Shown piece after piece: positions 1-36,936 of a DNA stretch of 36,936 nucleotides. This stretch comes from Prevotella sp. (GTDB taxonomy: Bacteria > Bacteroidota > Bacteroidia > Bacteroidales > Bacteroidaceae): positions 1 to 36,936 of the forward strand of contig JAFSNR010000123.1 in NCBI GenBank assembly GCA_017443345.1, read 5' to 3'. Positions within the stretch are counted from its first letter, which is position 1. The number at the start of each line of letters is the position of its first letter. The position numbers and the translations under genes are program-made. The notes beneath the pieces were generated by a model. That model was given only the letters and a program-made list of their open reading frames with translations. It was not told where the DNA came from and searched no databases.

Positions 1-546
1 ATTGTCGTGCATATAGCCTGCAATGTTTTTGTAGGTGAGTGCCGTCGTAGGCCCAATAACAAGGAACTCCTTTTCTGACTTCATCATCACGTCCATAAAC
101 TCACGGAAGAGAGCAAAGGGCGGATTCGTTATGACCAAATCGTAATTGCTGTAGTCGATGTCCTGAAACTTCACCCCGTCACCCGTCTGCGGATTGTAGC
201 CGCTGACGGAAATGGAGCGGATGCCGTAAGCCTCGGCATGTGCCACAAGGAATTTCACGAACTGGCACTTGATGGCATCGAAATCCTTCTCAAATTTATC
301 CTTCGATGCAGCCAAGTCCAGATGCTTGATGCTTCCGTTTGAGAAAAGGTCGCTGGCAGTCACGCCCTCCTCCTTGTAAACCAGTTCCTCATTGTAACTC
401 TCGTCCCAGTCGCACGGGCAGATAATACGCTTGCCCCGAAACTGCTCCCTGTACTGCGGCAGTTCGGCGGCTATATCCTCATACAAGGTGTAATACTCGG
501 CATCCTTCTCCTTGTATGCCTTCTGCATTGATTCCTTATGCTTCAT
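1..546 (-). CDS. EcoRI-family adenine-specific DNA methyltransferase, N-terminal part (runs off window)
   Basis: The minus strand is open from an ATG at 546 to the window edge (182 codons). The product contains the N6-adenine methyltransferase catalytic motif NPPF, in the context DLVITNPPFALFREF, and an upstream stretch rich in Asp, Ser and Gly leading to RIICPCDWDESY. This resembles the EcoRI modification-methylase family, which transfers a methyl group from S-adenosylmethionine to adenine in DNA. The C-terminal half lies outside the window, so completeness and any partner restriction gene cannot be judged. No restriction gene is visible on the side inside the window. The start was chosen because it is the first ATG and follows a roughly 330-nt structured leader with its own promoter box at 882-889. 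Confidence 0.8.
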   Translation of the reverse strand, partial: MKHKESMQKAYKEKDAEYYTLYEDIAAELPQYREQFRGKRIICPCDWDESYNEELVYKEEGVTASDLFSNGSIKHLDLAASKDKFEKDFDAIKCQFVKFLVAHAEAYGIRSISVSGYNPQTGDGVKFQDIDYSNYDLVITNPPFALFREFMDVMMKSEKEFLVIGPTTALTYKNIAGYMHDN

Positions 547-624
547 AACTGATAGTTTTAGCTCATTAGCATCCAACTATCAATCACGCCATGGCGCATA
601 AAAAGGGCGTGATGCACCTTGTCT

Positions 625-811
625 GCGCATAGCAAGAGGTGAAGCCTCGGAATTGGTACCCCTGGTCCCGCTTGAAAAATGCACCACGCTTTTAACGTGT
701 TGCATTGCTATCATAAGCAGGACACAGAAGCCCCCAAGGGCTGCTCTGTCACATATTATTTCGGTGCTTTTTATACCAATCTAAGTTTCCGAGGCTTTCT
801 TGGCTATGCGC
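625..811 (-). ncRNA. Candidate structured RNA or long regulatory leader ahead of the methyltransferase
   Basis: Two distant arms, 625-660 and 774-811, are complementary over about 30 positions with small bulges (GCGCATAGC, GCCTCGG and TACCAAT blocks). They enclose two strong hairpins, 680-704 (followed on the minus strand by TTTTT) and 721-750. Competing pairings are visible. The run GAAATAAT/ATTATTTC around 758-765 and 811-818 would cross the long helix as a pseudoknot. The segment 608-618 can replace one side of the 680-704 hairpin and also pairs with 590-600. A TAATTTTG box at 882-889 fits transcription from about 878 leftward. On the plus strand a hairpin at 817-832 followed by a T run looks like a terminator, so the direction is not certain. 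A miniature inverted-repeat element is an alternative; no target duplication was seen. Confidence 0.45.
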
Positions 812-881
812 GAAATAATAGCGAATGCTATTTTTTATCCACGATGTCAAAATGGCAACCGCACGAAGCGGAAACCGACGG

Positions 882-889
882 CAAAATTA
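882..889 (-). promoter_or_regulatory. TAnnTTTG promoter box for the structured leader and methyltransferase
   Basis: On the minus strand this reads TAATTTTG, a perfect match to the Bacteroidetes -7 box TAnnTTTG. It would start transcription near 878, placing the structured element at 625-811 in the transcript. It is divergent from the box at 996-1003. Confidence 0.55.
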
Positions 890-995
890 CACAAATTTCT
901 GCAAATTAAATCCATAAAACGGTAAAAAACATAAAAAAAAAGAACAATAACTTCATTATTACGCTTTCAAATGCATAAAAGTGGTTTATTTTATG

Positions 996-1003
996 TACTT
1001 TTG
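996..1003 (+). promoter_or_regulatory. TAnnTTTG promoter box for the first 11-nt array gene
   Basis: Reads TACTTTTG. Transcription would begin around 1007-1010, which is where the 11-nt periodic array begins. No clear upstream TTTG element was found at the usual spacing. Confidence 0.55.
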
Positions 1004-1009
1004 CTCAGC

Positions 1010-1262
1010 CTAACCTCAATACACTCAACGAGCAGTCAGCGATTTCTCGGCATCGTTGTGTGGTAAATGTGCGGCACTTGTCCGGTATATGTCCGGTTTC
1101 TGACCGAACAAGTAGCGGACAAATAGCGAGCAAATAGCGGACAACGGTCGAAGCTACTCCGAAGCATCACCGAAGGAACACCGTAGGAACTTCGAAGGAA
1201 CGCTGAGGCTATGATAATGGTAGAACAAGAGAGACCTGTCAGGGGCCGGCAACAAATAGGAG
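1010..1262 (+). repeat. Degenerate 11-nt tandem array filling the 5' leader (23 units)
   Basis: The leader divides into 23 consecutive 11-nt units without a visible indel. The clearest run is 1076-1207, where units such as ACTTGTCCGGT (1076), CAAATAGCGGA (1131), GCATCACCGAA (1164) and GGAACTTCGAA (1186) share a CCGAA-like tail at positions 7-11. The head changes gradually from unit to unit: CAA heads, then GC heads, then GGA heads. Units 1043-1075 and 1208-1262 are weaker and are included because they stay in register. The array starts a few bases after the promoter box and stops 9 nt before the ATG at 1272. Because 11 is not a multiple of 3 and stops are present, it is not a coding repeat. 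A matching arrangement precedes the homologous gene at 12239-12979. Confidence 0.8.
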
Positions 1263-1271
1263 ACAAGAGTG

Positions 1272-2009
1272 ATGAAGAAGAAAAGTACAGGTTTGGGACT
1301 GCTGATACCCAAGACTCTCCGCATCGGAGGCGTGACATTCTATCAGCGTGGCGGTCAGGTGATTGGCCGTGTGTCGGAATCGCGTGAGAAACGTAGCAAT
1401 ACGCTTCCACAGTTCATCCAACGTCAGAAGATGCGGCATACGACGGCGCTTTGGAAGATGTTACGCTACCAGGAGCCGATGTTCACTGAGCGGACAAACG
1501 CCTATCAGGACTTCGCGTCGCTGGCCAACGGCCTGCCAGTGGTGTATGTAGAGAAGACGCGGATGACAGATGCGTCGTTTCTAATGCCTGGCATACCAGT
1601 GAGTAACGGCAAACTGCCCACCATCGAACAGCACTTGGGCGAGGTTGATGGCACACCCGCCCTGCTGACCGACCTAAAGGCGAGCGAATGGACACGGGGA
1701 GAAATACTTTGGCTCTACACCGCAGAGCAGCACACAGAGGAAGCCTTCCCCCGTCTGTACTTCAGTCGCAAGGAAGTGTCGAGGCGCGAGATGACCGCTG
1801 TTGACGGACGACTGGCGCTGCTGGGCAACGAGTTTGCCGACCCGATGAAGGGCTGGGCACTGGTGAGAGTGGTCGATGACAAATGTTCGCCGCAGACCAT
1901 CCAGACCCGCTGCACTCTCTTCCAGCAATACATGACCGACGAGGCCCTGCAGCGAGCCGCCAAGAGTTACGGTGGCATCACCGACAAGCCCTTCTTGTCG
2001 CCGAGATAA
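1272..2009 (+). CDS. Conserved protein of unknown function, copy 1 of the array-led family
   Basis: A 245-residue protein without signal peptide or membrane segment. It is homologous along its whole length to the product of 12239-12979. The best shared blocks are RSNTLPQFIQRQKMRHT (about residues 40-57), SFLMPGIPVS-GKLPTI, LGE-DGT-AL-TDL, KGWALV, CSPQTI-TRCTL-QQY, and the C-terminus SYGG---FLSPR. The N-terminal pattern of a short strand with FYQRGG followed by SNTLPQFIQRQK is reminiscent of DUF6266-like Bacteroidetes proteins, but I would not assign it on that. An in-frame GTG lies at 1269; ATG 1272 was chosen because it matches the start of the homologue and keeps the same 9-nt gap after the array. 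No function is known. Confidence 0.85.
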   Translation: MKKKSTGLGLLIPKTLRIGGVTFYQRGGQVIGRVSESREKRSNTLPQFIQRQKMRHTTALWKMLRYQEPMFTERTNAYQDFASLANGLPVVYVEKTRMTDASFLMPGIPVSNGKLPTIEQHLGEVDGTPALLTDLKASEWTRGEILWLYTAEQHTEEAFPRLYFSRKEVSRREMTAVDGRLALLGNEFADPMKGWALVRVVDDKCSPQTIQTRCTLFQQYMTDEALQRAAKSYGGITDKPFLSPR

Positions 2010-2022
2010 ATTCATGTAAAAG

Positions 2023-2679
2023 ATGACTGTGGATTTCGACATACTGAAACGGAATGAGCTGAAGGCTGCTGCCCGACTGGTGGGCAGGGCTTTCGAGGAC
2101 TATGAGTACTTTACGAACTACTTTCCCGACTTGGAAGAGCGGAGAAAGGTGCTCCGAGGCGTTGTCTATCGGGAATATCTGACGAACTTCAAGAGGATGC
2201 ACTATTTGGTGGCCCAGATGAATGGCGAACTGGTGGCGGTGGCTCAGGTCAATGCGCCGGATTACAAAAAACCGTCAGACTTTCAGTATCTGATTCATGG
2301 CTGGCCGCTGGTATATCTTGGGGTCAACAGGCGGCGGCTGGATGACTGGCTGGCGATGGATGCAGCGGCAGGCAAGCCTTGTCACGAATATCAGGCTACG
2401 GGAACAGGAGTCTGGTATCTCAGTTCAATCACCGTTGACCCGTCGGCACAAGGCATTGGCATCGGGAAGCAGTTTATTGACCACATTGAGGATTACATCC
2501 GGGCGCATGGCGGCAGGGAACTCGTGCTCTTTACGAACTCTGACAAGAACATCGCATTTTATAAAAGGTGTGGTTTTGAGGTGTTCGATGAGCGGGAGTT
2601 TACTTATAACAGGAACACAATGCGAAGTTGGAGCGTGAAAAAGACACTGCTAACGATGAAGAAGGATATGAATGATTAA
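2023..2679 (+). CDS. GNAT family N-acetyltransferase
   Basis: A 218-residue acetyltransferase. The C-terminal half carries the GNAT core: the strand YLSSITVDPSAQGIGIG, with the Q/R-x-x-G-x-G/A acetyl-CoA pyrophosphate loop around residues 143-150, then a helix and FYKRCGFEVF near residue 180. The N-terminal half (about residues 1-120) is longer than in minimal GNATs and resembles proteins annotated simply as GNAT acetyltransferases with a substrate-covering N-terminal region. It transfers an acetyl group from acetyl-CoA to an unknown amine. It begins 13 bp after the array-led gene and is followed within 20 bp by another GNAT gene, so the three may be cotranscribed. Confidence 0.85.
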   Translation: MTVDFDILKRNELKAAARLVGRAFEDYEYFTNYFPDLEERRKVLRGVVYREYLTNFKRMHYLVAQMNGELVAVAQVNAPDYKKPSDFQYLIHGWPLVYLGVNRRRLDDWLAMDAAAGKPCHEYQATGTGVWYLSSITVDPSAQGIGIGKQFIDHIEDYIRAHGGRELVLFTNSDKNIAFYKRCGFEVFDEREFTYNRNTMRSWSVKKTLLTMKKDMND

Positions 2680-2688
2680 AATGTGAGT

Positions 2689-3177
2689 ATGAGAGATATG
2701 TATAAAATTGACATTCGCAAGGCTGAACGGCAGGATGTACCGCTGTTGCTGGAGTTTATCAAGGGGATAGCACGTTACGAGAAGCTGGAGAACGAGGTGA
2801 TTGCTTCAACGGATGTGCTGGAACGGGAAATGTTCGACGAGCACAGGGCAGAGGCGGTGTTTGCCGTTGTAAATGGTCGTGAGGTTGGCTTCGCGCTCTA
2901 CTTCTACAATTTCTCAACGTTCATCGGACATTCAGGGCTGTATTTGGAAGATCTGTTCGTATGGCCGGAAGAGCGTGGCAAAGGCTATGGAAAGGCATTG
3001 CTGCTGCATCTGGTCAAGATTGCACGGGAGCACCATTGCGGAAGGATGGAGTGGACATGCCTGAACTGGAACCAACCCAGCATCGACTTCTATCTGTCGC
3101 TTGGAGCTGTCCCCATGAAAGAGTGGACTGTATATCGACTGGACGCAGACGCATTGGAAAGATTGAATAGTAAGTAA
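2689..3177 (+). CDS. GNAT N-acetyltransferase, diamine/spermidine acetyltransferase-like
   Basis: A roughly 160-residue single-domain GNAT. The sequence YLEDLFVWPEERGKGYGKALL contains the acetyl-CoA loop, and WTCLNWNQPSIDFYLSLGA followed by EWTVYRL is the pattern seen in SSAT-like enzymes (spermidine/spermine N1-acetyltransferase and thialysine acetyltransferase relatives). Acetylation of a small polyamine-like amine is therefore plausible but unproven. A GTG at 2683 and ATGs at 2689 and 2698 are all possible starts; the conserved fold begins at YKIDIRKAE, so 2689 or 2698 are preferred. It follows the previous gene closely and shares its direction. Confidence 0.85.
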   Translation: MRDMYKIDIRKAERQDVPLLLEFIKGIARYEKLENEVIASTDVLEREMFDEHRAEAVFAVVNGREVGFALYFYNFSTFIGHSGLYLEDLFVWPEERGKGYGKALLLHLVKIAREHHCGRMEWTCLNWNQPSIDFYLSLGAVPMKEWTVYRLDADALERLNSK

Positions 3178-3211
3178 CAACATGTAGTATCGAAGGAAGA
3201 GGGTGTTGAAC

Positions 3212-3559
3212 ATGAATATAGAAGATGTACGCGAATATGCGTTGACGCTGCCAGGAGCCAAAGAGGATATGCCATACGGCCCCGACTGGCTGATTTTCCG
3301 CATTGAGGGGAAGATTTTCCTGCATATATGGCTGGAGTCACCAGAACCTACATGTGCGGTGAAGCTGGAACCTGAGTTCGGACAGTCGTTGCGTGAACAC
3401 TATGACGGTGTACAGCCAGCCTACCATCTGAACAAGGTACATTGGAACGACATCTATCTGGAGATGATAGACGAAGGACAGACAAAGCAATGGATTCGCC
3501 AGTCGTACGAACTAGTGTTGAGTAAACTACCGAAGAAACTAAGAGAGAAATATTTATGA
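3212..3559 (+). CDS. MmcQ/YjbR family DNA-binding protein
   Basis: A small (115-residue) protein with the family pattern: MNIEDVREYALTLPGAKEDMPYG at the N-terminus, a central IFRIEGKIFLHIWLE strand pair, and HLNKVHWNDIYLE near residue 80. The fold is the double-wing CyaY-like YjbR domain, reported as DNA-binding; its biological role is not well defined. A GTG at 3203 is a possible earlier start, but ATG 3212 aligns with the usual family start. Its stop codon overlaps the next start in an ATGA arrangement at 3556-3559, which suggests translational coupling to the rhodanese gene. Confidence 0.85.
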   Translation: MNIEDVREYALTLPGAKEDMPYGPDWLIFRIEGKIFLHIWLESPEPTCAVKLEPEFGQSLREHYDGVQPAYHLNKVHWNDIYLEMIDEGQTKQWIRQSYELVLSKLPKKLREKYL

Positions 3560-4014
3560 AGAAGCTATTGACATGTTTATTGGCTGTGCTGGGGTTGAAT
3601 ACGGCTTGTGGCCAGCAGAATTTTGAGAATCGACGAACGCAGCAAGAGCAGAACGGAGCTCGCTCCAGTTATGCCTTGCAAGGAGGAGAAAGACAGTATG
3701 TCAATACTGATGTGCAGGGATTCGCTGAACTGATTGCAGATACCAATGTGGTGGTGCTCGATGTGAGGACTGCCAGCGAGTTTGCCGAAGGGCATATCGA
3801 GAGGGCTATCCTAATTGACCAGGGACAGAGTGATTTCGTGGAGAAAGCGAAAGCCATGCTGCCTACAGACAAGACCATTGCCATCTATTGCCGCAGTGGT
3901 CGCCGTTCTGCCAATGCTGCCGGAAGACTGGCAGATGTTGGGTACAAGTGCGTCAATCTGAAGGGCGGCATTATTGCTTGGCAAGAAGCCAATATGCCAG
4001 TTACGAAGGAATAA
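3556..4014 (+). CDS. Rhodanese-like domain lipoprotein
   Basis: A 152-residue protein beginning with a lipoprotein signal (hydrophobic segment followed by LNTAC, Cys18) and carrying one rhodanese domain from about residue 50. The active-site loop is YCRSGRRS with the catalytic Cys at about 112; LDVRTASEFAEGHI is the conserved upstream motif. Rhodanese domains carry sulfur as a persulfide on that cysteine. The protein is predicted to be lipid-anchored outside the cytoplasm. The start overlaps the MmcQ/YjbR stop by 4 bases, and a TSUP permease gene follows 6 bp later. The pairing with a TSUP transporter suggests a shared role in handling sulfur compounds. Confidence 0.9.
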   Translation: MKKLLTCLLAVLGLNTACGQQNFENRRTQQEQNGARSSYALQGGERQYVNTDVQGFAELIADTNVVVLDVRTASEFAEGHIERAILIDQGQSDFVEKAKAMLPTDKTIAIYCRSGRRSANAAGRLADVGYKCVNLKGGIIAWQEANMPVTKE

Positions 4015-4020
4015 GTTGGC

Positions 4021-4758
4021 ATGAGCAGTGTCGTAATTGCCATATTCCTACTGAGCATTGGAGCCAGTTTCGTGCAGCGCACTACCGGCTTTGGCTTTGG
4101 CATCTTCATTATGACGATGCTGCCGTTCTTTATGCCAACGTATGGAGAGGCTACGACGCTGTCTGGACTTCTGGCTATTACAACCTCGGCTGTCATTGTG
4201 TGGAAGCTGAAGGCCTATGTCACTTGGAAACGGTTGTGGCCGATACTGCTGACATTTATTATTGTGTCAACAATTGCAATCTTCGCGCTGACGCGCATTG
4301 AAGACCATATTCTTAGAAGAATCCTGGGTGTAGCGTTGATAGTCATCAGCATCTATTTTGCCCTGTTCAGTCAGAAGATAAAGCTTCCGACAACGAAGAA
4401 AGTACAGGTGGGTGCTGGCACGTTGAGCGGACTGATGGGAGGATTCTTTGGGATGCAAGGCCCTCCAGCCGTGCTATACTTCATCCAGTCAGAACCCACC
4501 AAGGAACACTATATGGCAATGGCTCAGACTTACTTCCTGATAGGCAATGTGATGATGACTTTTGTTCGTGCCTACAACGGCTTCTTCACTACGACCGTCC
4601 TAACAGATTACTGCTTTGGACTTGGCGGAGTCATCATCGGCACAACCCTTGGAGCCTACGTCTTCAAGCGCATCCCCAATCGCATTTTCCGATATATCGT
4701 CTATGCGTATATCGCAGTAAGCGGTATTATTATACTGTTATCGTCGTACCACAGCTAA
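4021..4758 (+). CDS. TSUP family membrane permease (TauE/SafE type)
   Basis: A 245-residue, strongly hydrophobic protein with about seven to eight membrane segments. It shows the twofold TSUP pattern: an N-terminal ASFVQRTTGFGFGIFIM segment and a second-half GTLSGLMGGFFGMQGPPAVLYF segment, both glycine-rich, as in TauE/SafE (TSUP) permeases. Family members export or import sulfur-containing anions such as sulfite, sulfoacetate or thiosulfate. It follows the rhodanese lipoprotein by 6 bp, which supports a sulfur-linked substrate, but the actual cargo cannot be read from the sequence. Its 3' end overlaps the convergent MBL gene by 29 bp. Confidence 0.88.
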   Translation: MSSVVIAIFLLSIGASFVQRTTGFGFGIFIMTMLPFFMPTYGEATTLSGLLAITTSAVIVWKLKAYVTWKRLWPILLTFIIVSTIAIFALTRIEDHILRRILGVALIVISIYFALFSQKIKLPTTKKVQVGAGTLSGLMGGFFGMQGPPAVLYFIQSEPTKEHYMAMAQTYFLIGNVMMTFVRAYNGFFTTTVLTDYCFGLGGVIIGTTLGAYVFKRIPNRIFRYIVYAYIAVSGIIILLSSYHS

Positions 4759-5524
4759 AAGCATGAAGATGCTCGTCCATGATTGTTTTGAGCGTAGCAA
4801 ACACCTTATCACCCGTACAATGGCTGGTGTAGAACAGTGTTTCGGGATATTTGGCTTTCAGCCTCTGAGCCAAAACCGTAAGTTCTTCTCCCGACTCTTG
4901 GCCGTCGAGTAAGTGGAAACCTCCGATAACTATATGAACTGGCCACGGACAAGCCGCCAGGATATTCTCCAGACCGTTATGGGCACAGCCTGTAAACAAC
5001 AGACCATCAACATACAGAACCAATTCATGACGGAAATCGTCGTGGATAAAATCATCATTAATATTCTGCACATAGAGATTCACATTTCCTTTGGGCATCG
5101 GATGGTTCTGAGGAATATGAGCTATTACATGGATATCCTCTGCTATTGAGCAGGTCTGATCTATCAGGACGAGTCTGCCATCGTCAATCTTCGGCCACTC
5201 CACAGTAATACTATGTAGATTCCCTCGCTTAGAAAAAAACTTGCCACTCATAGCATCTGGTGAGACGAGTACCTTAGCCTTTCGATTACGTTCAACTAAA
5301 TACTGCAATCCTCCTGCATGGTCGCTATGTCCGTGAGAGATAAATACATAGTCCACCATGCTGAGGTCGATACCAGTCTTCTCTGCATTGCGGATAAACA
5401 CATCGCTTGCTCCTGTGTCGAGCAGAATGCGATGTTTATCTGTCTCTAACAGGATTGACAGACCATGCTCCGTCTGGAGCAGGTCGTTACATGTGCGGTT
5501 ATCAGATAATACAGTCCACGTCAT
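4730..5524 (-). CDS. MBL-fold metallo-hydrolase
   Basis: A 264-residue metallo-beta-lactamase fold protein. The zinc-binding motif SHGHSDHAGG places His64, His66, Asp68 and His69; further ligand candidates are in TGCAHNGLENI, and GGFHLLDG and TSHCTG follow. This layout matches the family annotated as 7,8-dihydropterin-6-methyl-4-(beta-D-ribofuranosyl)-aminobenzene-5'-phosphate synthase-like hydrolases. The family name comes from archaeal members, and the bacterial substrate is usually unknown. It is the last gene of a minus-strand run starting at 8370 and starts 3 bp after its neighbour. Its 3' end overlaps the convergent TSUP gene. Confidence 0.88.
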   Translation of the reverse strand: MTWTVLSDNRTCNDLLQTEHGLSILLETDKHRILLDTGASDVFIRNAEKTGIDLSMVDYVFISHGHSDHAGGLQYLVERNRKAKVLVSPDAMSGKFFSKRGNLHSITVEWPKIDDGRLVLIDQTCSIAEDIHVIAHIPQNHPMPKGNVNLYVQNINDDFIHDDFRHELVLYVDGLLFTGCAHNGLENILAACPWPVHIVIGGFHLLDGQESGEELTVLAQRLKAKYPETLFYTSHCTGDKVFATLKTIMDEHLHAFSCGTTITV

Positions 5525-5527
5525 ATT

Positions 5528-6043
5528 CTACTCCATTCGTCCATACTTCATCTCTTCACCTTCTTTGTCATACTGCTTTCGCTTACCCGTAGGAGGTGCC
5601 GTAAGAGTAATCTTTACGACAGCTGTACGTTCAAGGCTGCGGGCGATGGCATCATTGAATGCATCCATGTGCTTGGGAAGGAAACGCTGGCAGATAGCAC
5701 GGAGTGCCTTTATCTTTTCGTCTCTATCCTTTACTATCTCAGCCTTGCCAACAGCCATTGCTGATTTATACTGGAGTGTGAAGCTGCCATCCTTGGGGCC
5801 TACAGTAGGAGCACATTTAGTGACTGCTGACAGCGCCACACGGGGATTGGCCGCAATGCAGTCCAGTTTATCACCCTCCAAGGCACAATGGAAATAGAAT
5901 GTTTTATCGTCTGTGCGAGCCAGCGACAGGGGTACACCATAAGGTGTACCATCTGGCCGTGTGAAACTGACGGTGACATACGGTGCCTTATCCAATACCT
6001 CCAATGCGAAGGCTGCATCCATTTCTCTACTAGCTTTTCTCAT
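5528..6043 (-). CDS. Pyridoxamine 5'-phosphate oxidase family protein, NimA-like
   Basis: A 171-residue split-barrel flavin-binding protein. The start MRKASREMDAAFALEVLDKAPY, followed by the strands YVTVSFTRPDGTPYGVPLSL and KTFYFHCALEGDKLDCI, is typical of the NimA-like branch of the PNPOx superfamily. Some members of that branch (Nim proteins) reduce 5-nitroimidazoles to harmless amines in Bacteroides. Chromosomal housekeeping relatives are common, so resistance should not be assumed. The C-terminal tail is charged. It lies within a minus-strand gene run with spacings of 2-3 bp, next to an ElaA-type acetyltransferase. Confidence 0.85.
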   Translation of the reverse strand: MRKASREMDAAFALEVLDKAPYVTVSFTRPDGTPYGVPLSLARTDDKTFYFHCALEGDKLDCIAANPRVALSAVTKCAPTVGPKDGSFTLQYKSAMAVGKAEIVKDRDEKIKALRAICQRFLPKHMDAFNDAIARSLERTAVVKITLTAPPTGKRKQYDKEGEEMKYGRME

Positions 6044-6045
6044 TG

Positions 6046-6504
6046 TTATAATCTTAATGTCATTCTAATATGTGGTATGCCGTCGAGCATGAAGGTGTCG
6101 GATGACTGTCTGAAACCGACACTTTCATAGAACCCTTTGGCATACTCCTGTGCTTCTATATCTATTTGTTTGGCATCGAAGTGCTCTTTTGCTGCATCAA
6201 TGGCATAGAGCATGATCAGCTTGCCATACCCTTTGCCTCGTTCAGTGGTGATAACTCTGCCGATGGATATTCCCTTCATGTGAGTACCAGCAGGACAGAC
6301 ACGAGCCAAGGCAACCACTTTGTCTGCAACAGTGAGCCAAAGATGAATGGACTTCTGGTCATCATTGTCCATATCCTGATAGACGCAGTTCTGCTCGACC
6401 ACGAACACCTCACTACGCACTCTCAAAAGTTCGTATAGCTCATCTATCGTCAGTTCCTGGAACTTTTTCTGATGAAGTACAGGCTTATAAATTTTATTAA
6501 TCAT
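6046..6504 (-). CDS. GNAT acetyltransferase, ElaA family
   Basis: A roughly 152-residue GNAT of the ElaA type. The signature is ELYELLRVRSEVFVVEQNCVYQDMDNDDQKSIHL near the N-terminus, then GRVITTERGKGYGKLIM with the acetyl-CoA loop, and AQEYAKGFYESVGF near the C-terminus. The substrate of ElaA proteins is unknown. ATG 6504 was chosen; a GTG at 6516 is the farther alternative. Either start overlaps the 3' end of the upstream thioesterase gene, consistent with cotranscription. Confidence 0.88.
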   Translation of the reverse strand: MINKIYKPVLHQKKFQELTIDELYELLRVRSEVFVVEQNCVYQDMDNDDQKSIHLWLTVADKVVALARVCPAGTHMKGISIGRVITTERGKGYGKLIMLYAIDAAKEHFDAKQIDIEAQEYAKGFYESVGFRQSSDTFMLDGIPHIRMTLRL

Positions 6505-6967
6505 CTTCGACTTCACAATGCATAAATCCCATTTCCTTTGCCTTCTCCTGATTCATCAGGAAGTAGATGGCCTCGCCCTCATTACAGAGTTCTCCCTTCG
6601 AGTTGGTTATCTCTGCATTGATATATACCAGATTGCGAACTTGTTTCGTGACCTTTGCCCGAATGGTCAGTTCATGCTCTGTAGTTGATACTGCCTTGCG
6701 GAACTTCACATTCAACTGAACGGTATAGCCGCTAGTCTGTAGCTTACGGGTGACTACCCATCCACAAACCTCGTCAATCAGCGTACTCAGTATACCGCCG
6801 TGCATGGTGTTCACCCAACCCTGATAATTGTGCTGTGGATTCCATTTGCTTACGATATAGTCGCCATCTTCATAAAACTCCAAGTGAAGTCCGATGGGAT
6901 TGTCAGGACAACAGCCAAAGCAGTTGTACTCAGGATGGTTGCGCCAAGGGTTTATTATCTTTTTCAT
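6497..6967 (-). CDS. PaaI-type hotdog-fold thioesterase
   Basis: A 156-residue single hotdog domain. The N-terminus NPWRNHPEYNCFGCCPDNPIGLHLEF and the central motif NTMHGGILSTLIDEVCGW are characteristic of PaaI/4HBT-type acyl-CoA thioesterases, where the HGG segment contacts the thioester. It would hydrolyse an acyl-CoA, substrate unknown. It overlaps the downstream ElaA-like gene by 8 bp and starts 5 bp after the flavodoxin-like gene stops, all in the same direction. Confidence 0.88.
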   Translation of the reverse strand: MKKIINPWRNHPEYNCFGCCPDNPIGLHLEFYEDGDYIVSKWNPQHNYQGWVNTMHGGILSTLIDEVCGWVVTRKLQTSGYTVQLNVKFRKAVSTTEHELTIRAKVTKQVRNLVYINAEITNSKGELCNEGEAIYFLMNQEKAKEMGFMHCEVEDD

Positions 6968-6972
6968 AATGA

Positions 6973-7698
6973 TTACCTGATAAAGTTCATGAATTGGGGT
7001 CGTTCGTCGCGCTTGGGAACCGAATCACCATCAGCATGAATCTTCTGTAACAAGAAGGCCATATTGGTCGCCAGTGTGCGCATGGTCTGCATGCCCTCGG
7101 TATCGAGTTTCACTTCGCCCTTGCCAGCACCATACGCAATGTTCCAGTATTGTGAAGTGACCACGGGCATGTTCATCATCTCGAACATCATGTTCATGGT
7201 CTGAAGCGTAGCCGTTGCACCGCCTCTTCGGCACACCGCCAATGCCGCAGCAGGTTTGTTCTGTACCAGATGGCCTGCGGAGAAAAACAGGCGCTGCATC
7301 AGAGAGAGGATTCCACCGTTAGGCTGACCATAGTAGACGGGAGTACCCACGATGAGTGCATCCGCAGTCGCCATCTTCTCAGTGATGACAGCGCAGAGAT
7401 CATCGTCGAATACGCAACCCTTGCTTCCGGGCTGATGACATCCACCACAGTTGATGCACATGCGGACAGGCTTTCGGCCTATCTGAACGATTTCTGTTTC
7501 AATACCGTGCTTCTGCAACGTTGCCTCTATCTCCTGCAGGCAGCAGAACGTGTTGCCATCGGTTCTTGGGCTGCCGTTGACCAAAAGTACTTTGCAATGA
7601 TTGCCTGCCACCGTATTTATCATAGCTGATACTGGCGATACGACAGCCGCTCCTGCAGCCGCCATAGTGGCTTTCTTGATAAAATCTCTTCTGTCCAT
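6973..7698 (-). CDS. Tat-exported flavodoxin-like NAD(P)H-dependent oxidoreductase
   Basis: A 241-residue protein beginning with a twin-arginine signal (RRDFIKK, then an Ala-rich hydrophobic stretch to about residue 26), followed by a flavodoxin-fold FMN reductase domain. The FMN phosphate loop is NGSPRTDGNT (41-50), and GTPVYYGQPNG contacts the isoalloxazine. A cysteine cluster CINCGGC plus Cys95 follows, as in iron-sulfur flavoproteins and related NADPH-dependent FMN reductases. Tat export suggests it folds with FMN in the cytoplasm and acts in the periplasm. It is a clear paralogue of 10750-11376, which has the same core, including RRGGATAT and the NMPVV-SQYW region, but no signal. It sits 9 bp downstream of the glutathione peroxidase gene. 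Confidence 0.9.
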   Translation of the reverse strand: MDRRDFIKKATMAAAGAAVVSPVSAMINTVAGNHCKVLLVNGSPRTDGNTFCCLQEIEATLQKHGIETEIVQIGRKPVRMCINCGGCHQPGSKGCVFDDDLCAVITEKMATADALIVGTPVYYGQPNGGILSLMQRLFFSAGHLVQNKPAAALAVCRRGGATATLQTMNMMFEMMNMPVVTSQYWNIAYGAGKGEVKLDTEGMQTMRTLATNMAFLLQKIHADGDSVPKRDERPQFMNFIR

Positions 7699-7707
7699 AG
7701 TGTGATA

Positions 7708-8370
7708 TTATTTAATGTACTTCACCTTCGAGGCATCGCGGGGTTTTGCATCGGGCTGTTCGTCGGGATTCACTTCCATACAGATGTCAGCCTCGATGTC
7801 GGTCATCTTATCCGTCGGCTCATAGCGTTTCAATACACGTCCGTCGCGCGATACAAGAAACTTGGTGAAGTTCCATTTGATGTCGCTCTTCTTGTCGTAG
7901 TCGGCATCCTGCTTGCGAAGCATGCCGTCCATCATCTTTCCCCGTTGGTCGTTGACATCAAAGCCGCTGAAGCCTTTTTGTGCCTTCAGCCAGGTGTAAA
8001 GCGGATGCTCATTCGCACCGTTCACCTCAATCTTGTCGAACTGAGGGAACTGTATGTCGAAGTTGGCCGAGCAGAACTGGTGAATTTCCTGAATCGTGCC
8101 AGGAGCCTGCTGTCCGAACTGGTTGCAGGGGAAGTCAAGAATCTCCAGCCCCTCGCTGCGGTACTTCTCATACAGGGCCTCCAGTTCCTTGTACTGGGGC
8201 GTGAATCCGCAGCGGGTGGCGGTGTTCACGATAAGCAGCACCTTACCCTTGTAGTCAGAGAGTGACACCTCCTGTCCCACATCGTCCTTCACCTTGAAAT
8301 CATAGATACTCTGTGCCGAAAGCGTCAGCACGCAAACCATTGCCATGAGGCTAAAAAGCATTCTTTTCAT
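7708..8370 (-). CDS. Glutathione peroxidase family protein with signal peptide
   Basis: A 220-residue protein with a cleavable-looking signal (residues 1-19, ending LTLSAQ) and a complete thioredoxin-fold GPx domain. The catalytic tetrad is visible: Cys54 in NTATRCGFTPQY, Gln84 in PCNQFG, and Trp166/Asn167 in KWNFTKFLV. The active-site residue is cysteine, not selenocysteine. It would reduce hydroperoxides in the periplasm, probably using thioredoxin-like donors. The C-terminus has an extra acidic/lysine tail past the usual end. It is the first gene of the minus-strand run to 4730, with a TATCTTTG promoter box at 8429-8436. Confidence 0.93.
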   Translation of the reverse strand: MKRMLFSLMAMVCVLTLSAQSIYDFKVKDDVGQEVSLSDYKGKVLLIVNTATRCGFTPQYKELEALYEKYRSEGLEILDFPCNQFGQQAPGTIQEIHQFCSANFDIQFPQFDKIEVNGANEHPLYTWLKAQKGFSGFDVNDQRGKMMDGMLRKQDADYDKKSDIKWNFTKFLVSRDGRVLKRYEPTDKMTDIEADICMEVNPDEQPDAKPRDASKVKYIK

Positions 8371-8428
8371 AATCGTCTATTTTAGTTCTGTTACACGTAC
8401 AATACCTAAATACACTTAAAACTATCGG

Positions 8429-8466
8429 CAAAGATAATGATAATTACGGAATTATCGCTATATTTG
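8429..8466. promoter_or_regulatory. Divergent promoter pair between the peroxidase run and the esterase/AKR run
   Basis: Minus-strand TATCTTTG at 8429-8436 points to the glutathione peroxidase gene. Plus-strand TATATTTG at 8459-8466 points to the esterase/aldo-keto reductase gene. The boxes lie only 22 bp apart, so the two redox gene sets could be jointly controlled. Confidence 0.65.
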
Positions 8467-8482
8467 CACCAAGAATTAGCAT

Positions 8483-8512
8483 TGTTTATTAAGTAACCCC
8501 ACAAATACTAAA
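8483..8512 (+). repeat. 30-nt leader repeat, copy A
   Basis: This stretch immediately before the ATG at 8516 recurs at 10082-10111 with a single T/C difference. It contains the core GTAACCCCACAAATACTAAA. In both places it ends 3-5 nt before a start codon. Confidence 0.85.
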
Positions 8513-8515
8513 GAT

Positions 8516-10078
8516 ATGGACTCGAATTTCTGGATATTCCTCTGCTTCGGACAATCGAATATGGCAGGTCAGGCTCCTATTGAAGAGCAGGACTTGGCGG
8601 TAAGTGAACGCTTTCTGAGTATGGCTACCACTGATGGTGATGACCGCAAGTTAGGCACTTGGCGCAAGGCTGTGCCGCCTCTCTGCCGTGCTGATGCCAA
8701 CCTCGGCCCTGCCGACTGGTTCGGGCGCACATTGCTTGAAGCTGTGCCTGACAATGTACGCATCGGCATCGTGTCGGTGGCTGTTGAGGGCTGTCCTATC
8801 ACATTCTTCGACAAGGACAGGAACGCGCCTCTCATTGCCATAGAAGATCGCGACTGGATGAACGACATCCTGAACCAGTATGGGCGCGACCCCTACGCGC
8901 GACTGCTGAGTATGGCGAAGATTGCAGCCAAGGATGGTGTCATCAAAGGTATCCTGCTGCATCAGGGCGAGACGGATGCCTATGATAGGGAATGGCAGGA
9001 GACGGTGAGGAAAATCTACTGCAACCTGCAACAGGAACTTCAGTTCGATCCGACGGATGTCCCTTTGCTCGTTGGTGAGGTGGTGCGTACGGAATATGGC
9101 GGCATCTGCGGCCATGCCAATCCCACCATCAACGACATTGCTAACCGCTATCCGAACACGTATGTCGTCTCTTCCGAGGGTTGCCTGCCCTGTGACGATG
9201 ATCTCCATTTCAGTGGCGAGGGCTACAGGCTTCTGGGCCGTCATTACGCACAACGCTATCTGGAGGCTACTAATCATTTCGAGATTCCACAGATAGGTGT
9301 CGGCACGTGGACGCTACGCGGAGAGACCGCCCGACAGAATGTGCGCCTGGCCTTGGAAGCTGGGTTCCGTCACATTGACACGGCGCAAGGCTATGAGAAC
9401 GAGACCGAGGTAGGCCAGGGTATCATTGACAGCGGGGTGCCAAGACAAGAGGTTTTCCTCACGACCAAGGTTGCCACGAACATTATGCGCGAAGGTTGCG
9501 AGGCCTTCAGGAAGTCTATCGACGAGAGTCTGGCTAAACTGAAGACCGACTACATCGACCTGTTGCTGATCCACTGGCCAGTGAAGGACTGCGTAAAGGA
9601 TACTTGGCAAGTGATGGAGGACTACGTACGGCAGGGCAAGGTAAAGTTCATCGGCGTGAGCAACTTCAATCGTCATCATCTGGACGACCTGCTCTCGTAT
9701 GCCGAGATCCGACCCGTCATCAACCAGATAGAGGTGCATCCCTTCATGACGCAGGAAGAGAATATTGCCTATAACCGTCTGCTGGGCATCCAGGTAGAGG
9801 CATGGGGGCCTTTCGGCCAGGGTGACATCGACGTGGTGGGACATCCGCTGCTCCAGTCGCTGGCCGCGAAATACCAGAAGACCGCCTCTCAGATTGTTCT
9901 CCGCTGGATTGTGCAGCGAGGCCTTATTACGATTCCAAGGGCCAAGCCCAATCACTTTTCCGAGAATTTGGAGATTATGACGTTCTCACTTTCAGATAAT
10001 GATATGAAGTCCATCAGTGGCCTGAACCAGAACTTGCGCTCCAACGTTCTCAACGACCCTGAAACATTCCCATGGTGA
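8516..10078 (+). CDS. Fusion of sialate-O-acetylesterase-like (SGNH) domain and aldo/keto reductase
   Basis: A 520-residue two-domain protein. Residues 1-250 form an SGNH-type carbohydrate acetylesterase of the sialate O-acetylesterase/CE6 kind: FCFGQSNMAG with nucleophile Ser14, HQGETDA at 149-155, and the C-terminal DDDLHFSG with Asp229/His231 completing the triad. Residues about 255-520 are a complete aldo/keto reductase: IGVGTW, HIDTAQGYENE with Asp288 and Tyr293, TTKV with Lys318, and LLIHWPV with His353, which together make the catalytic tetrad. The two domains join with almost no linker. No signal peptide is visible, so both act in the cytoplasm. The pairing in one chain is unusual. 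The gene is first in a run with a nitroreductase and a flavodoxin-like gene. Confidence 0.9.
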   Translation: MDSNFWIFLCFGQSNMAGQAPIEEQDLAVSERFLSMATTDGDDRKLGTWRKAVPPLCRADANLGPADWFGRTLLEAVPDNVRIGIVSVAVEGCPITFFDKDRNAPLIAIEDRDWMNDILNQYGRDPYARLLSMAKIAAKDGVIKGILLHQGETDAYDREWQETVRKIYCNLQQELQFDPTDVPLLVGEVVRTEYGGICGHANPTINDIANRYPNTYVVSSEGCLPCDDDLHFSGEGYRLLGRHYAQRYLEATNHFEIPQIGVGTWTLRGETARQNVRLALEAGFRHIDTAQGYENETEVGQGIIDSGVPRQEVFLTTKVATNIMREGCEAFRKSIDESLAKLKTDYIDLLLIHWPVKDCVKDTWQVMEDYVRQGKVKFIGVSNFNRHHLDDLLSYAEIRPVINQIEVHPFMTQEENIAYNRLLGIQVEAWGPFGQGDIDVVGHPLLQSLAAKYQKTASQIVLRWIVQRGLITIPRAKPNHFSENLEIMTFSLSDNDMKSISGLNQNLRSNVLNDPETFPW

Positions 10079-10081
10079 TTA

Positions 10082-10111
10082 TGTTTATCAAGTAACCCCA
10101 CAAATACTAAA
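10082..10111 (+). repeat. 30-nt leader repeat, copy B
   Basis: Second copy of the element at 8483-8512, here between the esterase/AKR stop and the nitroreductase start at 10117. There is one mismatch in 30 bases. It is non-coding and has no obvious hairpin. Confidence 0.85.
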
Positions 10112-10116
10112 CTGAA

Positions 10117-10686
10117 ATGAAAATGAAGAAAGTAATGATTCTTGGTGCTCTGGCAGCACTGCTGGCCTTGACTGGCTGTAATGAGAAAAAAGAAGAGGCG
10201 AAGGACGTTGTGTCTTTCGACGAAGTACTGACAACGAGACGAAGCGTCCGCAGCTACGATGCCTCGAAGAAGATTTCAGAGGCTGAGGTTCGCGAGCTTC
10301 TGACGGCTACACAGGAAGCTCCGTCGTGGGCCAATCAGCAGCCTACGAAGTATTACGTGGCTATCAGCGATGAGAAAGTTGTCGCCGTTCAGGATATGGT
10401 GGGAGGCAACAAGGAGCGCATCAAGGATGCGCCTGTCCTGATAGTCTCAACGTTCGAGCGGGGCAAGTCGGGCTTCTTTCAGGGCAACCAGACGAATGAA
10501 GTGGGCGACGGATGGGGTGCCTACGACAATGGCCTGAGCAATTGCTACCTGATTCTGAAGGCTCGCGCCATGGGCTTCGACACACTCATCATGGGTATGC
10601 GCGATGCCGACAATCTCCGTACACTCTTCAATATCCCTGAAAACGAGACGATTATGGCAGTCATCTCTCTGGGTTACCGGGCTTGA
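10117..10686 (+). CDS. Nitroreductase family lipoprotein, C-terminus cut by an in-frame TGA
   Basis: A 189-residue protein with a lipoprotein signal (LALTGC, Cys21) followed by a nitroreductase domain: TRRSVRSYDASKKISEAEVRELL at the N-terminus for FMN contacts, APSWANQQP, and GWGAYDNGLSNCYLILKARAMGFDT in the second half. These enzymes use FMN and NAD(P)H to reduce nitro compounds, quinones or similar. Translation stops at TGA 10684-10686 after GYRA, but the same frame continues for 18 more sense codons to TAA 10738-10740. The extra codons encode a tail with RPERRPLDDI...FY, which looks like the natural C-terminus of this family. This suggests a recent nonsense change or a sequencing error. 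The run continues into the flavodoxin-like gene. Confidence 0.88.
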   Translation: MKMKKVMILGALAALLALTGCNEKKEEAKDVVSFDEVLTTRRSVRSYDASKKISEAEVRELLTATQEAPSWANQQPTKYYVAISDEKVVAVQDMVGGNKERIKDAPVLIVSTFERGKSGFFQGNQTNEVGDGWGAYDNGLSNCYLILKARAMGFDTLIMGMRDADNLRTLFNIPENETIMAVISLGYRA

Positions 10687-10749
10687 GAGCCTAACCGTCC
10701 TGAACGTAGACCTCTGGACGACATCGCTAAGTTCTACTAAGATTGTCCT

Positions 10750-11376
10750 ATGGGAAAAGTGATTATCCTCAATGGCAGTCCGAAGGCCAATGGTAATACT
10801 GCGACCGCACTGCACGAAGTGGAGCGCACGCTGCAACAGCAGGGCATTGAGACTGAGTGGATTCATGTAGGCCATCTCCAGATTCACGGATGCATCGCCT
10901 GCAACAAGTGCTGGACATCGGGTATCTGTGCATTTGGCGATATAGTCAACGAGATTTCCGTGAAGATGCGCGAGGCTGACGGCCTGCTCATCGGCACGCC
11001 CGTCTATTTCGCCTCGCCCAATGGAACCTTGCTATCGCTGCTCGACAGGCTGTTTTATTCCAACCTGCACACTGACTGGAGCATGAAAGTGGGGGCAGCC
11101 GTGAGCATCGCCCGTCGCGGAGGAGCCACCGCCACGATGGACGTGCTGAACAAGTATTTCCTGAAGACGAATATGCCCGTTGTGCCGTCACAGTACTGGA
11201 GCATTGCCCACGGCACCGATCCTGGCGAGGTAACACAGGACGAAGAGGGCATGCAGACCATGCGCCAGCTCGGTCTGAACATGGCGTTCTTGATCAAGTC
11301 CATCCGTCTCGGACTTCAGCAGTTCGGTTCGCCAAAAATCCAGGAAGAGTTAGTAGAAACGCATTACATTAGGTAG
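10750..11376 (+). CDS. Flavodoxin-like NAD(P)H-dependent oxidoreductase
   Basis: A 208-residue cytoplasmic FMN reductase-fold protein. The FMN loop is NGSPKANGNT (8-17). Cysteines at 48, 51, 54 and 60 (CIACNKC...C) resemble the iron-sulfur flavoprotein pattern. GTPVYFASPNG and RRGGATAT follow. It is a signal-less paralogue of 6973-7698, and the two share the NMPVV-SQYW-IA and EGMQTMR segments. It lies 9 bp after the restored nitroreductase stop, so it belongs to the same transcription unit as 8516-10686. It is likely a redox enzyme acting on quinones or other small electron acceptors; the substrate is unknown. Confidence 0.9.
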   Translation: MGKVIILNGSPKANGNTATALHEVERTLQQQGIETEWIHVGHLQIHGCIACNKCWTSGICAFGDIVNEISVKMREADGLLIGTPVYFASPNGTLLSLLDRLFYSNLHTDWSMKVGAAVSIARRGGATATMDVLNKYFLKTNMPVVPSQYWSIAHGTDPGEVTQDEEGMQTMRQLGLNMAFLIKSIRLGLQQFGSPKIQEELVETHYIR

Positions 11377-11408
11377 GATATCAGCAATCCTCTACTTCAC
11401 AGTGTAAA

Positions 11409-11888
11409 TTATATTAGCGAATACAAGTAACTTCCAAATGATATGAGCAGCCAGATCATCAGGACGATGAGTAACATCAGGACGATGAGTACAATGGCTG
11501 ATTGCAGGGCCCGCTGGTTCACTTGCTTGATGATGGCTTCGTCTCCATCCACGAATCCCTGAATCATCTGCATGTTCTTGATGTTGGCACGATGGAAGAA
11601 GTCGATGATGTCGCCAACGAAGAACGGTATCATGCCCATCAGCACATCCCGCAGCGCATTATTCAATACTGCCAATGTCAGCGGAATGCTCTTGATGACA
11701 CGGGAGGAGAAATAGACGAATGGCACAACGCTGAGCAGAGCTATGGCATCGCCCCAACCAGGGATGACGCCGATGAGGGCATCCAGATAGTAACGATCCA
11801 TATAGCGGGATAGTCCCTGCATCGTCTGATAGGCTTTGTTGTCCATCAGTCGCTTGCGGCGTTGCAGTCGTTTCTCGTCTTTGTTCAT
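11409..11888 (-). CDS. DUF4112 domain-containing membrane protein
   Basis: A 159-residue protein. The N-terminal 25 residues are very basic. The family motif YYLDALIGVIPGWGDAIALL begins near residue 33, followed by a hydrophobic segment and GMIPFFVGDIIDFFHRAN near residue 85, then one strongly hydrophobic C-terminal membrane segment (about 127-155). These are hallmarks of DUF4112, a small bacterial membrane family of unknown role. It is 3 bp downstream of the small YccF-like gene and is probably cotranscribed with it. Confidence 0.85.
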   Translation of the reverse strand: MNKDEKRLQRRKRLMDNKAYQTMQGLSRYMDRYYLDALIGVIPGWGDAIALLSVVPFVYFSSRVIKSIPLTLAVLNNALRDVLMGMIPFFVGDIIDFFHRANIKNMQMIQGFVDGDEAIIKQVNQRALQSAIVLIVLMLLIVLMIWLLISFGSYLYSLI

Positions 11889-11891
11889 AGA

Positions 11892-12065
11892 TTATGCGAT
11901 TTCCTTACCGAAGGGTGACAGGGCCAGTTTTGCCAATCGGAAGTGCATCTTTCCGAAGGGGATTCCAATGATGGTTATCATCAACACCAGTCCTGCAATG
12001 AGATACTCCAAGGCGATGTGCAGCCCGCCAAATATAATCCAAATGATGTTTCCTAATGTCTTCAT
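11892..12065 (-). CDS. Short YccF-like membrane protein
   Basis: A 57-residue ORF. The product starts MKTLGNIIWIIFGGLHIALEY and continues with a second hydrophobic stretch ending TIIGIPFGKMHFRLAKLALSPFG. This is the YccF/inner-membrane component pattern (GNIIW-IFGG, then TIIGIPFG and L-PFG). YccF proteins often carry two such units over 120 or more residues; this one contains one. It has two predicted membrane segments. The start ATG at 12065 is the only sensible one. It is followed after 3 bp by the DUF4112 gene. Function unknown. Confidence 0.8.
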   Translation of the reverse strand: MKTLGNIIWIIFGGLHIALEYLIAGLVLMITIIGIPFGKMHFRLAKLALSPFGKEIA

Positions 12066-12238
12066 TCTAATCTCTTTCTAAAAGTTTCTGACTATTAGAC
12101 GTATTTGGGAGGAAAAAAGTTGCACGGTTTCATATCGTAGTCATCTTGCGTGGCTGTTTCATCACCTGCATGATATCGGTGATGTCAGTTGGCTTTGCTT
12201 CTCTGATAATCCTCATAACTTTTTGTGATTTTGCACAA

Positions 12239-12979
12239 TTATCTTGGCGAGAGGAAACCAGGCTCAGTGAGACCACCATAACTGTCGGCAGCCTTTTCCA
12301 GAGCATCCTCCGTTGTGTACTGCTGGTACAAGGTGCAACGGGTAATGATGGTCTGCGGCGAACAGCGTTCACCCTTCACCAGGACCAGTGCCCAGCCTTT
12401 CATATCGTCGGCAAACGCATCGCCTTTCAGCACATAATGTCCATCCACGAATGACATTTCCTCCCACGCAACCTCGCGCACGCTGAACTGCACCTGGGGC
12501 ATGTCGCAGTCGATGTGCTGCTCAGCGGTGTAAAGCAACAGCTTTGTCTGAGGCACCCAAGCTTCTCCCCTAAGGTCAGTCATCAGGGCTGCTGTGCCAT
12601 CTATTTCCCCTAATTGCTCGTTGATTGTTGGCAACTTGCCGTCACTCACCGGAATGCCGGGCATCAGAAACGAGGCACTGCCCATCAGCCCAATATTCGG
12701 CACAAAGACCACTGGCAGGCGATTAGCCAGCGATGCGAAATTCTGGTACGCAGTCTGACGTTCAGTAAACATCGTCTCACAGTATTTCAGCATTTTCCAT
12801 AGCGCAATGGTGTGCCGCATCTTTTGCCGCTGAATAAACTGAGGCAGCGTGTTACTACGTCTCTCGTTGGAGTTCGAAACACGAGTAATTATCTTGCCCT
12901 GCTTCATGTAGGTCGTTACCCCTGCTTTGCGGAGGCTCCCTATCAGCATCAATCCCTTTGAAGTACTTTTCTTGCTCAT
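12239..12979 (-). CDS. Conserved protein of unknown function, copy 2 of the array-led family
   Basis: A 246-residue homologue of 1272-2009, about 60% identical by eye. It has the same blocks: RSNTLPQFIQRQKMRHT-ALWKML, ASFLMPGIPVSDGKLPTI, LGEIDGTAALMTDL, DMKGWALVLV, CSPQTIITRCTLYQQY and the terminal SYGGLTEPGFLSPR. There is no signal peptide and no membrane segment. The N-terminal 40 residues, including the strand pair VTTYMKQGKIITRVSNS, differ more between copies than the rest. The gene is preceded by a 30-unit 11-nt array ending 9 nt before its ATG, exactly as in copy 1. The 170 bp between this gene and the YccF-like gene downstream show no recognisable feature. Confidence 0.85.
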   Translation of the reverse strand: MSKKSTSKGLMLIGSLRKAGVTTYMKQGKIITRVSNSNERRSNTLPQFIQRQKMRHTIALWKMLKYCETMFTERQTAYQNFASLANRLPVVFVPNIGLMGSASFLMPGIPVSDGKLPTINEQLGEIDGTAALMTDLRGEAWVPQTKLLLYTAEQHIDCDMPQVQFSVREVAWEEMSFVDGHYVLKGDAFADDMKGWALVLVKGERCSPQTIITRCTLYQQYTTEDALEKAADSYGGLTEPGFLSPR

Positions 12980-12988
12980 TTTTCCGTT

Positions 12989-13318
12989 CCTTTTCTAATT
13001 CATATTATGTTCTACACTAATTCTTGTCATGTTATGCTCTGATTCCTGTCACGTCCTGCTTCAATATACCTCCATCGTCTCTTCACTCCACCTCATATTC
13101 TGGTCCTGTTCTAATTATGTTCTTATTCAGTTGTTGTTCAGTCAATCACTGGACAACAATTGGACAACAACTGAACATCAACTGAACAACAACCAAACGA
13201 CAACTGAACAGTAATAGAAGATGGATATTCGTTGCCTACAGGTTGCCTGGGAGGTGAATCTGAGATGAATATGAGATGCATATAAGTTAAATATGAGATG
13301 GACTTGAGATAAATATCT
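12989..13318 (-). repeat. Degenerate 11-nt tandem array filling the 5' leader (30 units)
   Basis: Read on the minus strand from 13318, the leader splits into 30 units of 11 nt with no indel. Three neighbourhoods are evident. Early units look like TCATATTCATC (13274-13264). Middle units look like TTCAGTTGTTG (13175-13165) and TCCAATTGTTG. Late units look like ACATGACAAGA (13032-13022) and ACATAATATGA. Adjacent units are more alike than distant ones. Complementary middle units also allow a hairpin, with an 11-nt perfect inverted repeat between 13126-13136 and 13165-13175. The array begins some 14 nt from the promoter box and ends 9 nt before the ATG at 12979, matching the register of the first array despite unrelated sequence. 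Confidence 0.85.
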
Positions 13319-13331
13319 TTTGTTCTGTCTG

Positions 13332-13339
13332 CAAAGATA
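13332..13339 (-). promoter_or_regulatory. TAnnTTTG promoter box for the second array-led gene
   Basis: Minus strand reads TATCTTTG. A TTGG element lies 19 nt upstream, at 13359-13362 on the plus-strand numbering, approximating the -33 element. The expected transcript start falls near 13328, close to the first 11-nt unit. Confidence 0.65.
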
Positions 13340-13435
13340 CAAACATTCGAGCAAACCGCCAAGAGAAAATAGCCCCGAAATCCACAAAAGATGAATCTTT
13401 TTTCTCTTTTTCTTTCATTATTCGAAGTTTTTTCA

Positions 13436-13443
13436 TATATTTG
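13436..13443 (+). promoter_or_regulatory. TAnnTTTG promoter box for the AT-rich gene pair
   Basis: Reads TATATTTG and would start transcription near 13447, about 50 nt before the ATG at 13498. An AAAGGAG Shine-Dalgarno-like sequence lies just before that ATG, which is unusual here. Confidence 0.6.
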
Positions 13444-13497
13444 CACCTACATATAAGAATATAAGTAATTATATGTTATTTAAAAAGGAGTTATAAT

Positions 13498-13884
13498 ATG
13501 AACAGTTATTTGCTTATTGGGCTTGAAAGCCTAATTGACCACATCGGATGTATTCGTGACCTTGGTATTGCTTATTGGAAAAAAGCAAATAAGAAAATGC
13601 AGATAGGGGATATCGTATATCTGTTTATTTCGGATATAGAACACAATCGTGTGATGTATCGTTTGGAGGTCGTTGATGTTGATAGTGTAAGAGATGATAA
13701 GAAGTATTGGCGAGGCACGTATAAACACGATACGTCTTGCTTCAAGTTGAGAAATACGAGCGGCGTTTATCATGGTGAAGGACTTGACCATGATGATTTG
13801 GAAAAGCATGGTATTAGCAGATATGTCCAGTACAAAAAATTAAATAAAGAACAGGCTGAATGGCTTGAAAAGCATTTTGTATAG
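13498..13884 (+). CDS. Small EVE/PUA-like domain protein (tentative)
   Basis: A 128-residue protein starting MNSYLLIGLESLIDHIG, with a middle part KMQIGDIVYLFISDIEHNRVMYRLEVVDVD and a second strand set around KYWRGTYKHDT. The order of a short strand, a GD-V-lF/Y strand followed by a V-v-V strand resembles EVE/PUA-like domains, which bind modified bases in nucleic acids. The resemblance is by pattern only. The gene is markedly more AT-rich than its surroundings and has a clear AAAGGAG ribosome-binding site, rare in this window, which together suggest acquisition. It is followed 3 bp later by a lipoprotein gene. Confidence 0.65.
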   Translation: MNSYLLIGLESLIDHIGCIRDLGIAYWKKANKKMQIGDIVYLFISDIEHNRVMYRLEVVDVDSVRDDKKYWRGTYKHDTSCFKLRNTSGVYHGEGLDHDDLEKHGISRYVQYKKLNKEQAEWLEKHFV

Positions 13885-13887
13885 GCT

Positions 13888-14475
13888 ATGTATAAGAAAA
13901 CTATCATATTTCTTTTAGGTATATTCTCTTTATTTGCTTGCAATAATGTTCAACAGCAACAAAGTAAGAGTGGAGATGGTATGAAATTACGTACCTTAGA
14001 TTCGATGTGTATTGCATATATAGAAAGTCATTTAGATGGTTTCAATAATGAGATAACTCGCGAGAGAACCGCAAAAGAAATACAACGAATAATAATTGAT
14101 ACATTAACTTCAAATTCCAATTTGCTATATGATTTGCCATTACAATACGAATCTGTAGTGGATGATGGAAATAAGTTTATTGTTAGATTCTCTACAGGCT
14201 ATCGCTATCAATGGACAGATCGCAAGATATGTAAAATTGATATGTGGTTTTATTCTAAAGTTGATGAGGAAGTAATTAGCAAATTAAAAGATAAGGGAAC
14301 TTATTATCTGTTTAAAGCAAAATTCATGGGGCGGGTCAATGATAAAATAGAGTTGCCAAATGGTGATACTTTCGACCACAATCCTCATGTTGCATTAATT
14401 GAAAGCCCTCTTGATACAACATTTATGATAGGTCTTGGTGGTTTGTACGTAAAGGATATTGAATTGAAAGAATAA
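13888..14475 (+). CDS. Hypothetical lipoprotein
   Basis: A 195-residue protein with a lipoprotein signal: MYKKTIIFLLGIFSLFAC with the acylated Cys at 18. The mature part is charged and without repeats. It has a helical first half (DSMCIAYIESHLDGFNNEITRERTAKEIQRI) and a strand-rich second half with KFIVRFSTGYRYQW and YYLFKAKFMGRVNDKIEL. I do not recognise a family. It is AT-rich like its neighbour and begins 3 bp after it, so they form a two-gene unit. Confidence 0.7.
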   Translation: MYKKTIIFLLGIFSLFACNNVQQQQSKSGDGMKLRTLDSMCIAYIESHLDGFNNEITRERTAKEIQRIIIDTLTSNSNLLYDLPLQYESVVDDGNKFIVRFSTGYRYQWTDRKICKIDMWFYSKVDEEVISKLKDKGTYYLFKAKFMGRVNDKIELPNGDTFDHNPHVALIESPLDTTFMIGLGGLYVKDIELKE

Positions 14476-14595
14476 TAAGTTTACATTTCCTATAACACAG
14501 GGAGATGTGTTACTGGCTGTACGTCCTGTGCGTACTATAACCGTATAACGTAATCTCTTTAGCTGCGATTGAAGATAAATCCGTATATAAAAACA

Positions 14596-14631
14596 GTAAT
14601 CGCATGCGATATTATTTCAGTATGCGATTAC
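14596..14631. repeat. Perfect 10-bp inverted repeat between convergent genes
   Basis: GTAATCGCAT at 14596-14605 is complementary to 14622-14631 across a 16-nt loop. It sits in the roughly 200-bp gap between the convergent genes ending at 14475 and 14675. It has no T run on either side, so it is at best an imperfect bidirectional terminator. A shorter hairpin (TAACACA/TGTGTTA) lies near 14492-14512. Confidence 0.5.
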
Positions 14632-14674
14632 ATGTTGATGATAGCATTAATTACATCTACATATTCTTTACTTT

Positions 14675-15391
14675 CTACAAATGTTCCTTTATGATATCTG
14701 CCATTGATTTGAGCATTTCGTTAGGAATGGCTCCACTTAGTTGGCGTGTATGAATGACAAGACGTTTACCGTCTGTCTTCTTGTTTCGATGCACCCAAAA
14801 CTTGAACGAATTGTCTTCCTTTATGAATTCAACATGGAAAGTGTCATCAATCTGTCTGTTGTCGCCATGATTGATAATATAATCGCCACAAGCAAGAATC
14901 ACCACGGGGAAATCTTGAATGAAAGCAGATTCTTCAAAAAGTCTGCGTCGTTGTGCTAATTTTGTATCGAATAAATCTCTATTGTTAGATTTGATAGCTT
15001 TACGCTTACTAACCCAGTTATTCATTTCTGTTGTGAAGACATCCTTTTCGAAGTCGAGTTCTGGTTCGTATTTCGGATGTCCGTATCGAATATAGTCTAT
15101 CAGTTTCTGATATACTTTCCACGTGTGATTACCTTTGAAATCTGCCCTACGGTGATTGGTGTGACAGTATCGGCCTTCATCTTTGTTCTTTAAGCCCTCT
15201 TGAACATTTTTTATATTATCCAGAATTTCTTTATTCGGATCGTCCGCATTAATCGCAGGTTCCATCCCCTCGATGAGGATGTTCGATTTGGGATTCCCTT
15301 GTCCTATTATCTGCTTCTCTCCATATTTCATACTATCGCAGACACGAACAAATTCTTCGAATGCCCGCATTCTTTCTGTTTCGTTCATCAT
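14675..15391 (-). CDS. Uncharacterised protein, possibly uracil-DNA glycosylase-like
   Basis: A 238-residue soluble protein. Three spaced segments recall the uracil-DNA glycosylase superfamily: GQGNPKSNILIEGMEPAIN near residue 31, in the position of the GxxPxxA/G motif; a central strand PVVILACGDYI near residue 164; and VIHTRQLSGAIPNEM near residue 211, in the position of the His-containing second motif. Charged helices lie between them. The match is weak and I would not claim enzymatic activity. The gene is AT-rich and follows the LRR gene 3 bp downstream on the same strand, so it is cotranscribed with it. Confidence 0.65.
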   Translation of the reverse strand: MMNETERMRAFEEFVRVCDSMKYGEKQIIGQGNPKSNILIEGMEPAINADDPNKEILDNIKNVQEGLKNKDEGRYCHTNHRRADFKGNHTWKVYQKLIDYIRYGHPKYEPELDFEKDVFTTEMNNWVSKRKAIKSNNRDLFDTKLAQRRRLFEESAFIQDFPVVILACGDYIINHGDNRQIDDTFHVEFIKEDNSFKFWVHRNKKTDGKRLVIHTRQLSGAIPNEMLKSMADIIKEHL

Positions 15392-15394
15392 ACT

Positions 15395-15985
15395 TTATTG
15401 TTTAATGAGTTTGACAATATCTCCTAATTGTAACTCCGACTTAACGCTTTCTAAAGAAATACAGCCGAGAAAAGCATGTTGCCCGATCTTCTTGATACTT
15501 GGAGGCAAAACAATACTTTTCAGGTTTTTGAAACGATAGAAAGCAAAAGGTGGAATGGACGTCACACCCGTGAAATACTCGAATTCGTCGAAGTGCTCAA
15601 GAGTGGCATCGGGTAGCGTATTCCAGATACCGAACGTGTAAGGCCGATGGATTTCTTGGTCGTCAGAGAAACGAAAAGCATTTCCAGAGGCATCTATTAT
15701 TTCTTCTGCATCAAACATGTTGATATCATCATATTCGATGGTGAAGAATGCTGAATAATTGCCGTCTCCAGCATCAACCAGCATCTCTTCGTCACCATTA
15801 GCAGGAACAAAGGCCACGAAAAGTTTCTGAAATCGTAATTCGGTTATCCGGCTAGCATCCTCAGCCGTCAGTTTCTTTGCAAAAGGCTTTATCCATTTTT
15901 CCCTCCTTGCTATTTTCATCAGCACAGGGTTAGTCTTATTTGTAGCAATAACCTTCTGTTCGTTATTTACATCCTTTTCTTTCAT
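15395..15985 (-). CDS. BspA-type leucine-rich repeat protein (short)
   Basis: A 196-residue protein. The C-terminal third has BspA/TpLRR-type repeats: VTSIPPFAFYRFKNLKSIVLPPSIKKIGQHAFLGCISLESV, with the characteristic spacing of I-P-AF, L-I-LP-SI-I--AF--C-SL. There is no signal peptide, so unlike secreted BspA proteins this copy is probably cytoplasmic. The N-terminal 120 residues contain a calculation-like strand pattern (ITELRFQKLFVAFVPANGDE) of unknown fold. It is the first gene of a two-gene unit with 14675-15391 and has a TATATTTG box upstream at 16012-16019. Confidence 0.75.
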   Translation of the reverse strand: MKEKDVNNEQKVIATNKTNPVLMKIARREKWIKPFAKKLTAEDASRITELRFQKLFVAFVPANGDEEMLVDAGDGNYSAFFTIEYDDINMFDAEEIIDASGNAFRFSDDQEIHRPYTFGIWNTLPDATLEHFDEFEYFTGVTSIPPFAFYRFKNLKSIVLPPSIKKIGQHAFLGCISLESVKSELQLGDIVKLIKQ

Positions 15986-16011
15986 GATAGTTAATATGTT
16001 TGTTTACGTCG

Positions 16012-16112
16012 CAAATATAAATATATTTTTCGAGAATAAGGGGAATTTACGGAAAAAAGTTATGTATCTGTGCCTGAAATGGCTGTGGATTGCTGAATTA
16101 TCATTATCTTTG
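16012..16112. promoter_or_regulatory. Divergent TAnnTTTG promoters
   Basis: Minus-strand TATATTTG at 16012-16019 serves the LRR gene. Plus-strand TATCTTTG at 16105-16112 serves the HAD-like gene at 16141. The intervening 85 bp are AT-rich without further visible signals. Confidence 0.6.
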
Positions 16113-16140
16113 CAGAGAATTTTGAGAATTATTAGGATTT

Positions 16141-16581
16141 ATGGATATAGCAAAAGCATTTGAAGTGGCGTTTAACCGCAAGATCGAGAAGAAATGGGAG
16201 AAAATATACGTTGTGGTGGATATTCACGATACCATTTTGCGGGCCTGCTATGAGAATGAGGAGACCTATGACTACTATCCTTATTCGAGGGAAGCCCTTC
16301 AACTGATGACCGCCCGTGAGGATATCTGCCTGATTCTATGGAGTGGATGCTATGCCGAGAAGATGGACGAGTATAGGGCGCGTTTTGCGGAAGAGGGCAT
16401 TCATTTCGACTATGCCAACGAGAATCCGGAAGTGGGCAATACGAGTTTCCAGAACTTCGAGTCAAAACTCTATTTTAATGTGGGGATAGATGACAAGTTC
16501 GGCTTCGAGCCTGAAACGGACTGGGTAAAGGTGATTGAGGTATTCTCCGATTATCAGATAATACCGTCAACTTCATATTAA
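16141..16581 (+). CDS. Small HAD-like hydrolase
   Basis: A 146-residue protein with HAD motifs. Motif I is YVVVDIHDTIL, where the DxDxT pattern is filled as D-I-H-D-T with Asp27 and Asp30. A hydrophobic strand ending in Ser (LILWSGCY, near residue 66) fits motif II, and VGIDDKFGFEPETDW near residue 117 fits the acidic motif IV. There is little cap domain. It is a candidate phosphatase; the substrate is unknown. Its stop overlaps the convergent PheC-like gene by 4 bp. Confidence 0.75.
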   Translation: MDIAKAFEVAFNRKIEKKWEKIYVVVDIHDTILRACYENEETYDYYPYSREALQLMTAREDICLILWSGCYAEKMDEYRARFAEEGIHFDYANENPEVGNTSFQNFESKLYFNVGIDDKFGFEPETDWVKVIEVFSDYQIIPSTSY

Positions 16582-17414
16582 TACGCGTATATTAATTGGT
16601 ACTTCTCATGTAAACGACGGAGGGTGCCGTCCGATTTCATTTGTCGGATGGCGTTATTGACCATCTGTAGCAGATCGTCTTGACCCTTACGCATCAGCAC
16701 GCCGATTTCTCCGTGGGTGAAAGGCGTATTAAGAAGCGGAGCAGCAAGACGCGGGTCGTTTTGAATGTACCACGGAGCCTCAGTAATTTCGGTAATCATC
16801 ACGTCGGCATTGCCCTCGGCCACTTGATTGGGGATTTCCTCGTTCTTCTGATAGACGATGATGGTGGCATGGGGCAGATTCTCATTGGCAAACTTCTCGT
16901 TAAGTCCTCCCGGGTTTACCATCACGCGCACTTCCGGCTTGTCTAAATCTGCCAGAGATTGGTATCGGTCTGCTTCTGGTGAGCGGCAAATGATGGTCTT
17001 GCCATTGGCCAAATAACCGTCACTCATCAGCATCGTCTCCTTTCGCGTGTCGGTAATAGTGATGCCACCGATGGCGAGATCAAATGTCTGTGGTTCTGCC
17101 AGCACGTCGGCAGTCAGCGTTGGCCACGAGGTTTGTACGAATTCAATGCCTACACCGATACGCTCGGCTATCTTCTCTGCCATCTCAATGCCGAAGCCCC
17201 AATAGTTACCATCGGCCTCGCGGTAAGAGAGAGGCCGATAGTCTCCTGTGGTTCCTACCAGCAGCTTGCCTCGCTCAGTGATGCGTTGTACGGTGGGCTG
17301 CTGTGTCTCAACAACAGTGTTCTCGTCACTGCTGGTGCAGCAAGTCGTTATGCAAGTGGCGCAAATGCAAAAGATGGCAGCAAGCACCCAAATCCATGTT
17401 TTCTTCTTTTTCAT
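16578..17414 (-). CDS. PheC-like periplasmic binding-protein-fold lipoprotein (cyclohexadienyl dehydratase or family 3 binding protein)
   Basis: A 278-residue protein from ATG 17414. The basic start MKKKKTWIW is followed by a hydrophobic segment and a Cys-rich lipobox region. The mature part begins ITERGKLLVGTTGDYRPLSYREADG, then GFGIEMAEKIAERIG, TSWPTLTADV, DLAIGGITIT and VMVNPGGLNEKFA. This series closely follows PheC-type cyclohexadienyl/arogenate dehydratases, which use the solute-binding-protein fold to convert prephenate or arogenate; amino-acid-binding proteins of family 3 are similar. No transporter genes are adjacent, which favours an enzyme over an ABC binding protein. The open frame extends to 17489, but that start lies inside the upstream gene. 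Confidence 0.8.
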   Translation of the reverse strand: MKKKKTWIWVLAAIFCICATCITTCCTSSDENTVVETQQPTVQRITERGKLLVGTTGDYRPLSYREADGNYWGFGIEMAEKIAERIGVGIEFVQTSWPTLTADVLAEPQTFDLAIGGITITDTRKETMLMSDGYLANGKTIICRSPEADRYQSLADLDKPEVRVMVNPGGLNEKFANENLPHATIIVYQKNEEIPNQVAEGNADVMITEITEAPWYIQNDPRLAAPLLNTPFTHGEIGVLMRKGQDDLLQMVNNAIRQMKSDGTLRRLHEKYQLIYAY

Positions 17415-17437
17415 TTCTTTTTGGTGAATTGCCACGT

Positions 17438-18340
17438 TTACATCTTTGCTTGTCGTGCAAACTCGAAGAGTGACTGGGGTAGGTGACAATAGCCCGTGGG
17501 ATTCTTGTCGAGATAGTCCTGGTGATACTCTTCGGCCGTATAGAAGTTCTCCAAAGGTAGTTTCTCAACGGCCAGAGGTTGCTGATACTTTTTCTGTTCT
17601 TCGGCAAACACCTTTTCGATAACAGACAGATCTTCTGAATCGGTATAATAGATGCCTGTACGATAGCGAGTGCCTTCATCGTGACCTTGCTTGTTGAGGC
17701 TTGTCGGGTCGATGGCTTTGAAGAACATCTGTAACAGGAACTCAAGGCTCACCACATCGGGATTGTACTTCACATGAACCGTCTCTGCATATCCTGTTGT
17801 ATCGGTATATACTTCTTTATACGTCGGGTTTGCAGTGTATCCGTTGGCAAATCCTACTGATGTTTCCACCACACCCTCAATCTGCTTGAAGTAATGCTCC
17901 GTTCCCCAGAAACAGCCTCCAGCAAGGTAGATGTCCTTGCCACTCTTTATTTCCAAGATACCGTCAACCTCGTGTTCGACAAATGGTCCTGCCTTACATT
18001 CTAACAAGACGGCCGGTATCAGGCACTCTAACCCATGCCAGACATTCTTTGGAATATCAACACCGTAAGTACCGCTCTCCTGACTGATAACACAGGTTGT
18101 CAGCACCTCGCCATTGTCATTATAGGTTGTCACTCTGACTTTGCCTTTCAAGATTACAAAAGTCTCGTCCTTGTCTGGATGGTGGTGCACAGGAATAAAT
18201 GTACCTGGCTCCAAGGCATTAAGGAAACGGTGACATTTATCATCAAGACTCTGGTGGAAGTTGTAATTCTTTCTCAGTCTTGGTGATTTCTTGGCTTCTT
18301 CTGCCAAATTCTCAATCAAATTTCTATCTATTAGTTTCAT
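17438..18340 (-). CDS. msrA: Fusion of WbuC-like cupin and peptide-methionine (S)-S-oxide reductase MsrA
   Basis: A 300-residue two-domain protein. Residues 1-125 are a WbuC-type cupin: FHQSLDDKCHRFLNALEPGTFIPVHHHP, DETFVILKGKV, and a later IPKNVWHGLE supplying His102. Residues 135-300 are MsrA, with the catalytic GCFWG (Cys143) and the recycling Cys285 in NPTGYCHLP. MsrA reduces the S-form of methionine sulfoxide, usually with thioredoxin. The signal-less form indicates a cytoplasmic enzyme. The cupin domain is a proposed sugar-related isomerase fold and has no clear link to methionine repair, which makes the fusion noteworthy. It is followed 23 bp later by the PheC-like gene. Confidence 0.9.
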   Translation of the reverse strand: MKLIDRNLIENLAEEAKKSPRLRKNYNFHQSLDDKCHRFLNALEPGTFIPVHHHPDKDETFVILKGKVRVTTYNDNGEVLTTCVISQESGTYGVDIPKNVWHGLECLIPAVLLECKAGPFVEHEVDGILEIKSGKDIYLAGGCFWGTEHYFKQIEGVVETSVGFANGYTANPTYKEVYTDTTGYAETVHVKYNPDVVSLEFLLQMFFKAIDPTSLNKQGHDEGTRYRTGIYYTDSEDLSVIEKVFAEEQKKYQQPLAVEKLPLENFYTAEEYHQDYLDKNPTGYCHLPQSLFEFARQAKM

Positions 18341-18398
18341 GTTGCATATATATATTTATTTGTATGTCCTTTGGGCAGGAAATTCATCCTAATTACAC

Positions 18399-18989
18399 TT
18401 AAATCAGCTTCTCAATAAGCGGACAGTACCAGGTTTTGAACTGATCTGCCGTTGGGGTGTGACCACCAGGGAAGTGGAACGAATGAGTATAGTGCTCTAA
18501 GAACAGTGGCTCGAAATGTGCCAGTGTATCCTCTTCACCAAAAATGCCCCATATACGTTCCTTATTATATATTTTACAGCAGTCGAATTGATGGGCTTCC
18601 ATTTCCTCGAACTCCTTAATCAGGTCTTCGTCGATGGTGAAGTCCTGCTTGCCGTCGGCTCTTGGTGACTTGTACTGATGGCTGCCGATACGCTCGCGGA
18701 GGAAGTCAGACATCTTGAAATGCGGATTGCCGAGTAGGGCTGGGACTCCGATAATCGGTGAGATCATCTGTGCATAGAACGAACCACAGCTGTTGCCCAC
18801 GAGGATATCAGGTTTCTCTTGGTCGCAGATGTCACGGATGAACCTAATAGCATCCGCAGGGTGGAGTGGGAGGTCGGGAGTCAGTACGGTGGCCTTCTTT
18901 TCGAAAGCCTCCTTCAATGCCTGAGCTGGCACACAACTGCCGCTGGCATAGAATCCATGAAGGAACAGTATCTTCTTTTGCTTTTGCAT
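18399..18989 (-). CDS. YqiA-type alpha/beta hydrolase
   Basis: A 196-residue small hydrolase. KKILFLHGFYASGSC gives the oxyanion region, and VGNSCGSFYAQMIS carries the nucleophile Ser in G-N-S-C-G. FGEEDTLAHF supplies the acid, and FPGGHTPTADQF supplies the catalytic His near the C-terminus. This matches YqiA/UPF0227 esterases. ATG 18989 was chosen over an upstream frame extension to 19028 because a TACCTTTG promoter box (18999-19006) lies between them; the mRNA would then be almost leaderless. A decayed copy of this gene is at 33604-33790. Confidence 0.85.
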   Translation of the reverse strand: MQKQKKILFLHGFYASGSCVPAQALKEAFEKKATVLTPDLPLHPADAIRFIRDICDQEKPDILVGNSCGSFYAQMISPIIGVPALLGNPHFKMSDFLRERIGSHQYKSPRADGKQDFTIDEDLIKEFEEMEAHQFDCCKIYNKERIWGIFGEEDTLAHFEPLFLEHYTHSFHFPGGHTPTADQFKTWYCPLIEKLI

Positions 18990-18998
18990 ATCGGGGTG

Positions 18999-19006
18999 CA
19001 AAGGTA
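18999..19006 (-). promoter_or_regulatory. TAnnTTTG promoter box just ahead of the YqiA-type hydrolase
   Basis: Minus strand reads TACCTTTG, ending 9 nt from the ATG at 18989. Transcription would start only about 5 nt before the start codon. The same TACCTTTG string recurs on the minus strand near 19082-19089. Confidence 0.45.
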
Positions 19007-19143
19007 CGGATAAGTGAGCAAAATGCAAAAGGAAAATTTGTTTTTCTTTTCATTTTCGAGCGAGAGTACCTTCGGTGTAGCCAAAGGTACACAAAAAATC
19101 GTAGAAAAACGCCTCTGGATGCACTTTTCAGATAGTTTTAACT

Positions 19144-19262
19144 TTAGGGTACTGTGACAAGATCCTCGCCCAATGCCGTTGATATCTTGCAGATAGTTGA
19201 AAGCGTCAGGTTATGTGTTCCCGACAGCCAGCGGCTCACCTCTGTCTCGGTCTTACCATGTG
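19144..19262 (-). pseudogene. Remnant of a HigA/Xre-type helix-turn-helix antitoxin
   Basis: On the minus strand the frame ending at TAA 19144-19146 reads GKTETEVSRWLSGTHNLTLSTICKI followed by STALGEDLVTVP. That is the recognition helix and following helices of an Xre/HigA-type domain. Upstream the frame has no start codon and runs into AT-rich sequence at the higBA promoter. It is therefore the C-terminal stub of a second antitoxin-like gene, pointing away from the intact module. Confidence 0.7.
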
Positions 19263-19291
19263 GTAATAAAATGTAGATTTATTAAAACTTT

Positions 19292-19346
19292 CCGAAAAAT
19301 ATTTGGTCTTACCGAATATTTTATTTATCTTTGCACCAAAATTCGG
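19292..19346 (+). promoter_or_regulatory. higBA promoter with candidate operator
   Basis: The -33 TTTG lies at 19302-19305 and the -7 box TATCTTTG at 19326-19333, 20 nt apart. CCGAAAAATATT (19292), CCGAATATTTTA (19312) and the inverted AATTCGG (19340-19346) surround the boxes and could bind HigA. Just upstream, TTACCA-TG-TGGTAA at 19253-19266 is a perfect inverted repeat and an alternative operator. Confidence 0.6.
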
Positions 19347-19349
19347 AAT

Positions 19350-19646
19350 ATGCGAGTGATTTCATTTTCCATGATACGGGATTTCATAGCCAAGCATGCT
19401 GATGCTGACGTGGCTCTCCGTGACTGGTATAAGAGGACTACTAAGGCCAACTGGTCGAACTTTGCAGACATCAAGCAGACGTTCAACACAGTGGATTATG
19501 TAGGCAACGACCATTACGTGTTCGATATCAAGGGCAACAACTACCGTATAGTGGCCGTTGTGTTGTTCATCAACAAGAAGGTCTATATGCGGTTTGTCGG
19601 CACACATGAAGAATATGACAAGATTAAGGACATTAAAAACATATAG
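19350..19646 (+). CDS. higB: HigB-family type II toxin (mRNA interferase)
   Basis: A 98-residue protein of the HigB family: MRVISFSMIRDFIAKHADADVALRDWYKRTTKANWSNF, then DIKQTFNTVDYVGNDHYVFDIKGNNYRIVAVV and KKVYMRFVGTHEEYDKI. This is the RelE-like fold typical of HigB-2-like toxins that cleave mRNA. It precedes its antitoxin, which is the usual higBA order, with only 3 bp between. ATG 19350 was chosen because the -7 box at 19326-19333 lies directly upstream; the longer open frame from 19197 begins before the promoter. Confidence 0.9.
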   Translation: MRVISFSMIRDFIAKHADADVALRDWYKRTTKANWSNFADIKQTFNTVDYVGNDHYVFDIKGNNYRIVAVVLFINKKVYMRFVGTHEEYDKIKDIKNI

Positions 19647-19649
19647 GTT

Positions 19650-20015
19650 ATGGTACAGATAAAGACAGAGAAGCAGTACAAGGCAGCTTGCGACCGCATC
19701 AATGAGCTCCTGAAAGTTGTCGGCAACGATACGCCTGCCGATGACAAGAACATGCTGGAGCTGGATTTGATTTCCGACCTTGTGGCAGACTATGAGGAGG
19801 AGCATTACCCTGTGGCTGCTCCAACGCTGGTGGAGACCATCAAGCTCCGCATGTATGAGATGGGGCTGACCCAGACAAAGCTTGCTGAAATGCTGGGACT
19901 GAGCACGGCACGTATCAGTGAGATTATCACCGGCAAAGGTGAGCCTTCTTTGAAGACGGGAAGGGAAATCAGCCGAAAGCTGAATATCGATCCGGCTATT
20001 GTCCTTGGAGTTTAG
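19650..20015 (+). CDS. higA: HigA-family antitoxin with C-terminal helix-turn-helix
   Basis: A 121-residue protein. Residues 1-55 are a toxin-binding helical part (KQYKAACDRINELLKVVGND...LELDLISDLVADYEEEHYP). Residues 62-121 are an Xre-type helix-turn-helix: LRMYEMGLTQTKLAEMLGLSTARISEIITGKGEPSLKTGREISRKLNI. It neutralises HigB and should repress its own promoter. It is intact, unlike the HTH stub at 19144-19262. A strong terminator follows at 20035-20070. Confidence 0.92.
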   Translation: MVQIKTEKQYKAACDRINELLKVVGNDTPADDKNMLELDLISDLVADYEEEHYPVAAPTLVETIKLRMYEMGLTQTKLAEMLGLSTARISEIITGKGEPSLKTGREISRKLNIDPAIVLGV

Positions 20016-20034
20016 TCATGATAGTATAGAAACT

Positions 20035-20070
20035 AAAAAACGGCAAATCCATGTGGTTTTGCCGTTTTTT
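20035..20070 (+). terminator. Intrinsic terminator after higBA
   Basis: AAAAAACGGCAAA pairs with TTTGCCGTTTTTT around a loop of about 12 nt, giving a 12-13 bp stem with a T run. It is nearly symmetric and could work in both directions. It lies 20 bp after the higA stop. Confidence 0.85.
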
Positions 20071-20085
20071 GACCCGACGGTTTCC

Positions 20086-20211
20086 ATGGGCATTTATGCG
20101 CGTGTACTCTTTGCGCTGAATCTGGAAAACGACATCACCCTGCTTGCTGCCGATGATGCCTTAGGCAGACAACTTCAGGCTGCAGAATTATTGAGACGAC
20201 GAAAAGAATAA
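20086..20211 (+). CDS. Small ORF of unknown function upstream of the M18 aminopeptidase
   Basis: A 41-residue frame from ATG 20086. MGIYARVLFALNLENDITLLAAD, followed by ALGRQLQAAELLRRRKE, gives a predicted amphipathic helical peptide. It ends 10 bp before the aminopeptidase start and begins just after the higBA terminator. No homologue is recognised. It may be a tiny cotranscribed protein or the tail of a decayed gene. Codon use looks normal, but the length makes the call weak. Confidence 0.35.
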   Translation: MGIYARVLFALNLENDITLLAADDALGRQLQAAELLRRRKE

Positions 20212-20221
20212 CGATTGCAAT

Positions 20222-21505
20222 ATGGTTAAAAGACTTTTGGATTTCCTGAATGCTTCGCCGGTGAATTTCCTGGCAGCAAAGAACATCGCCAGCTATCTGG
20301 AGCAGGCTGGCTATCGTCGCTTGGACCCTCAGATGCCTATCGGAGAGGTTAAGGCAGGTGATAAACTCTACGTGACGAAGAACGACTCGTCGGTATATGC
20401 CTTCCACATCGGACACAAACCGCTGGCCGATGCAGGATTCCGCATGATTTGCGCCCACTGCGACTCGCCCACGTTCCGCATCAAGCCTAATGCGGAGATG
20501 ACCTGCGAGAGTGGCATCGTGAAACTGAATACGGAGGTTTATGGAGGTCCTATCATGTCAACGTGGTTTGACCGTCCCCTGACGATAGCTGGACGAGTAA
20601 TAGTCCGTGGTGAGGATGCACTCCATCCCAAGACACTGCTGTTGCATGTCAAGCGTCCGCTATTGCAAATCAGCAACCTGGCTATTCACTTCAACCGTCA
20701 GGTGAACGACGGCGTGAAGCTGAGCAAGCAGAAAGATATGCTGCCTATATTGGGAATCGTCACCAATGAATTAGAGCGAGGGAATCTGCTGATGAATGTC
20801 ATCTGCGGAGAACTGGCTATCAAACAAGAGGACATCCTCGACTTTGACCTTTATCTGGCTGATGCAACACCAGCCTGTACTTTCGGTGTGCATGATGAGT
20901 TCCTGTCTTCAGGCCGACTCGATGACCTCTCGATGTGCTTTGCAGGTCTGGAGGCAATGATATCCACAGACACTACCGATGCCACTAAGGTACTGGCCAT
21001 CTTCGACAATGAAGAGACTGGCTCGCAGACCAAGCAGGGTGCCGGCAGTCCGTTCCTGTCAATGATGCTGAAACGTATTGCTTTGGCACAGAGTGGAAGT
21101 GAAGAGGCATTTTATCAGGCTGTCGAGCGGGCATTTATGGTATCGGCAGACAATGCCCATGCCTGGCATCCGAACTATAGCGAGAAGTATGATCCCACGA
21201 ACCATCCCGTTCTCGGCGGCGGTCCTGTCATCAAGTTCAATGCGGCTCAGAAATATGCAAGCGATGCCGTGTCGGCTGCTGTCTTCACAGAGATCTGTAG
21301 AGAAGCCGGAGTGCCGTGTCAGCGATTCGTGAACCACTCCGATGTGGCAGGCGGCAGCACATTGGGAAACATCCTCGCATCATCTATTCCAGTAAAGGGT
21401 GTCGATATGGGCAATGCCATCCTGGCTATGCATAGCTGCAGGGAAACGGGTAGCACAGCCGACCACATCTACTGCGTCAAGGCATTCACGAGATTCTTCA
21501 GCTAA
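20222..21505 (+). CDS. M18 family aminopeptidase
   Basis: A 427-residue cytosolic zinc aminopeptidase. Visible metal and catalytic motifs are AHCDSP with His79 and Asp81, SSGRLDDLSMCF near 229-240, DNEETGS with Glu264/Glu265, SADNAHAWHPNY near 310, and the C-terminal NHSDVAGGSTLG with its zinc-ligand His. The length matches bacterial M18 enzymes (about 430). M18 enzymes remove N-terminal residues, with a preference for acidic or other polar ones depending on the subgroup. It is monocistronic or follows the 41-residue ORF. The 3' end abuts a decayed minus-strand gene. Confidence 0.93.
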   Translation: MVKRLLDFLNASPVNFLAAKNIASYLEQAGYRRLDPQMPIGEVKAGDKLYVTKNDSSVYAFHIGHKPLADAGFRMICAHCDSPTFRIKPNAEMTCESGIVKLNTEVYGGPIMSTWFDRPLTIAGRVIVRGEDALHPKTLLLHVKRPLLQISNLAIHFNRQVNDGVKLSKQKDMLPILGIVTNELERGNLLMNVICGELAIKQEDILDFDLYLADATPACTFGVHDEFLSSGRLDDLSMCFAGLEAMISTDTTDATKVLAIFDNEETGSQTKQGAGSPFLSMMLKRIALAQSGSEEAFYQAVERAFMVSADNAHAWHPNYSEKYDPTNHPVLGGGPVIKFNAAQKYASDAVSAAVFTEICREAGVPCQRFVNHSDVAGGSTLGNILASSIPVKGVDMGNAILAMHSCRETGSTADHIYCVKAFTRFFS

Positions 21506-21620
21506 CAGCTTCTATCTGAGCCTGATTATTGCTTGATAAAATGAGGATAATCCGGTTCTTGCTCTGGCAAGCGTCCCATAGGGCCGAGCGCTCGTCAACT
21601 ATGTACTTAATGAAGCTCAT
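21498..21620 (-). pseudogene. N-terminal remnant of a phospholipase D-like protein, copy 1
   Basis: From ATG 21620 the frame reads MSFIKYIVDE and then departs into unrelated residues, ending at TGA 21498. The opening matches the remnant at 25950-26090 (MSFIKYIADE) and the start of PLD-like proteins annotated in this group. The ATG overlaps the stop of the methyltransferase gene as ATGA, so an intact version was once translationally coupled to it. Only about the first 10 codons are recognisable. Confidence 0.55.
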
Positions 21621-22351
21621 TCTTTCTTTGTAATTCTCGCCAAATAATCATAGTGTTCACCTTCGGCCACCACCTCGGCTGCATATCTGCATCTTCCTGC
21701 CTTTTGCATCAGGGTTTCTGCATCGATATAGAGCCAATTGAAAGGTTCTCCGATGGTGTTCTTATATTGCATCCGGAAGCTATGCTCACCATAATAGTCC
21801 ATTTCGTTTGGAATATCTATCATACCTTCCTCATTCTCGAAAACGTAGCTGATATCCGATGAATCGCAGAGAGCTTGACCTCCAGGTGTCAGAATCTTGT
21901 CGAGCTGCCTGAAGAACTCTGGCATTCGTTCCAAGGTTCCCACAATGCCTATACCATTCATCAGCATCAGGATGGTATCATACTGACCCTCCAGAGTGAA
22001 GAAGTCCTGTTCCAGCACCTTCTTGACACCTCGCTCTTTCATAGTTTCTACGGAAAGAGGGGAAATATCAATTGCGGTAACATCCATACCTCGCTCTTGG
22101 AGAACCAAAGAATGACAACCAGAAGCCGCTCCTACATCCAGAATCCTCCCTTTCGCCATGTCAAGTGCCTTACGCTCTATCTCAGGCATATCCTCATAGC
22201 TGCGGAATAGTGTAGTCAGGGGTATCTCATCCTCCTCAAATATCGGGGAGAACACTCTGAGCTTGTCTGCCGTCTTAGGACGATTGGTGCTCACCATCGT
22301 CTTCCAGTAGTCGGCAATCGCTCTGCCCATTGGATCCATCTTACGATTCAT
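21617..22351 (-). CDS. Class I SAM-dependent methyltransferase
   Basis: A 244-residue protein. Motif I is GRILDVGAASGCHSLVLQERG (about residue 68), followed by VTAIDISPLSVETMKERGV and the motif-IV region YDTILMLMNGIGIVG. PEFFRQLDKILTPGGQALCDSSD is the usual post-IV segment. These bind S-adenosylmethionine; the acceptor is unknown. The first 60 residues form an extra helical region. It overlaps the upstream HAD gene by 11 bp and its stop overlaps the PLD-like remnant start, indicating an operon. Confidence 0.88.
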   Translation of the reverse strand: MNRKMDPMGRAIADYWKTMVSTNRPKTADKLRVFSPIFEEDEIPLTTLFRSYEDMPEIERKALDMAKGRILDVGAASGCHSLVLQERGMDVTAIDISPLSVETMKERGVKKVLEQDFFTLEGQYDTILMLMNGIGIVGTLERMPEFFRQLDKILTPGGQALCDSSDISYVFENEEGMIDIPNEMDYYGEHSFRMQYKNTIGEPFNWLYIDAETLMQKAGRCRYAAEVVAEGEHYDYLARITKKE

Positions 22352-23003
22352 TCTTTACAATGATTCCTATTAATTCATCTATGCTGTTAATGACAAAATC
22401 TGCTCCAGCTTCCTCAAGTTCATCCTTGGTTCCATTACCCCATGTCACGCCACAAGTCTTGGCTCCTGCATTGGCTCCCATTTGGATATCTACTGCCATA
22501 TCGCCGACTACGAGGGTTTCGCTTGCATCATAATGCATGGCACCAAGGGTTTTCAGTACTGGCTCTGGCTTCGGCTTTGCCTCTTTCACGTCGTCAGCAC
22601 CAAGTATATAAGAGATATAGTCGGCAATGCCCATATTTCGAATCAACTCTGTGAGAGAATTGCGAGATCGTGAAGAGGCAATCGTAAGTACAAAACCTTT
22701 CTGATGCAGGATAGACAGTGTTTCAACAACGCCTGGGAATGCCTCTGGGTGAATGGTTTTCAGATTCTCATTGAAGAATCTCCTGTATGTCTCAGCGCAT
22801 CGGGGGATAAGTTCCTCCTGTATGTCAGGAAACAGCGTTCTGAAACACCCTGCCAGCGGAAGTCCGATAGTGGCTGCACATTCTTCCTCGCTACGGATAG
22901 GTAAGTGCAACTCCGCTATAGTCATCTGCATAGTCGTGACGATATTCCGCCTGGTATCGCCCAGCGTGCCGTCGAAGTCGAAAATTATCAGCCCTTTGTT
23001 CAT
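22341..23003 (-). CDS. HAD-IA family hydrolase (phosphoglycolate phosphatase-like)
   Basis: A 220-residue protein with all HAD motifs: FDFDGTLGDTR (motif I, nucleophile Asp9), TIASSRSRNSL (motif II), KPKPEPVLKTL (motif III Lys) and VVGDMAVDIQMGANAG (motif IV). The helical cap between residues 20 and 90 places it in the Gph/PGMB-like group. The substrate is likely a small sugar phosphate or phosphoglycolate. It is the first gene of the unit with the methyltransferase and is driven by the minus-strand box TATCTTTG at 23074-23081 in a duplicated promoter module. Confidence 0.9.
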   Translation of the reverse strand: MNKGLIIFDFDGTLGDTRRNIVTTMQMTIAELHLPIRSEEECAATIGLPLAGCFRTLFPDIQEELIPRCAETYRRFFNENLKTIHPEAFPGVVETLSILHQKGFVLTIASSRSRNSLTELIRNMGIADYISYILGADDVKEAKPKPEPVLKTLGAMHYDASETLVVGDMAVDIQMGANAGAKTCGVTWGNGTKDELEEAGADFVINSIDELIGIIVKNES

Positions 23004-23046
23004 CGTTTCAGTTCTTGCTTTGGCAAGCGACTTACGTCGATTACAT

Positions 23047-23127
23047 CTTTGTCATTGTATCGAAATATCGTTGCAAAGATACGAAATAATTTGTATTATT
23101 CGTTATTTATTTGTAACTTTGCATCAA
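23047..23127. repeat. Duplicated divergent promoter module, copy 1
   Basis: About 80 bp that recur at 27962-28042 with close to 90% identity. It holds the minus-strand box TATCTTTG (23074-23081, for the HAD gene) and the plus-strand box TAACTTTG (23114-23121, for yjbQ), with a plus-strand TTTG at 23090-23093, 20 nt upstream. Confidence 0.8.
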
Positions 23128-23149
23128 AAAATTAGGTTAGTTTATAGAA

Positions 23150-23566
23150 ATGATGGTTCAACAAGTAGAGATAATCCTAAAACCTAAGTCTCGCGGGTTT
23201 CATTTGGTGACCAGTGAGATTCTGAGTCAGCTGCCTAAGTTGCCTAAAACAGGCATCATCAATCTATTCTGCATGCATACGAGCTGCGGACTGAGCATCA
23301 ATGAAAATGCAGACCCAGACGTTCGTGTGGATATGGAAACCATTTTCAACCGCCTCGTCCCTGAGAATCGCCCAGAATATGAGCATACTCTAGAGGGTGC
23401 AGACGACATGCCTGCTCATGCCAAGTCAACGTTGAGTGGCGTTGGCCTGACCATCCCTATAACCAACGGACGCCTGAACATGGGAACTTGGCAGGGAATC
23501 TACTTCTGCGAATACAGGAATTACGGTGGAGCAAGAAGGTTAGTAGTAACGATTATAGGAGAGTAA
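23150..23566 (+). CDS. yjbQ: YjbQ/UPF0047 family protein
   Basis: A 138-residue protein of the YjbQ family: RGFHLVTSEILSQL, INLFCMHTSCGLSINENADPDVRVDMETIFNRLVP, HTLEGADDMPAHAKSTLSG, and LNMGTWQGIYFCEYRNYGGARRLVVTI. The conserved His and Cys in MHTSCGL and the HAKS segment are present. Family members have been reported to have weak thiamine-phosphate synthase activity, but the physiological role is unclear. It is expressed from the duplicated promoter module and is followed by a 49-residue ORF and a nitroreductase. Confidence 0.9.
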   Translation: MMVQQVEIILKPKSRGFHLVTSEILSQLPKLPKTGIINLFCMHTSCGLSINENADPDVRVDMETIFNRLVPENRPEYEHTLEGADDMPAHAKSTLSGVGLTIPITNGRLNMGTWQGIYFCEYRNYGGARRLVVTIIGE

Positions 23567-23569
23567 AAT

Positions 23570-23719
23570 ATGGCATACACAGGACGATTCGGACAGTCAG
23601 ACGATTTCCGTCGCGAAGAACTGATAAGAATAATCGAACACTCTGTAGAAAACCTGACCCTACAGGAACTCGAAGCTCTGTATTATGACATGAGCACAAA
23701 GAATTATATAAACGAATAG
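23570..23719 (+). CDS. Small ORF (49 residues) between yjbQ and the nitroreductase
   Basis: Starts with ATG 3 bp after the yjbQ stop and ends 4 bp before the next start. The product opens MAYTGRFGQSDDF, with a helical middle (REELIRIIEHSVENL, then LQELEALYYDM). It is acidic and without a signal or membrane segment. The tight spacing on both sides argues for a real gene in this operon. No homology is recognised. Confidence 0.6.
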   Translation: MAYTGRFGQSDDFRREELIRIIEHSVENLTLQELEALYYDMSTKNYINE

Positions 23720-23723
23720 GAAT

Positions 23724-24425
23724 ATGAGAAAGGACATTATCAACATGGCTGCCATTGGTATTTTCACCTTGGCAATGACAGCTTGCGGAAACGCAGCAAG
23801 TAACCAACCAGAAGCAAAGGCAGAGAAATCTGTTACGGAGATTCCTGCCGACAGCATCATCAAACTGCTGGAGCCGGATAAGGCACTTGATGTCTCACTG
23901 ATGCAGGCACTCTCTGATCGTGCATCCCAGCGTGAGTTTGCCGACAAGCAGCTCTCGCTCGAAGACCTTTCTTCTCTGCTCTGGGCTGCTAATGGCGTCA
24001 ATCGCGAGGACGGCAAACGCACAGCTCCTTCTGCCGTCAATTCGCAGGATGTCGACATCTATGTCTGTATGGCCAGCGGAGCCTACCTCTATGATGCAAA
24101 ACAGAGCCAGCTTACCCGTATAACCACAGAAGACCTTCGTCCAGCAGTTTGTGGCAAGCAGCCGATGGAAGCTCCTGTATTTCTCGTAATGGTAGCCGAT
24201 ATCTCACGCTATCCTGAAGGACTTGCCTCGCAGCGTCAGCTGGTGGAGTCGTTTGCCTGCATGGATGCAGGATATGTGTCGGGCAATATCGGACTTTATT
24301 GTGCAGCAGCCAAGCTCGCCACCGTTCCCCGTGCATCGATGGACAAAGAGGCACTTACGAAGTCACTCAATCTGAAAGATACTCAGATCCCACTGCTCAA
24401 CAACCCGGTAGGGTATATGAAGTAA
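23724..24425 (+). CDS. SagB/ThcOx-type nitroreductase lipoprotein
   Basis: A 233-residue protein with a lipoprotein signal (LAMTACG, Cys at about 21) and a nitroreductase-like FMN domain. LMQALSDRASQREFADKQLSLEDLSSLLWAANGVNR is the typical SagB opening, TAPSAVNSQDVDIYV and YDAKQSQLTRI continue it, and CMDAGYVSGNIGLYCAAAKLATVP forms the core dimerisation and flavin helix. SagB-type enzymes oxidise azolines in peptide maturation or act as general flavin oxidoreductases. No peptide-maturation genes are nearby, so the general function is more likely. It is exported and lipid-anchored. Confidence 0.85.
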   Translation: MRKDIINMAAIGIFTLAMTACGNAASNQPEAKAEKSVTEIPADSIIKLLEPDKALDVSLMQALSDRASQREFADKQLSLEDLSSLLWAANGVNREDGKRTAPSAVNSQDVDIYVCMASGAYLYDAKQSQLTRITTEDLRPAVCGKQPMEAPVFLVMVADISRYPEGLASQRQLVESFACMDAGYVSGNIGLYCAAAKLATVPRASMDKEALTKSLNLKDTQIPLLNNPVGYMK

Positions 24426-24556
24426 TATGTGATTAGTCGCATAATGTAAGGATAGAAGTAGGTTTGTTTGATTTTTACTCTGTCTGATGATGATTTCCAT
24501 GACATCCGCTTGCTGTTCCCAAGAGCTATCCAAGCAGAGGGATTAGAAATAATGGC

Positions 24557-24865
24557 ATGACGATATTGAAAAGAATATGGGAACGTATCCGCTGGAAACG
24601 GCGCACGCTGTGCTGGCACCACAAGTGGCTGGGCATTGTGCTCTGTCTGTTGTTGCTGTGCTTCTGTCTGTCGGGTATCGTGCTGACCCTCTTTATCGCC
24701 CTGACCGGTTGGATGCTTCGTCCACCCATGCTGTTGCTGATTGCTGGTAAAGAGTTCAAATCACCGATAGAACATGATAATCCTTGGGAAGACAATAACA
24801 AACGAGTAATATGGAACAGAACAAAAAGAAGAACTTTCACCGTCACTTTGCGACGCCAGGGTTGA
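24557..24865 (+). pseudogene. Internally deleted PepSY-type membrane protein remnant
   Basis: The 102-residue frame opens with RKRRTLCWHHKWLGI-like sequence (WHHKWLG preceded by basic residues and followed by a long hydrophobic stretch), the N-terminal membrane helix pattern of PepSY-associated proteins. It then moves directly into LTGWMLRPPMLLLIAGK, which looks like a downstream segment of the same kind of protein. The last 30 residues are out of frame with anything recognisable and overlap the next gene by 55 bp. Full-length relatives are several hundred residues, so the middle and C-terminus have been lost. An open stretch ending FHDIRLLFPRAIQAEG lies just upstream, with its stop overlapping this start. 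Confidence 0.55.
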
Positions 24866-25521
24866 ACCTCTATTGGATCATCATCGCCTACATCATCATC
24901 GGATGGTTTTATCCCGTTATCGGACTCATCGCGCTCATCTGTATGATTGGTCCCGTATTGACCTCCATCTGGCGAGGCCGCTTTTGGTGTGGCAATGTCT
25001 GTCCGCGAGGTAACTTATACGACCGACTGCTATCGAAGTACTCACCCCACAAACCGATACCTCAGTTTGTGCGTACCTTCGGCTTCCGCCTGTTTATGGT
25101 GTTCTTCATCTTCAGTATGTTCGGCATCCAACTGACATTCACCGTTCCCTGGAGCGAGGGAGGCTTGGCTATGTGGAGCGGAATAGGTCGCGTATTCTGG
25201 ACGATTATTGTGATGACTACCATCGTCGGGGTTACGTTGAATTTCATCTATGCTCCTCGCACCTGGTGTAGTTTCTGCCCGATGGGAACCATCTCGTCAT
25301 GGGTGGCTCCAAAGCACCAGCCACTACCCAAGCCCTACACCGCTGTGCATGTAGCAGCCACCTGCCAGATGAAGTGCAAGAGTTGCGCTCGTGTCTGCCC
25401 CATGCAGCTTACGCCTTACGACAGCCGAGGTCAGGAGTCAGGTTATCTACATCCCGACTGCCTGAAGTGCGGCAAATGTACCTTGGCTTGTCCTACAAAG
25501 ATTATGTCATTAAAGAAATAG
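24811..25521 (+). CDS. Membrane-bound 4Fe-4S ferredoxin-type protein (NapH/CcoG-like)
   Basis: A 236-residue protein with about four membrane segments and paired cysteine motifs: CGNVCPRG (Cys60, Cys64) in the first half, CSFCPMG (Cys153, Cys156), then two 4Fe-4S ferredoxin motifs CQMKCKSCARVCP (from Cys185) and CLKCGKCTLACP (217-227). This is the NapH/NosR C-terminal/CcoG-like layout used to pass electrons across or along the membrane. The partner is unknown; the SagB-type nitroreductase two genes upstream is one candidate. The start ATG lies within the decayed PepSY frame. Confidence 0.87.
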   Translation: MEQNKKKNFHRHFATPGLNLYWIIIAYIIIGWFYPVIGLIALICMIGPVLTSIWRGRFWCGNVCPRGNLYDRLLSKYSPHKPIPQFVRTFGFRLFMVFFIFSMFGIQLTFTVPWSEGGLAMWSGIGRVFWTIIVMTTIVGVTLNFIYAPRTWCSFCPMGTISSWVAPKHQPLPKPYTAVHVAATCQMKCKSCARVCPMQLTPYDSRGQESGYLHPDCLKCGKCTLACPTKIMSLKK

Positions 25522-25554
25522 GAGAAAACAGGCACTTGCTGCTACAGCTCGCAT

Positions 25555-25959
25555 TTAGTCCATTCCCACGTGGCCTTCCATCCGATAAGGAAGAATACTA
25601 TCCAAAGGACGAAGCAGACCGTATAGGAATGAGGTAATCCATAACTTCCCTTGGGAATAATTGAGGTCATTCACATTTAGCGTCTCAGCCTTCAAGTGCT
25701 TATAAGCCTGACCATGATAAGCAAGGATGGCTGGAAGCTTTGGATTCTCATCGAAAAATTGCATGAACCTGAACCTGTTCTGAGCTGCTATCTGCTGACT
25801 GCAACCCAGCATTTCGGCTATCGTCTCTGCAGAATACTGAGCCATATCTCTTGCAAAGGATTCTGCCTCACTCTTGAAACGAGGTGTTGACAGGCTAATG
25901 TCAGGAACAGACTTTAGCTTGTCGTTCATGATTTTTGCGGAAGCGAGTATTATCTGCAT
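25555..25959 (-). pseudogene. yaaA: yaaA, C-terminally truncated
   Basis: The 134-residue frame matches the first half of the YaaA/UPF0246 peroxide-stress family: MQIILASAKIMN, LSTPRF, FDENPKLPAILAYHGQAYKHL, and WITSFLYGLLRPLDSILPYRMEG. Intact YaaA is about 250 residues and continues past the PYR-EG segment; here it ends four residues later. The start is normal. The gene has lost its second half, with the break next to the convergent 4Fe-4S gene. The remaining domain is unlikely to be functional. Confidence 0.8.
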
Positions 25960-26090
25960 GTTGTGCTATTTAATGGGGTCTGAACAATACTCACGTCGGC
26001 CACAGTCCACACCGTCTGCTTTGCCTTATCAACCAATGACAGGACTTCCTTGTAGTGGTTCTCGTCTGCTATGTACTTAATGAAACTCAT
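25950..26090 (-). pseudogene. N-terminal remnant of a phospholipase D-like protein, copy 2
   Basis: The frame from ATG 26090 to TAA 25950 encodes 46 residues: MSFIKYIADENHYKEVLSLV followed by DKAKQTVW and then unrelated residues. The first 30 match the beginning of PLD-like proteins of this group, which continue with a W-I-G-T-A-D segment. The gene breaks at that tryptophan. It resembles the shorter stub at 21498-21620. It lies upstream of and overlaps the yaaA remnant. Confidence 0.65.
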
Positions 26091-26100
26091 CGCATTTCCA

Positions 26101-27423
26101 TTATTTTATCTCGATTGGTGGAAGTCCAACCTCTTTTCGCCATTCATTGACACGCGAGGCATCCAGTAATGGACACAGACCGTCAGGCCCCGACTGCGTG
26201 CCATATTTCTGCGGACGGCCCTCTCGGACATCAATGCGGTCTTTCAACATAGCCAGATACATGGGGGCAATATCGCCACGACGTACTGCTTCCTCCAATT
26301 GTGGCAGGAACCTCTCCTGTTGCTCCAAAGGGTTATGCTGAAATACTAACCATACGGCCAACAAGCCAAACTCTCCGACCTGTGACTTGCGTGGAACTCC
26401 GCCTTCCGACAAGACCTCATTCACCATGACGAGGTTGGTACTGTCGGTGTCCCATGCACGTGCTCCCAACATATTATTACGACGTGTCTGCTCCGGATGC
26501 CTGTTTGCCGTCAGGCTCCATAACATACGGTCATACTGGTCACGCTCAAAGATCCACTCCAGTTTCTGTTTCAGCGGCAGGTTGTAGTTCCTGGTCTGTT
26601 TACGCAATTCAAATGTATCTCTCAGTTCAGGATAGGGACATGCCGACGGCTCTTCATAGAAGTCTTTTTCCATCTGAACGCGATGGTTGAAATAGTTCTG
26701 AGCGGCCTCGTCATTTCGTATGGCCATCATTTTCTTGGCTACCGTCGATAGTTGACTTGGCAGGATGTAACGATCTTCTGTGAAAGCCAGATCATATATT
26801 TGCTTCGCCTCTGCATACAGGCCGTCGGCAAAGAGCGAATCTGCATGGAACATCAAAGTCCAATAGTCATCTTGCGAAGCAGGAGTCGTATAACCGCCAC
26901 TTCCCTTTATCCTCCTAAGTGTGAGATTCCTCAGATGATCGAGAGCCGCACCTGCTGATTCGATATTGTGAGGGTCGCTGACATCCCAATGATAGTGGCC
27001 CAAGGTCGGATATTTCTTCGTCTCACATTGCAGCACATAGACATAGCCCTGAGTCCGTCCGTCTCTCAGATAACGGTCTATACAGATGATACGCTGGTTC
27101 TTTTTCGAGACAACTACATTGCGCCACACCTTATCTTCCGTCTGTCGCGATGCTTTCTGATAGTCAAAAGTCCTATACACAGACCATTCGCCGTTCATGC
27201 CAATCTCTGCGTCAGGCAGTGCCTGGATATAATCCTGACTGGCAAACTGATACGTTGCCATATCCACGCCGTCAAACCAACGCAGAGAATCAATGCGGAA
27301 AGGCAGCTCCTTTCGGATACTTGCTTCAAACCGCTGGGCTTCTGATATATTATTGGTCTGACAGCCCGTAAGAAAGACAAGAACTGACGCTGCTGTTCCT
27401 AACAATAGTTTTTTCTTTGTCAT
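26101..27423 (-). CDS. DUF6624 domain-containing lipoprotein
   Basis: A 440-residue protein with a lipoprotein signal (LVFLTGC, Cys21). Residues 30-300 form an uncharacterised region, with a DSLFADGLYAEAKQIYDLAFTED segment that looks like a single TPR-type helix pair. The C-terminal part (about 345-440) matches DUF6624: EGGVPRKSQVGEFGLLAVWLVFQHNPLEQQERFLPQLEEAVRRGDI, then YLAMLKDRIDVREGRPQKYGTQ and VNEWRKEVGLPP. The function is unknown. It starts 2 bp after the upstream gene, forming a two-gene unit expressed from the promoter at 27989-27996. Confidence 0.85.
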   Translation of the reverse strand: MTKKKLLLGTAASVLVFLTGCQTNNISEAQRFEASIRKELPFRIDSLRWFDGVDMATYQFASQDYIQALPDAEIGMNGEWSVYRTFDYQKASRQTEDKVWRNVVVSKKNQRIICIDRYLRDGRTQGYVYVLQCETKKYPTLGHYHWDVSDPHNIESAGAALDHLRNLTLRRIKGSGGYTTPASQDDYWTLMFHADSLFADGLYAEAKQIYDLAFTEDRYILPSQLSTVAKKMMAIRNDEAAQNYFNHRVQMEKDFYEEPSACPYPELRDTFELRKQTRNYNLPLKQKLEWIFERDQYDRMLWSLTANRHPEQTRRNNMLGARAWDTDSTNLVMVNEVLSEGGVPRKSQVGEFGLLAVWLVFQHNPLEQQERFLPQLEEAVRRGDIAPMYLAMLKDRIDVREGRPQKYGTQSGPDGLCPLLDASRVNEWRKEVGLPPIEIK

Positions 27424-27425
27424 GT

Positions 27426-27956
27426 TTATTCCATTTTTGTCATGTGATAGCCCATCCGCTTCAGCTGCATGGCAGCTCCCGTCAGGTAGAGCTGATGAAG
27501 ACAGACGACGTAGCCGTTGAAGGCCTCTTTCGTGCCAGGTTCCAGATGCTGGTGCATCAGGGCATTATAGACACGGGAGGCACACTCGCCTGTCACTTTC
27601 TCCAGAACTGTGTAGTCTATGCCCTGCAGCAAAAGCACTTCCTCACGGATGTATTCATCCATCTGGTCGTAGCCCCGCTTGTCGCGCATATAGGTATAGA
27701 GGTCTTCAATCTTCGAGTAGATCTCCCATTCCGTGTCCCACATCTTGGCAACGGCCATACCGATATACATCATCCAGCCGAGGGATGCTGAAGGGTAGTC
27801 CTGGAACTCCCTGATGCCATCGGGGATGTAAGCCTTGGCTATCTCTTCCCATTTCTCTTCGACATCGGGACATTCCGGCAAACGTTCGTCCACTTCCTTC
27901 ATCGACAGCAGGAACTGGTGCAGGTCTGTTCTCAATATCTCTTCAAAATTCTCCAT
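27426..27956 (-). CDS. Hypothetical protein
   Basis: A 176-residue soluble, acidic, mostly helical protein. Recognisable stretches include CPDVEEKWEEIAKAYIPDGIREFQDYPSASLGWMMYIGMAVAKMWD near residues 29-74 and RDKRGYDQMDEYIREEVLL near 91. I do not recognise the family, although it reads like a conserved Bacteroidales gene. It is the first gene of the unit with the DUF6624 lipoprotein and uses the second copy of the duplicated divergent promoter module. Confidence 0.8.
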   Translation of the reverse strand: MENFEEILRTDLHQFLLSMKEVDERLPECPDVEEKWEEIAKAYIPDGIREFQDYPSASLGWMMYIGMAVAKMWDTEWEIYSKIEDLYTYMRDKRGYDQMDEYIREEVLLLQGIDYTVLEKVTGECASRVYNALMHQHLEPGTKEAFNGYVVCLHQLYLTGAAMQLKRMGYHMTKME

Positions 27957-27961
27957 TGCTT

Positions 27962-28042
27962 CTTTGTCATTGTATCGAAATATCGTTGCAAAGTTACGAA
28001 AATATTTGGATTATTCGTTATTTTTTTGTAATTTTGCATCAA
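27962..28042. repeat. Duplicated divergent promoter module, copy 2
   Basis: Near-identical to 23047-23127. It contains minus-strand TAACTTTG (27989-27996, for the hypothetical gene) and plus-strand TAATTTTG (28029-28036, for the HU-like gene). The shared part includes CTTTGTCATTGTATCG and ATTATTCGTTATTT, covering both promoters. Confidence 0.8.
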
Positions 28043-28058
28043 AATAAAGTAAGGAAAT

Positions 28059-28694
28059 ATGCCACGTAAGACTGACGGAATAGAATTTGAGATTCATCCG
28101 CGCCCAACGAAGGGCGAGGACGGCAAGCCGCTGCTCTATGTGCGTCCTGCGAAAGGACGTAAGAAAAGCTTCAAGCAGCTGGAGGATTTCTGCAACAAGT
28201 ATCGCAATCTGCGCACTGGAGAACTACAGATGGTGATGAATGTAATGATGGACGTTGTTGGGCTTTGGCTGTCAGACGGCTATCGTGTAGAGACACCCAT
28301 CGGCTCGTTCGCCCCCAAGCTGAAACTGCTGGGGGAGCATACCGACCCCAAGACCATTCATGGCAGAGACATTGAGTATGCAGGCATTGAATTCATCCCT
28401 TCCAAGGAGTTCATCAAAGAAGGTGGTAAGAATCGCGAGGGCTACCGCAAGAGTGAGGCTCAGGTGGGAAACAGTCAGATGTACGACGAGAAGGCAATGG
28501 ATGAGGCTCTGCGACTCTGCCTGAAGTTGGGTTACGCGACGATTCCAGAGTTTATGATATTCAGCGGCCTGAAGCGCGACTCTGCCAAAACCTATCTCGA
28601 CAGCCTCTGCAAGGGCGAACATCCGCGTTTGTGGAAGGTGCGTGAGAGCCGCCGCTGGCTCTACTTCCCTAAACAGGATACTACTAAGGAATAA
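28059..28694 (+). CDS. HU-like DNA-binding protein with C-terminal winged helix
   Basis: A 211-residue protein. Residues 1-125 resemble the HU-like domain common in Bacteroidales: YVRPAKGRKKSFKQLEDFCNKYRNLRTGELQMVMNVMMDVVGLWLSDGYRVETPIGSFAPKLKLLG, where the G-RVETPIGSFAPKLK part corresponds to the HU beta arm. Residues 135-205 contain a helix-turn-helix-like part (DEALRLCLKLGYATIPEFMIFSGLKRDSAKTYLDSL) and a strand pair (KVRESRRWLYFP), suggesting a winged helix. It is a likely nucleoid-associated or regulatory protein. It uses the duplicated promoter module. Confidence 0.82.
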   Translation: MPRKTDGIEFEIHPRPTKGEDGKPLLYVRPAKGRKKSFKQLEDFCNKYRNLRTGELQMVMNVMMDVVGLWLSDGYRVETPIGSFAPKLKLLGEHTDPKTIHGRDIEYAGIEFIPSKEFIKEGGKNREGYRKSEAQVGNSQMYDEKAMDEALRLCLKLGYATIPEFMIFSGLKRDSAKTYLDSLCKGEHPRLWKVRESRRWLYFPKQDTTKE

Positions 28695-28745
28695 AAACCG
28701 GTTTCGACCGACCGCTCCAGCATATAAGGGCGGGTGCTCCAACAT

Positions 28746-28780
28746 ATAAGGGCGCCCGCCCTTATTTGTGCGGGCGGGCG
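28746..28780. repeat. Overlapping GC-rich inverted repeats after the HU-like gene
   Basis: ATAAGGGCG (28746-28754) pairs with 28757-28765. The same CGCCCGCCC (28753-28761) can instead pair with 28772-28780. The two hairpins exclude each other. A further direct copy of GCTCCA-CATATAAGGGCG lies at 28714-28733. No T run follows, so this is not a standard terminator. The remainder of 28695-28953 has no gene; a 7-bp hairpin TCCTCCA/TGGAGGA at 28893-28919 may end the minus-strand transcript. Confidence 0.6.
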
Positions 28781-28953
28781 TCCGAATCTGGTTAGGTACC
28801 GTCTCTCTCCCTGTTACATGCCGTCTCAATCCCTGTTTGCCCGTACTATTTCCCCTTTTCCTACGTATATTATGGCGCAGAGAAACAAATATTCCTCCAC
28901 ATCTAATTGACATGGAGGATACTTTTGTGATAATATAGGAGATATGAATGGTC

Positions 28954-29553
28954 TTATGCGGTCTCCTTGAACTCTTCTATCTCTTGGACGGCCTTGTTCA
29001 GCGAGCGCATTTCGCGATAGAAGACATAGAAGCATATAGCGAACAAGATGGCAATGGCAGTGAGATCAAAAATCAGCCTGTCTGTGCTTGGGAATGGGAT
29101 GTCTTTGCCACTATATACGTCGAAGAAAAGCCATACTAACCAGAGCAGGAGGAAGGGGATTATGATGTAAAAGTATAGTTTCTCCCTGCGTTTGTAAGTC
29201 CTCAGTCTTTTTTGTGTATTGATTACATCGTTAGCTGCCAGATACTTGTCGCGAATGGTGCTGACATTCCAGAAATTGAAAAAGGCCTCGAAAACCATCA
29301 CTATACATACGGCAATGATTGGCAGCCATGAAACGCCGACGATGCCACGTAAGGCATAAATCACCAACGGCACCAATGCCAAGTCAACGAAGCCACCCCA
29401 GACGCTCATCTGTTTAATCCACGACACGTGGCCTTTCATCGCCTCGTCAAGCAGATGTCGGCTCACAATCTCCTGCTGCTCCATGCGGCTCTTGAACTCT
29501 GCGACCTGACTGCGCAGCTGCTCCAGTTCCTGTAAGTTGTTCTGATTTTCCAT
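28954..29553 (-). CDS. Membrane protein of unknown function, partner gene of the ECF sigma factor
   Basis: A 199-residue protein. Residues 1-45 are a predicted coiled coil (LQELEQLRSQVAEFKSRMEQQEIVSRHLLDEAM). Four membrane segments follow in pairs at about 52-90 and 125-180, with a charged loop between (NVSTIRDKYLAANDVINTQKRLRTYKRREK). It lies directly downstream of an ECF sigma factor on the same strand, the usual place for an anti-sigma factor. It lacks the zinc-binding anti-sigma motif, so its role as a sigma regulator is an inference from position. Confidence 0.75.
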   Translation of the reverse strand: MENQNNLQELEQLRSQVAEFKSRMEQQEIVSRHLLDEAMKGHVSWIKQMSVWGGFVDLALVPLVIYALRGIVGVSWLPIIAVCIVMVFEAFFNFWNVSTIRDKYLAANDVINTQKRLRTYKRREKLYFYIIIPFLLLWLVWLFFDVYSGKDIPFPSTDRLIFDLTAIAILFAICFYVFYREMRSLNKAVQEIEEFKETA

Positions 29554-29605
29554 AATGTTCTGTAGTTTTTAATCGTTAAACTTCGTTTTTCGTTTCCTCG
29601 TCATG

Positions 29606-29629
29606 GCATAGCAAGCCAGCTTGCTATGC
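29606..29629 (-). repeat. 11-bp perfect hairpin just after the sigma-factor stop
   Basis: GCATAGCAAGC (29606-29616) is complementary to 29619-29629 across a 2-nt gap. It starts at the stop codon of the sigma gene and lies between it and the downstream membrane protein gene. It lacks a T run. It could be an mRNA-stabilising or attenuating hairpin. The 10-mer GCATAGCAAG also occurs at 627-636 in the structured element. Confidence 0.6.
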
Positions 29630-30127
29630 TCATGGCTTATCGGAAACGTTTGACATGTTCTTTAGTTCCTCCTTGATGCGATAGAGGCGCACGCTGACGT
29701 TCTTCACCGTGATGCCCATGATGGCGGCAATCTCCTCGTAACTCATGTTTTCCAGCCAGAGCAGGATAATGGCGCGGTCGAACTGTCCTAAACGGGCGAT
29801 GCGGCGACGTAGCATATCCATCTGGCGCGAGTTCTGGTTGGTCTCCGTCTCTTCGTAGGGGTCGATGTCCATCGTCAGCGGCACCGTCCTGCTGCGTCGC
29901 TTCTTTCGGTCAATGGAGATGCAGACGTTCAGGCTGACGCGGTAAATCCAGGAGCGCACATCGCTACGCTCCTCAAACGAGGGCATGCTCTTCCACAGGT
30001 TGATGAGCACCTCCTGAAACAGGTCGGCCACCTCGTCCTGGTCGTTGGAGAACATATAGCAGACGGTGTAAATTGTACTGCGGTGTGTCCTCACCATTTG
30101 TTCGAATTCATATTCAAAGTCTTTCAT
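29630..30127 (-). CDS. ECF-type RNA polymerase sigma factor
   Basis: A 165-residue ECF sigma factor from ATG 30127. Region 2 is FEQMVRTHRSTIYTVCYMFSNDQDEVADLFQEVLINLWKSMPSFEERSDVRSWIYRVSLNVCI (-10 recognition). Region 4 is RRIARLGQFDRAIILLWLENMSYEEIAAIMGITVKNVSVRLYRIKEEL (-35 recognition). The frame extends to 30169; 30127 was preferred because the preceding residues are not sigma-like. It is followed 76 bp later by a membrane protein gene, suggesting a sigma/regulator unit. The spacer upstream to 30247 is AT-rich with no clear TAnnTTTG box. Confidence 0.9.
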   Translation of the reverse strand: MKDFEYEFEQMVRTHRSTIYTVCYMFSNDQDEVADLFQEVLINLWKSMPSFEERSDVRSWIYRVSLNVCISIDRKKRRSRTVPLTMDIDPYEETETNQNSRQMDMLRRRIARLGQFDRAIILLWLENMSYEEIAAIMGITVKNVSVRLYRIKEELKNMSNVSDKP

Positions 30128-30247
30128 CGATTCATTGTTTAATTGACTCTTTCTGATATGAAATCGCATGAAGTGGTTAAAAAACTACAAGAAAATCCAA
30201 TATTTTAGCAAAGAAATAATTCATTCTTTAGGCAGATAATCCATATA

Positions 30248-30488
30248 TTAAACCAGCTTAATATAGTGTGGAATAATATATTCGTAATGGCCGTCCTTCA
30301 TGGGGCCCCTGTGGGGCCACACTTCCTACGTCAATGCCAGTATATGACTGGCTCATAAAGAATTCGTCAGCTGTATCATCTGTCAGCTCTTCATCTTGCG
30401 GGAAAGCGATACCCTCATGAACCATGGCATTCCATATTGCCATTGCCTCCTTCTTGTCTTTTTCTTCGTATCTTCTAATCTCAATCAT
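30248..30488 (-). pseudogene. GNAT acetyltransferase with internal deletion and frameshift
   Basis: The first 53 codons from ATG 30488 encode the N-terminus of a GNAT (MIEIRRYEEKDKKEAMAIWN, then GIAFPQDEELTDDTADEFFMSQSYTGI). The frame then hits a GC-rich palindrome at 30304-30318 (GGCCCC-TGT-GGGGCC). Beyond it, in another frame, the C-terminus of the same family appears: MKDGHYEYIIPHYIKLV ending at TAA 30248. About 80 central codons including the acetyl-CoA loop are missing. It is non-functional as an acetyltransferase. Confidence 0.75.
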
Positions 30489-30519
30489 TAGACAATTCTC
30501 TTAAACTATGTTGTATTAA

Positions 30520-30527
30520 CAAATTTA
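30520..30527 (-). promoter_or_regulatory. TAnnTTTG promoter box for the decayed GNAT gene
   Basis: Minus strand reads TAAATTTG. It is followed by a leader segment with ACAACATAGTTTAAG (plus-strand 30499-30513) that recurs in the leader of the flavodoxin-like gene (plus-strand 31931-31945). Confidence 0.55.
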
Positions 30528-30591
30528 CGCATATCTTAATATTTTATCATACCGGCCTTGCTTCTTCAACTTCATTCTTTAAATTTGCCTT

Positions 30592-31305
30592 TCATCCACA
30601 ATTTCCAGTAAATTCAATAATTGTACTGACATCGTTGCCAACAGAAAGGGAAATGATGAATCCTCCTTCAATTTTATAGATAGTAGGAATAAGCACGTCA
30701 CCTAACTTTGCAGCAACACGATATTCTACTCTCAGACCTTGTACCTTGAAGTTTTCAGGAAGCAACTCCATTGCCATACGGACATAGTTTGCATTGTTCA
30801 CGTGTTTGTTGTAATCAATGTCAGCACGGAGCACTTTGATGGGTTCAAGCGTTTCGCCAACTTCACGTGGCAGGATGATGCGACGATCCTTATAGTTCAT
30901 CTCCAACTGAGGTTCAAGTGTCAAGGATGCAATTGTAGCATCATCCACTCGTTTCAGCTTACCTGCTGCCTTATCAACAAATGCCCCCATGCTCCATGTC
31001 CTATAGCATGGCTTTCCCTCTGAATCGTAGATAAATGTGTTGCGGAACCCGAACATCGGCTTCATGCCATAGACAGAGGTGGTAACTGTCAGATTCTCCT
31101 TGTATTCAGGAACCCGAAGTATTTCCACCTGTCTGGTTGCCAGTAGCTGAGCCATATTCTGCTTTGTGAAATACTGCTTTACATCAGGCTCGCTGTCAAT
31201 CCACATTTCTGAGCAGTCCTGCATCATCTGGAGGGCAGAGTAGAGTTTCAATCGTCCCTCGCTGTCGCAGGTGCTGGTCGTTACTTTATACTTTATGCTA
31301 TACAT
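30592..31305 (-). CDS. Acyl-ACP thioesterase
   Basis: A 237-residue protein with two tandem hotdog domains. The first is TTSTCDSEGRLKLYSALQMMQDCSEMW and LLATRQVEILRVPEYKENLTVTTSVYG. The second is LRADIDYNKHVNNANYVRMAMELLPE, where the D-N-HVNNANY motif supplies the catalytic Asn/His region of FatA/FatB-like acyl-ACP thioesterases. It releases fatty acids from acyl carrier protein. It starts 9 bp downstream of the flavodoxin-like gene on the same strand, so both probably share the promoter at 31955-31962. Confidence 0.9.
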   Translation of the reverse strand: MYSIKYKVTTSTCDSEGRLKLYSALQMMQDCSEMWIDSEPDVKQYFTKQNMAQLLATRQVEILRVPEYKENLTVTTSVYGMKPMFGFRNTFIYDSEGKPCYRTWSMGAFVDKAAGKLKRVDDATIASLTLEPQLEMNYKDRRIILPREVGETLEPIKVLRADIDYNKHVNNANYVRMAMELLPENFKVQGLRVEYRVAAKLGDVLIPTIYKIEGGFIISLSVGNDVSTIIEFTGNCG

Positions 31306-31314
31306 ATATATATA

Positions 31315-31905
31315 CTACAGTTTCTCCACCAATGCCTGAATCTTGCTCAGCGTCGCATCAGTCTTCTGCTCGTCAATTTTTGCACTGACGTAGCCCATAT
31401 TCTCGACCTTCCAGTAGTTGCAGATGTCACGGAACTCAGCAATGGCACCGTCATAGACACCAGGCGAATAGGATGACATCAGCAGAGCCATCTTCTTCAC
31501 TTTAGCAGGAGCGTTCACACAGTACATGCGCTGGATGGGAGCCTGAATCTGTGCGCAGAGTGTAAAGTAATAGATAGGTGCAGCCAGTACCAGTACCTCT
31601 GCCTCTGCCATAAGGAGGTAAAGCTCCTGCATATCGTCTTTCTGAATGCAGGCACCATTGCCTTTGTTATGACAGTACTCACAAGCCAGACAGCCTGCAA
31701 TCTTTTTCTTCGACACGTTTACCAGTGTGACCTGATGGCCTGCTGCCTCGGCAGCCTTCTTGTACTCTTCCGCCATCCATACGGTGTTGCCGTTGGCTCG
31801 TGGTGAGCCTTGTAGAATTAGAATGTTGCACTTTGTGCGAACATTCTCACACTCGGCATAACCGGAACAAGCTCCATTCTGCTCTCGTTTAATCGAATCT
31901 TTCAT
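31315..31905 (-). CDS. Flavodoxin family NAD(P)H-dependent oxidoreductase
   Basis: A 196-residue FMN-binding protein. The FMN loop is LQGSPRANGNT (about 31-41), with CLACEYCHNKGNGAC carrying four cysteines as in iron-sulfur flavoproteins, and APIYYFTLCAQIQAPIQRMY near residue 105. The N-terminal 25 residues form an extra Cys-containing extension that may not be translated if a later start is used. It belongs to the same broad family as 6973-7698 and 10750-11376 but is more distant. It is cotranscribed with the acyl-ACP thioesterase. Confidence 0.87.
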   Translation of the reverse strand: MKDSIKREQNGACSGYAECENVRTKCNILILQGSPRANGNTVWMAEEYKKAAEAAGHQVTLVNVSKKKIAGCLACEYCHNKGNGACIQKDDMQELYLLMAEAEVLVLAAPIYYFTLCAQIQAPIQRMYCVNAPAKVKKMALLMSSYSPGVYDGAIAEFRDICNYWKVENMGYVSAKIDEQKTDATLSKIQALVEKL

Positions 31906-31954
31906 AATCGTATTTGTTTAGTATAAATCCTTAAACTATGTTGTTTTAATCATG

Positions 31955-31991
31955 CAAATATACGGAATCTGTTGCATTTTTACTATATTTG
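31955..31991. promoter_or_regulatory. Divergent TAnnTTTG promoters
   Basis: Minus-strand TATATTTG at 31955-31962 drives the flavodoxin-like/thioesterase unit. Plus-strand TATATTTG at 31984-31991 faces the decayed thioesterase stub at 32022 and the small gene at 32170. Confidence 0.65.
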
Positions 31992-32021
31992 CACCTTAGA
32001 TTTAGGATAGTTTATGAAGAA

Positions 32022-32129
32022 ATGATAGAAATAGGACTGAAATATACGAGTGAATTGACGGTTACGGATGCCATGACCGCTATTGCTGTCGGTTCTGGTG
32101 ATATGCCTGTTCTCGAATTTCCGTCGTGA
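32022..32129 (+). pseudogene. N-terminal stub of a FlK-type thioesterase
   Basis: The 35-codon frame reads MIEIGLKYTSELTVTDAMTA followed by IAVGSGDMPVLEFPS and a TGA at 32127-32129. The opening matches the start of small hotdog thioesterases of the fluoroacetyl-CoA thioesterase-like group, which continue with a TPAM-ALMENAA segment after GSG-MPV. The remaining two thirds are missing. The promoter at 31984-31991 remains in place. Confidence 0.7.
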
Positions 32130-32169
32130 GGACAACACTTATCTTTGAAATAGAACTGTTAGGTATCGC

Positions 32170-32478
32170 ATGAACCTCCCGAAGTTTATAATCACGATGG
32201 ACGGGTATTTCCGCCTCGGCATGGTTGACCAGCACAAGCACTTGTTGAAGCCTGGTGATCAGTGCATAGGTGGCGGCTATTATACCTTCGACTTCGTTTC
32301 AAACCGTATCATCCTTGACAGGGAATCCTACGACTTTGGCCGTCCAAAATGGCATTTGATAGAAACACTAAAAGTCCCTTCTACTTATCGTGGTCTTCGT
32401 ATTGTATACAAGTACGATGATGGATTCCACGACGATTTAAACGTCAGTGAGGAATTGCAAATCGAGTACTATGATTAA
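32170..32478 (+). CDS. Hypothetical protein (102 residues)
   Basis: A small soluble protein starting MNLPKFIITMDGYFRLGMVD, with a central GGGYYTFDFVSNRIILDRESYDFGRPKW and a final KYDDGFHDDLNVSEELQIEYYD. It is strand-rich and acidic at the C-terminus, with no signal peptide. I do not recognise the family. It lies downstream of the promoter that also reads the decayed FlK-type stub and ends opposite a minus-strand terminator. Confidence 0.7.
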   Translation: MNLPKFIITMDGYFRLGMVDQHKHLLKPGDQCIGGGYYTFDFVSNRIILDRESYDFGRPKWHLIETLKVPSTYRGLRIVYKYDDGFHDDLNVSEELQIEYYD

Positions 32479-32506
32479 AAAAGGGAACCGTATTCCTACG
32501 ATTCCC
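32477..32506 (-). terminator. Intrinsic terminator of the His-rich secreted protein gene
   Basis: On the minus strand GGGAA-CGTA stems pair with TACG-TTCCC around a 4-nt loop (one mismatch) and are followed by six T residues. It overlaps the last bases of the convergent gene ending at 32478. Confidence 0.75.
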
Positions 32507-32546
32507 CGGAGTCCTCTTGCGAGGCATATAGTAGAGCAAAGCGGAA

Positions 32547-33191
32547 TTACCTGCGACCTCCAAAGTGGCCGGAACCACCGTGATTGTTGCGAGTGTTTAT
32601 AGCGACTTCGCGATTCGGTGCTTTATGAGCATTGTTGTGGTTGCCTATATTATGGTTGCCCATGTGGCCCTTGTCGTTCATCACTCTTGCGCCCTTGTCG
32701 TGCATCGGAGCATTGCGATGTCCCATTGCAGGAGCAGGTGCGGGCTTGTGCATGTGAGCATAGTGTGAGCCGTGAACCTTGTTGTGACCACCCTTGTAGG
32801 TTACGAACACTTTCGGATGTGCATTGTAGAAACGTCCTCTGTCATAGTGAGCATATACTGCGAATGTCCAGCCACCAGCCCTCCAAGCCACGGGGCGATA
32901 GAAGTGGTTCAGTGCTACATACTTGTCATACTGCCAGCTGTTCAGCACGAAGCTGAGGTCTGCGTTACGACGATCCCACCAGATGCCAAACACGTCACCA
33001 TGACCGTTCAGGCTCATCAGGTAGTCGAGGTTGATCTCATAGACTGCCTCATACTGTGCAGCGGTAAGGTTCAGCTCGTAAGCCATCTTGTCGCTCAGGA
33101 ACAGAGCCTCATGCTTTGCTGCGTTGTAGCTCATTGCGTTGGCCGAGATAGTCATGACCATCATCATTGCCAGAATCATCATCTTTTTCAT
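32547..33191 (-). CDS. Secreted His/Asn/Gly-rich protein
   Basis: A 214-residue protein with a signal peptide (MKKMMILAMMMVMTISANA). Residues 20-120 form a folded part with AYELNLTAAQYEAVYEINLDYLMSLNG and WYDKY-like aromatic segments (SFVLNSWQYDKYVALNHFYRPVAW). The last 90 residues are low complexity: many His, Asn, Gly, Lys and Met in an HKPAPAPAMGHRNAPMHDKG style. The His-rich tail could bind metals, but this is only a compositional observation. ATG 33191 gives a clean signal peptide; the frame also extends to 33224. A terminator follows at 32477-32506. The 180 bp upstream hold no gene. Confidence 0.75.
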   Translation of the reverse strand: MKKMMILAMMMVMTISANAMSYNAAKHEALFLSDKMAYELNLTAAQYEAVYEINLDYLMSLNGHGDVFGIWWDRRNADLSFVLNSWQYDKYVALNHFYRPVAWRAGGWTFAVYAHYDRGRFYNAHPKVFVTYKGGHNKVHGSHYAHMHKPAPAPAMGHRNAPMHDKGARVMNDKGHMGNHNIGNHNNAHKAPNREVAINTRNNHGGSGHFGGRR

Positions 33192-33371
33192 ATCGTAATC
33201 TCCTATCTTTAAAGAGTTAAACACTTTGTTTCTTGTTCACGCTGCAAAGTTCGGTGTTTTTCTGCTGTTTTGCAAAGGATAAACTCTAAAACGGGATGGG
33301 TGAAATCCTAAACCTTTATAGGGAAAATCCCCATGAAGGCAAGGCATGATTTGTCATAAAAATGGTTTGGC

Positions 33372-33578
33372 TTATTCTTCCCAGTCTATTTCTGTAAAAC
33401 GTGAAAAGCGTTTGCCGTCTCGTTCTATCTGCTCGAAGAACATCTTTTCCGGACGAACCCAGTATTTGCGGTCACCATAGAGTGCCTGATAGACTACCAT
33501 CCGTTCCTGGGTCTCAGAATCAAAGGCAATACGTACAAGTTTATACTTATTTCCCTTGAAGTGCTGGAAGTATCGCAC
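33372..33578 (-). CDS. DUF1653 domain-containing protein, probably 5'-truncated
   Basis: A 68-residue protein: RYFQHFKGNKYKLVRIAFDSETQERMVVYQALYGDRKYWVRPEKMFFEQI is the DUF1653 pattern (H-KG--Y----A-HSET-E--V-Y-ALYGD---WVRP--MF). The only possible start is a GTG at 33578, preceded by an in-frame stop, whereas family members usually have several extra residues before the first Tyr. The upstream DNA is the scar of a decayed hydrolase gene, so the 5' end was probably lost in that rearrangement. Confidence 0.65.
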   Translation of the reverse strand: MRYFQHFKGNKYKLVRIAFDSETQERMVVYQALYGDRKYWVRPEKMFFEQIERDGKRFSRFTEIDWEE

Positions 33579-33603
33579 ACGGTCTTATGAAATGGGATAT
33601 TCC

Positions 33604-33790
33604 AATAACAGCTTCTCAATAAGCGGACAGTACCATGTCTTGAACTGTTCTGCCGTTGGTGTATGGCCACCTGGAAAGTAGAAGGTCGGGAGTCAGTACG
33701 GTGGCCCGGTACCCTCCCAGTGACTCACTGGGTCTTTGGGTCCCTCCCTTCTCAAAAGCCTCCTTCAATGCCAGAGCAGGTACACACTGT
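33604..33790 (-). pseudogene. Decayed second copy of the YqiA-type hydrolase
   Basis: 33606-33680 is nearly identical to 18405-18480, the C-terminal end of the intact hydrolase, encoding the PGGHTPTA-QFKTWYCPLIEK part. 33686-33706 and 33750-33787 match 18872-18935, the N-terminal part (ATVLTPD and PALALKEAFEK regions). About 390 bp of the middle is missing. Between the two N-terminal pieces lies a roughly 43-bp GC-rich nested palindrome (33706-33748, core CCCAGTG-ACT-CACTGGG). The gene cannot be translated. Confidence 0.8.
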
Positions 33791-33801
33791 TCAAGATCTG
33801 T

Positions 33802-33996
33802 TTATATCAATAAATAGACGATAACGCAACAGATGGCGGCGACTGGGAAAAGTCCCAAGCGGAACCATGCAGCAACGATGCCTGCCAACAGCGCAATGAT
33901 GCCAAGCGAGAACGTCACGGCAAAATAGCCCAGCGCAATGGGTATGCCGTCACGCAAGCCGTGGATGATATGTTGTCGGTTCCTTGCCATATTCAA
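33802..33996 (-). pseudogene. AzlC-type permease with in-frame internal deletion
   Basis: The 64-residue frame opens HGLRDGIPIALGYFAVTFSLGI, the N-terminal pattern of AzlC branched-chain amino-acid exporters, and then jumps to a hydrophobic segment LLAGIVAAWFRLGLFPVAAICCVIVYLLI, which resembles the last membrane helix of such permeases or of a partner. AzlC is about 230 residues, so some 160 are missing while the frame is preserved. The C-terminal assignment is less certain than the N-terminal one. It lies 9 bp downstream of the DUF6273 pair. Confidence 0.6.
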
Positions 33997-34005
33997 CTAA
34001 AACGA

Positions 34006-35094
34006 TCACTGTACGATGTCTGTTGACATGACTGGTGTGGCTACTGTCCAAGAGGCCTTCGTCAGGTCGATAGTGAGGGCAGGCAACACGGCGGCATCAT
34101 CACATGTGACTGCCGTTCCTTGATTATACAGATAGCCAAAGTCGCAGATATAAGTGATGTTACTGGGCGTATAGCCGTTGGTACGCATAAACCAGAAGGA
34201 GTTGCCACGATAGCCCTCGACCGACGACCACCAGGCACCTCGGCACTTGGCATAGAGCGTGGAACGGAAACGGCGGGCGGGGTCGTCGATACCGCTGCCA
34301 GCATAGAAGCCATAGTCCGTAGCCAGTGGGGAGGCAAACACCTCTTTGTTGGAAAGAATGAACACACGGTCCTGTGTATCAGGTCCGCACTTGGTGCCGT
34401 ACGAGACGTTGGGCGCATTCTCCACACTGGTAGTCTCGATGGCATTGCGTTCCGTCTCAGAAAAGGCACGATGGAGGAAGTCGCTGTTGAGCCACTGGCG
34501 CAGATGGCTTCCACTCCAGTTTACATCCTCGTCCTTATCGTGGAAGGGACAGGTGTCGGGCATGCGGTCGGCCAGCAGCACAGCCTTGGTACCGCTGATT
34601 TTAAGGATGCGCCATTTGATGGGAGCGTATGCAAAGTAGTGCCAAGCTTCGGTATCGGCCCATCGGTAGTGCTGCTCGCGATTCGTAGAACAGGAAACAG
34701 CCCCTGATCCGTTCAGTCTGTGATATCGCTTGCCACCAATCTCCGTGTCGTCGTCCGTCCACTCTGCCTGCTCCAGTTGGCTATACAGCGCGGCATCGGT
34801 TATCACGTCGCCTTCTACCAGCGCATAATCATCCACGGCATTGAAACTGCCGCTGACCACCTCGTTGGTGGAATACGAGCCAAACAAGATGCACTCCCAG
34901 CGAGTCACATGAGTCTTCTGGCTGGGATCCTTCACCCAAGGACTGTGCAGGTCTTGGTAGCTATCGCCCGTATAGCGTTCCTCGCTACTGGGTGTTACGC
35001 TGCCATTGTCTTCATCTTTGCTGCACGACACTATCGTTGCTCCAAGTATTAGCAGCCAGACGAGATAGGTATATATGTTTGTTCTCATATTCAC
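34006..35094 (-). CDS. DUF6273 domain lipoprotein, tandem copy 2
   Basis: A 362-residue protein with a lipoprotein signal (LGATIVSCSK, Cys24). After an acidic linker, a DUF6273-type domain spans about residues 60-340: WECILFGSYSTNEVV, YAPIKWRILKISGTKAVLLADRMPDTCPFH, WSGSHLRQWLNSDFLHRAFSETERNAI, and later a FRSTLYAKCRGAWWSSVEGYRGNSFWFMRTNGY segment. These domains are proposed to decorate cell-surface proteins; the function is unknown. It is a tandem paralogue of the gene immediately upstream (3-bp gap). Confidence 0.85.
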   Translation of the reverse strand: MNMRTNIYTYLVWLLILGATIVSCSKDEDNGSVTPSSEERYTGDSYQDLHSPWVKDPSQKTHVTRWECILFGSYSTNEVVSGSFNAVDDYALVEGDVITDAALYSQLEQAEWTDDDTEIGGKRYHRLNGSGAVSCSTNREQHYRWADTEAWHYFAYAPIKWRILKISGTKAVLLADRMPDTCPFHDKDEDVNWSGSHLRQWLNSDFLHRAFSETERNAIETTSVENAPNVSYGTKCGPDTQDRVFILSNKEVFASPLATDYGFYAGSGIDDPARRFRSTLYAKCRGAWWSSVEGYRGNSFWFMRTNGYTPSNITYICDFGYLYNQGTAVTCDDAAVLPALTIDLTKASWTVATPVMSTDIVQ

Positions 35095-35097
35095 AAC

Positions 35098-36111
35098 TTA
35101 TTGGATAATATCGGTAGAATACACAGGTTCTGCAGATTGATAGTCGGCTTTCGACAGGTCGAGGGTGATGGCAGGCAACACGGCAGCATCGTTGCAGGTA
35201 ACCACGATGCCTCGGTTATAGGTGTCGCCCGATTCACCTACATAGACCACGTTGGCTTTTGTATAGCCGACGGAACGCATGAACCAGAATGAGGTGCCGA
35301 GAAATCCGTCAACAGGTGACCACCATGCCCCACGGCACTTGGCATAGAGTGTAGAGCGGAACCTGCGGGCTGGATCGTTACCGCTGTCGCTGTCGCTGAA
35401 GCCATACTCAACGGCCAGTGGTGATGAGAACGTCTCGCTTTCCGAGAGTACGAACACACAGTCCTTAGTGTCGGGGCCACAGTCGGTACCGAAATAGTAG
35501 TTGGGGGCGTTCTTGACATCCGTCTCCTCGATGGCGCTTCTCTCCTGTTCCGTAAAGGCCCGGCTGAGAAACTCCCCGTTCAGCCATTGACGCAAGCTGC
35601 AGTCGCTCCAACTGGTATCTTTGTAGATGTCGTTAAAAGGGCAGGTGTCTGGCATGCGGTCTGCCAGCAATACGGCTTTATCGCCCGTCTGCTTCAGGAT
35701 GCGCCACTTGATGGGGGCGTATGCGAAGTAGTGCCACTTTTCTGTATCCGTCCATCGGTAGTGCTGCTCGCGATTCGTAGAACAGGAAACAGCCCCTGCT
35801 CCGTTCAGCCTATGGTAGCGCTTGCCACCAATCTCCGTGTCGTCGTCCGTCCACGCTGCCTGCTCCAGTTGGCTATACAGCGCGGCATCGGTTATCACGT
35901 CGCCTTCTACCAGCGCGTAATCGTCCACGGCATAGAAACTGCCGCTGACCACCTCATTGGCAGGATACGAGCCAAACAGGATGCACTCCCAGCGTGTAAC
36001 CTTTTGCGGTGGCTGTTCGTCATCCGTTTCGTCCTTGCTGCACGACGTCAGCAATGGTAGTCCACAAACTATAAGGATAGCGGCTATTATCCATATTTTT
36101 TTCTGCATCAT
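35098..36111 (-). CDS. DUF6273 domain lipoprotein, tandem copy 1
   Basis: A 337-residue protein from ATG 36111 with a lipoprotein signal ending LPLLTSCSK. The DUF6273 region follows the same order as in the neighbouring copy: WECILFGSYPANEVV, PIKWRILKQTGDKAVLLADRMPDTCPF, WSDCSLRQWLNGEFLSRAFTEQERSAIEET, and CRGAWWSPVDGFLGTSFWFMR. It lacks the roughly 25-residue linker found in copy 2 between the lipobox and VTRWECI. The frame extends to 36141 but that start would overlap the upstream gene. It is the middle gene of a three-gene run. Confidence 0.85.
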   Translation of the reverse strand: MMQKKIWIIAAILIVCGLPLLTSCSKDETDDEQPPQKVTRWECILFGSYPANEVVSGSFYAVDDYALVEGDVITDAALYSQLEQAAWTDDDTEIGGKRYHRLNGAGAVSCSTNREQHYRWTDTEKWHYFAYAPIKWRILKQTGDKAVLLADRMPDTCPFNDIYKDTSWSDCSLRQWLNGEFLSRAFTEQERSAIEETDVKNAPNYYFGTDCGPDTKDCVFVLSESETFSSPLAVEYGFSDSDSGNDPARRFRSTLYAKCRGAWWSPVDGFLGTSFWFMRSVGYTKANVVYVGESGDTYNRGIVVTCNDAAVLPAITLDLSKADYQSAEPVYSTDIIQ

Positions 36112-36134
36112 TTCTTCTTGTGAGCACTTCGTCG

Positions 36135-36626
36135 TTACCAACCTGGTGGCAGCACGATATTCTCTACGTCGTGAGACTTCTCGAATAGCGGAGCAATCTC
36201 CTCGTCTGTGAAACCAGCTATGCCACAGCCGATGCGGGTGACGAGGAAGGTGAGGGTAGGGTGCTCCTTGGCGAACTGGATGAACTCATCCACATACGGA
36301 CGGATGGTCTCTACGCCACCCTGCATAGTCGGGATGCCGTAGCTCTGTCCTTGCAGACCCACGCCCTGACCCATAATGGCCCCAAACTTGCGGTAGGCGA
36401 TATAGGCCGCCCCACCGCCATGCATTCCCTTCAGATTGCTGCCGAATACAAAGATCTCGTTCGGCTCCAGCTCCGTTATAAACTCTGGTGTCGTTCTCTT
36501 CTGTTGGCCTTTGGCCTTCTTCAGTCGCGACTCGGCAGAATCAATGCATGCACTGTTCTGCACTCGCTGCTCTTTCAGTTCCATAATTTCTTCTCTGATA
36601 AAGTCTATATTCTCTTCTGATACCAC
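36135..36626 (-). CDS. Macro-domain-like protein (A1S_2505/phage-associated type)
   Basis: A 163-residue protein. Residues 50-163 show NEIFVFGSNLKGMHGGGAAYIAYRKFGAIMGQGVGLQGQSYGIPTMQGGVETIRPYVDEFIQFAKEHPTLTFLVTRIGCGIAGFTDEEIAPLF, the pattern of phage-associated macro-like proteins that bind nucleotide ligands; the FGSN---HGGGAA segment marks the ligand loop. The first 50 residues are a charged helical extension. The start is GTG 36626 or ATG 36584. A TAAATTTG promoter box lies 55 bp upstream. It heads the unit with the DUF6273 lipoproteins. Confidence 0.75.
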   Translation of the reverse strand: MVSEENIDFIREEIMELKEQRVQNSACIDSAESRLKKAKGQQKRTTPEFITELEPNEIFVFGSNLKGMHGGGAAYIAYRKFGAIMGQGVGLQGQSYGIPTMQGGVETIRPYVDEFIQFAKEHPTLTFLVTRIGCGIAGFTDEEIAPLFEKSHDVENIVLPPGW

Positions 36627-36680
36627 TCAGAATCTTTTCGTCTGACAGTCGCTGATAGTACATAAATATCGATCTTGATG

Positions 36681-36688
36681 CAAATTTA
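36681..36688 (-). promoter_or_regulatory. TAnnTTTG promoter box for the macro-like/DUF6273 unit
   Basis: Minus strand reads TAAATTTG. Transcription would begin near 36677, about 50 nt before the GTG at 36626. Confidence 0.6.
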
Positions 36689-36823
36689 CGAAAAAATTCT
36701 CATACTTACTTAATTTTTTCCGAAAAACATCTTCAAAGAGATAAAAGACGTCTTCAAATTAAGTATTCACCATATAAAAAGTTACGATTATGAAATAGTA
36801 CTGGTGCGATAAAATCGCGTTAA

Positions 36824-36936
36824 TTATTCCATATCATCAAATAGAGTTAATTCCGTGAGATTATGATTGAGATTGACCGAGTTTTTAGGCTGAGTAATAA
36901 GTTCTCTGAGTGGGGTGCGCTCCAAAGCAGAGACTC
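36824..36936 (-). CDS. C-terminal end of an unidentified gene running off the window
   Basis: The minus-strand frame open to the right edge ends at TAA 36824-36826 and reads VSALERTPLRELITQP, continuing to NHNLTELTLFDDME. The composition looks like real coding sequence and no other frame is open, but only 37 codons are visible. The charged, helical tail with an LTLFDD end would fit several families, possibly a transposase, but nothing firm can be said. A small hairpin GCGAT/ATCGC follows at 36806-36819. Confidence 0.35.
   Translation of the reverse strand, partial: VSALERTPLRELITQPKNSVNLNHNLTELTLFDDME

Follow-up and report, generated by a model that had tools for sequence, protein, structure and literature searches.

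Repeats of roughly one helical turn occur at promoters in ParR/parC partition systems, in which the repeats lie at the promoter of the system and are bound by its own repressing protein (PMC9426499, PMC5016525). ParR of plasmid R1 is described as needing at least two 11-bp repeats, which flank the promoter, and ParR families as not binding one another's sites (PMC9426499, PMC5016525). The array described here, in front of a gene of Prevotella sp., resembles the type II partition locus of plasmid R1 in having tandem, roughly one-turn repeats at a promoter, in our case recognized by motif only. It differs in that no ParM-type ATPase gene was found among the five neighboring genes scanned; in that the N-terminus of the encoded protein is predicted to form a sheet and a long helix, whereas ParR is a ribbon-helix-helix protein; in that such arrays can be approximately 30 units long and change orientation at a dyad; and in that the contig is, as far as known, chromosomal. 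By analogy, the array would nevertheless seem to work most like ParR/parC of plasmid R1 among the known systems, without ParM.

In type III toxin–antitoxin systems, such as ToxIN, tandem repeats act as RNA. Our locus is similar in that tandem nucleotide repeats directly precede a protein gene, but its signals are at the DNA level, and this assignment was rejected on the lack of a Pfam match above the cut-off, of a PADLOC match, and of the RNA signature. Tandem repeats in a Bacteroidota genome have been described in Porphyromonas gingivalis as a minisatellite within a MITE (PMC4596501), for which our literature search showed no tie to a repeat-reading gene product. Likeness was also found to the family DUF6266 (PF19781): distant relatives of our protein pass its cut-off, and several related genes have inverted 11-bp arrays, whereas the proteins of the window have no PF19781 match and eight typical DUF6266 loci have no array. 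Our literature searches returned no paper containing "DUF6266", and those for repeats of 11 nt or 11 bp and for repeats in Prevotella showed nothing on this array.

The window, that is, the whole stretch of 36,936 nt that was analyzed, contains two copies of the gene, with the following features:

12239–12979, minus strand: copy 2 gene, encoding a 246-amino-acid protein, a remote DUF6266 relative whose N-terminal ~85 residues are the proposed repeat reader
13332–13339, minus strand: TATCTTTG, promoter-like box (TAnnTTTG), to which array phase is locked family-wide
13146–13310, minus strand: promoter-side arm of the copy 2 array, 15 × 11 bp, motif reversed, 12 of 15 units scoring above zero
13145–13145, no strand: dyad, the single base at which motif orientation flips
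12991–13144, minus strand: gene-side arm, 14 × 11 bp, motif forward, 14 of 14 units scoring above zero, period weakening toward the gene
996–1003, plus strand: TACTTTTG, promoter-like box of copy 1, assigned by motif
1022–1228, plus strand: copy 1 array with period 11 and the family motif with T at base 2, from the period-11 scan and the motif
1272–2009, plus strand: copy 1 gene, encoding a protein 63% identical to that of copy 2, with arginine at position 26

The 11-nt periodicity claimed in the original prediction for positions 12989–13318, which in minus-strand reading form the leader of the copy 2 gene, is real. The lag-11 identity of this leader was 0.545, compared with 0.258 ± 0.042 across all 330-nt windows, and the highest lag-11 value in the window (0.555, z = 7.1) was obtained at start position 12980, inside the copy 2 leader, where the maxima at lags of 22, 33, 44, and 55 also fell. 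Five of the 16 Tandem Repeats Finder rows (period 11 or 22) were within 12995–13316 and two (period 11) were at 1108–1201, and a period-11 scan of the whole window yielded only two segments, 1022–1228 and 13093–13310. The strong copy 2 signal is confined to approximately 13093–13310, with values of 0.36–0.42 in the three gene-proximal 66-nt windows. As had also been predicted, the array begins near a promoter-like box, just after TATCTTTG (13339–13332, minus strand), and we take the TAnnTTTG box to be a Bacteroidota promoter element. The count of exactly 30 units needs correction: by motif phase, the array consists of 15 units (13310–13146), one base, and 14 units in the opposite orientation (13144–12991), and because any 330-nt stretch makes 30 units of 11 nt, the original figure was partly arithmetic. 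In total, 26 of the 29 units scored above zero against the family motif, which was built with the copy 2 leader among others. A period-18 tandem repeat (1.9 copies, 100% matches) was also observed at 11457–11491, inside the DUF4112 gene.

The array occurs throughout the gene family. Relatives of copy 2 were detected in 6 of the 100 genomes of a genus sample and in 28 of the 399 genomes of a family sample. Leaders were collected from genome contigs (80 loci kept from 135 relatives) and from further genomes; loci without a usable start codon were left out, and leaders identical over the last 150 nt were removed, which reduced 112 leaders to 96 distinct ones. In the family-wide comparison that had been suggested, the period-11 segment score was at least 17 (median 31.7) in 83 of the 85 leaders of members with a protein score of at least 200, whereas among 313 control regions, taken from in front of further long ORFs of these loci and of the window, two reached 17 and three reached 12. 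By their coordinates, the two controls at 17 or more (L080 and L084) are family leaders reached via another start or strand; the third, in L055 (14.2), precedes an unrelated ORF. The family members without a strong array were L037 (3.0) and L004, the copy on contig C149 (12.2). Although the best period was 11 or 22 in 91 of the 96 leaders, this number includes L037 with its meaningless score of 3.0, and the score-based 83 of 85 is therefore the safer count. L037 has a good protein match and no 11-nt array in the upstream 440 nt; L017, from the same MAG, has a long array.

Several family copies are found per genome. In addition to copies 1 and 2, the genome of the window has a third full copy on contig C134 (89% identical) and the distant copy on C149. 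A three-unit pattern with at most one mismatch occurred at eight places in this genome, all in the copy 2, copy 1, and C134 leaders, and the reversed control had no match there. The C149 leader, which has a different motif, was not matched by the pattern.

Alignments of related leaders show array length to drift by the gain and loss of whole units. In 15 leader pairs with an array identity of at least 0.90, at which the alignment is safe, gaps of at least 7 nt measured 11, 22, or 33 nt in 10 of 10 cases. The expectation of changes in steps of 11 between close relatives was thus borne out for these gaps but not for all, as the same pairs contained eight gaps of 1–5 nt, all at most approximately 46 alignment columns from the start codon. 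In 36 pairs with an array identity of at least 0.82, multiples of 11 made up 37 of 98 in-array gaps, compared with 15 of 144 upstream gaps; the pairs used for gap analysis come from few clusters and are non-independent.

A single 11-nt motif, which runs in the opposite direction in the left half of the array, was fitted over 82 right and 71 left halves. Its information was 3.26 and 3.82 bits, compared with means of 1.25 and 1.51 bits in 20 column-permuted sets each, and the right half correlated with the reverse-complemented left half at 0.89, compared with 0.15 without reversal; these bits and correlations are inflated by relatedness among the leaders. The arm-to-arm phase relation was the same across the flip in 75 of the 83 leaders. 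Units adjacent to the dyad approximate C[A/T]A-N-[C/T]-G-[A/G]-A-C-A-[A/T] (A3, 0.89; G6, 0.90; A8, 0.87; A10, 0.84). The original prediction had held the units of copies 1 and 2 to differ completely, but with phase and orientation known, their majority units are CAACTGAACAA (copy 2) and ATACCGGACAA (copy 1), and both fit one family motif, approximately CWANYGRACAW. The notion of spacing conserved without sequence falls with this, as an 11-nt motif is shared, and the bases that vary in it do so along with residues of the protein that the gene encodes. Of the two explanations built on that premise, each keeps some ground: the period holds in widely diverged leaders, as a requirement on period would have it, and the length changes in steps of 11, as expected of a repeat-generating process.

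Nor do the two copies have the same phase to the start codon, as had been supposed: the motif phase to ATG is 0 in copy 2 and 6 in copy 1, and across the family it is spread (R = 0.10, P = 0.73; weighted; 80 leaders, effective 36). The anchor is the putative promoter box instead. The motif phase to the nearest upstream TAnnTTTG box gave R = 0.61, with 0 of 5,000 random draws as high (relatedness-weighted; 57 box-bearing leaders, effective number 22), and, unweighted, 35 of 61 leaders shared two neighboring phases relative to it. On these comparisons, in which promoters are motif guesses, the array keeps its phase with the promoter box and not with ATG.

The variable bases covary with residues of the encoded protein. 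From the 83 leaders, those with fewer than four usable units or a protein score below 250 were dropped, leaving 80 (effective 36), and mutual information, corrected by average product, was calculated for every pairing of a protein column with a motif base. After correction, residue 26 with base 2 ranked first (z = 10); the next pairs joined base 4 to residues 82, 58, and 57, in that order, and base 9 to residue 42. Uncorrected, the pair of residue 26 and base 2 ranked eighth; the pairs ahead of it included base 4 with residues 82 and 58 and, in third place, base 4 with the C-terminal column 240. When rows in which the residue or the base was some other letter were dropped (78, 80, and 70 kept), residue 26 (K/R) was concordant with base 2 (A/T) in 77 of 78 rows, residue 82 with base 4 in 78 of 80, and residue 58 with base 5 in 66 of 70. 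Specifically, lysine 26 was accompanied by A2 in 37 of 37 cases and arginine 26 by T2 in 40 of 43; alanine or serine 82 by a base 4 of C or G in 46 of 46 and other residues at 82 by a base 4 of A or T in 32 of 34; and threonine or valine 58 by C5 in 49 of 50. Isoleucine 58 was accompanied by T5 in 17 of 22 cases, and thus with exceptions to the code. Among residues 3–246, the best-separating columns were 26 for base 2, 82 for base 4, and 58 for base 5, columns 244–246 coming second to fourth for base 5. Base 9 was best separated by the C-terminal column 246, above residue 42, so the link to base 9 is weak.

The trees of the family are weakly supported, and concordance was compared with simulated independent traits on three of them. 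On a tree from residue 95 onward, the residue and base changed 9 and 10 times (residue 26, base 2), 13 and 14 times (residue 82, base 4), and 9 and 11 times (residue 58, base 5), and the observed concordance was never reached in 20,000 simulations each. On a tree from residues 1–94 minus six columns, the corresponding residue/base changes were 5/5, 8/8, and 9/9, and neither on this tree nor on a whole-protein tree minus the six columns were the observed values reached in 15,000 simulations each. Joint inheritance of the leader and N-terminus is therefore not a ready explanation. Well-supported branches provided only 2–5 independent pairs per test, fewer than a sign test needs, and pairs in the opposite direction averaged 0.0 in every run. 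Motif distance tracked N-terminal identity (partial r = −0.61, given C-terminal identity) and not C-terminal identity (+0.09).

A held-out check drew on another 30 leaders, mainly distant ones, of which eight were judged. Base 2 fitted residue 26 in L196, L210, L211, L201, and L206; L213 fitted only after a one-base shift of the unit, L198 failed, and L227 was ambiguous. Base 4 fitted residue 82 in L196, L210, L211, and L206 and failed in L201, and base 5 fitted residue 58 in L196 and L210 and failed in L211. Paralogs within one genome were more divergent than expected, with a mean distance at bases 2, 4, and 5 of 0.60 in same-genome pairs (a small sample of 15 pairs from 13 genomes, 3 pairs from the genome of the window), compared with 0.447 ± 0.048 in identity-matched pairs from different genomes (P = 0.0005, 2,000 draws). 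Thus L030 and L036, which belong to a single MAG and are 77% identical, have CAACTGAACAA with K26 and CTACTGGACAA with R26, respectively. This excess of base differences suggests that each paralog probably reads its own array.

The structure of the copy 2 protein was predicted with a pLDDT of 87.9 and a pTM of 0.79. The predicted elements are a three-stranded sheet (E15–18, E21–26, and E29–34) followed by two helices (H45–67 and H77–85), which places residue 26 at a strand end, residues 57 and 58 in the first helix, and residue 82 in the second. The protein had no Pfam match above the cut-off (one chance-level match, E = 0.15) and no match in NCBIfam, and sequence searches up to E = 1 found no relative of solved structure. 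Neither window protein matched PF19781 up to E = 1 or reached its curated cut-off. PHROGs gave weak matches only (best E = 0.019), none above the cut-off. A defense system was rejected as a candidate, as PADLOC had no match among the five proteins scanned.

Because residue changes match base changes across dozens of relatives, we consider it probable that the array is a series of duplex DNA sites, one per turn, read by the DUF6266-like product of its own gene. Each 11-bp unit would correspond to one helical turn and one site for the encoded protein, the sites facing one way on one side of the dyad and, as the leader comparison indicates, the opposite way on the other. The N-terminal ~85 residues would read the 11-mer, base 2 by way of residue 26 and bases 4 and 5 by way of residues 57, 58, and 82; the covariation is observed, and the corresponding contacts are putative. 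We infer that the protein binds the duplex in rows on one helix face and thereby regulates its own gene. Protein copies would line up along this face from the dyad outward, beginning beside the transcription start, and the assembled protein may repress the gene or set its level. Indels of lengths other than whole units between the promoter and the array core would be disfavored because they would break the helical phase.

A more far-reaching reading, which we advance tentatively and at somewhat less than an even chance, is that of a new class of self-insulating nucleoprotein element: a small cassette made up of a promoter, an inverted 11-bp array in helical phase, and a protein that assembles only on its own array through an amino-acid-to-base code and a previously undescribed DNA-binding domain, the N-terminus of this branch of DUF6266, with the copies within a cell orthogonal to one another like plasmid incompatibility groups. 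If the copies are truly insulated, this would be a new case of within-genome divergence in specificity. For the copy 2 gene, a rumen bacterial gene of a family without known function, the comparison offers a concrete candidate job, the recognition of its own leader. The family also provides approximately 80 natural protein–site pairs with a code-like relationship, useful for studies of domain–site co-change, and a long array that keeps its phase to the promoter even as its sequence drifts and whole turns are added to or lost from its length.

The protein might bind the array in a non-regulatory role, as part of a mobile or centromere-like cassette in which the array is a site of recombination, partition, or assembly, but this seems unlikely to us. 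Among 49 related locus pairs, 20 had the leader and gene as their sole aligned segment of more than 60 nt, and in the cases inspected, homology began close to the promoter box and ended close to the stop codon; several copies per genome, more divergent in motif than matched pairs in the manner of plasmid incompatibility groups, also accord with a cassette. However, the other 29 pairs share further flanking segments, neither a motor nor a recombinase was found among the neighboring genes scanned, no empty site was met, and relatives were absent from the phages, plasmids, and viral contigs searched, a result on which a phage or plasmid origin was also set aside.

Action as RNA, whether as a long leader hairpin or as a transcript bound by its own protein, is improbable in our estimation, even though 11 nt is also one turn of A-form helix. 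In most members, ATG follows and the promoter-like box precedes the array, which is thus probably transcribed; complementarity between the inner arms is 73% (at a center chosen for complementarity), and both window leaders gave hairpins centered on the dyad when folded. However, the fold z-scores of these two leaders were only −1.14 and −1.20, Rfam had no match in the window at the gathering threshold, and in L114 and L131 the arrays lie upstream of the nearest promoter-like box. Pairing RNA should tolerate G-U but not A-C, with each unit fitting its own partner best, whereas in 79 leaders the ratios to expectation from the core outward were 0.30, 0.68, 0.85, 0.97, and 0.85 for G-U and 0.46, 0.62, 0.80, 0.96, and 0.97 for A-C. 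Register 0 was best in the core (0.727 versus 0.662 and 0.679), where the center had been chosen, and outside the core it was no better than the best register 11 or 22 nt away. Since G-U pairs are not favored and register is not kept, a structured RNA leader was set aside as the main reading, and duplex DNA appears the likelier target. The 11-nt period might conceivably also match the spacing of RNA polymerase pauses.

It is very improbable that a host DNA-binding or nucleoid protein recognizes the array and that the match between residues and bases arose from joint inheritance or exchange of the leader and N-terminus. The leader does adjoin the N-terminus, and the family trees are weakly supported, but the co-changes persist even on the N-terminal tree, beyond all 15,000 simulations for each pair, and copies within one genome have different motifs. 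A functionless minisatellite produced by neutral slippage, to which the likeness of adjacent units and whole-unit length changes would point, can be given almost no credence, as period, flip, and promoter phase are kept across diverged leaders and the motif bases follow protein residues.

With recognition of the array by its own gene product as the preferred reading, the kinship with DUF6266 extends the comparison. Six distant relatives (L113, L114, L116, L119, L120, and L123) pass the PF19781 cut-off via N-terminal stretches while the window proteins do not, and the latter are thus only remote DUF6266 kin. In a phylum sample of 118 genomes, 9 contained PF19781. In the phylum and order loci, where genes were caught via an N-terminal pattern in only part of 28 loci, inverted 11-bp arrays were seen by eye near DUF6266-related genes in L131, L136, L140, L143, L148, and L152, the last being a locus of the genome of the window, and period 11 was absent from eight typical DUF6266 loci (L126, L127, L129, L130, L132, L139, L141, and L142).

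The five scanned neighbors of copies 1 and 2 comprise DUF4112, FMN reductase, and GNAT genes and two without assignment. The GNAT acetyltransferase gene (2023–2679) follows copy 1, and just after the copy 2 stop codon, at 12081–12238, lies the start of a short minus-strand ORF with a GNAT-like beginning, by eye, that is cut short. A divergent gene of 128 amino acids (13498–13884), without a convincing Pfam match, adjoins the array on its other side. Its relatives, 76–95% identical, were found in five other genomes (L230–L234), where the other five query genes were absent from the 2.3–3.4 kb covered; these loci are thus uninformative on insertion. Other periods were observed at DUF6266 genes elsewhere. 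In L133, a second DUF6266-like gene on the minus strand (reverse-complement position 2617) has a strong period of 8, and not 11, in its upstream 450 nt (best score 28.4 at period 8, followed by 16 and 24). In L134, the DUF6266 gene at 1464 is preceded by a period-10 array with units like GTCAAAACCA, perhaps a one-turn array with another spacing.
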